Assembly (NCBI GenBank): GCA_013202295.1
Contig: JABMRT010000138.1
Span: 1 to 44,960, forward strand
Source of the DNA: Candidatus Zhuqueibacterota bacterium
Lineage (GTDB): Bacteria; Zhuqueibacterota; QNDG01; JABMRT01
DNA length: 44,960 nt
Reading direction: 5' to 3'
Part shown: positions 1 through 44,960 of the stretch, one piece after another
How the letters are laid out: every line of letters begins with the position of its first letter
How positions within the stretch are numbered: position 1 is the first letter of the stretch
The notes under the pieces: model-generated
What the model was told of the DNA's origin: nothing
What the model saw: only the letters and a program-made list of their open reading frames with translations
Databases searched by the model: none
Position numbers and translations under genes: made by a program

Positions 1-41
1 CTGTAGATGCTGTAGATGCTGTAGATGCTGTAGATGCTGTA
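1..41. repeat. 9-bp tandem repeat, about 4.5 copies
   Basis: Four perfect head-to-tail copies of ctgtagatg followed by a partial copy (ctgta). The array begins at the window edge, so its true length is unknown. The period is a multiple of three, but no gene reading through it can be seen here. The stretch from 42 to 184 holds nothing else recognisable. Confidence 0.9.
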
Positions 42-184
42 AACTGTATATAAGAAGAAAATCTTTAAATGTCAAGAGAAATTTGCAATGCCTACATTTG
101 CTAGTTGAAGAAAGGGCGAGGTTAAACCATGACTTTGTAAACTATCTCGTGGATCTTTATTACGGAATCATCACTCCTCGATTC

Positions 185-784
185 TCAGGAAAAATGTTTC
201 TGAATATATCCTTGCATTAACTCCGAGGCTTCATCCTTACACTGACCGCATACGGTACCCAGCTTCGTGTGTTCTTGAAGTTCGAGCATTGTGCGGACGC
301 CTTCCAACACAACATCCTCAATTTCATGATCGGTCACATTCATGCACTGGCAAATGATCTTCGCTTTGTCTTCGCGCACTTTCTCAGCCATGTCGTTCTT
401 CATGTAATAGTCATTAATCGCCGCACGCAGGGCCTTGTCACCCAGCACGGAACAATGGATTTTGTTCTCCGGCAAACCGCCGAGTTTTTCGGCGATGTCT
501 TTTGGGGATACATTAAACGCCTCTTCCAGCGGCATGCCCTTAACCGCTTCGGAGAGGATGGACGTACTAGCAATCGCGCTCGCGCAGCCGTACGTCCGCC
601 AGCGACAATCCGCAATAATGCCTTTCTCTTTATCCACATGAATTGCGAACATCATCTCATCGCCGCATTTCATGTTGCCCACTTTTCCCTGTCCGTCGAT
701 TTGAAAATCCTCGGCATCGGACAGGATATTTTTGGGATTCATAAAGTGATCTTTAACGATGTCGGAATAAACCCAGTCTGTCAT
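185..784 (-). CDS. nifU: NifU-type Fe-S cluster assembly scaffold (no C-terminal Nfu domain)
   Basis: Scaffold on which [Fe-S] clusters are built before transfer to apoproteins. The N-terminal IscU-like domain (about residues 1-130) carries the three cluster ligands C40, C67 (in YGCASA) and C111 (in HCSVLG). A BFD-like [2Fe-2S] domain follows, with C145-x-C147 and C179-x-x-C182. The protein ends at 199 residues, so the Nfu domain of classical nitrogen-fixation NifU (about 280-310 residues) is absent. It follows nifS by 44 bases on the same strand, so the desulfurase and scaffold are probably made from one transcript. No nitrogenase genes are nearby, so a housekeeping role is more likely than nitrogen fixation. 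Confidence 0.93.
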   Translation of the reverse strand: MTDWVYSDIVKDHFMNPKNILSDAEDFQIDGQGKVGNMKCGDEMMFAIHVDKEKGIIADCRWRTYGCASAIASTSILSEAVKGMPLEEAFNVSPKDIAEKLGGLPENKIHCSVLGDKALRAAINDYYMKNDMAEKVREDKAKIICQCMNVTDHEIEDVVLEGVRTMLELQEHTKLGTVCGQCKDEASELMQGYIQKHFS

Positions 785-828
785 GTTTCAACCTTTCAGA
801 AATCATCCAATGGATGATTAGCTTTATA

Positions 829-2019
829 TTAAATCGTTGCGGGAGTGTACGCTGTGGACATCGCTCGCAACCTTCCAATAATCTCAATCAGTTTGTCCAC
901 TACATAATCCACGTCTTTCTCGGTGTTGTCCCGTCCAAGACTGAAACGGATCGAACCATGGGCCTGCTCAGCGGTAGTGCCCGTGGCGAGGATCACGTGC
1001 GATGGATCGAGTGATCCGGAGGAACAGGCCGAACCGGTTGATACCGCAATGCCCTCCAGATCAAGATAAAGTAGGATGGCCTCGCCCTCGACTCCTTCAA
1101 AGGAGATATTCAAAGTACTGTATAGTGCATCTTCAGGATGACCATTGATATATATATTGGGAATCCGCGATTCAATCCCGCGTTGCAACCGTTTTTTTAG
1201 AGTTTGGAGGCGGATTTCCTCATCCTTCATTTCTAATTTCCGCATCTCAATCGCTTTGCCCAATCCGAGTATGCCGAGCGTATTCTCTGTACCCGCGCGT
1301 CTCCCCTTCTCCTGATGCCCACCGTGAATAAAGGGGCAATAGTGCACACCTTTGCGGACATATAACGCGCCAACACCCTTGGGGCCGTATATTTTATGGG
1401 CGGAAAAGGAGAGAAAATCGACATCCAGGTCCCGAACATTCACAGGAAGTTTGCCCACAGCTTGGACAGCATCCGTATGAAAAAAGGCGCCTACTTCATG
1501 AACCATTTTAGCAATGGTTTTAATATCCTGGATCGTGCCGATCTCATTATTCGCCATCATTACAGAAACCAGCGCAGTGTTTTCGGACAACAGGGATTGA
1601 AGCTGATCCATATCGATTTTGCCAGTTTTATCGACATTCAGGAAATGCACATCCACACCTTTTACACCAAGACATCTCGACGTTTCAAGCACACAGGGAT
1701 GTTCAATTTTTGTGGTGATCACCTCTGCCCTGCCTTCTCGCAGACGGGTACAGCAGGCGGATGGACAGGGGAAAAGATTCAGAACTGTGTTATTGGCTTC
1801 GGATCCAGATCCGACAAACACAATTTCATCCGCTTCGGCATTGATAAATTGAGCGATGGATTCCCGGGCTTCTTCAATCCGGCTCCGTGCTTCCCGGCCA
1901 TACTGATGCATGCTTGACGGATTGCCGAACAGATCCATGGCCTCTGACAGAGTCCTCCGCACTTCGGGATGTAAGGGAGTAGTCGCATTGTGATCCATGT
2001 AAACCATGCGGTCAACCAT
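829..2019 (-). CDS. nifS: cysteine desulfurase (NifS/IscS family)
   Basis: PLP enzyme that takes sulfur from cysteine as a persulfide and passes it to the NifU scaffold encoded next. The PLP lysine is K209 in SFSAHK and the catalytic cysteine is C332 in STGSACSSGS, in a long mobile loop as in NifS/IscS. Length (396 residues) is normal. Oddity: after the PLP-phosphate region (GSGSEANN, near residue 75) there is a short cysteine-rich insertion containing CPSACC (residues 85-90) that usual family members lack. The ATG start has AAGGAG 9 bases upstream. It is first in the nifS-nifU operon, behind a sigma70-type promoter. Confidence 0.94.
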   Translation of the reverse strand: MVDRMVYMDHNATTPLHPEVRRTLSEAMDLFGNPSSMHQYGREARSRIEEARESIAQFINAEADEIVFVGSGSEANNTVLNLFPCPSACCTRLREGRAEVITTKIEHPCVLETSRCLGVKGVDVHFLNVDKTGKIDMDQLQSLLSENTALVSVMMANNEIGTIQDIKTIAKMVHEVGAFFHTDAVQAVGKLPVNVRDLDVDFLSFSAHKIYGPKGVGALYVRKGVHYCPFIHGGHQEKGRRAGTENTLGILGLGKAIEMRKLEMKDEEIRLQTLKKRLQRGIESRIPNIYINGHPEDALYSTLNISFEGVEGEAILLYLDLEGIAVSTGSACSSGSLDPSHVILATGTTAEQAHGSIRFSLGRDNTEKDVDYVVDKLIEIIGRLRAMSTAYTPATI

Positions 2020-2102
2020 GTGTTTTCTCTCCTTTAATGGATGTTCAGGGTAATACGACGAACGGATGTTCCATGTTCCTCAAAACTGTTCAATAACATG
2101 AA

Positions 2103-2131
2103 AATGTAACCTTGAACGATGAAAATGTCAA
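2103..2131 (-). promoter_or_regulatory. sigma70-type promoter of nifS-nifU
   Basis: Read on the minus strand: TTGACA, 17-base spacer, TACATT, about 85 bases before the nifS start. The words ACATTTTCAT occur twice across the promoter as a direct repeat and could also serve as a regulator site. Confidence 0.7.
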
Positions 2132-2176
2132 GCTGGAGTTTGCAACCGGATGCATTTAAGCAATATTCGGTTGGAT

Positions 2177-2213
2177 AAAAAAAGACCTTCCAGGCGTTCA
2201 AACCCGGAAGGTC
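2177..2213 (-). terminator. rho-independent terminator of the exported protein gene
   Basis: Minus-strand hairpin with arms GACCTTCC and GGAAGGTC (plus positions 2206-2213 and 2184-2191), followed by seven T. It lies 24 bases after the stop codon of the upstream gene. Confidence 0.88.
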
Positions 2214-2236
2214 TCCCTGCAATATTTCTCTCAGGA

Positions 2237-3550
2237 TTACTTGTCGCCGAATGTATAGGTCACATCAGCAAACACACCCAAAGTCCCCCATGAACTTCCG
2301 AAAATCATCTGAGGACCACTCACCCAGAAATCGTCGTTGAGGATCAGATCAATCTGCACATTGCCCAGCTCAACACCAATACCGGAGGAGAAAATATAAT
2401 AACCACCCTGGCCAATACCAGATTCAGAATATTCATATGTATCCCCATTGTTATCACCATAGTACCATGGGTATGCAGGATAATCTTGTGAATATTCTTC
2501 TTTGCTGTAAAACCGAATCATACGCATGAGCCCAAAACGTAAATTTAAGAATCCCATGTCACCTTCGACACCCAGATGAAAGCGTGGGCCACCGATCATG
2601 AAATCAGACTCTGAGGCTTCTGCCGAATTTTTGAGGTCGCCATTCGCATCGGGCAGTTTGACATCACCTGAAAAACTGTAAGATTCAAGATCAGCACCCA
2701 GACCATAAACCAACAATGTATTCTTTATGTACTTTGACTCGATTGGGATGTTCTTATGATTGAAAAATGTCACTGTGGCTGAAAGATTGGATCCCGAAAG
2801 TTCAATATCTTCTACATCCACATCGCCATCCATCGTAAATTGACTCGTCTCACTTCCCTTTGAATAATTGAAAGAGGCGAACATATTTTCAAAAAGCAGG
2901 AAGTTAAACGGACGACGATAGACCGCACCCACTCCGAATGAGCTGGCTTTGGCTTCACCTTCATCTGTTTGAGTTGTTGTTCCGCTTGTCGACTCATACG
3001 TTACAGAACCATGCGGTCCATCATAATTCCAGGGATAGCCAACCAGTGCGTCGATCAAACCCGGTCCCTGAATATATCCGGCACCAATAGCAATTTCAGC
3101 ATCGCCCTTATTGAAACCATAGACACCAGTAATAGAGATATCCTTGTATTTGTTCGTTAATGATTCTGATGCATTTCCCGGAGAATCTTCATTGTTATCA
3201 TATTTGGCTTCGATACTGGTTGTGGTGAGTCGCACACCCAACTGAACTGCAGCATCCTCATTCAAGCTCTTGATGATATTGATAAAGTCGTTTCTCTCGT
3301 CCCATCCACCATACAAGCCCCAACGATCGCCTTTATCGCCGACAATCAGCATATAATCGGGGGAACCTGTGTTGACACCTTCAAATTGCACAAATTTAAA
3401 ATTGTTGATGGTCTGTGGAAACAAATACACATTCGCATTGTCATCCGGTAGAATGCCGACATGGAAACCCATGGTGGACACACGACTTTCACCTGCAAAT
3501 GTTAAGGCACTGCATGTAAGAATTAGAAGAATCGCAATTAAATTTCTCAT
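2237..3550 (-). CDS. exported beta-rich protein, probable outer membrane protein
   Basis: No family recognised with confidence. The first about 19 residues form a Sec signal peptide (MRN, hydrophobic ILLILTCSAL, then TFAG before ES). The mature 418 residues are rich in Gly, Tyr, Asp and alternating hydrophobic/polar stretches, for example near the C-terminus IQLDLILND and GVFADVTYTFG. The chain ends in an aromatic-containing strand, as outer-membrane beta-barrels often do. A loop near residue 360 is rich in Tyr, Asp and Asn. A very strong ribosome site (GAGGAGGGG) sits just before the ATG. It stands alone, with its own terminator, so it is probably a single-gene unit. Function unknown. Confidence 0.8.
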   Translation of the reverse strand: MRNLIAILLILTCSALTFAGESRVSTMGFHVGILPDDNANVYLFPQTINNFKFVQFEGVNTGSPDYMLIVGDKGDRWGLYGGWDERNDFINIIKSLNEDAAVQLGVRLTTTSIEAKYDNNEDSPGNASESLTNKYKDISITGVYGFNKGDAEIAIGAGYIQGPGLIDALVGYPWNYDGPHGSVTYESTSGTTTQTDEGEAKASSFGVGAVYRRPFNFLLFENMFASFNYSKGSETSQFTMDGDVDVEDIELSGSNLSATVTFFNHKNIPIESKYIKNTLLVYGLGADLESYSFSGDVKLPDANGDLKNSAEASESDFMIGGPRFHLGVEGDMGFLNLRFGLMRMIRFYSKEEYSQDYPAYPWYYGDNNGDTYEYSESGIGQGGYYIFSSGIGVELGNVQIDLILNDDFWVSGPQMIFGSSWGTLGVFADVTYTFGDK

Positions 3551-3809
3551 TTTCCCCTCCTCATAGAGTGTGGATTGAATTGTTTTATTACATTATGGAC
3601 TCTCTCCAACTATCATTTGATTTGTGATTACACCTCCTCTCGCTATGGATTAATCTTAACATCATCAATTTTCATCTGCCATTTAGCGGACGCACATCAA
3701 CAGCGATTGTTCTTAAAATTGTGTCTTGAATATTGTTAAATTTAATAAATGATTAGCTTGAAACCAAATCCAAAATAGTATTTTAAATATCAATGGCTAG
3801 ATGATTATT

Positions 3810-4778
3810 TTAATTCACAGTTGCGTGTTCGACTAGAGCATTATATACAAGCTCACCAAAAGCAGTCGGTGTACGCCGGTCTGCTTCCGTCAGTCGAGGG
3901 TTGTCCACCCAGGACCAGGCCGTCCAGCCCAATCCCTTCTCATCAAAATATTCGAGGAGCTGCCTGCCCCACTCGAGATCTGCTTCTTCCCCTCCAAATT
4001 CGCCTAAAAAGACAGGATGTGTTTCTGCAAGATTTCCGAAATACTCATGCCACGCCCACGGCTGACCTTTGAAAGGATAAGGGTGGGAAGAGTAAACAAT
4101 GTTGGTATAAAGCAACGGTTCCGCTTCCCAACCCCGCAAATCGTAAGCCCAATCAAGACCGCATACAAAAATCAATGCATCTGGATGCACCTCCTGAATC
4201 GCTTCGACAATCTGACTGGCACGCTGTCGCCACGCATCCCAGCTGGTGTTGTGCGCCTCGTTATGGATATCATAAAGTACACCCGGAAGCTGTGAATATC
4301 GAGCCGCCAGCATCTGCCACATATAAACCGCTTCTAAATTGGGGATATTGGGGATACCCACATCCGTATTCTCCCATTGCAGATCGAGCAGTGCATACGC
4401 GCCCTCATTCGTAACCCATTCAATGACCTGATCGAGATATGGCAGATACGTGGCATTTCGCATGATCCAATCCTGATTAAAAGGAATTCGAACAATCTGG
4501 GCTCTCCAATTCTGACATATGTAAATGATCTCTGTCTGACTCATCCCGTTGCCTGACAAATCATATTCAAGTCCGGATCGGTTCACACCACGGAGTACCA
4601 CATCCTCATCGCTTTCATTCAGGATACGGTTGCCTTCGGTATGCAGCCAGCTCAAGCCACCTTCGCCGGATTTCGGTTCAGCAGGGCTTTTTTTCTGACA
4701 TCCGCCTAGGAGGATAAAAAGTGTGATAGAAATAATGAATAAAACTGATCTGATCAATTTGGAGTCTGAATGATGCAT
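3810..4778 (-). CDS. GH5/cellulase-like glycoside hydrolase, lipoprotein
   Basis: Probable surface or periplasmic glycosidase with a (beta/alpha)8 fold. The signal ends in a lipobox, LLGGC27, so it should be lipid-anchored. Family traits: LRGVNRSG (residues 62-69) at the first strand, RIPFNQDW (97-104), the acid/base E174 in YDIHNEAHN and the nucleophile E260 in FLGEFGGE. The segment SSHPYPF (230-236) matches the usual His/Tyr region between them. At 322 residues it is a single catalytic domain without a carbohydrate-binding module. GGAG lies 5 bases before the ATG. The substrate (cellulose, mannan or another beta-glycan) cannot be told from the sequence. Confidence 0.85.
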   Translation of the reverse strand: MHHSDSKLIRSVLFIISITLFILLGGCQKKSPAEPKSGEGGLSWLHTEGNRILNESDEDVVLRGVNRSGLEYDLSGNGMSQTEIIYICQNWRAQIVRIPFNQDWIMRNATYLPYLDQVIEWVTNEGAYALLDLQWENTDVGIPNIPNLEAVYMWQMLAARYSQLPGVLYDIHNEAHNTSWDAWRQRASQIVEAIQEVHPDALIFVCGLDWAYDLRGWEAEPLLYTNIVYSSHPYPFKGQPWAWHEYFGNLAETHPVFLGEFGGEEADLEWGRQLLEYFDEKGLGWTAWSWVDNPRLTEADRRTPTAFGELVYNALVEHATVN

Positions 4779-4836
4779 ACCTTCTCCAATAAAATGAATA
4801 TCGGGAAAGAGCGTTCCGGCTCAATGTCTTTGATAT

Positions 4837-4866
4837 AATGTATAAAAGCGAATAGATGAATGTCAA
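4837..4866 (-). promoter_or_regulatory. sigma70-type promoter of the GH5-like gene
   Basis: Minus-strand TTGACA at 4866-4861. The -10 is either TATACA after 16 bases or TACATT after 18 bases. It lies about 60-80 bases before the lipoprotein start. Confidence 0.6.
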
Positions 4867-4903
4867 GGATATAAAACGGACATATGGCTTGTGGGACGAC
4901 TTT

Positions 4904-5104
4904 TTACAAAATATGCATGAAGTAGAATATGGACAAGACCAGGGTCAATCCTGTGATAATTACAGAAACATGCGTCATCAATGTGCATGGAAATTCGGAG
5001 GATCGAAACGCCTCGATAAAACTTGATGTTTTATAAATTGAAAAATCCACTGTGATACTGCTTTGCGGGGGAACAGGGACTTTTCTTTCTGATGTGGATT
5101 TCAT
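4904..5104 (-). CDS. small protein with one C-terminal membrane segment
   Basis: A 66-residue reading frame from an ATG with a well-placed GGAG seven bases upstream. The N-terminal two thirds are polar and Ser/Pro-rich. The last about 24 residues (HVSVIITGLTLVLSIFYF) form one hydrophobic helix, so a tail-anchored small membrane protein is plausible. It starts just 15 bases after the T-run of the terminator of the upstream gene, so it would need read-through or an unseen promoter. No family recognised. It may be spurious, but the ribosome site favours it. Confidence 0.42.
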   Translation of the reverse strand: MKSTSERKVPVPPQSSITVDFSIYKTSSFIEAFRSSEFPCTLMTHVSVIITGLTLVLSIFYFMHIL

Positions 5105-5118
5105 TGTGATTCTCCAAT

Positions 5119-5167
5119 AAAAAAACCGGTTCTGAAGCGTTTTCCTCCAAACACATTCAGAGCCGGT
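5119..5167 (-). terminator. rho-independent terminator
   Basis: Twelve-base arms (plus 5125-5136 and 5156-5167, one G-U wobble) followed on the minus strand by seven T. It ends the transcript of the exported protein gene that stops at 5187. Confidence 0.88.
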
Positions 5168-5186
5168 ATTATGGGGTAAAACAGTA

Positions 5187-5861
5187 CTATTGTGCAAGTG
5201 CCATACGAACAGGTTCACTTAAATCAAGAGCGATATAGTCATCCTGAATGGGAGAATTGAGAGAAAATTGTGCCACTTGGACCTCTGCTTCATAAACACT
5301 GATCTCTGCCTCATTCCCAAGATTATTGGTTAATTGATATTCATTGGGATTTCTGGCATTCCAATCAAGATAATGGATATCCACACGACCCTCGGTGTCA
5401 CTACTTTTCACAACCAGATTAAGAGGGGCTTCGTCCCAGTTGCCATAGATTCTAAATCCCTTGGCTGTGGATAATTCCTGTGTTGTGGGCGCCATAACGA
5501 TGGACGCCTCAAATTCGGAATCACTGAAGGATATTTTTACAATGCGAACGCCTTCTTCATGTTCCGGTGCGCTGAGATCATCAGTCGCAACAACTTCGAT
5601 ATCCAATGTTTCAGGAAGCTCAGCAAGAACTTCAACCTCAACCGGAGCAGCTTCCGCAATCATTTCCACATCAGGAAAGCTGGATGCGACAACCATTTTA
5701 GGTTCCTGAACTTCAATGACTGGAGCGATAGACTCGACAACTTCCTGCTGGATTAAAACCGGTGCCTCGATCTCTCCTACAGTCTGATCAATGCGGGTTT
5801 GAATGACGAACATCAATGTTAAAATCAGTACGATTCGGATGATTGTTTTTGTGCGTTTCAT
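5187..5861 (-). CDS. exported or membrane-anchored protein of unknown function
   Basis: The ATG at 5861 is preferred over an upstream in-frame start because GGAGGG stands 8 bases before it; this gives 224 residues. An N-terminal hydrophobic stretch (IIRIVLILTLMFVIQ) after MKRTK is a signal peptide or anchor. Next comes about 80 residues rich in Glu, Val, Pro and Ala with few aromatics, probably a flexible linker. A C-terminal part of about 110 residues looks folded and beta-rich (GFRIYGNWDE, VDIHYLDWNARNP, AQFSLNS). No known domain recognised. A strong terminator follows, so it is probably monocistronic. Confidence 0.75.
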   Translation of the reverse strand: MKRTKTIIRIVLILTLMFVIQTRIDQTVGEIEAPVLIQQEVVESIAPVIEVQEPKMVVASSFPDVEMIAEAAPVEVEVLAELPETLDIEVVATDDLSAPEHEEGVRIVKISFSDSEFEASIVMAPTTQELSTAKGFRIYGNWDEAPLNLVVKSSDTEGRVDIHYLDWNARNPNEYQLTNNLGNEAEISVYEAEVQVAQFSLNSPIQDDYIALDLSEPVRMALAQ

Positions 5862-5914
5862 GATGACTGCCCTCCAGTCTTGAGTTCTTTTATTCTGCAT
5901 TCACCCATATGATA

Positions 5915-5931
5915 AACAACCTTTGTGCCAA
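5915..5931 (-). promoter_or_regulatory. possible sigma54-like -24/-12 element
   Basis: On the minus strand the sequence TTGGCACAAAGGTTGTT lies about 55 bases before the start of the exported protein gene. It matches the sigma54 consensus TTGGCAC-N5-TTGC except that the -12 GC is GT. No obvious sigma70 promoter was seen nearby. Tentative. Confidence 0.25.
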
Positions 5932-6091
5932 AGATTTTGAAGTAAATGTATTGCGGGTCTATATCTTTTATTATTAAAGTCTTATGAGGTTGACAACAAT
6001 GTAGAGCTCAGATGGTAAGTGTCAGTAAAAACATACTAATATTCGATTCAAACTGTATCCAAAAAGAGACGTTTTATTCACATCAATGCAA

Positions 6092-6122
6092 TAAAAAAGC
6101 CGTCCCGCATAAGCGGGATGGC
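6092..6122 (-). terminator. rho-independent terminator of hppA
   Basis: Minus-strand hairpin with 10-base arms (GCCATCCCGC / GCGGGACGGC) and a TTAT loop, then seven T. It lies 30 bases after the hppA stop. Confidence 0.92.
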
Positions 6123-6151
6123 CAGATCAATTCTATGACTGAATCGAAGAA

Positions 6152-8389
6152 TTACAAAAGTGAAAATGCCACAGTCAAGCCAGTCATCACAACCGAAACC
6201 ATGGACATCAGTTTAATCAGAATGTTCAGAGAAGGACCAGATGTATCCTTAAACGGATCGCCAACAGTATCACAAACCACACCTGCTTTATGGGCATCAC
6301 TGCCTTTTCCTCCGTGGTGACCCTTCTCAATATACTTTTTCGCGTTGTCCCACGCCCCACCTGCATTATTTAACATGCATGCCAGAGTGAATCCTGTGGT
6401 TAAGCCACCTACTAGGAGACCTACCACACCGGCTACACCAAGGATAACACCTACTATCACAGGAACAGCAATCGCAAGAATTGAGGGTACAAGCATCTCT
6501 TTCTGCGCACCTGCCGTAGAGATTTCCACACACCTGGCATAATCGGGTTTGGCTTCGCGGGTCATAATCCCCGGAATTTCTTTAAACTGACGGCGTACTT
6601 CATTCACCATCGCACCCGCTGCACGACCCACAGCTTTCATGGTCATGGCGCAGAACACGAAGGCCATCATTGCGCCCAGAAAAATTCCGCCAAGTAATAT
6701 GGGATTAAAGATGGAAAGATTATAATAAGTAATAAAATGGCTAATATCCGCTTCTGCCAAACTGTCTAATCCTGTTTTCGCCAAGAAAGCTTCACTTTGG
6801 GCGGGTAATTTACCCAGCCATAATCTGACTTCTTCAATATAGGCGGCCAACAAAGCCATGGCAGTCAATGCAGCGGAACCAATGGCAAAGCCTTTCCCTG
6901 TCGCAGCAGTGGTATTACCAAGCATGTCCAGCGCATCAGTGCGCTCACGGACTTCCTTAGGCAGATTAGCCATCTCTGCATTACCACCTGCATTATCTGC
7001 GATGGGTCCGAATGCATCTGTCGCCAACGTGATGCCCAATGTCGAAAGCATCCCTACTGCGGCGAATCCGATACCGTATACACCCATTGAAAAATTGGAA
7101 AATCCACCGGCAGAAGCGAATGCTGCTAAAATACCCAATACAATCGTCACAACGGGAATCCATGTAGAGAACATACCGACAGCCATACCATCAATAATAG
7201 CAGTCGCAGGACCCTGTAAAGTCTGCTCGGCAATACCTCTGGTTGGTTTGTATTCATCGGAGGTAAAGTATTCAGCGCCCTGACCGATGATCACACCCGC
7301 TGCCAAACCGGCTACGACTGCACCGAAAATACCCCAGGTCACCCATCCGACCATGGCCATACCGGCCAATGCCACAAGAATGAGCACGGAACTGCCGCCC
7401 GTGCCCAGAAGAAGCGCGTTGAGCAGATTCTTCTGCGTCGCGGATTCTTTGGTGCGCACCATGAAGATGCCGACGATAGATAGAATGATACCAATAGCTG
7501 CGACAAGCATGGGAGCCACAACAGCAGTTACCTGATCAATCCCTGCAGTTAATGGAAGTGCTGCACCCAATGTTGCTGTGGCGAGAATTGATCCGGCATA
7601 GGATTCATACAAATCTGCGCCCATTCCAGCCACGTCGCCTACATTGTCACCCACATTATCAGCAATCGTTGCCGGATTGCGGGGATCGTCTTCAGGAATC
7701 CCGGCCTCAACTTTACCCACAAGATCCGCGCCCACATCTGCGGCCTTGGTGAAAATTCCACCGCCCACACGTGCGAACAACGCCTGGGTGGATGCACCCA
7801 TTCCAAATGTCAACATCGTGGCAGTAATTTCAACCAATTTCTCATGATCAGTCGTTCCAGCTTGAACAAATTTCAACCCGAGGAACGATAAACCGTTTTG
7901 CATGTGTTCGGCGGTATAAACAAGTTTGCTCAGAATAATATACCACAGCGAAATATCAAGCAGAGCAAAACCAACCACAACCAGACCCATGACAGCACCG
8001 CTCCGGAACGCAATTTTAAGACCTTTGTTCAGAGACGAACTGGCACCCTGTGCTGTTCTGGCGGATGCATAGGTCGCGGTTTTCATGCCGAGGAAACCAC
8101 ACAGCGCGGAGAAGAATCCACCGGTGAGAAAGGCAATCGGCACAAAGGGATTCTGTATGCCAAAATAAGCCATCACCGTAAGAAGGACCATCATCACGAC
8201 GAACACAATAAATACGACCTTATACTGGCGCTTTAGATACGCCATGGCACCATCACGCACATGTTGCGCAATCTCAATCATAGTTGCATTGCCTTCGCTT
8301 TCTTTCATTACGGATTTAAAAAATATCCATGCGAAGACCAGAGCGAGGATTGATGCGACTGGAATAATCCAAAACAGAGTCATAATCAT
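6152..8389 (-). CDS. hppA: membrane-bound ion-pumping pyrophosphatase, K+-dependent, Na+-type signature
   Basis: Hydrolyses pyrophosphate in the cytoplasm and uses the energy to pump Na+ and/or H+ across the membrane. The polytopic chain is 745 residues from the ATG at 8389, which has GGAG seven bases upstream. Substrate-site motifs: DVGADLVGKVEAG, the Asp-rich stretch PEDDPRNPATIADNVGDN, and the C-terminal DTVGDPFKDTSGPS. GNTTAATGKG (Ala about 495, Gly about 498) is the K+-dependent type; K+-independent enzymes have Lys and Thr there. The ion-gate glutamate lies in GADLYESY (E about 262), where Na+-pumping enzymes have it, whereas K+-independent H+ pumps have it one helical turn later. Ion choice is inferred from family knowledge only. 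Single-gene unit. Confidence 0.96.
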   Translation of the reverse strand: MIMTLFWIIPVASILALVFAWIFFKSVMKESEGNATMIEIAQHVRDGAMAYLKRQYKVVFIVFVVMMVLLTVMAYFGIQNPFVPIAFLTGGFFSALCGFLGMKTATYASARTAQGASSSLNKGLKIAFRSGAVMGLVVVGFALLDISLWYIILSKLVYTAEHMQNGLSFLGLKFVQAGTTDHEKLVEITATMLTFGMGASTQALFARVGGGIFTKAADVGADLVGKVEAGIPEDDPRNPATIADNVGDNVGDVAGMGADLYESYAGSILATATLGAALPLTAGIDQVTAVVAPMLVAAIGIILSIVGIFMVRTKESATQKNLLNALLLGTGGSSVLILVALAGMAMVGWVTWGIFGAVVAGLAAGVIIGQGAEYFTSDEYKPTRGIAEQTLQGPATAIIDGMAVGMFSTWIPVVTIVLGILAAFASAGGFSNFSMGVYGIGFAAVGMLSTLGITLATDAFGPIADNAGGNAEMANLPKEVRERTDALDMLGNTTAATGKGFAIGSAALTAMALLAAYIEEVRLWLGKLPAQSEAFLAKTGLDSLAEADISHFITYYNLSIFNPILLGGIFLGAMMAFVFCAMTMKAVGRAAGAMVNEVRRQFKEIPGIMTREAKPDYARCVEISTAGAQKEMLVPSILAIAVPVIVGVILGVAGVVGLLVGGLTTGFTLACMLNNAGGAWDNAKKYIEKGHHGGKGSDAHKAGVVCDTVGDPFKDTSGPSLNILIKLMSMVSVVMTGLTVAFSLL

Positions 8390-8438
8390 AAGTTTTCTCC
8401 AATGTTTAAATATAATAAATGTTCTAAAATCAGTAAAT

Positions 8439-8468
8439 AATATACGGATTTCAGCGTTGTAAAAGCAA
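8439..8468 (-). promoter_or_regulatory. candidate promoter of hppA
   Basis: Minus-strand TTGCTT, 18-base spacer, TATATT, about 50 bases before the hppA start. Confidence 0.5.
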
Positions 8469-8570
8469 ACCCTTTTTGGTTCTTTCAACCTTTTAACAAT
8501 TCGAATATTCAAGCAATAAATTTAGTTTTGTAGGGTTATTGATGTATAATATAAACATGTGGGTATTGAC

Positions 8571-8594
8571 AAAAAAAGGAGTCATCAGACTCCT
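8571..8594 (-). terminator. terminator at the end of the trp operon
   Basis: Minus-strand AGGAGTC-TGAT-GACTCCT hairpin followed by seven T, 40 bases after the trpG stop. Confidence 0.88.
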
Positions 8595-8634
8595 CATTTT
8601 TATTGTTCATCCTCATATGCATGATTCGACTTCT

Positions 8635-9237
8635 TCAAATCTCATAACTTGTTTCCGTTCTTCCAACCAGCCGCAGTTCAAGAAAGTTTTTAAGCAGGGA
8701 CATTCCACTTTCTGTCAGAATGGATTCGGGGTGGAATTGCACTCCTTCGATGGGATACTCTTTATGTCGCACTCCCATGATCAATCCCTCCTCCGTCCAT
8801 GCAGACACTTCAAAACATTCGGGGAGCGATTCACGTTCGATAATCAGGGAATGATATCGTGTCGCGATGAAGGGATTTTCTAGTCCAGAAAAAACTGTTT
8901 TGCCATCATGATGGATCTTGGAAACTTTTCCATGCACAATTTCCGGAGCACGAATGATATGACCACCAAACGCCTGGCCTATGGATTGATGTCCTAAACA
9001 CACTCCCAGGATTGGTAATTTTCCTGTGAAATGTCGGATCACTTTCAATGAAATCCCCGCATCATCAGGTGTACACGGCCCGGGCGAAACCACAATGGCG
9101 GATGGATTCATCGCCTCGATTTCAGGGATTGTGACTTTGTCATTTCGACGGACTTCAACGATCTCACCCAGCATTCCAAAATATTGATACAGATTATACA
9201 CGAAGGAGTCGTAATTATCAAGCATGAACAGCATCAT
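8635..9237 (-). CDS. trpG: anthranilate synthase component II, glutamine amidotransferase
   Basis: Class I glutamine amidotransferase that supplies ammonia to TrpE for anthranilate synthesis. The triad is visible: C80 in GVCLGHQ, then H169 and E171 in VQFHPES. The oxyanion segment [11 protein letters not shown] (51-61) is also present. Length (200 residues) is normal. Its start overlaps the trpE stop by four bases, which argues for coupled translation. It is the last gene of the trp operon. Such subunits can also serve aminodeoxychorismate synthase (PabA); with no pabB visible here a dual role is possible but unproven. Confidence 0.95.
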
Positions 9238-10646
9238 TGACCTCCGATCATTTCAATGGCGTGCATCAGTGCGCGTGCCTTGTTGCATGTTTCCTCATAT
9301 TCCAGATCCGGAACGGAATCCGCCACAATCCCAGCGCCGGCCTGCAGATAACCGATCTCATCCTTGACCAGCATCATGCGAATCGCGATGCACATATCCA
9401 TACTGCCGTTGAATCCGAAATACCCGATGGCTCCGGCGTAGACGCCACGGCGGACCACTTCAAGTTCATCAATAATTTCCATTGAGCGGATCTTCGGTGC
9501 ACCCGACACTGTGCCCGCCGGAAAGGTCGCGCGTATCAAATCAAATGCGTCACAATTTTTGCGAAGCTTGCCCACCACATTGGACACAATATGCATCACT
9601 TTTGTGTATTTTTCAATATAAATCAAATCTGTGGGGTGCACGCTGCCCGCGTCACACACCTGTCCAATATCGTTCCTGGCCAGATCCACGAGCATCACAT
9701 GTTCGGCGCGCTCCTTCTCATCTTTGAGGAGTTCGGCCTCAAATGCCCGATCCTCATCCGGAGTTTTACCGCGCCGCCGGGTACCGGCAAGAGGGCGGAT
9801 CGTGACCTGTTCCTTGTCCAGTTTGACGAGGATTTCAGGAGAGGAGCCTAGCACGTCAAATCCGTTTAATTTTAAATGATACATATAAGGGGACGGATTG
9901 GTCATGCGCAGTGCCTTGTACGCATTCAACGGCGTAGTTGGCATCGGGAACTGAAACCGCTGCGATAGCACAACTTGAAAAACATCCCCGGCAAGGATGT
10001 ACTCCTTGGCTTTTTCCACCATTTCACAATAAGCCTCTTTTGTTGTATTAGAGGTCAATTCCACTTTTGTGCCGGATCCCTGTGGCATATGCCCCAATGG
10101 CTCTTCAATTAGGTTTCGGATCTTTGTCTGCAACACGAGTAGTTTTTCATGGGGATTATCTTCGGCGAATACGACCAGTTCTACGGTCTTATCCAGATGA
10201 TCAAATACCAACATCTCGGATGGAAACATAAAATACAAATCCGGTACATTCAGATTGTCAGGATTTTCATCCGGGATTTCCTCCACCAGCCGGATCGCAT
10301 CATACGCCATGTATCCAACCGCTCCGCCGGAAAAAGAAGCCACCGGTGGCCAGTCCGGTGTGGAGTCCACCATCTCTTTTAATAGCACGAGAGGATCGCT
10401 TTCCACAATCAGAGTTTCATCGTGAACACGGACCTCGGTCTTTCCTCTTCTGGATTTGACTACTGCATAGGGTTCGCCGCCGAGGAACGAATACCGCCCC
10501 CGTTTCTCCACGCTCTCAAGGGATTCATAGAGAAATCCGTGTTCTGTATTATAGTAAAGCTTTTCAAACACAGTCAGCGGCGACACATCCACCGAAATTT
10601 TGTGATGCATCGACTTGACATTCAGTTTTGGGATTTCATGTTGCAT
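9234..10646 (-). CDS. trpE: anthranilate synthase component I
   Basis: Converts chorismate to anthranilate with ammonia from TrpG, the first committed step of tryptophan synthesis. The C-terminal chorismate-binding domain has [25 protein letters not shown] and [11 protein letters not shown]. The N-terminal FLYESLES segment corresponds to the LLES-like region used for tryptophan feedback inhibition. An in-frame ATG lies at 10661, but the ATG at 10646 has GGAG nine bases upstream while the earlier one has none, so 470 residues is preferred. trpE and trpG close this operon, unlike the classical order in which trpE comes first. Confidence 0.94.
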
Positions 10647-10701
10647 CCAATTTCTCTCCATTTATAATTCTTTTTTAATCTGTATTAGTAAGGTCGTATT
10701 T

Positions 10702-10740
10702 CGTTTGTCCGCCATAGCTGTTCTTTAGCGAAGGCGGATC
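10702..10740. repeat. REP-like palindromic repeat, copy A
   Basis: Imperfect palindrome with outer arms tccgcc and ggcgga in the trpE-trpA gap. It is about 80 percent identical to copy B at 14590-14628, also in a gap of the trp operon. Confidence 0.65.
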
Positions 10741-10741
10741 A

Positions 10742-11506
10742 TCATCGAGTGGCATCCTTAAGTTCTCGGATTAATTTTCCAAGGTCTTCCCCGTTTCGGA
10801 TCGCATCAATCACGCGGCTGCCGACAATCAGTCCATCCGCGTGGTCTTTGAGATTAAGGATATGCTCCGGTGTGGAGATTCCAAATCCCACGGCAATGGG
10901 TGTCTTGGTATGGGATTTCACCCGATCGAGAAATCCGGACACATCTCCGGACAAATTCGTTCTGGCGCCGGTGATTCCGGTCAGACTCACACAATAGACA
11001 AATCCTGTGGACGCCTCAGCGATAAGCCGGATACGGTCATCCGAGCTGTTGGGCGTCACGAGGAAAATTGTGTCTACATTTATTGAATGCGCGGCTGCTT
11101 TCCACGACTCGGCTTCTTCGACTGGAAGATCAGGAATGATCAAACCTGTTACGCCCACTTCGGTCATGTCTGTCAGAAGCTTGTCCTGCCCGTACGCCAG
11201 CAGCGGATTGAAATAGGACATGAAAACCAGCGGCACCTTTAAATCCAGATTTCGAATCGCGTTCAGAATAACCGGAAGGGTGGCTCCGTTCTCCAGCCCA
11301 ATCTGGGAGGAAGTTTGAATCGTCGGTCCGTCCGCGATGGGATCGGAAAAAGGAATGCCGATTTCTATAATATCCGCGCCTGCCTCAGCTGTCTCTTTTA
11401 GGCTCTGTATAAAACCGTCAAGGGTTGGAAATCCTGCCGTAAGATACACGATCAGGGCCTTCTCCTTTTTCGCGCGGAGGGCATCAAACTGTTCTTGAAT
11501 TCTCAT
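10742..11506 (-). CDS. trpA: tryptophan synthase alpha subunit
   Basis: Cleaves indole-3-glycerol phosphate to indole and glyceraldehyde 3-phosphate and channels the indole to TrpB. The catalytic pair is present: E48 in [10 protein letters not shown] and D59 in IADGP, matching Glu49 and Asp60 of the Salmonella enzyme. C-terminal phosphate-binding segments GFGIS and DGLIVGSR are clear. Length (254 residues) is slightly short but complete. Its ATG overlaps the trpB stop (ATGA), and GGAGGG precedes it inside trpB, so the two subunits are translationally coupled. Confidence 0.96.
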
Positions 11507-12687
11507 ACCAAACCCTCCACAATTTCCAGATCCTTGTCACCCCGGCCAGATATATTCACTACTACGATTTTATCTGGGGACATTTCTTTGGCTGTTTTTA
11601 ATGCCTGCGCCACAGCGTGCGAACTCTCCAGAGCGGGAATGATCCCCTCTATTTCGCATAAGACGCGGAATCCGTTCAACGCTTCTCCATCCGTGATCGG
11701 GACATATTCTACACGGCCCGTATCTTTCAAATGGCTGTGCTCCGGTCCGACACCCGGATAATCCAATCCGGCGGACACGGAATGTGTGTCCTGCACCTGA
11801 CCGTTTTCATCCTGTAATAAATAACTCATCGCGCCGTGCAGCACGCCCGGTTTGCCTTCGCACAATGTCGCGCAATGGCGTCCCAGTTCCACCCCTTCAC
11901 CGGCCGCTTCCACACCGATCATCCGGACGGATTCGTCACCAAGGAGAGAATAGAACATGCCCATTGCATTTGAGCCCCCACCCACGCATGCGATCAGCGC
12001 ATCCGGCAAGCGGCCTTCGATTTCAAGCATTCGGGAACGAATTTCTGTGCCTATGATGGATTGAAAATCGCGCACAATTACAGGGTATGGGTGCGGTCCG
12101 ACCACGGATCCCATGCAGTAAAATGTGTTGGAGATATTGGAGACCCAGTCGCGCATGGCTTCATTGATCGCGTCCTTTAGGGTCTTGGAGCCGGAATCAA
12201 CAGGTCGGACTTCCGTGCCGAGCAGTTCCATACGAAACACATTCATCCGCTGCCGACGCGTGTCCTCGCTTCCCATGTAAACCACGCATTCCAGACCGAG
12301 AAGTGCGCAAGCTGTAGCCGTGGCCACACCGTGCTGACCCGCACCAGTCTCTGCGATAATCCGGGGCTTGCCCATACGCTGAGCCAGCATGACCTGCCCG
12401 ATCGTATTGTTCATCTTGTGCGCGCCAGTGTGCACTAGATCTTCACGCTTCAAATAGATCTTCGCGCCCCCGACCTGTTCGGTCAAACGCTTTGCAAAAT
12501 AGAGCGACGTCGGCCGTCCGGTGTATTCCTTCAAATAATAGAGTAGTTCTTTCTGAAACGCTTCGGACTTGGCAATTTTCTGATATGCCTCCTCCAACTC
12601 ATCTAACGCGCCCATCACCGTTTCCGGCACATAGCGCCCGCCATAAATACCCCAGTGGCCGAGTTTGTCCGGCTGCATTACTGGCAT
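11503..12687 (-). CDS. trpB: tryptophan synthase beta subunit
   Basis: PLP enzyme that condenses indole with serine to give tryptophan in the alpha2beta2 complex with TrpA. The PLP lysine is K91 in HTGAHKMNN and the PLP-phosphate loop is GGGSNAMG. The N-terminus [14 protein letters not shown] and the segment [13 protein letters not shown] mark it as the TrpB1 type that pairs with TrpA, not the TrpB2 type. Length 394 residues. GGAGG stands 4 bases before the ATG. The start overlaps the end of trpF by 10 bases. Confidence 0.97.
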
Positions 12688-13280
12688 CTTACCTCCTCAA
12701 TAAATCGTTTTAGTTTTTCAGGATCTTTCTTTCCAGGTCTGGATTCCACACCGCTCGAAACATCTACGCCAAAAGGATGAAGCCGTTCTACTGCCTCCCG
12801 AACATTATCGGGATTCAGTCCTCCCGCCAGGATGTAATCTGCCTTAAATTTTTGGATGATCGACCAGTCAAAAGTCTTGCCGTCACCCGCACCCGGATCA
12901 ATCAGATAATCCATGTCTGGAAACTGCGCTATCTGGTTTTGAATCTCTTTGATGGATGATCTGTCATCAATGCGGATACGTTTGATCATGGGCCAATCCA
13001 ATGCCCGACAGAAATCGATGGACTCATCTCCATGTAACTGGATACGGTCCAGTTGTGTTTTCTGCATCACGTCTCGGACAAAATCAATAGGCTGATCCAT
13101 AAACACCCCGACCGTGATCGGTCCAGGAGGGAGCTTCTGCACAATCCGGCTTACAGTCTGCATATCCACCTGCCGTTTGGACTCCGCGAAAATGAATCCG
13201 AGGAAATCCGCTCCGAGATTCACCGCCAGCAACGCATCTTCCAGGTTCGTTAATCCACATATTTTAATTTTTGTATTCAT
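12678..13280 (-). CDS. trpF: phosphoribosylanthranilate isomerase
   Basis: Amadori isomerisation of phosphoribosylanthranilate to CdRP, step three of the tryptophan pathway. The general base is C8 in KICGLT and the general acid is the Asp in [23 protein letters not shown] and [12 protein letters not shown] are typical (beta/alpha)8 barrel segments. At 200 residues it is full length. No clear ribosome site precedes the ATG. It directly follows the inserted four-helix-bundle gene, so expression may rely on read-through from trpC. Confidence 0.94.
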
Positions 13281-13318
13281 AATGATCTAAAATTTAAAAT
13301 GAAAAATGCCTAAAATTA

Positions 13319-13699
13319 TTATGATCGTGTAATTGAGTTGAATAGAGCCAGTAACTCACCACACTCAATCAAATCTTCTTGAATAATTTCACGATTTATC
13401 ATGCCACATTCAATCAGGATTTCCAGCCAATACTGAGTTTCGCTCGCCTCACTCTCACAAATTCTGATTTTATTTCGAAAGTCCGCTTTACTTCTCGCCC
13501 TATTCGCTTCTCTATAATTTGCTCCGATTGAAGTGCCTGACTTGGTTAACTGATTCCTCAGTACGCGCCCTTCAGGCGTATTAGGAACCTTCCGCGATAT
13601 TTTAATAATGTGAACGGCAAAAACCTTTGTCCGCTTTTCTAACTCCTTCGCAAACTTCTTCACATCATAATCCAAATTTCCACCCATTATTTTAGTCAT
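13319..13699 (-). CDS. four-helix-bundle protein (23S rRNA intervening-sequence type)
   Basis: Belongs by sequence to the small four-helix-bundle family often called 23S rRNA IVS-encoded or S23 proteins. Features are KRTKVFAVHIIKISRKVP, the conserved LTKSGTSIGANYREA (residues 51-65) and a helix ending SEASETQYWLEILIE. Function is not established; relatives are found inside rRNA intervening sequences and scattered in chromosomes. Here it interrupts the trp operon between trpC and trpF, in the same direction. The first ATG at 13699 lies in a copy of the trpC tail, so the next ATG at 13687 (MGGNLDYD) may be the real start. The flanks are very AT-rich, unlike the trp genes, which suggests an acquired gene. 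Confidence 0.85.
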   Translation of the reverse strand: MTKIMGGNLDYDVKKFAKELEKRTKVFAVHIIKISRKVPNTPEGRVLRNQLTKSGTSIGANYREANRARSKADFRNKIRICESEASETQYWLEILIECGMINREIIQEDLIECGELLALFNSITRS

Positions 13700-13718
13700 T
13701 TTACATTTTAGTCATTTT
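13689..13718. repeat. 14-bp direct repeat at the trpC / four-helix-bundle junction
   Basis: The 14-mer attttagtcatttt occurs at 13689-13702 and again at 13705-13718. One copy holds the trpC stop codon, the other the first ATG of the inserted gene. It may be a footprint of insertion. Confidence 0.8.
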
Positions 13719-14487
13719 GAATTCCAATCAAACCTCTTAACTTCTCCCCAATGTCCTCCGCCCTCATCAAACTCGTTCCAACCAAAACCGCATCGAATCC
13801 GGATTCCTCAAGTCGTTCCATATCAGCATGCGTATGAATCCCGCTCTCACTCACAGTAACAATCCCTTCCGGTATTCTGGACTTCAAGTCAATGGATATA
13901 TCCAGTGACACTTCAAACGTCTTTAAATTCCGATTATTAATTCCAATAATGGAAGCACCCGCTTTCAATGCCGCTTCCAATTCTTGACCATCATGAACCT
14001 CAACCAGACAATTCATACCCAATTCTGTGGCTTGCTGGATAAAATCAGCGAGTTCAGATGCGTCTAACACACTGGCAAGCAGGAGGATTGCGTCCGCGCC
14101 AAGCACACATGATTCGAGAATCTGATACGAATCAATGATGAATTCTTTGCGAAGTACAGGCAGATCAACCGTCTGCTTCACAAGCATGGGATAATCATCA
14201 CTCCCCCCGAAAAATTCGGAATCGGTCAGCACACTGATCGTGGAAGCGCCATTCTCTTTATAAGCATTAGCAATCGCTACAGGATCAAAATCCTCCCGAA
14301 TCAGCCCCTCGGATGGAGACTTGCGTTTAATCTCCGCTATTACGGATAGACCTGATTTCTCAAGAGCTCCCTTGAAATCACGAACCTCAGACAATGACTG
14401 CTTCTCCAACTCGGACAATGGAATCTTCCGTTTCTTCTCCATCACCTCTTCGGTCTTAACAGCAATAATTTTTCCCAGGATATTCAT
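13708..14487 (-). CDS. trpC: indole-3-glycerol phosphate synthase
   Basis: Ring closure of CdRP to indole-3-glycerol phosphate, step four of the pathway. Diagnostic segments: VIAEIKRKSPSEG with the catalytic Lys, LRKEFIIDSYQI, LVEVHDGQELEAAL, GINNRNLKTFEV and VSESGI, then GFDAVLVGTSLM at the phosphate site. The ATG at 14487 (MNILGKIIAVK) is preferred over 14508 because it fits the family N-terminus and has a GGA just upstream, giving 259 residues. It is not fused to TrpF. It is followed directly by the inserted four-helix-bundle gene. Confidence 0.95.
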   Translation of the reverse strand: MNILGKIIAVKTEEVMEKKRKIPLSELEKQSLSEVRDFKGALEKSGLSVIAEIKRKSPSEGLIREDFDPVAIANAYKENGASTISVLTDSEFFGGSDDYPMLVKQTVDLPVLRKEFIIDSYQILESCVLGADAILLLASVLDASELADFIQQATELGMNCLVEVHDGQELEAALKAGASIIGINNRNLKTFEVSLDISIDLKSRIPEGIVTVSESGIHTHADMERLEESGFDAVLVGTSLMRAEDIGEKLRGLIGIQND

Positions 14488-14589
14488 TTTATTCCAACCA
14501 CTCATCATTGATATAATTATGCTCTTGGGAGGAAGGGCTGGGCCTTCTCTGCCTATAGCCCCTCGCCTCTTGCCACTTCTTGTGTTCCC

Positions 14590-14628
14590 CGCTTGTCCGC
14601 CGAAGCCGTTTCTTGGCGAAGGCGAATT
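14590..14628. repeat. REP-like palindromic repeat, copy B
   Basis: Second copy of the repeat seen at 10702-10740, here in the 164-base trpD-trpC gap. It keeps ttgtccgcc and gcgaaggcg and differs mainly in the centre. Confidence 0.6.
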
Positions 14629-14651
14629 CCCCTTTAACCATTCCCCATCCC

Positions 14652-15671
14652 TCAGGATGCCATCGCCTTTGTCAACTCTTTTAAGCTTTCCACGACTTTT
14701 AATGCTCTACTTGAATCAATCGACTCTGCTGCCATCTTAATCCCATCCATATGACTGGATGCCAGTCCCGCCACATAAATTACCGCGCCTGCATTTACCA
14801 GAACCATATCGCGTTTCGGTCCCTTTGCGCCGTTCAGAATGTCCATCGTGATCTTCGCGTTCTCAGTTGCATCTCCGCCCTTGATGTCATCCATAGTAAC
14901 CTTGAGAAGTCCCAGATCTTCAGGAGTGATATTATGGGTTAGGACAGATCCATTCTTCAACTCGCTGATCTGAGTTTCACCTGTAAGGGTGATCTCATCC
15001 AGGCCGCTGCCATGTACAACCATCACATGCTCGGAGCCCAATTGCTTCAGCACATTGGCAAGTGGTTCGGTCAGATCAGGACTGAACACACCCATCACCT
15101 GTCGTTTGGCTCCCGCCGGATTGGTTAACGGACCGAGAATATTGAAAATCGTACGCACACCCATCTCACAACGCGGCCCAATCGCATATTTCATCGCAGG
15201 ATGAAGTAGCGGCGCAAACAAAAATCCAATGCCGGTTTCATCAATGCACTGCCCCATCTGCTCAGGAGATATCTCAATGTGAACTCCCAATTCTTTAAAC
15301 AAATCCGCACTGCCGCATTGACTCGATACAGATCGATTGCCATGCTTGGCCACCTTGCATCCCGCACCCGCCGCAACAAATGCGCTCACTGTGGAAATAT
15401 TATTCGTGCCACTGTTGTCACCTCCTGTACCGCAGGTATCAACAAGATGACTCTCTTTGCATGTAACCACATTCACCTTCTCCCGCATGGATCTTGCAAA
15501 CCCGGTGATCTCATCAATCGTCTCACCCTTGAGCCGAAGCGCCACAAGCAATGCTGCGATCTGCGCGTCAGTCGCCTCGCCACCCATAATGAAATTGGCC
15601 ACATTATAAGATTCCTGTAAAGTTAAATTCTGCCCTTCAATGGTTTTCTGAATCGCTTCCTTGATTGCCAT
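14652..15671 (-). CDS. trpD: anthranilate phosphoribosyltransferase
   Basis: Transfers phosphoribose from PRPP to anthranilate, step two of the pathway. Clear motifs: DTCGTGGDNSGTNNIST (PRPP/Mg site), KHGNRSVSSQCGSAD (anthranilate site), GPLTNPAGAKRQVMGVF and VHGSGLDE. An in-frame ATG at 15683 contains the GGAGGG that serves the ATG at 15671, so the latter (MAIKEAIQ) is chosen, giving 339 residues. It is the first structural gene behind the trp attenuator. It is not fused to TrpG. Confidence 0.96.
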   Translation of the reverse strand: MAIKEAIQKTIEGQNLTLQESYNVANFIMGGEATDAQIAALLVALRLKGETIDEITGFARSMREKVNVVTCKESHLVDTCGTGGDNSGTNNISTVSAFVAAGAGCKVAKHGNRSVSSQCGSADLFKELGVHIEISPEQMGQCIDETGIGFLFAPLLHPAMKYAIGPRCEMGVRTIFNILGPLTNPAGAKRQVMGVFSPDLTEPLANVLKQLGSEHVMVVHGSGLDEITLTGETQISELKNGSVLTHNITPEDLGLLKVTMDDIKGGDATENAKITMDILNGAKGPKRDMVLVNAGAVIYVAGLASSHMDGIKMAAESIDSSRALKVVESLKELTKAMAS

Positions 15672-15733
15672 TGTTCCCTCCATTATATAAAAACATCCAA
15701 CCTCAAATAGCTTTCTACCAATTTGAGGATCAC

Positions 15734-15767
15734 AAAAAAAACCGCGAGGTTTCAGTTTCCCGCGGTT
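15734..15767 (-). terminator. trp attenuator: leader terminator with competing antiterminator
   Basis: The minus-strand terminator has arms AACCGCG and CGCGGTT (plus 15761-15767 and 15740-15746) and seven T, and lies between trpL and trpD. A rival pairing is perfect over nine bases: plus 15782-15790 (gcgggaaac) with 15755-15763 (gtttcccgc). It would consume part of the terminator stem. A third pairing, 15833-15838 with 15804-15809, joins the end of the trpL region to the segment before the antiterminator arm. This is the 1:2, 2:3, 3:4 layout of ribosome-stalling attenuators. Confidence 0.88.
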
Positions 15768-15838
15768 ACAAAAACAAAAAGGCGGGAAACCGGTTGTCAG
15801 GCCCCACCTTAATATGTTAAATCAGAACGTAGAGGTGG

Positions 15839-15895
15839 TCACCAAAGTGGAGTCCACCACCACCAGAAATGCATATATGTATTTATTGTTTTCAT
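15839..15895 (-). CDS. trpL: trp operon leader peptide with four consecutive Trp codons
   Basis: An 18-codon frame reads MKTINTYMHFWWWWTPLW and then TGA; translation could also begin at the inner ATG (15874), giving 11 residues. Five of the last eight residues are Trp, encoded by four TGG in a row plus the last codon. A terminator and a competing hairpin follow within 75 bases, and trpD starts 168 bases after the leader stop. When charged tRNA-Trp is scarce the ribosome should stall on the TGG run and let the antiterminator form. No strong ribosome site is seen before either ATG. A weak promoter-like pair (TTGCAT, 16 bases, TATCTT) lies upstream near 15930-15970. Confidence 0.88.
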   Translation of the reverse strand: MKTINTYMHFWWWWTPLW

Positions 15896-16019
15896 AAGTT
15901 TATATTTAATATCAATTCCAGTGTTTCTTCTTGGAGTAACAAGATACGCAATTAATTTAATAATGCAAGTGAAATATTTCTAACTAATATATGAATAATA
16001 ATACTCCTCTTCAATTTTT

Positions 16020-17096
16020 CTATTTATTGTTGTCTCCCTGTGTCAACAACAGCAGTCCCTGCACCATCGGCGGCCATTCGGTGACGCTGCCTTTCCTGGA
16101 AGACCACATGGTAAAAAGATGCCCCAGCATTTTAGGATCATCCTGCTTCAGACTGTATTCGATCAGGGCTTTAGAAGAGACGAGATTGCGCCAGCTGCAT
16201 GGCAATACCCGGAATCCCTTTTCGAGAAACATCGGGACAGATAAATATCCGTCCATTGGAGAAGGATATACATCCATGGTTTCATAATGCCAGTCGCACA
16301 TGATGATGTCTTTGGGCACCAAGTCGATTGCTGGATGTGTGCCGTTGGCGCTGGCTTCCCAGGTTCCAAACGTAATTTTTTCACTGTCAATAAAGCGGTC
16401 CGCCCACATCAACATTTCACATCCTTTTGTCACAAGATGATCATGAATTTCATTGACGACTTTAGCGTACACCTCCGCCGGATCTTTGTCTTTGGTGGCG
16501 GTTGCATGTTTGTCAGTAAGCAGAAACACTTCATCCATTCCTACATGGAAGGCGTCTGCGTAAAAGGCATCGATGATTTCATCCAACAAAGCGAATACAA
16601 TTTCATTCACCTTGGGATTCATCGGATCCCATTCGCGGCAGTAGATGCTGTCATTGTTTGCATAGACGCCGGGAGTCAGGTCCAGTTCAGGATATTCAGT
16701 AAGCAGTGGAAAAGTCTCTTTGGCCCACGACTGATGAGCAAGACATTGAAATTGTGGAATGACCTTAATGCCGTGGCTATTGCAGAGTTTTACGAATTTC
16801 TGGGCGGCTTTCGGCGTGATCGGATTTTTCGAACGAATGAGCTCCGGATGTGATTTAAACTTTAAATCATAATCAATTTCAAAAATGAGAACATTCAGCC
16901 CCATTTTTGCCAATTGTGGGATTTCCATTGCCAGAGTGTCCATGTCTGAATCGGATGCATAGTTTAACACATGGAGCGCTCGCCAGGTTTCACCTGGCCC
17001 CGGCCCAGCTTTCTGCGAATATGGAGTCATTAATCTTGAGCACGATACCATCAGAACAAAAATTGTTAAAATTAGAGTCAGTTTGACTGATTGCAT
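16020..17096 (-). CDS. GH20-like glycoside hydrolase, lipoprotein
   Basis: Probable beta-N-acetylhexosaminidase-type enzyme. The signal peptide ends in a lipobox (LMVSC19), so it is predicted to be lipid-anchored. The (beta/alpha)8 domain shows the GH20 hallmark Asp-Glu pair D188-E189 in FHVGMDEVF, where Asp orients the substrate acetamido group and Glu is the acid. KVIPQFQCLAHQSW (111-124) resembles the strand carrying the catalytic-site His. The usual GH20 N-terminal alpha/beta domain is missing, so it is a single-domain version. GGGAGGT precedes the ATG. It is last in a three-gene run with the Gfo/Idh and AKR genes. Substrate unknown. Confidence 0.8.
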   Translation of the reverse strand: MQSVKLTLILTIFVLMVSCSRLMTPYSQKAGPGPGETWRALHVLNYASDSDMDTLAMEIPQLAKMGLNVLIFEIDYDLKFKSHPELIRSKNPITPKAAQKFVKLCNSHGIKVIPQFQCLAHQSWAKETFPLLTEYPELDLTPGVYANNDSIYCREWDPMNPKVNEIVFALLDEIIDAFYADAFHVGMDEVFLLTDKHATATKDKDPAEVYAKVVNEIHDHLVTKGCEMLMWADRFIDSEKITFGTWEASANGTHPAIDLVPKDIIMCDWHYETMDVYPSPMDGYLSVPMFLEKGFRVLPCSWRNLVSSKALIEYSLKQDDPKMLGHLFTMWSSRKGSVTEWPPMVQGLLLLTQGDNNK

Positions 17097-17179
17097 AATG
17101 TTACCTCCCTTTGTTGAAATTATATTTTATTGGATTTGACAGAATGATTAAAAAAAAGACTCCTTTACCAATCAAGCTA

Positions 17180-18361
17180 CTAGTTTTCATAATACTCATC
17201 CCAAACAACAGTTTGCCTTGTTTTTGCAGAGTATTTAGCTGCATCTAATATTTGCATGACTACCTTATTGTTTTCTAAGGATGAAGGACTAAAAGGATCA
17301 ATGGAATAATTGTCTTTTATGACTTTAGTAAAAAAAGCGAATGGATCGTGAATTCCATTCGGTAGAGGTTTGGCTTTTAAGGAACGGCCCCCATCCTTCT
17401 CATTCTTCATCAACACCATATCTTCACTATTTTCACATATAACAAATCCTGTTTTACCATGAACTTCCATCTCCTTTCGGCCCTGGGACCAATTCCAGGA
17501 TGCTTGAATAATAACTTGCGCCTTAGGATAAGTTAAAACGATGGTCGCTTCATCTACTACTTTTGGATAAAGGTCAGGTTTAATTTGCTGTGTGATACAT
17601 GAAACGGTTTGAGGTTCTTCTCCTCTCATGAACCAGGTAGCCAGATTAGCTCCATAACAACCGAAATCAGTCAAGGCCCCTCCTCCATTCATAATTGGAT
17701 CCGTTAACCATTCCAAAAATTCCGGAGTACATCCGATCTCAATCGGCCCCTTGTGTCCTGTGCGAAAGATAATTCTTCTTATGTCTCCAATTTCATTCTC
17801 TTTATGTACGATCTTATATGCTTCTGAATTACTTCCATACCATGACGTTTCGTAATTTGTTATCAGGCTAATATGATACTGGTTTGCTAAAGCGATCATT
17901 TTTTCAGCATCATCCAGATTTGTGGCCATAGGCTTTTCAACCATAACATGAATTCCCCTTGGCGCACATTGCTCCACTACTTTTATATGTTCAGAAATCA
18001 TGTTATATGCTGTGACTGCCTCAGGATGCGTAGAGTCTAACATCTCTTTTATAGTGCTGAAAACCATGTCTATGGGATAGCCATATTGTTTACAATACCG
18101 GATTGCTAAGTCCCGATTGGGTTCTACTATACCTACAATCTCTATATCACCGTATTTTTCTCTTCCTAATATCCACCCCACATGATCATGCACAAAACCA
18201 ATAACGCCTACTCGAAGTGGCTCTCCCTGATAGGTGTATGGCTTTTCTTGCATAATATTTTGCCTGCTATCAACAGGTGTATCTTCTGTTCTTGATTTCT
18301 CAGGTAATGAACAGCTAATAATTAAAAATGAAATCAAACAAACTTTGATAGTTACATTCAT
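17180..18361 (-). CDS. Gfo/Idh/MocA-family oxidoreductase with lipoprotein signal
   Basis: NAD(P)-dependent sugar or inositol oxidoreductase family. The Rossmann start is RVGVIGFVHDHVG, followed by IEIVGIVEPN. The family motif EKPMATN with its conserved Lys is present, as is the C-terminal domain with GGGALTDFGCYG. Starting at the ATG at 18361 gives 393 residues with a hydrophobic lead and lipobox (FLIISC17), so the enzyme appears to be exported and lipid-anchored. That is unusual, because the exported relative glucose-fructose oxidoreductase uses Tat with a bound cofactor. The GH20-like gene follows by 83 bases and the AKR gene precedes by 55 bases, which suggests a joint glycan role. Confidence 0.85.
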   Translation of the reverse strand: MNVTIKVCLISFLIISCSLPEKSRTEDTPVDSRQNIMQEKPYTYQGEPLRVGVIGFVHDHVGWILGREKYGDIEIVGIVEPNRDLAIRYCKQYGYPIDMVFSTIKEMLDSTHPEAVTAYNMISEHIKVVEQCAPRGIHVMVEKPMATNLDDAEKMIALANQYHISLITNYETSWYGSNSEAYKIVHKENEIGDIRRIIFRTGHKGPIEIGCTPEFLEWLTDPIMNGGGALTDFGCYGANLATWFMRGEEPQTVSCITQQIKPDLYPKVVDEATIVLTYPKAQVIIQASWNWSQGRKEMEVHGKTGFVICENSEDMVLMKNEKDGGRSLKAKPLPNGIHDPFAFFTKVIKDNYSIDPFSPSSLENNKVVMQILDAAKYSAKTRQTVVWDEYYEN

Positions 18362-18416
18362 AGCACTAATTTTCCCATTCAATTATAGAATTATTGAATT
18401 CATTTACAAAGGAAGT

Positions 18417-19319
18417 TCACCCCATATCCTGCAATGCACCATTTATATTCTCAATCGCTTCATCAATCTCTGCGATGCTTTTAAATCCGATTACAACCGC
18501 ATCCACGTCGCTCTTTTGGATAGCAAAGCGGATAGATTTCTTGCGATCCTGAGGATTAGTAAAATCTCCATCGGCAATCAATTTCATACCAATTACACCG
18601 TGACCGTTCTTTTTCATCTGCCTGATCTGACCCAGGATGATCGGCACACTGTCTGTTGTGCTGTGATCAAAATAGGTTTCTTTTTCCGTATCCAGCTTGA
18701 CTCCCTGAGGATTAATGCGCACAAGATTCACATCCACCCACTCGAGTTCTGCGGCCTTGCGAATGGCTGGAAATGAATGACATGACACACCATGAGACCG
18801 GATGATCTGTTTGTGTTTGGCTTCTTCAAATGCGTCGATCAATCGCTTGTGCGTCTCCACCCAGTCCGGGTGAACTTGGGCGTGGACTAGCAAACTGTCG
18901 ATATAATCAACACCCAGCTCTTTACGGTATTGTTCCAGCTCTTTCATGGGATTGTCTGGCAAGCCGCTCATTTTCGTGAGAATAAAAAAATCTTCACGGG
19001 GTAGTCCCTGAATGGCTTCGCGAATCCATGTATGGGTGTGATATGAACTCGCAGTGTCAATGTACCTCACACCCCGTTCATGGGCATAACGGATGAGTTT
19101 ATTAAATCCTGCATGCCCCAGTGAACGCTGTACCTCACCGCTGTTGCTTCCTGCACCCAATCCAAGGCGACTGATTTTTAATCCTGTTTTACCAAGGGGA
19201 ACCAAATCTGCATGCGATAAAACCGTCTGTTTCGAAAAGATCGGTTGGAAAACAAGCGCAGCTCCGGTCAGTAATGTGGATTTCAAAAATTGCCGGCGAT
19301 TCATTTCTTTATGAGACAT
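18417..19319 (-). CDS. aldo/keto reductase with Tat signal peptide
   Basis: NAD(P)H-dependent reductase of the AKR superfamily. The N-terminus holds a twin-arginine signal, MNRRQFLKSTLLTG, so it should be folded before export. The catalytic tetrad is present: D88 and Y93 in YIDTASSYH, K116 in ILTKMSG and H146 in LLVHAQ. Cofactor-binding segments near the C-terminus (KKSIRFAIQKSDVDAVVIGFKS) are typical. At 300 residues it is full length. It opens the AKR-Gfo/Idh-GH20 run, behind a plausible promoter at 19344-19372. The substrate is unknown; context suggests sugars. Confidence 0.88.
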   Translation of the reverse strand: MSHKEMNRRQFLKSTLLTGAALVFQPIFSKQTVLSHADLVPLGKTGLKISRLGLGAGSNSGEVQRSLGHAGFNKLIRYAHERGVRYIDTASSYHTHTWIREAIQGLPREDFFILTKMSGLPDNPMKELEQYRKELGVDYIDSLLVHAQVHPDWVETHKRLIDAFEEAKHKQIIRSHGVSCHSFPAIRKAAELEWVDVNLVRINPQGVKLDTEKETYFDHSTTDSVPIILGQIRQMKKNGHGVIGMKLIADGDFTNPQDRKKSIRFAIQKSDVDAVVIGFKSIAEIDEAIENINGALQDMG

Positions 19320-19343
19320 CTCTTGATTCCTTTTCTATATAGA

Positions 19344-19372
19344 CTAATATTTGTATTCAGAGATCATGTCAG
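19344..19372 (-). promoter_or_regulatory. candidate promoter of the AKR-Gfo/Idh-GH20 run
   Basis: Minus-strand CTGACA, 17-base spacer, TATTAG, 25 bases before the AKR start. The match is moderate. Confidence 0.4.
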
Positions 19373-19472
19373 CTGGAAATTTAATTTAATTTTCATTGAC
19401 AAACAATTAGAAAAAAGATTCAGACTGTTTAGTACATCGAAATAGCTTTGCACAATTCTACTTGGACTCAAC

Positions 19473-19506
19473 AAAAAACCCCAACATGTAATCCATATCG
19501 GGGTTT
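19473..19506 (-). terminator. terminator after frr
   Basis: Minus-strand AAACCCC / GGGGTTT hairpin followed by a run of six T, just after the frr stop. It ends the rpsB-tsf-pyrH-frr transcript. Confidence 0.88.
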
Positions 19507-19528
19507 AAAATTATAAATGGAAGAAGAA

Positions 19529-20086
19529 TCAGACTTCCATAATCTCGATTTCTTTGGCCTTGGCCACTTCATCAATTTTCTTGATATATGTATCCGTGAT
19601 CTCCTGCATATCGATCCCGGCATTATATTCTTCATCTTCAGAGATATTGGAGTCTTTTTGCGCTTTTTTCAGAGTATCCAGCGCGTCACGTCGGATATTT
19701 CGAATCGCAACTCTGGCTTCTTCTGCCATCGAATGAATCACCTTAACCAACTCCTTGCGGCGATCCTCCGTAAGTGAAGGAATCGGAAGCCGGATGATAT
19801 TACCGTCATTCTGCGGAGTGATGCCAATATCTGCTTGTTGAATCGCCCTGTCAATGGCCTGAAGCATGCTCTTGTCCCAGGGCTGAATGTTGATCAACCG
19901 CGGTTCAGGTATGCTGATATTGGCCACCTGATTCAGAGGTGACATGGCTCCGTAATAATCCACTTTGATCGGATCAAGCATCGACAGGCTGGCACGACCC
20001 GTTCGCATACGGCTCAACTCAGTCTGACTGTTGATAACTGTTTTTTCCATTCTGTCTTTGGCATCATTGATCGTGGTTTCAACCAT
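19529..20086 (-). CDS. frr: ribosome recycling factor
   Basis: Splits post-termination ribosomes together with EF-G. The L-shaped protein is recognised by [22 protein letters not shown] (domain I/II hinge) and by [23 protein letters not shown], plus the conserved RNIRRDA near residue 130. It has 185 residues, the normal length. Its start overlaps the pyrH stop by eight bases, with AAGGAG inside pyrH, so translation is coupled. It is last in the rpsB-tsf-pyrH-frr operon, an order conserved in many bacteria. Confidence 0.97.
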
Positions 20087-20825
20087 CGTTCTCTCCTTGA
20101 ACTATGGATCCAATTTTCTCACCGAAAATTACCCGTTTCAGATTGCCCTCTTCGAGCAATTTAAATACAATAATGGGAAGATTGTTTTCACGACAAAGTG
20201 TGACTGCAGTTGCATCCATGACGCGAAGCTGTTTTTCAATAACTTCGGTAAAGGTGAGGGAATTAAACCGTGTCGCCTGAGGATCAATGAGTGGATCGCT
20301 GCTGTAAATGCCATCCACCTTGGTGGCTTTCAGGATCGCATCCGCGCCAATCTCAATGGCACGAAGCGCAGCGGCGGAGTCTGTGGTAAAATATGGATTG
20401 CCGGTACCGGCCGCGAAAACAACCACACGACCGCGATCCAGGTGCGACATAGCGCGTCTTCGGATAAACGGCTCAGCCATCGCCTCAAGCTGTACCGCGG
20501 ACATAACACGGGTTGGCACATCAACACGTTCGAGAAAATCCTGAAGTGCAAGGGAGTTGATCACTGTGGCAAGCATGCCCATATGATCCGCGGTAACGCG
20601 ATCCATGCCTCGGGCACTGGCAGACAATCCGCGAAATATATTACCTCCGCCAATCACAATACCAAGTTCGACACCTACCTCTATCACAGAACGAATCTCA
20701 TTTGCAATCTGTTTGACCACTTCGGGATCAATATCCAGATCACGATCCTTGCTGCGAAGCGCTTCACCACTTAATTTAAGCAAGACACGTTTGTAAGCTG
20801 GTTTATTCTTGGATTTTTGCGACAA
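20079..20825 (-). CDS. pyrH: uridylate kinase (UMP kinase)
   Basis: Phosphorylates UMP to UDP; amino-acid-kinase fold, unrelated to eukaryotic UMP/CMP kinases. Segments [38 protein letters not shown] and the UTP/UMP-binding [16 protein letters not shown] are diagnostic. There is no in-frame ATG at the family N-terminus; translation appears to start at a TTG (20825) preceded by GAGG eight bases upstream, giving 248 residues. It sits in the translation operon between tsf and frr. Confidence 0.96.
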
Positions 20826-20856
20826 AGTGAGTTCCTCGTCTTTTAAATTGACGGGA

Positions 20857-21453
20857 TTATTCTTCGCCCAGCTGGAAACGCACGAACCTTTTCACATTCA
20901 GGGCTTCACCCAGCTTGCTGGATACTTCCAGGAGATACTCTTTCACACTCTTATTGGTATCCTTGACAAACGGCTGCTCCAGCAAAACGATTTCCTGATA
21001 ATATTTTTCAATCTTACCTAGAACAATCTTTTCAATCACAGCTTCAGGCTTTCCAGCATTTTTTGCTTGCGAGCGGAAGATATCCATTTCTTTATCAATT
21101 TCTTCAGTCGGTACTTCTTCACGTTTGATTGCAACCGGATTGCTGGCTGCGATCTGCATGGCAATGTCTTTTGCCAATGCACTAAAATCATCGGTTTTGG
21201 CAACAAAATCGGTTTCACAATTGACTTCAACCATCACACCCAGCCGGCTGCCGGGATGAATATAAGACATGATCAAGCCTTCATTGGCTGCACGTCCTGA
21301 CCGTTTCTGCGCAGACGCAATGCCCTTCTTGCGTAAGGCGTCAATCGCTTTTTCAATATCACCATCTGTTTCTTTTAGTGCGTTCTTGCAATCCATCATG
21401 CCAGCGCCAGTTTGGTCGCGTAGCTTTTTCACATCAGCAGCGGAAATGCTCAT
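20857..21453 (-). CDS. tsf: elongation factor Ts
   Basis: Guanine nucleotide exchange factor for EF-Tu. The N-terminal UBA-like domain ([19 protein letters not shown]) and the core motif [13 protein letters not shown] are clear. At 198 residues it is the short form with a single C-terminal core subdomain, shorter than the about 283-residue E. coli protein and like those of thermophiles and many other phyla. AGGAG lies six bases before the ATG. It is second in the rpsB-tsf-pyrH-frr operon. Confidence 0.97.
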
Positions 21454-21482
21454 GAAATGCTCCTATGGAATTCTATCTAAAG

Positions 21483-22367
21483 TTATTCGGATTTATTTTC
21501 TTCTTTAATTATCTCTTCCTTTTCGACAACAGGCTCAGGCTGGGGTTTAGCTTCTGGTTTCATGTCAGCTTTAAGTTTGTATTTAGTCGCCGGTTTCGCT
21601 TCAGCTTTCGGAGCGGATTCTACTTCGGGTTTCATCTCTGCTTCATCGACTTTCTTCTTAGCTTCCATGTCCTGACCTTGGCTTTGCTTGTTCTTGCCTT
21701 CAATCACTGTGTCAGCAATGGTATGCACAATCAGACTGATGGATTTGAATGCGTCATCATTCGCCGGTACAGGATAATCAATCGGATCAGGATCACAGTT
21801 TGTATCGATCACACCAAAAATCGGGATACCGAGCTTGTTCGCCTCGGCCACTGCAATGGATTCTTTTTTGGTGTCTACAATGAAGATTCCAGCAGGCAAC
21901 CTGGGCATATCTTTAATCCCGCCCAGACTTCTCTCAAGTTTCTCTTTTTGGCGCTCAATCGTCAGAATCTCTTTTTTAGAGATGTTGTCATATGTCCCGT
22001 CAGTAGCCATTTTATCGAGATTTTTCAGATGCTTGATGCTTTTCTTGATCGTCACAAAATTTGTGAGCATACCACCGAGCCAGCGCTCTGTCACGTAAGG
22101 CATGCCGCATCGTTCGGCTTCAACCTTGATAATATCCTTGGCTTGTTTTTTTGTGCCGATAAAAAGCACTTTATCACCGTCAGCTACGATCTCTGAGATT
22201 GCCTTGCAGGAGTTGAGCAGCAGGTTGAGCGTTTTGTTTAAATCAATAATGTAAATACCGCTACGCTGCATGAAAATATACGGTTTCATTTTAGGATTCC
22301 AGCGGCGGGTCAGATGCCCGAAATGGGCTCCTGACATAAGCAGTTGTTGCAAAGTAATGTTTGGCAT
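21483..22367 (-). CDS. rpsB: 30S ribosomal protein S2 with charged C-terminal tail
   Basis: Small-subunit protein that lies near S1 and is needed for S1 binding. It is recognised by [35 protein letters not shown] and [10 protein letters not shown], then [24 protein letters not shown]. The core ends near residue 230. It is followed by about 60 residues made mostly of Lys, Glu, Pro and Ala, a disordered tail absent from the E. coli protein and seen in some phyla. A good ribosome site (AAGGAG) precedes the ATG. First gene of its operon, just after the rpsI terminator. Confidence 0.97.
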
Positions 22368-22418
22368 GTGAAGCTCTCCTTATTGATTGGGTTGGTCCAC
22401 CATTCCTATCGTCTTCTC

Positions 22419-22453
22419 AAAAAACCGGGAATCCCAATAAATGAGGTTCCCGG
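22419..22453 (-). terminator. terminator after rpsI
   Basis: Minus-strand arms CCGGGAA and TTCCCGG followed by six T. It separates rplM-rpsI from rpsB-tsf-pyrH-frr. Since no strong promoter is visible between it and rpsB, partial read-through is possible. Confidence 0.85.
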
Positions 22454-22491
22454 CACCCTTTTTGAAAATCAAGGAATGTGTGTCAGTTGGT

Positions 22492-22884
22492 TTAACGTTT
22501 CGAGAACTGGAATCGCTTACGCGCTCCGGGCTGTCCAGGTTTCTTTCGTTCTTTCTCTCTCGGATCACGTGTCAAAAATCCGGCATCACGCAGAGGTTTT
22601 TTCATCTCTTCATTGACCTCTTTCAGCGCACGGGAAATCCCCAGAAGCATGGCACCCGCCTGGCCTGTCAATCCACCACCCTTAACTGTAGCAGTCACAT
22701 CGTACTGGCCTTCTGTGCTGGTCACAGAAAAGGGCTGTTTGATGATCATCTCAAGAGTGGGTCTGCGAAAATATGCTATTAATTCCTGTTTGTTTACAAT
22801 AACTTTACCGGAGCCGGGTTTAATCCAAACACGGGCCACGGATTCTTTTCTTCGTCCGGTTGCGTAAGTTGCTGTATCTTTCAT
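22492..22884 (-). CDS. rpsI: 30S ribosomal protein S9
   Basis: Small-subunit head protein whose C-terminal tail reaches the P-site tRNA. The diagnostic start [14 protein letters not shown], the middle [21 protein letters not shown] and the basic end [17 protein letters not shown] are all present. It has 130 residues. It overlaps the rplM stop by four bases, the universal rplM-rpsI pairing. Confidence 0.98.
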
Positions 22885-23324
22885 GCTTTCCTCAAATTAG
22901 TGGGCCAGGCTTCAACTTTCTGTGATGCATGAGGGTGCTCGGGTCCTGCATACACTCGCAGTTTTCTAATCATCTGGCGTCCGAGCTTGTTCTTGGGCAG
23001 CATACCCTTAACCGCTTTGGTCAAGACGCGATCGGGATGACGTTGAAGTATTTCTGCCATAGTCTTAATACGAAGTCCGCCTGGAAAACCGGAATACCGT
23101 GTATAACGTTTCTGATCTAGTTTATCTCCGGTTGTTTTAATTTTTTCTGCATTCACAACCACAATATGATCACCCAAATCCATATGGGGTGTAAACTGGG
23201 GTTTATGCTTGCCTCTTAATACATATGCGATTTGTGACGCCAGTCGTCCGAGTATCTGACCATCGGCATCAACCACAAACCACTTTCTTTCAATTTCGTC
23301 CACTTTGGGTATCATCGATTTCAC
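22881..23324 (-). CDS. rplM: 50S ribosomal protein L13
   Basis: Early-assembling large-subunit protein. Motifs: [45 protein letters not shown], then [25 protein letters not shown]. The ATG pair at 23351-23346 contains and precedes the GAGGAG sequence. A GTG at 23324 lies nine bases after that GAGGAG and gives 147 residues, close to the usual 142-150. That GTG is chosen as start; an ATG at 23315 is also possible. A strong promoter lies just upstream. Confidence 0.95.
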
Positions 23325-23365
23325 GCGTACAAACTCCTCAATAGTCATCAAAAAATAAGCCTTTA

Positions 23366-23394
23366 AATATAAGGAATCACAAATTCGAAGTCAA
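23366..23394 (-). promoter_or_regulatory. sigma70-type promoter of rplM-rpsI
   Basis: Minus-strand TTGACT, 17-base spacer, TATATT, ending about 40 bases before the rplM start. Confidence 0.82.
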
Positions 23395-23476
23395 GGTATT
23401 TGTGGTTAATGAGGTGTAAATTGGATTATAATGTGAGTTATTGTGGATTTGCCTCTGAAAGACCATGAATTAGGTG

Positions 23477-23505
23477 TTGCACTGATGGTATCAATCAGTT
23501 AAATT
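23477..23505 (+). promoter_or_regulatory. candidate promoter of the STAS-like gene
   Basis: Plus-strand TTGCAC, 17-base spacer, TAAATT, about 40 bases before the ATG at 23544. Confidence 0.45.
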
Positions 23506-23543
23506 TGGGATGATATTTCTCAAATAAAAGACGTTTAAAAACC

Positions 23544-23924
23544 ATGAGAACTTCAGCCTTGAATGAACGAATTCAATTTATCGAACAGGATGGCCGTCAT
23601 ATTATCCTGCTGGATGTATCAAATATGCCACCGGGTGATGAATTCAAACAGTTTATCGAGGATGCCAAACACCTCATTCACATGCAGCAGAAAAATTCAA
23701 TGCTGACCCTCTTTGACGCGACCCATTCTTACTTTGACAAAGAGACCATTGACATATTGAAGGATTTCGCGGCATCCAACCGGCCCTATGTCAGGGCCAG
23801 TGCAGTAGTCGGCATCACGGGATTAAAGAAAATGATGCTGGATATCGTTTCCAAATTTTCAGGAAGAACATTTAAGCAATGCAGTACTCGTGAAGAAGCG
23901 GTTGAGTGGTTGGTGAAGCAGTAG
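23544..23924 (+). CDS. STAS/SpoIIAA-like domain protein
   Basis: A 126-residue soluble protein with an alternating beta/alpha pattern resembling SpoIIAA/STAS-like proteins: RHIILLDVSNM, then helix EFKQFIEDAKHLI, strand MLTLFDAT, helix ETIDILKDFA, strand ASAVVGITG and a C-terminal helix. No catalytic motif is visible. STAS-like proteins often bind partner switches or lipids, but the role here cannot be told. It is the only convincing plus-strand gene in the first 34 kb, and it diverges from the rplM operon. No clear ribosome site precedes the ATG. Confidence 0.7.
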   Translation: MRTSALNERIQFIEQDGRHIILLDVSNMPPGDEFKQFIEDAKHLIHMQQKNSMLTLFDATHSYFDKETIDILKDFAASNRPYVRASAVVGITGLKKMMLDIVSKFSGRTFKQCSTREEAVEWLVKQ

Positions 23925-23937
23925 TAAACTTGACCCC

Positions 23938-23965
23938 CTCGTTCCTACGCTCCGCGTGGGAACGA
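23938..23965. repeat. REP palindrome flanking the RAYT gene (left)
   Basis: Palindrome with arms gttcctacgc and gcgtgggaac around a tcc centre (23941-23963), 28 bases beyond the transposase stop. It is nearly identical, in inverted orientation, to the copy at 24541-24567. Confidence 0.85.
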
Positions 23966-23992
23966 TAGTTCTGTGCTAGAACCCAACTATAA

Positions 23993-24523
23993 TCACTCTA
24001 AACTCACATCAATTAGCCCTTCCATCCCAGCATAATTCTTTGCACTGGAATATTGCCACTCTTCAGGCTCCTCAACATGACCGCTTCTGACAGGATTGTA
24101 ATGAATATAATCCACCTTCTGCTGCATCATTTCCAACGATCCGATTTGCTGTGGATGACTCCCCTCCTGCCAAAATTGATATGCTCGATCTTTTTTATAT
24201 GTGCATTTTAGTAAACTTAATTTCTTCAATATTTCAGAATCACTCTTTTGCTTATAGAAGTCGATAATCGATCTTGCTGTAAATGATTTAAATTTCCTGA
24301 TTTCCTCGGAAAGACTATCTGACGAAGCAATCACGTGCATATGATTTTCCATGATCACATAAGCAAAAATCCTCATACGGCTCTCACATTGCATGAATTT
24401 CATGGAATCAAGGATGATTTGAATAACTTTCGTATCTGTGAGTAAAGGAAGCCAATCAATGATGGTGCATGTTAAAAAGTAGGGATGATCATTATCGAAG
24501 ATTTTATATCTTGTTCTTGCCAT
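23993..24523 (-). CDS. REP-associated tyrosine transposase (RAYT, Y1 HUH family)
   Basis: Single-strand DNA nuclease/transposase-like protein related to IS200/IS605 TnpA. It is thought to mobilise or maintain REP palindromes rather than a classical insertion sequence. The HUH motif is MENHMHVIA, and the C-terminal HYNPVRSGHVEEPEEWQYSSAKNY is diagnostic of RAYTs. The catalytic Tyr is probably in the helix SIIDFYKQK. It has 176 residues and seems intact. It lies between two REP palindromes in inverted orientation, as expected for a RAYT/REP unit, so it may be active or recently so. Confidence 0.9.
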   Translation of the reverse strand: MARTRYKIFDNDHPYFLTCTIIDWLPLLTDTKVIQIILDSMKFMQCESRMRIFAYVIMENHMHVIASSDSLSEEIRKFKSFTARSIIDFYKQKSDSEILKKLSLLKCTYKKDRAYQFWQEGSHPQQIGSLEMMQQKVDYIHYNPVRSGHVEEPEEWQYSSAKNYAGMEGLIDVSLE

Positions 24524-24540
24524 TTACTCTTTTTCTTTGC

Positions 24541-24567
24541 CGTTCCAACGCTGAGCGTAGGAACGAG
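24541..24567. repeat. REP palindrome flanking the RAYT gene (right)
   Basis: Palindrome with arms gttccaacgc and gcgtaggaac (24542-24564). Its reverse complement matches the left copy at 21 of 23 positions. It lies about 20 bases upstream of the transposase start. Confidence 0.85.
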
Positions 24568-24589
24568 AGATAAAATGTTTATACTAATG

Positions 24590-25012
24590 CTAGCGACCTT
24601 TAAAAATCTTCTTCAGTATAATCAATATCTTCCAAATAATTAAGTAAATAAAAGCCCAAATTGCCGCACCAAAACCAAATACATATACTAATTGAACTAT
24701 AATACCATAGCCAAGATCTGGAAACTGAAATATACCCGTTATATATAAAAGAATAGATGCAAATCCGAACCCATATGTAAGTTTAATCCCGAATATATCT
24801 CTTACCCAGTCAACAAATTGTTTTTTTTCGGACTCTGCATTCTTTAAATTCCTTAATATTGCCTCATATTTTAGTCTATTAAATTCACTTTCGTCCAAGG
24901 TCGGTACAATGATAGTTGAATTACAATATCTAAATTGTTTTGTTGTACCAGATTGCCAAAAGGAAAACAGGCATTCATTACCACAAGAATTGCATACTAC
25001 AAGGATGTCCAT
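24590..25012 (-). CDS. small membrane protein with degenerate zinc ribbon
   Basis: No family recognised. The 140 residues start with a partial zinc-ribbon (C7-x-x-C10, C14, then a lone C30) whose second CxxC knuckle is missing, so metal binding is doubtful. A charged, probably helical region follows (FNRLKYEAILRNLKNAE). Two hydrophobic segments near residues 80-97 and 102-130 suggest membrane insertion with a basic C-terminus (LKKIFKGR). The gene is AT-rich compared with its pyr neighbours and sits next to the RAYT/REP unit, which would fit an accessory gene. Confidence 0.65.
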   Translation of the reverse strand: MDILVVCNSCGNECLFSFWQSGTTKQFRYCNSTIIVPTLDESEFNRLKYEAILRNLKNAESEKKQFVDWVRDIFGIKLTYGFGFASILLYITGIFQFPDLGYGIIVQLVYVFGFGAAIWAFIYLIIWKILIILKKIFKGR

Positions 25013-25083
25013 ATACTGCCTTAAAAATTATACATAAGTTGTTAATAGCATCTTCACAAATAAATCACATATTACAATGAAAT

Positions 25084-26397
25084 TCATCTACCTAAATACA
25101 CCATCCCCTTATTCAGCACAGCAACCGCCTTACCTGTAAACGTCTCACCGTCAAACGGCGTATTCCGCCCCTTTGACTTGAATTGCGTGGGATCAACCGT
25201 CCACTCCGCTTTGGGATCAAATACCGTTAGATTCGCCCTGGCTCCAGCCTTAATCTCAATCGGATCTAAGCCCAAAATCTTTCTTGGATTGACAGACATT
25301 AATTCAATTATCTTCGGGAGCTTGAATTTGCCGTTCTGGACAAGATGCGACAGTACAGATCCGATGGAAGTCTCAAGCCCGATAATCCCGAACGCCGCCA
25401 CATCAAATTCACAATCCTTGTCATCAATCGTATGCGGCGCGTGATCCGTGGCAATCGCGTCGATGGTGCCGTCTTTTAATCCATCGAGGAGCGCAAGCCG
25501 GTCTGCCTCGGTTCGAAGTGGCGGGTTCATTTTATATTTATTGGGATCAAATGTCTTGACCATCTCATCCGTGAAAATGAGATAGTGCGGACAGGTTTCC
25601 GCAGTGACAGGAACGCCTCGTGATTTTGCCTCGCGGATAATGCGTACCGATCCGGCTGTGGACACATGCGCGATATGCACCGGTTTGCCCACATATTCTG
25701 CAATCAGGACGTTGCGGGCCACCGCGATATCCTCACTGATCGGGGGAATCCCCTTCAATCCGAGCTGGGTAGAGACAAATCCCTCATTCATGTGACCGCC
25801 CTCGGCCAAACTAAGCTCTTCGCTGTGCTCAATAATAGGGCGGTTGAACATGCCCGCATATTCGAGCGCGCGACGGAATTGATCCGAATCAAAAACCGGC
25901 CGGCCGTCATCCGAAAAGGCGACTGCACCCGCTTCAGCCAACTCACCCATTTCGGTAAGTTCCTCGCCCTTCAATCCCTTTGTGATCGCAGCGACAGGAT
26001 GGACGTCAGTGAGTAAATATTCCGCTCGCTCCTGAACAAATTCGATTAGGCTGCGATTATCCAGAGGAGGCTTGGTATTGGGCATGCACGCTACAGCCGT
26101 GAATCCACCGGCAGCCGCGGCCGCGCATCCGGTTTCAATGGTCTCCTTGTCCTCACGTCCCGGCTCGCGTAAATGCACATGCATATCGCAGAATCCGGGC
26201 GCGACAACCAGTCCCGCGCAGTCAAGGACAGTTCCTTTAAATGTGTCGGAGGGGATTGAGCTGATCTCCTGAATAGTATCCTTCTGAATGAGGATGTCCG
26301 CAGTCTCATCCAGTTTATGGGCGGAATCGAGAATCCGCGCACCCTTGAGCAACAATTTCTCTATGTGAACCGTTTGATCTGAATTGAGTTTAGGCAT
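25084..26397 (-). CDS. pyrC: dihydroorotase
   Basis: Cyclises carbamoyl-aspartate to dihydroorotate, step three of UMP synthesis. Amidohydrolase-fold motifs: zinc-binding [13 protein letters not shown], the substrate segment [28 protein letters not shown] and ATDHAPH. At about 437 residues it is the long class I type. The ATG at 26397 (MPKLN) has AAGGAG six bases upstream and overlaps the pyrB stop by eight bases; a longer frame reading back into pyrB is rejected. Last gene of pyrR-pyrB-pyrC. Confidence 0.96.
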
Positions 26398-27337
26398 GCT
26401 CTTCTCCTTCCGCCATGGCTTTCCCACCGGCCAGTAAATAAAGAATGGCCATGCGTACTGCGACCCCGTTTGTAACCTGCTGCAGAATGACCGATGCGTC
26501 GCTGTCTGCCACATCACTGTCGATTTCAACGCCCCGGTTCATCGGTCCAGGATGCATGATGGTCAATGGTTTGTGCGCCCGTTCAACCCGCTCGCGTGTC
26601 ACACCGAACAGATTCCGGTATTCACGGATGGAGGGAAAAAGCCCCTTGCCTTGCCGTTCTAATTGGATGCGAAGAATGTTCAGCACATCCGCTTCGGCAA
26701 TCGCATCTTCGATGTGAGGATAGATGGTGGCACCTAGCCGTTCCACTTCCCGCGGCAGGAGCGTGGATGGCCCGCAAACTCCCACTTCCGCACCCATGGT
26801 TAATAATCCATAAATATTGGATCGCGCCACACGGCTGTGCTCGATGTCACCCACGATCACGACTTTTAATCCCTTGAGGGATTCACGATTTTCCCGCAAT
26901 GTCATCAAATCCAGCAGAGCCTGGGTCGGATGTTCATGCGCCCCGTCTCCCGCATTGATAATGGATGCCTTTACATTGTTTGCGAGATAATGTGCGGCCC
27001 CTGGCGAACTGTGCCTGATCACCACAAAATCAATCATCATGGATTCGATATTGCGGGCTGTATCCTTGAATGTCTCGCCTTTTTTAAGGCTGGATGAAGA
27101 GGCTGAAAAATTAACCGAATCCGCGGAGAGCCTCTTCTCGGCAAGTTCGAATGAAATGCGCGTGCGCGTGGAAGGTTCGAAGAAAAGATTCACGACAGTC
27201 TTGCCGCGAAGCGTGGGCACTTTGGGAATGGGCCGTTCGAGCACCCTTTTAAAGGACACGGCCGTATCGAGAATCAGCGTGATATCGTCCCGGGTAACGT
27301 TCTCGAGCCCCAGTAGATGACGGCTTTGTAATTGCAT
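26390..27337 (-). CDS. pyrB: aspartate carbamoyltransferase catalytic chain
   Basis: Condenses carbamoyl phosphate with aspartate, the committed step of pyrimidine synthesis. The carbamoyl-phosphate loop is [12 protein letters not shown] (residues 53-64) and the HPTQALLD segment starts at H136. [10 protein letters not shown] near the C-terminus fits the aspartate-domain end. It has 315 residues. No pyrI regulatory chain is nearby, so control probably comes through the PyrR attenuator. GGGAG stands four bases before the ATG. Follows pyrR by 20 bases. Confidence 0.97.
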
Positions 27338-27357
27338 AATGCTCCCGAAAGTTTAAA

Positions 27358-27894
27358 TTACATTTCAATCAGACAGATACGATCCGTGCCGTCAACTTCT
27401 TCCAGCTGCACCTGGATCTGTTCATTCTGCGCGGTCGGCACATTCTTGCCCACATAATCCGCCTTGATCGGCAATTCACGATGTCCCCTGTCAACCAGAA
27501 CGGCCAGCTGGATAATAGCAGGACGACCGAAATCATTGATCGCATCCAACGCAGCCCGAATCGTGCGTCCCGTGTAAAGCACATCATCCACCAGCACGAC
27601 CCGCTTGCCCGTGATGTCAAAAGGGATTTCCGTTTCCCGAACCACTGGAATGTCATTGCCGCGCCTGAAATCATCACGATAGAGCGTGATGTCGAGCACA
27701 CCCAACGCAACCTCTTTTTTCTCAATCTCGGCAATCTGTTGGATGATGCGATAAGCCAGGATATCCCCCCGGTCTCGAATGCCGACGATCACCAGATTCT
27801 CGGCGCCGCGATTCTTTTCAAGAATCTCATGTGTAAGTCGAAGCAGAGTTCGTCCGATTGCCTGCCCGTCCATAATTTCACTTTTTTCTTTCAT
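27358..27894 (-). CDS. pyrR: PyrR: pyr operon RNA-binding attenuation regulator / uracil phosphoribosyltransferase
   Basis: Binds UMP and then a specific hairpin in the pyr leader RNA, favouring termination; many PyrRs also make UMP from uracil and PRPP. The PRPP-binding motif is VVLVDDVLYTGRTI (99-112). The N-terminal GIRDRGDILAYRI and the mid-section LDITLYRDDFRR are typical PyrR segments. It has 178 residues. It is first in pyrR-pyrB-pyrC, and its leader contains a PyrR-binding-like hairpin and a terminator, so autoregulation is strongly implied. GGAGAGG precedes the ATG. Confidence 0.96.
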   Translation of the reverse strand: MKEKSEIMDGQAIGRTLLRLTHEILEKNRGAENLVIVGIRDRGDILAYRIIQQIAEIEKKEVALGVLDITLYRDDFRRGNDIPVVRETEIPFDITGKRVVLVDDVLYTGRTIRAALDAINDFGRPAIIQLAVLVDRGHRELPIKADYVGKNVPTAQNEQIQVQLEEVDGTDRICLIEM

Positions 27895-27948
27895 GTACCT
27901 CTCCCCGCTTTCCCGTTTGCGACTGTTTTAAATATTGCATTGGATGGC

Positions 27949-27985
27949 AAAAAAATACCTCCCGAACATCAAGATCCGGAAGGTA
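27949..27985 (-). terminator. pyr leader attenuator terminator
   Basis: Minus-strand arms TACCTTCCG and CGGGAGGTA (plus 27977-27985 and 27956-27964, one wobble) followed by seven T, 55 bases before pyrR. Its 5' arm region (27973-27983) can instead pair with 28019-28030 inside the PyrR-binding hairpin, forming an antiterminator. Confidence 0.88.
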
Positions 27986-28008
27986 CAGATTCTCCTCTAT
28001 AGCTAAAA

Positions 28009-28041
28009 CCCTTCATGACCTCTCCGGATCACATTAAAGGG
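28009..28041 (-). promoter_or_regulatory. PyrR-binding anti-antiterminator hairpin
   Basis: The minus-strand RNA contains GAUCCGGAGAGGUC, matching 12 of 14 positions of the PyrR-site consensus ARUCCNGNGAGGYU. It is enclosed by a CCCUU/AAGGG lower stem with a GA(U)CC/GGUC upper stem around a GGAGA loop. When PyrR-UMP holds this hairpin, the antiterminator cannot form and transcription stops at 27949-27985. Confidence 0.82.
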
Positions 28042-28056
28042 AAAATTATCGAAATC

Positions 28057-28085
28057 AATATAATAATCTTTATCGGGATTGTCAA
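28057..28085 (-). promoter_or_regulatory. sigma70 promoter of pyrR-pyrB-pyrC
   Basis: Minus-strand TTGACA, exact 17-base spacer, TATATT, placed just after the DUF4416 stop. Transcription would start near 28050, a few bases before the PyrR-binding hairpin. Confidence 0.85.
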
Positions 28086-28118
28086 AGGCTTTGTTGTAAA
28101 CAGCTTGGATCCAAATCC

Positions 28119-28691
28119 CTATTTTCCCGGCAATCGGATGGAGGAGGCTGCTTCCCTGGCCGCCGCTTCCTCCTTCCGTCGCTGCTCCTTATACGTTTCA
28201 CGGATTTGCTTAAACACATCATGATATAATCCCGCTTTGAAATCCGGGAAGCTCCAGGGATAGGACTCAAACTTTCCATTCTTGTATCGAAGCGTCAGAT
28301 CGGCCCAGATACCGAAATCGAGATACACCTTGTCACCATTGTATTTCGCTGAGGCAAGTACAACCTTGTCATAATCCAGATAGCCGGGATCGAGATTGAC
28401 TTTGCGCTCGCCTTCGACTGCCAGGCTGTCTTCAATGTCATTGGATTCGAGTTTTGCGCGCGCAAGCTGTTTTGGAGACACCAATTTCTGAACAGTCACA
28501 AACCTCCGCTGGATGGACTCCCCCATCTCAGACACATAATAATCTGTGATATCAAATGGCACCGGGTCACTTTTAAAATCAATGGAACTGAACCAGGCCT
28601 CTATCAACTCAAATGCTTTGTTCAGAAGTGTCTCATCACTATATAACACACCAAAAAACAATTTAACCGGATCGGCTTCAACAGGTTTCAC
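28119..28691 (-). CDS. DUF4416 family protein
   Basis: Matches the DUF4416 pattern: VKLFFGVLYSDETLLNKAFELIE at the start, the central PFDITDYYVSEMG, RRFVTVQKLVSP, then VNLDPGYLDYDKVVLAS and a C-terminal LRYKNGKFESYPWSFPDFK. No function is established for the family. It appears to start at a GTG (28691) with AGGA nine bases upstream, giving 190 residues. It starts four bases after the stop of the acetyltransferase gene, so the two are co-transcribed. The last about 20 residues are a basic/Ala-rich helix. Confidence 0.88.
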   Translation of the reverse strand: MKPVEADPVKLFFGVLYSDETLLNKAFELIEAWFSSIDFKSDPVPFDITDYYVSEMGESIQRRFVTVQKLVSPKQLARAKLESNDIEDSLAVEGERKVNLDPGYLDYDKVVLASAKYNGDKVYLDFGIWADLTLRYKNGKFESYPWSFPDFKAGLYHDVFKQIRETYKEQRRKEEAAAREAASSIRLPGK

Positions 28692-28695
28692 AAAC

Positions 28696-29601
28696 TTACA
28701 TCCTTCTTTTTATTTTTTCCCTTTCCCCGTTCACGGTGCCACTTTTCTTTGGGACCCACAATCCCAACTCCCGTTCCCGTTCCAAATTGGCCTCGAGCGC
28801 GGCAAGCGCCTCCTCTACACGTTCTGGGGCGATCCCGAAGGTTTCATGGATTCTGAGGTGATAATCTTTCTTTATATTATAATTGGTTTTCTTGTCATAG
28901 GAAGTCTCGCGCATAAAGGTTTTATGCACATAAACCATGCGGCCCTTTTCTGTGCGCGAGAGGCATAGTCCGTGCATGCCATTCCAAGCGAAAGAAGAGG
29001 TCCAGAGGCGTGCAAAATCTTTGGGGGCAACAGGGATATCCCGGAACTGGTATCGCCATTTGATCTCATCCTTTCGGAATGTATAGATTTCGTAAAGGGA
29101 TGTTGTAATCTGATAGACCAGCTCAACGCCTGAAAACTCGGTATCATAAATCCGGGGACGATTCTGCACCAACTCCATAGGCTGATTGAGGAGATATCCG
29201 GGATCGACCAGATATTTGATTCCATTGAGGATGACAACCATCGCGCAATGTGTGTTGGGCCCGTAACGCATATCCGCCATCACCGGATAGCAATTGTATC
29301 CATGCTGTTTTAAAATGGCTTCAAGAAAAAAAGTCAGCGCAAAACAGGTGCCCCCAAGATGAAACCGCGCATGATCCTCCATCACCTCTTCAGGCAGTCG
29401 AATTTTCTCTGATACATCATCGAACTGATGATGTTTGATGATCTTGCTTAGATTTTCATAGGGGATTTGGGAGTAGTGTGAAAGGATTTCCTTCAGCAAT
29501 TCGATATCCGGTTTTTCGCGGGAAATCGAAAAATGTTTGCGGAATGCCGACACGGCTTCCGGATGTGGATCGAACTTCAGAATAGGTGTTTGATCGCTCA
29601 T
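28696..29601 (-). CDS. arylamine N-acetyltransferase family protein
   Basis: Transfers acetyl from acetyl-CoA to arylamines or related amines and hydrazines. The Cys-His-Asp triad is visible: C86 in HLGGTCFAL, H118 in NTHCAMVV and D133 in LVDPGYL. The N-terminal IPYENLSK segment is typical of NATs. At 301 residues it is a little longer than usual (about 270-280), the extra residues being a charged C-terminal tail. It forms an operon with the DUF4416 gene. The natural substrate is unknown, and some NAT-like proteins act in secondary metabolite assembly. Confidence 0.85.
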   Translation of the reverse strand: MSDQTPILKFDPHPEAVSAFRKHFSISREKPDIELLKEILSHYSQIPYENLSKIIKHHQFDDVSEKIRLPEEVMEDHARFHLGGTCFALTFFLEAILKQHGYNCYPVMADMRYGPNTHCAMVVILNGIKYLVDPGYLLNQPMELVQNRPRIYDTEFSGVELVYQITTSLYEIYTFRKDEIKWRYQFRDIPVAPKDFARLWTSSFAWNGMHGLCLSRTEKGRMVYVHKTFMRETSYDKKTNYNIKKDYHLRIHETFGIAPERVEEALAALEANLERERELGLWVPKKSGTVNGEREKIKRRM

Positions 29602-29635
29602 GAAATGGTTAATTCTAATAATAAGGGTTGGGACA

Positions 29636-31609
29636 TTATTTGAATTTTTTCTCTTGTATTGTGGCTTTAATGGTTTTCAGCATCAAACCCAGATTATAGG
29701 GTTTAGGAAGAAAGGGATACCCTTTTCGCTCAATGATTGGCCACTGTGATTTATGATCGGTATACCCGCTTGTTAATAGAACGGGAGTATCCGGTTTCTC
29801 TTTTAACAACCGATCAAGCAAGATCAGCCCATTCTCATCAGGCAACACCACATCACTGAAAACCAGATCAAATTCTCCGTCCTCGCGAAGAAAGATATTG
29901 AGCGCCTCTGCTGAGTTGCCGGCAGTTAATACCTGATATCCATGTTTTGTCAGAGCTGAACGTACAAAATCACGCAGACCATCCTCATCTTCAACCACAA
30001 GAATGCGTTCACCCTTTCCTTTGAGAGCCTCCAGATCATAGCTTTCTTCTTCGGTACTCACCGGCTCTTCATGGACTGATGGAAAATAAACATCAAAAGA
30101 GGATCCCACATCCATCTCGGATGTCACATCAATCCAGCCTTCATGCTGCGATACAATGCCATAAACCACGGAAAGCCCCAATCCGGTTCCCTGGCCAGGT
30201 CCTTTGGTGCTGAAGAATGGTTCAAAAATATGCTGCGTGGTCATTTCATTCATGCCGACACCCGTATCAGTCAATGTCAACCGCACAAATTGTCCGGCAC
30301 GGGCTTCCGGTACATGCTGGATAGAATCCTGATCGAGTATCACATTCTCCGTGCGTATAATCAGGTCCCCGCCACTGGGCATCGCGTCACGCGCGTTGAC
30401 CGCAAGATTCATGATGACCTGTTCAATGGTTCCCCGATCCGCACGGATAGTCCATAAATTATTAGCCAGCATGGTATTGATACCGACATCCTCACCAATC
30501 AGTCGGTGAAGCATTTTGAGAACATCAGTAATTATACGATTCAAGTTTAATGGTATGAATTGTGTGGGATGTTTCCGGCTGAACAAGAGCAGCTGATGTG
30601 TCAGATCTGCGGCACGGCCTGCTGCCACCTGAACCTCTCGTAAATCATGGTAAATCGGATTGTCTTTTTCCACACGCATAATCGCCATATCCGTACACCC
30701 GTGTATGGCAGTCAATAAATTATTAAAATCGTGTGCCACGCCACCGGTCAGGCGGCCAATCGCATCCATCTTTTGGACTTGGAGCAGTTGATCTTGCATG
30801 CGTGTCCGTTCCTGTTCCACGATTTTATTTTCCGTGATATCTACAGAGACCGAGAGCACGCAATTCGAATCTCCCCGAACAGTCAGTGGAATTTTCGTGG
30901 TTTGAAAGTATCGTTTCGAGTCATCTTTCAGAGTAAATACTTCGTCATTGATTTGCAGGGCTTGTTTTGTCTCGATCACTTCATTATCTTCCTCAATACA
31001 TTTCTCTGCCTCTTTGATTCTTGCTTCGGAGTAATTAGCAAAATCCAATTCTCGTTTATCAATCATGTATGAGGGTGTGGTCTCACGCAAATCAGCCGCA
31101 CTTTGATTGGTAAGAATGATCTGTCCCTTTTTATCCTTTACAATGATATTCGCGGGCGTCGTATCAATTACCATGCGCAATAATTCCTGATTGTCTCGCA
31201 AGGCCTGTTCTGCCGCGCGCCGCTCTTTTCTTCCATCGGTTTCTCTCAGCTCGCGTTCAATCGCGGGAATCAGACGGCCCAGCTGATCTTTCATGATATA
31301 ATCATGCGCGCCCGCTCTCATTGCCTCAACAGCAGTTTCTTCTCCGATAGCGCCAGAAAGGATAATAAAAGGCAAATCGATATTGACATCATGCAACACA
31401 TTCAATGCGGCAGGCGCACTGAATCTCGGTAAATTATAATCGGCAATTACAACATCCCAAGCCTTTTGATTTAGTGCTCTCCGCATCTCGGGCTCAGTTT
31501 CAACCCGTTCATGTTCAATCTTATAATCGCTCTTTTTTAATTCGTGCAGGAGAAGAAAAGCATCATCTTCTGAGTCTTCGACAAGTAACAGGCGCAATAA
31601 TTTTTTCAT
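29636..31609 (-). CDS. hybrid histidine kinase, REC-PAS-HisKA-HATPase-REC
   Basis: Soluble sensor kinase with no membrane segment. Order: receiver (1-125, phospho-acceptor D57 in VVIADYNLP), PAS (about 140-265), dimerisation helix with H293 in GGVAHDFNNLL, ATPase domain (N405 in NLAVNARDAM, DTGVGM, GTGLGLSVVYG) and a C-terminal receiver (from about 535, D586 in LVFSDVVLP). The N-terminal receiver means it can be driven by another kinase. The C-terminal SGYTDHKSQWP signature is shared with the kinases at 31869 and 38889, so they are paralogs. GGAG lies nine bases before the ATG. Ligand unknown. Confidence 0.95.
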   Translation of the reverse strand: MKKLLRLLLVEDSEDDAFLLLHELKKSDYKIEHERVETEPEMRRALNQKAWDVVIADYNLPRFSAPAALNVLHDVNIDLPFIILSGAIGEETAVEAMRAGAHDYIMKDQLGRLIPAIERELRETDGRKERRAAEQALRDNQELLRMVIDTTPANIIVKDKKGQIILTNQSAADLRETTPSYMIDKRELDFANYSEARIKEAEKCIEEDNEVIETKQALQINDEVFTLKDDSKRYFQTTKIPLTVRGDSNCVLSVSVDITENKIVEQERTRMQDQLLQVQKMDAIGRLTGGVAHDFNNLLTAIHGCTDMAIMRVEKDNPIYHDLREVQVAAGRAADLTHQLLLFSRKHPTQFIPLNLNRIITDVLKMLHRLIGEDVGINTMLANNLWTIRADRGTIEQVIMNLAVNARDAMPSGGDLIIRTENVILDQDSIQHVPEARAGQFVRLTLTDTGVGMNEMTTQHIFEPFFSTKGPGQGTGLGLSVVYGIVSQHEGWIDVTSEMDVGSSFDVYFPSVHEEPVSTEEESYDLEALKGKGERILVVEDEDGLRDFVRSALTKHGYQVLTAGNSAEALNIFLREDGEFDLVFSDVVLPDENGLILLDRLLKEKPDTPVLLTSGYTDHKSQWPIIERKGYPFLPKPYNLGLMLKTIKATIQEKKFK

Positions 31610-31634
31610 AAAAAGGTTCTCCGTACACGTAACG

Positions 31635-31649
31635 ATCTAAAAATTAGAT
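31635..31649. promoter_or_regulatory. short palindrome upstream of a hybrid kinase
   Basis: The sequence atctaaaaattagat (six-base arms) lies 26 bases upstream of the kinase start. It could be an operator or chance in AT-rich DNA. Confidence 0.25.
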
Positions 31650-31868
31650 TCATTCACATGGATTTAAATCAGAACTCAACCGATCAATCCTACGAATATG
31701 TGGATTCTACATCCTAGTAAAAAAATCTGTTGTTGCAAAATTTAAACCCAATCTTCTTATGCACTTACATCAGAACTGAATCAATGTGTATTCCCGTATT
31801 GATAAAAATTTCGCAGGATCACAAAATGAAATCCCCTGACGGATCCATCAAATATAATCGGAAAAATA

Positions 31869-33830
31869 TCAAACGACCGACTCTCCTTTGCTCAAAAACA
31901 AGACTTGATGGATTGTTTTAAGCAATGACCTGAGTGTATAGGGTTTTTGCAGAAATGGATAACTCTGCTTCTGAATTGTGTCCCATTGTGATTTTTGGTC
32001 GGTATACCCGCTTGTCAATAATATTTTGATTTCCGGAGCGATTTCTATCAATCTCTCTGCCAACTCTACACCGCTCTGATCCGGCAGCACCACATCGCTG
32101 AATACCATATCAAAAGGTTCGGATTCTGTCTCAATAAGAGATAATGCTTCAGTCACATTTAAAACAGATAAGACCTGATATCCATTCTCTGACAGTGCTG
32201 TAAGTGCAAATTCACGAACACCCTCAGCGTCTTCAACCAGCAAAATGCGTTCGCCATTCCCTCTCAGATCCTCAATGGATGATATCTCTTCTGACCTCTC
32301 AATTGCTTCTTCATCGACTGCTGGCAGGTAAATTTCAAATGATGTTCCGGATCCGGGTGCGCTAATCACATAAATCCACCCATCATGCTGTTTGATGATG
32401 CCATAAACAACGGACAATCCCAATCCGGTTCCTTGTCCAGGATCCTTGGTGCTGAAAAAAGGTTCAAAGATATGCGCCTTCACTTCATCATTCATGCCCT
32501 CACCAGAATCGGAAAAAGCAAGTTTGACAAAAGATCCGGTCCTTGATTCAGGCATGCTCATACATTGAGATGCATCCAGAGTAACATTGGCCGTGCGGAT
32601 TGATAATTTGCCCCCTCTCGGCATGGCATCCCGCGCATTGACCGAAAGATTCATCATAACTTGCTCAAGCGTTCCCGGATCCGCCTTCACTGTCCACAGA
32701 TCGCTATGCAGGGCAGTGCTGATTCCCACATCCTCTCCGATCAGGCGATGCAGCATTTTTAAGAGATCATTGATGTTTTTATTGAGATCCACAGGAACGA
32801 ACTGGGTTGGATGCTTGCGGCTGAAAAGCAGCAGCTGACGTGTGAGATCCGCAGCACGGCTCGCTGCTTTTTGAACTTCCCTCAAATCATGATAAATCGT
32901 ATTTTCTTTCTCAACCTTCATCAAAGCCATATCTGTACAACCCTGAATCGCAGTCAACAAATTATTAAAATCATGAGCCACACCACCCGTCAAAGTTCCC
33001 ACCGCATCCATCTTCTGAATTTGGAACAGTTGCGCCTGAATAGACTCTTTCTCTGCTTCCATTCTTTTCTGAACACTGACATCTCGAAAGACTAAAACCA
33101 AACCAAATACAGCACCTTTCTCATCCCGGATGGGTGTGGTGCAATCCGAGATAGGAATACGATGTTCGTGACGATTAACCAGACAAACACTATCCGGCGC
33201 GTGCCAGTCTTCCCTGGTTTTGAGTATTTTTGAAATGGGAATTGAAACTGATTCATCCGTTTTCTCATCTACAAATTTGAAGAGCGAATCAAATGTTTTA
33301 TCTCTGACTTCATCCAGAGTCCAGCCTGTGAGTGTCTCCGCAACCGGATTGATGAATGTGACCTTCCCATCACAATCCATTGTAATGACACCGTCACCGA
33401 TACTTTTTAATGTGCTGGAGAACCAGGCCTCACGTTCTTTTAATTGAAGCTGGGTCTGATATTTATAAAGCGTGAGTTCAATAACACTTTGCAGTTCTTT
33501 ATCTTCGAATGGCTTGAGGATTAATCCAAAGGGTTCAGCCTTTTTTACCTTCTCAATGGTCTCTTTATCCGCATAGGCCGAGACAAAAATCACCGGGATT
33601 GAGTCGCGTTTCCAAAGCAGATCGGCTGTCTCAATCCCTGTCATCTTTCCCTGAAGTAAGATATCCATGAGTACCAGATCGGGTTTATTCTGCCCGACAA
33701 ATTCAAATGCTTGCTCACCCGAGGCCACCGTTCCAAGAACCTCATAATCCATATTTTTTAATCTGACCTTAATATCTTCAGCAACGATTAATTCATCTTC
33801 AACCACCAATATTTTAGGTTTATTCTTCAT
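31869..33830 (-). CDS. hybrid histidine kinase, REC-PAS-HisKA-HATPase-REC
   Basis: Cytoplasmic kinase and paralog of its neighbour. The N-terminal receiver has D59 (numbered from the upstream GTG) in LVLMDILLQG and resembles those of two-component proteins with adjacent PAS. The PAS domain (about 138-260) holds GDGVITMDCDGKVTFINPVAETLTG. The phospho-accepting His is H289 in GGVAHDFNN, followed by HATPase boxes (NLSVNARDAM, GTGLGLSVVYG) and a C-terminal receiver with FSDVVLPDQSG. An ATG at 33830 after AAGGGTGA is favoured over a GTG at 33839. No DNA-binding output. The upstream intergenic region is long. Confidence 0.94.
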   Translation of the reverse strand: MKNKPKILVVEDELIVAEDIKVRLKNMDYEVLGTVASGEQAFEFVGQNKPDLVLMDILLQGKMTGIETADLLWKRDSIPVIFVSAYADKETIEKVKKAEPFGLILKPFEDKELQSVIELTLYKYQTQLQLKEREAWFSSTLKSIGDGVITMDCDGKVTFINPVAETLTGWTLDEVRDKTFDSLFKFVDEKTDESVSIPISKILKTREDWHAPDSVCLVNRHEHRIPISDCTTPIRDEKGAVFGLVLVFRDVSVQKRMEAEKESIQAQLFQIQKMDAVGTLTGGVAHDFNNLLTAIQGCTDMALMKVEKENTIYHDLREVQKAASRAADLTRQLLLFSRKHPTQFVPVDLNKNINDLLKMLHRLIGEDVGISTALHSDLWTVKADPGTLEQVMMNLSVNARDAMPRGGKLSIRTANVTLDASQCMSMPESRTGSFVKLAFSDSGEGMNDEVKAHIFEPFFSTKDPGQGTGLGLSVVYGIIKQHDGWIYVISAPGSGTSFEIYLPAVDEEAIERSEEISSIEDLRGNGERILLVEDAEGVREFALTALSENGYQVLSVLNVTEALSLIETESEPFDMVFSDVVLPDQSGVELAERLIEIAPEIKILLTSGYTDQKSQWDTIQKQSYPFLQKPYTLRSLLKTIHQVLFLSKGESVV

Positions 33831-34023
33831 TGAATTCACCCTTTACCTTCACGATACAAGGAAATGAATAAGAACACTGTAGATGTTATCTGTATCCATC
33901 ACAACCTCTGGATCTTAATTCTGGAGATATTTCTTTTAACAATTTGGCCAGCCATACACACAGGTTTCAGTCATTTAATCAGCCGATCCGAGGTTATATT
34001 AAACATAAGGAAATAATGCATCT

Positions 34024-34065
34024 ATTTCAATAATTTCTTTAGAGATATCATGAGGTTATTGAAAT
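34024..34065. promoter_or_regulatory. inverted repeat, possible operator
   Basis: Perfect ten-base arms atttcaataa (34024-34033) and ttattgaaat (34056-34065) separated by 22 bases, between the kinase gene and the peptidase promoter. It may bind a dimeric regulator. Confidence 0.35.
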
Positions 34066-34158
34066 CAGTGAGATGATAGTATATGGACATGGGCCATCCT
34101 CTGAATCAAGCGCGAGAACAATTCCTATTCAGGATAAGGGAATGAAAATGAATAGGGG

Positions 34159-34187
34159 TTGACAATTGGACAGAAAATTTTTATATT
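34159..34187 (+). promoter_or_regulatory. sigma70 promoter of the M23 peptidase gene
   Basis: Plus-strand TTGACA, 17-base spacer, TATATT. The predicted start near 34194 leaves a leader of about 150 bases. Confidence 0.8.
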
Positions 34188-34341
34188 TTCACACGGAGTA
34201 AATTTAATATTAATACATTAATCTTTAATCAGTTAAGCAGTTTTTTGGTCCACTATTTGCAAATCATATTATCAGTCTTTTGTAGTGAATGCCACTTTAA
34301 AAATAGCATAAACATAGCGGAGATGTTTTTCTTAACTGATC

Positions 34342-35244
34342 ATGAGCCTGAATAATCAATACATTGTGGCTATCGGTGAATCCGAAGGCAGCCATTTAAA
34401 AAGCCATATGCTTTCAAAGCAACGCTTGATTCTCTATACATTCGGCGTCATTCTCGGTATTTTGCTTTTGGCGATCCTCCTTGCACATACAATACTTCAG
34501 CTTGAGCTGGGATATCAATCTCAAGATCTTAAAAGAGAAAACAGTCGATTGCGTCAGCGCTTTTCTGAGTGGGAACAAAGGTTGGCTGAGATGGATGCCT
34601 CAATGGAAGACATCCAAAAAAGAAACCGTCAGATTCGTATCACCGCATCAATGGAAACACCAGAGATGGAATATGGTGTCGGTGGCTCTGAAAACACCCA
34701 ACGGGCCGGATTGCTAGAGATTCCCGATGTAATTAAAATTGAGCACGATATCAGCCGTTTACGAGCGGAGATGAACTGGCAGCATATGAGCACCGCTGAA
34801 ATCGAGCGTATCCTGTCCACAAAAATTCAGGAAATTGCCCATTATCCCTCCATACGCCCCGTTCGCGGCGGATGGATTACCTCTCATTTCGGGAAACGAT
34901 CCGATCCATTCACCGGCATTGAAGAAGACCACCTCGGACTGGACATATCAGTCAGACCCGATTCAGAAGTACGAGCCACAGGGGCTGGTCGGATAAAACA
35001 GATCAACACCCGTGTTGTAAAAAATAAAGGTTATGGCAAATACATTATTGTGGATCACGGATACGGATATGAATCATTGTATGCGCATCTCTCAGAAATC
35101 TTTGTCAAGCCCGGTCAGCGTGTGAAGCGCTGGGATCTAATCGGCCTCTCCGGAAATACGGGAAAGTCTACTGCACCACACATCCATTACGAAGTGCATT
35201 ATAAATCCAAAGCCACAAACCCGCTCGATTTTCTTCTCGAATAA
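34342..35244 (+). CDS. M23-family zinc metallopeptidase, membrane-anchored
   Basis: Probable peptidoglycan endopeptidase or LytM-type cell-wall factor. A short cytoplasmic N-terminus is followed by one membrane helix (about 29-52), a coiled-coil region (55-100) and a linker, then the M23 domain (about 172-300). Zinc ligands are H197 and D201 in HLGLD and H282 in HIH, with H249 in YAHLS, so it looks catalytically complete. The fold segment FGKRSDPFTG is typical. The strand differs from all its neighbours. No good ribosome site precedes the ATG (a GGAG lies 18 bases away), so the start is moderately sure. Confidence 0.9.
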   Translation: MSLNNQYIVAIGESEGSHLKSHMLSKQRLILYTFGVILGILLLAILLAHTILQLELGYQSQDLKRENSRLRQRFSEWEQRLAEMDASMEDIQKRNRQIRITASMETPEMEYGVGGSENTQRAGLLEIPDVIKIEHDISRLRAEMNWQHMSTAEIERILSTKIQEIAHYPSIRPVRGGWITSHFGKRSDPFTGIEEDHLGLDISVRPDSEVRATGAGRIKQINTRVVKNKGYGKYIIVDHGYGYESLYAHLSEIFVKPGQRVKRWDLIGLSGNTGKSTAPHIHYEVHYKSKATNPLDFLLE

Positions 35245-35349
35245 TATCAGTTCAACACACTCAACTTAATTAAATCTTCGAAAATGAATACATCTATACC
35301 AATGTGTATCGTGGTAATGGATGATAGAATGTTTGAGTGATGGATTTTA

Positions 35350-36303
35350 TCAGAGCTTCATGGACAGTAAAATCTTTAGCGATTCTCTGGACTCTGCAAC
35401 TTGAAATGCCGTTTCCCAGGCATTGAGTGGATAGATGCCTGAAATGAGCGGCTTTACATCAACCTTCTTTTCGACAAGCAATTGGATTGCCGGACGAAAT
35501 GGACCGCATCGTGAACCCACAAGCTGGATTTCATCAATGACCAGTTTTGCCGGGTTGAATTGAATCGATTCTTGCGTCGTAGATTTTAAAACGAATATGC
35601 CGCGCGGTTTCACACATTGCAAAGCTTGATGGAATCCATCTGCGCTTCCGGTGGCATCCACAACCACATCAAATCGCTGATCTGAAATTTGCGATTCGAG
35701 GAGTGTATCAACACCCAATCGCCGGACAAAATTTAATTTGTCTGGATGCCTTCCAATTACTGTGAGTTTACAGCCGGATATTTGCAACACCTGCGCGATA
35801 AGAAGCCCCAGTTTTCCATCTCCAAATACAGCAACATGGAACTGTGGCTGAATCTGAATTTGTTCGAGTATTTCACAAGCAGCCGCAAGAGGCTCAATAA
35901 ACACAGCCTCTTCATCGGAAATGGAATCCGGGATGAAAAATAAATTCTTTTCAGGTATGATGAGGAATTCAGCGAATGCGCCGTTATAATTCTGAATTCC
36001 CAGCACATCACGATTGGGACAATGACGATCCAATCCATTTTGACAAGCAATGCACTCACCACATCCAATATTGATTTCACCTGTGACCCGCTTCCCTACC
36101 AGTGCTGTGTTATCGGATTCAGCGATATACCCCACAAACTCATGCCCGGGGATTCCAGTGAAATTCATATATCCCTTGAGAATTTCAAGATCCGTATTGC
36201 AAATACCGGCCAAATGCACTTGTACGAGCACCTCACCCTGTTTTCGGGATGGGAACGGGCATTCAATTAGGGACAAAGATTTATGGAACTGGAGAGCCTT
36301 CAA
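35350..36303 (-). CDS. zinc-dependent medium-chain dehydrogenase
   Basis: Alcohol/sorbitol dehydrogenase-like NAD(P) enzyme. The catalytic zinc site is C35 in LAGICNTD, H54-E55 in IPGHEFVGY and E in FIEPLAA. A structural-zinc loop GCGECIACQNGLDRHC holds four cysteines. The Rossmann motif is VAVFGDGKLGLLIAQ. It has 317 residues, shorter than the usual 340-350. The apparent start is TTG (36303), with AAGGG ten bases upstream. It stands alone between the peptidase and the receptor-like gene. Substrate unknown. Confidence 0.88.
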   Translation of the reverse strand: MKALQFHKSLSLIECPFPSRKQGEVLVQVHLAGICNTDLEILKGYMNFTGIPGHEFVGYIAESDNTALVGKRVTGEINIGCGECIACQNGLDRHCPNRDVLGIQNYNGAFAEFLIIPEKNLFFIPDSISDEEAVFIEPLAAACEILEQIQIQPQFHVAVFGDGKLGLLIAQVLQISGCKLTVIGRHPDKLNFVRRLGVDTLLESQISDQRFDVVVDATGSADGFHQALQCVKPRGIFVLKSTTQESIQFNPAKLVIDEIQLVGSRCGPFRPAIQLLVEKKVDVKPLISGIYPLNAWETAFQVAESRESLKILLSMKL

Positions 36304-36506
36304 GATGAAAGAACCCTTGAAAAATGATCAATCTGAAACGACACGTGGATGAAAAGATATGCCCCTTGTTAATTGGAGTGGATTGATTAAAAGGTCAAAA
36401 TCACGATTGCCACATAAAAAACAAATTACAACACACAATGTTCTAAATCAAAAACCAGCATCTCCTCGCATGATTCATTTTTGAGAATAATGGATTATCA
36501 AATGTA

Positions 36507-38846
36507 TTATGACTGATTGTTCCCAACTCTGAATTTTGCCAAGAGTTCTAGTTCACTCTGAGACATCTGCTCAAGCAACTTTGCCAATTTTGTAACTTCA
36601 TTAACTTGAACGCTCATTTCCTTGGTCGAGTTGTTTACCGAATCCAGTTGACCGACGTTACGTTCGCTGACTTTGGCCACGCTGTCCATAGCGGAACCGA
36701 CCTGATGAGAATAATCTTGCATCCCTAAAATCGATTTCGAAATTTTCAAAAGTCGTTGCTGATCGGTCTCTACCAGATTTTTAATTTTATTCAAAGCCTC
36801 ACCTGATTGATCAGTAAGCTCCGCGGTTTGCTTGACTTCTTTAAGACCTACATTCATGCCCTTCTGCACATCGCCTATCGAATTCTTTACAGCGATAACT
36901 CGTTCGGTCACACGACGAGTAGCCTCTGCAGTGTTCTTGGCCAGTGTTCTGATTTCTTTGGCCACAACCATAAATCCGCTCCCGAATTCACCTGCCTTGG
37001 TGGCCTCGATTGCAGCATTTAAGGCAAGAATATTTACACGCGACGCAATATCATCAATCAAGTCAATGATCGCATCAATTTGATTTGAATGTTCACTCAA
37101 TTGATCGACAATTTCAGAAGTATCCGTCACAGATTTTTCAATCGAACGCATGCTCATAAGTGTGCTGTCCATCGCATTGATTCCAGACCCTACTGCACTC
37201 GCGGTTTCTTCAGACCCTTTTGCGATTCGTTCTGCTTCCTGACTCACCATATCAATATTGGTTAACAACGATTCAAGGGTTTCATGAGTTTTGGCCACTT
37301 GACTGTTCTGCGCGTTGATACCTTCCGAAACCGTATCGATTGCTTCATTGATTGAAGTAATGCCCATGCCGGCTTGATAGATACTTGTCGCCAGATTCTC
37401 ACTCATTTCCGTGAGCATGTTGGCCTGATCAATCACTGTATAAATCAGACCGCGCAAACTCGAAGGTTCACTGTTTGCTAAAACGACAGGAATGCCCTTT
37501 GCCACAACATCATTGATAATCGGCACCAATTCGCCGTATGCACCCACCATAGCAATTCCATCCACACCTTCCTCAATCAGTTTTTTGATGAACGGGGCAT
37601 ATGTCGCAACATTAAACAGCTTTGATCCACCCTTTTGCTCGGGCAATATCCATTCAGCATTCACATTATGTAGTTTCAATTTTTCAACTGCCGACAATGC
37701 GCCCTCGTGAACAGGATCCCAGAAAGCGGAATCTTGCCTGCCGAGTATCACCAATCGCAAGGATTTCTCAGGTGTTTCATCCACAGGGATTGCCAGACGA
37801 TTCAGTACCTCCTGAGATTGAACAATTCCTCGCCCTCTTTGCCAAAATGATTTGTAATTTTCACCGGTCACAAGATCCATTTGTGTAAGCAACCTCGGAA
37901 CTGGAGGTTTCCAGCCGCCTACGATATGATTGAATAAATGGATGAGCGGATCATGCCCCTGTGTATAAGGATCCTGACCCAAAGTGGCTGTAATCACACC
38001 CTCTGTGATATAGTTCATTGTCGCGTCGGTCAAATCATGCACTATGACTTTAATCTGACCCACTTTGCCCATCTCAACAATAGCACGTCCAACACCGACA
38101 GGGGTCGCGCCTTCAGTCACATAAATCCCTGAAATTTTGGGATACTTTTTTATCATTTCCAGGGCCTTGCGATAAGAGATCTCTTCAGCCTCATTGGTTT
38201 CATGAACTTCAACAATTTCAATATCGGGATACTTCTCCCGCAGCATACTTTCGCAACCCTTTCGCCTGAGCCTGAGACCGGCTGCCTGAAATGAACCGGT
38301 TGAAATACCTATTTGACCGTGGCCATTCAGAATCTCTCCCAGAACATCACCACATTTGCGGCCTTCCAGGAATGAATCCGCGCCTACATAGCAGAGTCTG
38401 GAACAGGGAGTCTCTGTAAGATGGTTGAATTCATCTGAAATCTCTGAGATCTCAGCGATCATATGATTCAACCCATTTACAACTGAGCCAATTTCAGTCG
38501 ACGGTACTGATTTGATCACTTTTGTCTTCATATTAAGCTGAGTGGATAAATCGCCTTGGGAAAGATTTGCGATTGCGGTCCGAATTCTATCGAGATCCTG
38601 CTTCACGATCTGATCGGTCATTTTGACAATATTGTTAATCGGTTGAACAGCCGTTCTTCTGAAAAGAAAAAGAAGAACGATGGAGAAAACAACGGAAAGT
38701 CCCAGTCCGACATTTCGCAATACGATCCAACTTGAAGCGGCTCCCAGCTGGCCTATGACCGTTAGGACAATGGAGACAAATATCGTCCATATCAATAGAT
38801 AAATTATACGATTGTCGAGCTTGAATGAAAATTTAGGCACCTTCAT
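36507..38846 (-). CDS. methyl-accepting chemotaxis-like protein with embedded, lobe-swapped sugar-binding domain
   Basis: The ATG at 38846 follows GAGGTGA (an upstream GTG is less likely), giving 779 residues. Order: two membrane helices (about 15-36 and 40-63) joined by a very short loop, a HAMP-like stretch (about 64-140), a periplasmic-binding-protein-type region (about 150-475) and an MCP signalling hairpin (about 495-775) with its tip at DDIASRVNILALNAAIEATKAG. The binding-protein lobes are in swapped order: the part usually second (YVGADSFLEGRKCGD ... LGQDPYTQG) comes first, then the part usually first (RLVILGRQDSAFWDPVHEG ... GIPVVLANSEP). The whole region lies after the HAMP, so it should be cytoplasmic. 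It is last in the receiver/kinase run. Its ligand is probably a small sugar-like molecule inside the cell. Confidence 0.88.
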   Translation of the reverse strand: MKVPKFSFKLDNRIIYLLIWTIFVSIVLTVIGQLGAASSWIVLRNVGLGLSVVFSIVLLFLFRRTAVQPINNIVKMTDQIVKQDLDRIRTAIANLSQGDLSTQLNMKTKVIKSVPSTEIGSVVNGLNHMIAEISEISDEFNHLTETPCSRLCYVGADSFLEGRKCGDVLGEILNGHGQIGISTGSFQAAGLRLRRKGCESMLREKYPDIEIVEVHETNEAEEISYRKALEMIKKYPKISGIYVTEGATPVGVGRAIVEMGKVGQIKVIVHDLTDATMNYITEGVITATLGQDPYTQGHDPLIHLFNHIVGGWKPPVPRLLTQMDLVTGENYKSFWQRGRGIVQSQEVLNRLAIPVDETPEKSLRLVILGRQDSAFWDPVHEGALSAVEKLKLHNVNAEWILPEQKGGSKLFNVATYAPFIKKLIEEGVDGIAMVGAYGELVPIINDVVAKGIPVVLANSEPSSLRGLIYTVIDQANMLTEMSENLATSIYQAGMGITSINEAIDTVSEGINAQNSQVAKTHETLESLLTNIDMVSQEAERIAKGSEETASAVGSGINAMDSTLMSMRSIEKSVTDTSEIVDQLSEHSNQIDAIIDLIDDIASRVNILALNAAIEATKAGEFGSGFMVVAKEIRTLAKNTAEATRRVTERVIAVKNSIGDVQKGMNVGLKEVKQTAELTDQSGEALNKIKNLVETDQQRLLKISKSILGMQDYSHQVGSAMDSVAKVSERNVGQLDSVNNSTKEMSVQVNEVTKLAKLLEQMSQSELELLAKFRVGNNQS

Positions 38847-38888
38847 TAGATTCACCTCACTTGGTGATGGACATTAACAATTTCAATA

Positions 38889-40457
38889 TTATACTGCCTT
38901 CTTTACAGCTTTCAATAGATCTACATAAGCATAAGGTTTTTGTAGAAATGGATACCCCTTCTCCACGATAACCGGCCATTGCGATTTATGGTCCGTATAT
39001 CCACTGCTCACCAGTACTTTTTGATCTTCTTTTTTCTCAATAACATATCGAATCAAATCCAATCCGGTTCGGTCTGGAAGAACCACATCGGTAATTATCA
39101 GATCAAATTGCCCTTTTTCATGATCATACATCTGAATGGCCTCAGACACAGTCGCTGCAGCGGTAACCTGATATCCATTTTCTCTTAAGGCCAATGATGC
39201 AAATTCCCGCACTCCTTCTGAATCTTCGACTATTAATAAACGCTTGCCTTCGCCTTGCAATGAGTCAATTGAAATTTGCTCATCCTCTTCACTTACTTTT
39301 TGATCCACAGCAGGAATATAGATATCAAATGTGGTTCCTTTTCCAATCTGGGTCTGAATATCCATCCAGCCCTCGTGCTGTTTGATTATTCCATAAACTA
39401 CCGACAAACCCAGGCCTGTTCCCTTACCAAGTCCTTTGGAGCTGAAAAACGGTTCGAAAATATGTTCGAGCAAATCTTCCGGAATCCCCACTCCTGTATC
39501 TGAAAAACGCAATCGTATAAAATTACCTGCCCTGAATTCCGGCTTGCCTTTGCATGCCTCAGCATTTATTTTAATATTATCAGTATTAATATCAATTTTC
39601 CCACCCTCTGGCATTGCATCTCTGGCGTTGACTGTCAAATTCAGGATCACCTGTTCCATTGTGCCTTTGTCAGCGCGGATTGAAGTAAGTTCAGAATCAA
39701 GCGAAGTTTGTATTTCAATATCCTCACCGATAATTCGATGCACCATCACAAGTAAATCGCCAATAACCTTATTCAGATTAAGAACCTGGAAATTGGTAGG
39801 ATGTCTACGACTAAAGAGCAGCATCTGCCGGGTTAAATCAGCGGCGCTCGATGCGGCAAAACGAATTTGTTTTAATGCCCTGTAGTTCGGATTTGATTCC
39901 TCCGTCTTCATCATAATCACATCAGTAAATCCCTGGATTGCGGTCATTAGATTATTGAAGTCATGCGCGATTCCGCCTGCTAGAGTTCCAATGGCTTCCA
40001 TTTTCTGCGACTGATGAAGCTGCTCCTGAATCTGGTCTTTTTCTTCCTCGCTGTGTTTACGTTCGATGGCATAATGCATCGCGCGTTTCAATAGATTGCT
40101 GTCCACCTGCCCTTTGACTAAATAATCTTGTGCGCCTTCAGACACAGCTTGTATGGCCACGGATTGATCGTCAAGACCACTGAGAACAATGATAGGCAAT
40201 TGTTGCCCCTTGGCCTTGGCTTGTCTGAATGTCTTAAGACCGGTGCTGTCTGGAAGGGACAGATCAAGGAGACAAACAGCACATTCTGACTCAATCATCT
40301 TATCCAGTCCCTCTGACAGGGATTGGGCCCATATAATCTCATATTGGACGCCTTCAGGTCCCATTGAATTCTTGTCTTGAAGCATTTCATGAATCAGTCT
40401 GGCATCAGGCTGATGATCTTCAATAAGGAGGACATTCAGTTTCTGCGATTGTTTCAT
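38889..40457 (-). CDS. hybrid histidine kinase, REC-HisKA-HATPase-REC
   Basis: Cytoplasmic kinase without a PAS domain. The N-terminal receiver carries D65 in VCLLDLSLPD, a coiled segment leads to H165 in GGIAHDFNNL, then the ATPase boxes (NLTVNARDAMP, GTGLGLSVVYG) and a C-terminal receiver (IITDVVLPDRTG). It shares the SGYTDHKSQWP C-terminal signature with the kinases at 29636 and 31869. Its N-terminal receiver is instead close to that of the kinase at 42234 (LSGLDD, AIQAVSEGAQDYL against ALQAVRSGAQDYL), so the gene looks like a recombinant of both types. The receptor-like gene follows by 42 bases. Confidence 0.95.
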   Translation of the reverse strand: MKQSQKLNVLLIEDHQPDARLIHEMLQDKNSMGPEGVQYEIIWAQSLSEGLDKMIESECAVCLLDLSLPDSTGLKTFRQAKAKGQQLPIIVLSGLDDQSVAIQAVSEGAQDYLVKGQVDSNLLKRAMHYAIERKHSEEEKDQIQEQLHQSQKMEAIGTLAGGIAHDFNNLMTAIQGFTDVIMMKTEESNPNYRALKQIRFAASSAADLTRQMLLFSRRHPTNFQVLNLNKVIGDLLVMVHRIIGEDIEIQTSLDSELTSIRADKGTMEQVILNLTVNARDAMPEGGKIDINTDNIKINAEACKGKPEFRAGNFIRLRFSDTGVGIPEDLLEHIFEPFFSSKGLGKGTGLGLSVVYGIIKQHEGWMDIQTQIGKGTTFDIYIPAVDQKVSEEDEQISIDSLQGEGKRLLIVEDSEGVREFASLALRENGYQVTAAATVSEAIQMYDHEKGQFDLIITDVVLPDRTGLDLIRYVIEKKEDQKVLVSSGYTDHKSQWPVIVEKGYPFLQKPYAYVDLLKAVKKAV

Positions 40458-40489
40458 ACAATACCCTTGTATCTAAATTCTCATGCAAT

Positions 40490-40888
40490 TTATGTGGATT
40501 GAGGTAATTCCCGTGCTAATATTTTCTCAATGACATCCAGGATTATCTCTGCCCGTGTTGTTTTTACAATAAATGCATCAGCGCCGCATCGCTTGGCAAG
40601 TTCTTCATCTTCATCCAGATCACGAGATGTGAGTACAATGACTGGTATATGCTTAAACTTTTTATCAAATTTAATCATACGGCATATCTTGTGTCCGTCC
40701 AGACCTGGCAACATAATGTCCGTAATTACTAGATCTGGATTTGAAGTCCGGACTGCCGCAAGCCCTTCCAGCCCATCCTTTGCTACGACAGTGTCATACC
40801 CGTTTGCACTTAGCCGAATGTGTAACATTTTACGAAAGGCAGTATTGTCTTCAATAATAAGAATGCGTTTGTCTTTGCTCTCACCCAT
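40490..40888 (-). CDS. stand-alone response regulator receiver
   Basis: A CheY-like receiver of 132 residues with D57 in LVITDIMLPG, the acidic pair in IIEDN and the conserved Lys replaced in position by VKTT near residue 109. No output domain. AAAGGG lies five bases before the ATG. It sits between two receiver/kinase genes in the same direction, so it probably shuttles phosphate between kinases or acts on a protein partner. Confidence 0.93.
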   Translation of the reverse strand: MGESKDKRILIIEDNTAFRKMLHIRLSANGYDTVVAKDGLEGLAAVRTSNPDLVITDIMLPGLDGHKICRMIKFDKKFKHIPVIVLTSRDLDEDEELAKRCGADAFIVKTTRAEIILDVIEKILARELPQST

Positions 40889-40931
40889 TCAAGCCCTTTC
40901 TGCGGCTCTTGTCTGTCATCAGTTTCAAAGG

Positions 40932-41312
40932 CTATGCATCTTTGAGTAAAGATTTTATTTTATCAACAAACTCTACACTGTTGTAAGGTTTGGTGAAAAT
41001 CTCTGACACATTATATTCACTTGCCAAACGCTTGACTTCATCATCCACTGTCTTTCCTGTTACAATGACAACCGGAATATCAGCTTTGTTTGGTATTTTA
41101 CGAGTCCGTTCAAGAAGTGAGAATCCACCCCCAGCTGGCATCATTAAGTCCAAGACGATTAAATCATAATCATTTCTAAAGATTTCCTGGGTTCCAGTAT
41201 ATGCATCTCCAGCTATCGTTACTGAATATCCAACAGATTCAAGTCGTAACTTCACCATTTTTGCAAAGCCAAGTTCATCTTCAACAACCAGTATTTTTTT
41301 AATCTCGCCCAT
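40932..41312 (-). CDS. stand-alone response regulator receiver
   Basis: A single-domain receiver of 126 residues: VVEDELGFAK with the acidic pocket, D55 in LIVLDLMMP, the conserved Thr in VIVTGKT and Lys in FTKPYNS. Only about 43 bases separate it from the next receiver gene. No output domain, so a phosphorelay or protein-binding role is likely. Confidence 0.93.
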   Translation of the reverse strand: MGEIKKILVVEDELGFAKMVKLRLESVGYSVTIAGDAYTGTQEIFRNDYDLIVLDLMMPAGGGFSLLERTRKIPNKADIPVVIVTGKTVDDEVKRLASEYNVSEIFTKPYNSVEFVDKIKSLLKDA

Positions 41313-41359
41313 GTCCTACTCCAATTATTAGTTTCAGAAATTTAGGACCAACTCATGTT

Positions 41360-42148
41360 CTATTGTGATGACGTCGATGAATGGTTTTCTACATGCTCTT
41401 CAAAATATTTTGAATAGATGGTCTTTTCACAATCAGGACAAAGTCCATGTGTGAATTCTGCCTCGGAATTCTCATGGATATATTCTTCCAGGCGTTGCCA
41501 AAATCCTTCATCATTTCTAATTTTCTTACAATGAGAACATATTGGAATTAAACCTCGCAATGTCTTGATCATCTCAATCGAACTTTGTAACTCAAGATTC
41601 TTCTTTTCAAGTTCTTGATTTTTCTGTAAAACCGCTTCATATGTTGAAAATAACAAATCTAAAATTTGAATGCGATCTGATGTCAGAAAATGCTTTTGAC
41701 CGGCAAAGAAGATTTCAATTCCCAAATCAGCCCTCGGATTTTTTCGAAGTTCACGATTAACGAAAATATATTGGATATGTGACAGCAGCTCATCTTCGCT
41801 GTAAGGTTTCGTGATAAAATGATCGGCGCCGGACTCAAGGCCGTGAATAATATCTTTGGGATCTGAAAGCTGGGTAAGCAGGATGACCGGTAAATGCCGG
41901 CATTTTTTATCATGTTTGATTCGGCGACAAAGTTCATAACCATCAATACCAGGCATAATCACATCGCTTATAACCACATTTGGCAATCGTTCTTCTAAGA
42001 GATCCCATCCCTCTTCCCCGTTCTTTGCAATGCGAATCTTGTAGTTTTCGTTTTCCAGCATTTGTTTCAATTTGGCTGCCTGAGTCGGGCTGTCTTCGAC
42101 TATCAGGATATCCACATCAGTATTTCTTTTATAACTATTGGACTGCAT
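41360..42148 (-). CDS. response regulator with coiled coil and C-terminal cysteine motif
   Basis: The receiver (1-130; D62 in VVISDVIMPG, K in ITKPYSE) is followed by a region of about 45 residues of unknown fold and a coiled coil (YEAVLQKNQELEKKNLELQ). It ends with a module having IPICSHCKKIRNDEGFW and, about 25 residues later, HGLCPDCEKTIY. The paired CxxC knuckles make a likely zinc or redox site. This module recurs at the ends of signalling proteins (receivers, PAS, GGDEF proteins) in many bacteria, with no proven function. GGAG lies before the ATG. Confidence 0.9.
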   Translation of the reverse strand: MQSNSYKRNTDVDILIVEDSPTQAAKLKQMLENENYKIRIAKNGEEGWDLLEERLPNVVISDVIMPGIDGYELCRRIKHDKKCRHLPVILLTQLSDPKDIIHGLESGADHFITKPYSEDELLSHIQYIFVNRELRKNPRADLGIEIFFAGQKHFLTSDRIQILDLLFSTYEAVLQKNQELEKKNLELQSSIEMIKTLRGLIPICSHCKKIRNDEGFWQRLEEYIHENSEAEFTHGLCPDCEKTIYSKYFEEHVENHSSTSSQ

Positions 42149-42233
42149 AAAATTGGCTCCGTCAGTATAGTCCTATTAATGATTGTATAGCCTGAATCAA
42201 ATTTCGATTTATAATCTGGAATCGATTTCAAAT

Positions 42234-43754
42234 TCAAACGAACTGTTCGGATAATAACTCTTTCACTTTTATTCGCAAATGATTCCTTTCGAACGGCTTG
42301 TACAGGACTGGAAACACATAATGTTTGTCTGTCTGTTCAAGTCGTTTTTGATCCACATTGAATGCGCTGATGATCAATAAAGGGATTTGATTTGTTCTGT
42401 CATCCTGTTTTAGACGCCCAACAACTTCATAACCATTCATCTTGGGTAATTTCATATCCAGAATGATCATATCTGGATTATATTTTTGCGCCTTTTCAAT
42501 AGCATCTGTTCCATTTTGAGATGTAATAAATGTATATCCATCCTCAATTAAAAACTCTTTTATCACCTCAACAACTGCAATTTCGTCATCGACAATATGT
42601 ATTCTTGGGAATGACAACTTTTTCATAGCAAAGTAAAATGAGGTCCCCTCACCAAGTTTTGAATCAACCCAGATGCGCCCACCGTGTTTCTCAACCAATC
42701 CTTTTGCGATGGCTAATCCAAGCCCTGTGCCTTTATAGCCAGGTCCCTCAAGTCGACCAAACTGTTCAAATTTTGAAAAGAGTTTGCCAATATTTCCTTT
42801 CGCAATACCAATCCCTGTATCAGCCACTGTGCAGATAATTTCTCTAGCATTTTCTTTCAGACTGATTTTAACTTTGCCTCCCGATTCGGTATACCTTAAG
42901 GCATTGCTTACTAAATTCTGATAGATTTGAAACATTTTATCTTCATCAGCATAAAGCGAAATAGATTGATCGGGAAGTTCAACTTCAAAATCTATTTTGC
43001 GCTCGTTGGCCTGGGTAATATAGTATTCATAAACCTTCTTCGTAATCAAACGCATATCAACAGCACTTCGCCTTAATTTGATTTTGTCTGCTTCAATCTT
43101 TGATATATCAAGCAGATCTGTGACCAGACGGGCTAACCGGTCGATATTTTGCTGAGTATCACTCAGAAGTTCCTTTTGTGTCTCATTAATTTCTCCTGCA
43201 ACTCCGTCGAGACAAAGAGACACACCCTCTCGCATGATGGCGATTGGTGTGCGTAATTCATGGGAAACCGTAGATAGAAAATCGCTTTTAAGATGATCTA
43301 ATTCTTGTAATTTTTTGTTTGCTGTTTTTAGCTCAGCCACAATGCGTTTTCGTTCTATTGCATAGCGAATCGCTCTGAGAAGTAAGTACCCGGTAGCTTC
43401 CCCTTTAAATAGATAATCTTGCGCCCCGCTCCGTACAGCCTGAAGTGCAACTGTTTCATCATCCAGACCACTTAGAATGATAATAGGAATATCGGGAAAC
43501 AATCGATGTGTATTGGTAAATGTTTCAAGACCCTGACTGTCGGGGAGGGAAAGATCGAGTAAAACAATATCATAATCCGCTTCATTCAAAAATTCAATTC
43601 CCTCAACATGTCTGGTTGCACATTGAATTTCAAAAACCGTATTGATAGATTCATTCTGATTGACATCACTTAAGGTTTCCTGCAATAAACGTGCATCAGC
43701 AGGATTATCTTCAATAAGCAGGATTTTAATCTTTTGATTTCGCATCTTCGCCAT
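42234..43754 (-). CDS. hybrid histidine kinase, REC-HisKA-HATPase-REC
   Basis: Cytoplasmic kinase of 506 residues. The N-terminal receiver has D67 in IVLLDLSLPD. A linking helix (AELKTANKKLQELDHLKSDFL) leads to the classical H-box STVSHELRTP with H165. ATPase boxes are NALRYTESG, DTGIGI and GTGLGLAIAKG. The C-terminal receiver carries its Asp in MIILDMKLPKMNG. Unlike the three HDFNN-type kinases nearby, its H-box is the SHELRTP type, so it belongs to another kinase subfamily. The ATG at 43745 (MRNQKIK) is an alternative start. Confidence 0.94.
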   Translation of the reverse strand: MAKMRNQKIKILLIEDNPADARLLQETLSDVNQNESINTVFEIQCATRHVEGIEFLNEADYDIVLLDLSLPDSQGLETFTNTHRLFPDIPIIILSGLDDETVALQAVRSGAQDYLFKGEATGYLLLRAIRYAIERKRIVAELKTANKKLQELDHLKSDFLSTVSHELRTPIAIMREGVSLCLDGVAGEINETQKELLSDTQQNIDRLARLVTDLLDISKIEADKIKLRRSAVDMRLITKKVYEYYITQANERKIDFEVELPDQSISLYADEDKMFQIYQNLVSNALRYTESGGKVKISLKENAREIICTVADTGIGIAKGNIGKLFSKFEQFGRLEGPGYKGTGLGLAIAKGLVEKHGGRIWVDSKLGEGTSFYFAMKKLSFPRIHIVDDEIAVVEVIKEFLIEDGYTFITSQNGTDAIEKAQKYNPDMIILDMKLPKMNGYEVVGRLKQDDRTNQIPLLIISAFNVDQKRLEQTDKHYVFPVLYKPFERNHLRIKVKELLSEQFV

Positions 43755-43883
43755 AATCTAAAATTTAGTATACAAAATCGCTTGATAGTTTACAATGTTT
43801 TTTATCACTCTTTTAATCATCATACAACTCATACCACACATTATTGACTGGTCGGTAAACGAACCACAGTCAACCAGAAATCT

Positions 43884-44291
43884 TCAATGGTTTTTTACAA
43901 CTCTCATAAATTCTTCTAATTCCACAGGCTTTGTAATAAAACAATTTGCATGAAGATTATAAGTTTTCAATATATCTTCTTCAGCCTTTGAAGTGGTTAA
44001 GATTACAACCGGGATTTGACGGAGATTCTCGTCTGCTTTAATCACTTCGAGCACTTCCTGACCATCCTTTTTGGGAAGATTTAAATCCAGTAAAATAATA
44101 TCAGGTCTAGGTACATTATTAAACTCACCCTTTTTAAAGAGAAAATCAAGTGCTTCAACACCATCACGAACAACAAAGAAGTTGTTTCGCATTTTTCCCT
44201 CTTTGAAGGCTTCCTGAGTGAGACGAACATCGCCAGGATTATCTTCAACGAGCAATATATCAATAGGCTTTCCAGATTCTCGGAATATCAT
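43884..44291 (-). CDS. stand-alone receiver, Rcp1-like
   Basis: A CheY-like receiver of 135 residues of the Rcp1 type often found near phytochrome-like or other soluble kinases: ILLVEDNPGDVRLTQEAF, VRDGVEALDFLFKKG, phospho-acceptor D69 in IILLDLNLPKKDG, TTSKAEEDI, and the Lys in ITKPVEL. GGAGG lies five bases before the ATG. It is the first gene of the downstream signalling run, directly behind a palindrome at 44355-44371. Confidence 0.94.
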   Translation of the reverse strand: MIFRESGKPIDILLVEDNPGDVRLTQEAFKEGKMRNNFFVVRDGVEALDFLFKKGEFNNVPRPDIILLDLNLPKKDGQEVLEVIKADENLRQIPVVILTTSKAEEDILKTYNLHANCFITKPVELEEFMRVVKNH

Positions 44292-44354
44292 AAATCCTCC
44301 TGATTCGAACTACTTTCGGTTGCCAATATTTTTCAGTATTAATATGATTTTTCA

Positions 44355-44371
44355 CTTTTCAGAATGAAAAG
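44355..44371. promoter_or_regulatory. 17-bp perfect palindrome upstream of the signalling run
   Basis: cttttca-gaa-tgaaaag, seven-base arms, 64 bases before the first receiver gene. A plausible operator; the XRE gene just upstream is a candidate binder. Confidence 0.4.
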
Positions 44372-44507
44372 CGCAATTCCATCATGCATATGAAGCAAGC
44401 ATTCTCAATAATTGATTTGGACAATCCAGTGAATCGATTATTAATTGTACAAATGCTGAAAAAGTGGAGTTTCTCTTGTATTCGAGACAGGTTCTCACGT
44501 TTCATAA

Positions 44508-44699
44508 TCATATTTTTTCAGCGAGGATGGAATCCGATTCACCAAATTTTTCGAGCTGAAGCTGAGCAAGGCGACTGGGCTCGCTTTTGTTATTTTCCCA
44601 TCGATTGACTGTGCAAAGAGTAACTCCTAAACGGTGTGCAAATTCTTCTTGAGTCAATCCAAGGTGTTGTCTGAGATTTCTGATTTGATTGCCATTCAT
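44508..44699 (-). CDS. small XRE-family helix-turn-helix regulator
   Basis: A 63-residue protein made almost entirely of an HTH_3/XRE domain: IRNLRQHLGLTQEEFAHRLGV (helices 1-2), TLCTVNRWENNKSEPSRLA (recognition helix and following). It resembles the small DNA-binding proteins used as autoregulators or antitoxins. No toxin partner is visible next to it. GGGAG stands ten bases before the ATG. A short plus-strand frame overlapping its end is not considered real. Confidence 0.82.
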   Translation of the reverse strand: MNGNQIRNLRQHLGLTQEEFAHRLGVTLCTVNRWENNKSEPSRLAQLQLEKFGESDSILAEKI

Positions 44700-44865
44700 C
44701 CTGTTACAACTCCCACTTTATAATAAGATCGAATTGTGCATTTAGCATTTTACAAATATTATGCCATGAGACTTGATAAGATTCAGCAGACATTATTATA
44801 TGAAGGTTAATTGGGGAATACGAGGGAACCAAACAAATTGATAGGATTTTATTGAGTAGATTGAC

Positions 44866-44900
44866 AAAAAAAACCCTTGATCTTTTTGATCAAGGGTTTT
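44866..44900 (-). terminator. terminator after tRNA-Pro
   Basis: Minus-strand arms AAAACCCTTGATC and GATCAAGGGTTTT around AAAAA, followed by a T run, just after the tRNA 3' end. Confidence 0.9.
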
Positions 44901-44902
44901 AC

Positions 44903-44960
44903 TGGTCGGGGCGGTGAGATTCGAACTCACGACCTCTTGCTCCCAAAGCAAGCGCGCTAA
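44903..44960 (-). tRNA. tRNA-Pro (anticodon TGG), 3' part
   Basis: On the minus strand: anticodon stem CTTGC/GCAAG with loop TTTGGGA (anticodon TGG, proline), variable loop, T stem GTGAG/CTCAC with TTCGAAT, acceptor CGCCCCG, discriminator A and encoded CCA. The 5' acceptor strand and most of the D arm lie beyond the window edge. Confidence 0.93.

Follow-up and report, generated by a model that had tools for sequence, protein, structure and literature searches.

Binding proteins of the Peripla_BP_4 kind ordinarily work outside the cell. MCPs with cytoplasmic sensors are also known, HemAT among them, and carry PAS, globin or other modules; to our knowledge, none of these modules is a flytrap. 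The receptor described here resembles these MCPs in having its sensor inside the cell and an MCP hairpin as output, but differs from them in that a permuted Peripla_BP_4 domain lies between HAMP and hairpin. The binding-protein fold is likewise used inside the cell by LacI-type regulators and by Peripla_BP_3-histidine kinase hybrids, though with the canonical lobe order and with other outputs. One such hybrid (L109:2509-6084) combines in a single chain a LacI-like binding domain, a histidine kinase, a receiver and an AraC-type DNA-binding domain, and adjoins a canonical transporter, and the sensor of a LacI-type regulator from a Bacillota MAG (L127:7386-8549) is a relative of the receptor's binding-protein group (motifs YVGQD and GQDAYTQGHDP). 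Chemoreceptors located in the cytoplasm are already known, as is use of the fold there (LacI), but no report of their combination, a permuted-flytrap chemoreceptor, was found in the searchable, open-access literature.

A natural circular permutation of the type I sugar-binding fold has been described in TpMglB-2 (Tp0684) of Treponema pallidum (PDB 5JX2), a 'Type Ic' glucose-binding protein in which, as in the receptor, N-lobe strands have moved to the C-terminal end and which still binds glucose (PMC4990184). TpMglB-2 is cut before N-lobe strand 4 (between strands 3 and 4), with its N91-equivalent at residue 19, at the N-terminus, whereas the receptor is cut at the hinge, after strand 4, and this strand (GIPVVLAN, residues ~454-461) lies in the C-terminal part. 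TpMglB-2 is also a periplasmic ABC-transport lipoprotein without a signalling domain, whereas the domain described here is intracellular and acts as the sensor of a chemoreceptor. Because both the breakpoint and the setting differ, the receptor permutation looks like an independent event. The earlier note had named a known non-permuted family with the reversed order as a possible counter-example; none came to light, and the sole known permuted family has this other breakpoint and a periplasmic location.

Among proteins in the canonical order, CUT2 sugar-binding proteins (L108, L109 and L113; 343-394 aa) share ~40-45% C-lobe identity and common pocket residues with the receptors and form their sister clade, but they are secreted, feed a transporter and are encoded beside ABC permease and ATPase genes. 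The best PDB sequence match for both lobes is the glucose- and galactose-binding GanP of Geobacillus stearothermophilus (6gq0, 6gt9, 6guq), which differs from the receptor in its canonical order and in being a separate extracellular protein.

Domain order of the receptor

The features of the receptor gene in the window (the whole stretch of 44,960 nucleotides that was analysed) are collected in Table 1. An alternative ATG start at 38846, the one used in the earlier note, is as plausible as the GTG. Hydropathy places the membrane helices at residues 17-35 and 44-62 and agrees with the earlier note that only a very short loop separates them. After the last of these, Pfam HAMP is found at residues 88-137 (E 7.5e-8) and MCPsignal at 571-729 (E 9.6e-32), and in a comparison with PDB chains 2ch7 matches residues 492-775. 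Peripla_BP_4 (E 2e-41) is matched in two stretches, the best being residues 152-301 to profile positions 94-244, and the full-length AlphaFold2 model has a binding domain at 155-460, mostly of high confidence. Pfam and the predicted helix positions hence both put the binding region where the earlier note had it, between the HAMP-like stretch and the MCP hairpin. HAMP was detected at E 0.001 in only 3 of 41 relatives and the first helix of the window protein is longer than usual; the helix that joins the membrane part to the sensor may thus work differently from a standard HAMP. Judging by gene position, the hybrid histidine kinase encoded upstream is likely to be an operon partner.

Table 1. 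Features of the receptor gene and its upstream neighbour in the window
Feature	Position	Strand	Details and basis
Whole gene, permuted cytoplasmic type I sugar-binding chemoreceptor	36507..38855	(-)	782 aa from GTG
Two membrane helices, residues ~13-37 and 44-62, tiny outside loop	38670..38819	(-)	Hydropathy; AlphaFold2 helices 13-37, 42-99
HAMP-like segment, residues 68-146, first helix longer than usual	38418..38654	(-)	Pfam HAMP 88-137; AlphaFold2 helices 42-99, 121-146
C-lobe part with canonical C-terminus, placed first, residues 142-340	37836..38432	(-)	Canonical profile 153-350, E 3.4e-62
Vestigial hinge-motif copy at N-terminal domain end, EFNHLTETPCSR, residues 142-153	38397..38432	(-)	Canonical TFNSETAEPNKR...VGAD
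New linker from old C-terminus to old N-terminus, residues 341-361	37773..37835	(-)	Alignments
N-lobe part, placed second, residues 362-469	37449..37772	(-)	Canonical profile 55-163 = residues 356-469, E 2.4e-20; 6gq0 chain 23-122
Second hinge-motif copy at C-terminal domain end, VVLANSEPSSLR, residues 457-468	37452..37487	(-)	Conservation; profile overlap 153-163
MCP signalling hairpin, residues 467-772, tip near 621, ~44 heptads	36540..37457	(-)	Pfam MCPsignal; AlphaFold2 helices 467-620, 622-772; 2ch7 alignment
Upstream hybrid histidine kinase REC-HisKA-HATPase-REC, 33 bases before receptor	38889..40457	(-)	Same strand

Circular permutation and its presumed origin

When the binding region was aligned with GanP (6gq0), the blocks were reversed, chain residues 23-122 corresponding to 358-464 of the receptor and 120-291 to 147-319. 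A canonical-order profile was built from 12 of the close relatives (secreted, 343-394 aa) that the alignment-based genome scan described below had also brought up, and the window protein matches it in two stretches, residues 142-340 (E 3e-62) and 356-469 (E 2e-20), agreeing with the GanP alignment on the reversed lobe order that the earlier note had proposed. All 42 of the 42 related receptors tested match the profile as ~152-350, then ~53-160; the canonical order of N-lobe then C-lobe is found in none, and the two stretches cover profile positions 53-350, that is, all parts of both type I lobes. The linker retains the canonical start (KPVDxxPxKPLRIAVLG in canonical proteins, IPVDETPEKSLRLVILG in the receptor). 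A whole fold with a single breakpoint common to 42 receptors points to circular permutation, and as far as sequence comparison goes the binding domain is a circularly permuted Peripla_BP_4 fold. Misassembly or chance was considered as a cause of the reversed order and is excluded because the order recurs in many independent genomes, among them that of the isolate Leptolinea tardivitalis YMTK-2, and on a complete Leptolinea plasmid.

An AlphaFold2 model of the domain, resting on few sequences (16 homologues), predicts one compact bilobed unit with a mean pLDDT of 86.5 and a pTM of 0.82, and not the two separate incomplete half-domains that would have spoken against the earlier note. Sequential alignment to canonical sugar-binding proteins with Foldseek gave ~180-200 columns at a TM of ~0.47, a partial match of the kind expected for a permutant, in which sequence order lets only one half be aligned.

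The earlier note had left a choice between a permuted and a recombined fold. Joining of two parts from different binding-protein genes, so that they merely resemble a permuted single domain, was considered by the TpMglB-2 authors for that protein, and the lobes of the window protein are indeed unequally diverged, the N-lobe being the more divergent half (64 bits against the profile vs ~90-120 in most relatives) and on a long branch. However, for each lobe the match to one and the same canonical family is far stronger than to other binding proteins, and when trees were built for the C-lobe and N-lobe separately they agreed, the receptors forming one clade in each (SH-aLRT 98 and 90, respectively), adjoining the canonical secreted sugar-ABC binding proteins and away from other binding proteins; in the C-lobe tree the joint clade of receptors and canonical relatives has a support of 97. 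Since the two lobes fall in one sugar-binding-protein clade, permutation is preferred, and with a hinge motif duplicated at the two domain ends and tandem duplicates occurring in the canonical family (see below) a recombined origin appears highly improbable. The lobe trees also led us to reject a fusion of unrelated halves. A further arrangement, in which the two parts are half-domains that pair between the protomers of a receptor dimer, draws on the dimeric state of MCPs and on a linker of ~21-25 residues that could permit such a swap, but the monomer model packs both parts as one domain (pTM 0.82). Moreover, the first part includes the QGHDP helix, an N-lobe element of RbsB-type proteins, and hence the two parts complete each other. 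We regard a swap as very unlikely and retain the permuted single domain.

The canonical hinge reads GIPVATFNSETAEPNKRLFFVGAD. In the receptors the domain starts with EFNxLTDxPCxRLCYVGAD, with the spacing of the canonical hinge, and ends with GIPVxTFNSEPxSLRxL. Approximately 8-11 profile positions are thus present at both ends, each of which keeps the hinge motif FN..T..P. Conservation among receptors is at least 90% for N144 and T147 in the N-terminal copy and for N461, E463, S466, L467 and R468 in the C-terminal copy. A hinge motif at both ends is the remnant expected from excising the middle of a tandem duplicate with the same cut in both copies. In-frame N-C-N-C tandem duplicates of the canonical family are encoded in two Anaerolineae genomes (L103, 721 aa, and L104, 681 aa); at the DNA level the two copies share 95.5% identity in L103 and 96.9% in L104. 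Being nearly identical, these copies are recent or homogenised and are not themselves the ancestor, but they agree with what permutation by duplication predicts. Both duplicates (L103:7440-9602 and L104:7533-9575) sit in CUT2 ABC operons; for a single chain to supply one transporter through two flytraps would be unusual in its own right.

A secreted sugar-binding protein may, then, have been tandemly duplicated to N-C-N-C, after which the central C-N portion, bounded by a hinge cut in each copy, would have been inserted once into an MCP gene and the permuted receptor would have spread between phyla. A single origin followed by such a presumed spread fits the lobe trees.

Cellular location, ligand pocket and signalling

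Secreted or periplasmic placement, usual for the type I fold, is not what is found here, as the domain is flanked by the HAMP-like helices and the hairpin. After the two membrane helices the highest 19-residue hydropathy is 1.46, too low for a membrane helix, and in two homologues (L080 and L136, Acidobacteria MAG) the frame starts too near the HAMP-like segment for any membrane helix. The predicted topology and these two homologues uphold the earlier note's claim of an intracellular sensor.

The usual receptor topology, with an extracellular binding domain, would suit the export signals carried by the canonical relatives, but the hairpin must be inside and no membrane helix separates it from the domain. 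To save this arrangement the MCP hairpin would have to be outside, which is not credible, and the homologues that have no membrane helix at all make it barely conceivable. Because of these two observations, the binding domain is cytoplasmic. Whether the flytrap still binds a small molecule is a separate matter. It could instead be a spacer, promote dimer formation or dock another protein, since HAMP and hairpin are already enough for a receptor, the ligand is so far a prediction and the N-lobe of the window protein is divergent. However, a mere spacer would not need the conservation across several phyla of the residues equivalent to sugar contacts. In EcMglB glucose is contacted by N91, R158, D236, N256 and F16 (PMC4990184), which map by motif to N461, R197, D274, Q294 and F378, respectively. 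All 41 receptors share R197, H273 and D274, and Q294, F378 and N461 are conserved in at least 90%. We therefore consider loss of binding unlikely and prefer a flytrap that still binds a ligand.

A re-ordered alignment was used to look for specificity changes in the C-lobe, the N-lobe part being too rough. At the position of H273 the canonical relatives have F or Y; conserved contact positions together with this replacement suggest that the sugar pocket has been kept but retuned. The window protein does not have the D found in most relatives at the ATxxxD site of the N-lobe, and given the divergence of that lobe its own pocket could be altered. From the retained residues, our best guess is that the receptor senses an internal sugar-like ligand, possibly a phosphorylated sugar.

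Genes near the canonical relatives were examined for clues. The relatives lie between CUT2-type permease and ATPase genes, near creatininase-like, URO-D-like, xylose-isomerase-like and sometimes sugar-kinase and corrinoid-protein genes. This mixture of sugar-type and corrinoid methyl-transfer genes, and the variation of the receptor's own neighbours by lineage, fixed no ligand. The canonical cluster is itself conserved (L108:255-7824 and L103, L104, L109, L112, L113, L119, L123, L124 and L126) and contains a CUT2 ABC transporter with DUF4380, creatininase-like, URO-D-like, corrinoid-binding, pterin-binding and xylose-isomerase-like genes. It looks like an importer of the sugar type tied to corrinoid methyl transfer, with O-methylated sugars or polyols as possible substrates.

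The sensor is thus proposed to be a type I Venus-flytrap (Peripla_BP_4, of the CUT2 sugar-binding-protein kind) set between HAMP-like helices and MCP hairpin. Because the cut lies at the hinge, both sensor ends leave from the hinge, and they would run directly into the HAMP-like helix ending at 146 and the hairpin helix starting at 467. Closure on an intracellular sugar-like ligand would shift the last HAMP helix relative to the first MCP helix, and this shift would change CheA activity through the hairpin tip. The protein has an MCPsignal hairpin with a conserved tip, and potential partners are encoded in the window genome, with five CheW-domain and three CheR matches over the cut-off. Two PilT genes are also present and flagellin was not found in this genome (completeness 95.65%). 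With this gene complement, the output may be pilus-driven movement or another Che-controlled response. We put at roughly 0.7 the probability that the window protein is a membrane-anchored chemoreceptor with a circularly permuted, intracellular flytrap sensor, for which the ligand class, coupling and output given above are putative.

Distribution, gene neighbours and implications

The window genome and its relatives yielded 16 receptors sharing 38-58% identity over the permuted region, and a permuted receptor is carried by 10 of 82 genomes of the phylum. A genome scan with a single protein gave no match; with an alignment as the query, 84,980 species genomes yielded 68 loci, mostly full-length receptors. 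These come from Chloroflexota MAGs, Leptolinea, KSB1 and Spirochaetota, and from MAGs filed as Acidobacteriota, Fibrobacterota and Bacteroidota. Homologues with the reversed order, for which the earlier note had suggested a search, therefore exist in several phyla. Peripla_BP_4 and MCPsignal were both present in all 41 full-length members scanned, and the permuted domain was not found with another output (kinase, GGDEF) among these 41 relatives or in 298 genomes of Leptolinea's class, only one of which has the receptor. The copy on the Leptolinea plasmid is annotated merely as 'hypothetical protein'. A 679-aa Spirochaetaceae frame, examined as a possible fusion, was rejected: it encodes a normal secreted binding protein that belongs to an ABC operon, and its length comes with a long open frame upstream.

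At two Chloroflexota-type loci (L066 and L070) the receptor adjoins a CheW-like gene and another MCP (dCache) in chemotaxis clusters, and in an Anaerolineae MAG (L102) it lies downstream of CUT2-type permease and ATPase genes. The receptor, an M23-type peptidase, an arylamine-N-acetyltransferase-like gene and a following small gene are neighbours in both the window (28119-38855) and L060 (7542-13480), which favours vertical inheritance within the order. Genes for hybrid histidine kinases and receiver proteins are densely clustered around the receptor in the window (29636-44291), including one for a 262-aa receiver protein (41360-42148) that ends in a possible zinc-ribbon (CSHCKK...CPDC). Elsewhere in the window, a small four-helix-bundle-like gene of the 23S rRNA intervening-sequence type (13319-13699), identified by eye, lies inside the trp cluster between trpC-like and trpF-like genes.

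Finding the same rearranged receptor in several bacterial phyla indicates a real, shared design, probably for sensing a metabolite inside the cell and not outside it. The broader proposition, a multi-phylum chemoreceptor family that senses intracellular carbohydrate with a naturally permuted flytrap and, the ends of this domain having moved to the hinge, passes ligand closure directly into the signalling helices, stands in our view at about even odds. If true, these bacteria would steer by an internal metabolite level using a transport-type binding fold and not an outside receptor, and the family would be a natural counterpart of engineered hinge-inserted biosensors. The canonical sister family and the tandem duplicates would likewise make it a worked example of permutation by duplication. 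Survival of ancestor-like, duplicated and permuted forms of one domain is a rare case, and through these three forms both the route to circular permutation and its use in coupling a sensor to signalling helices are directly testable.
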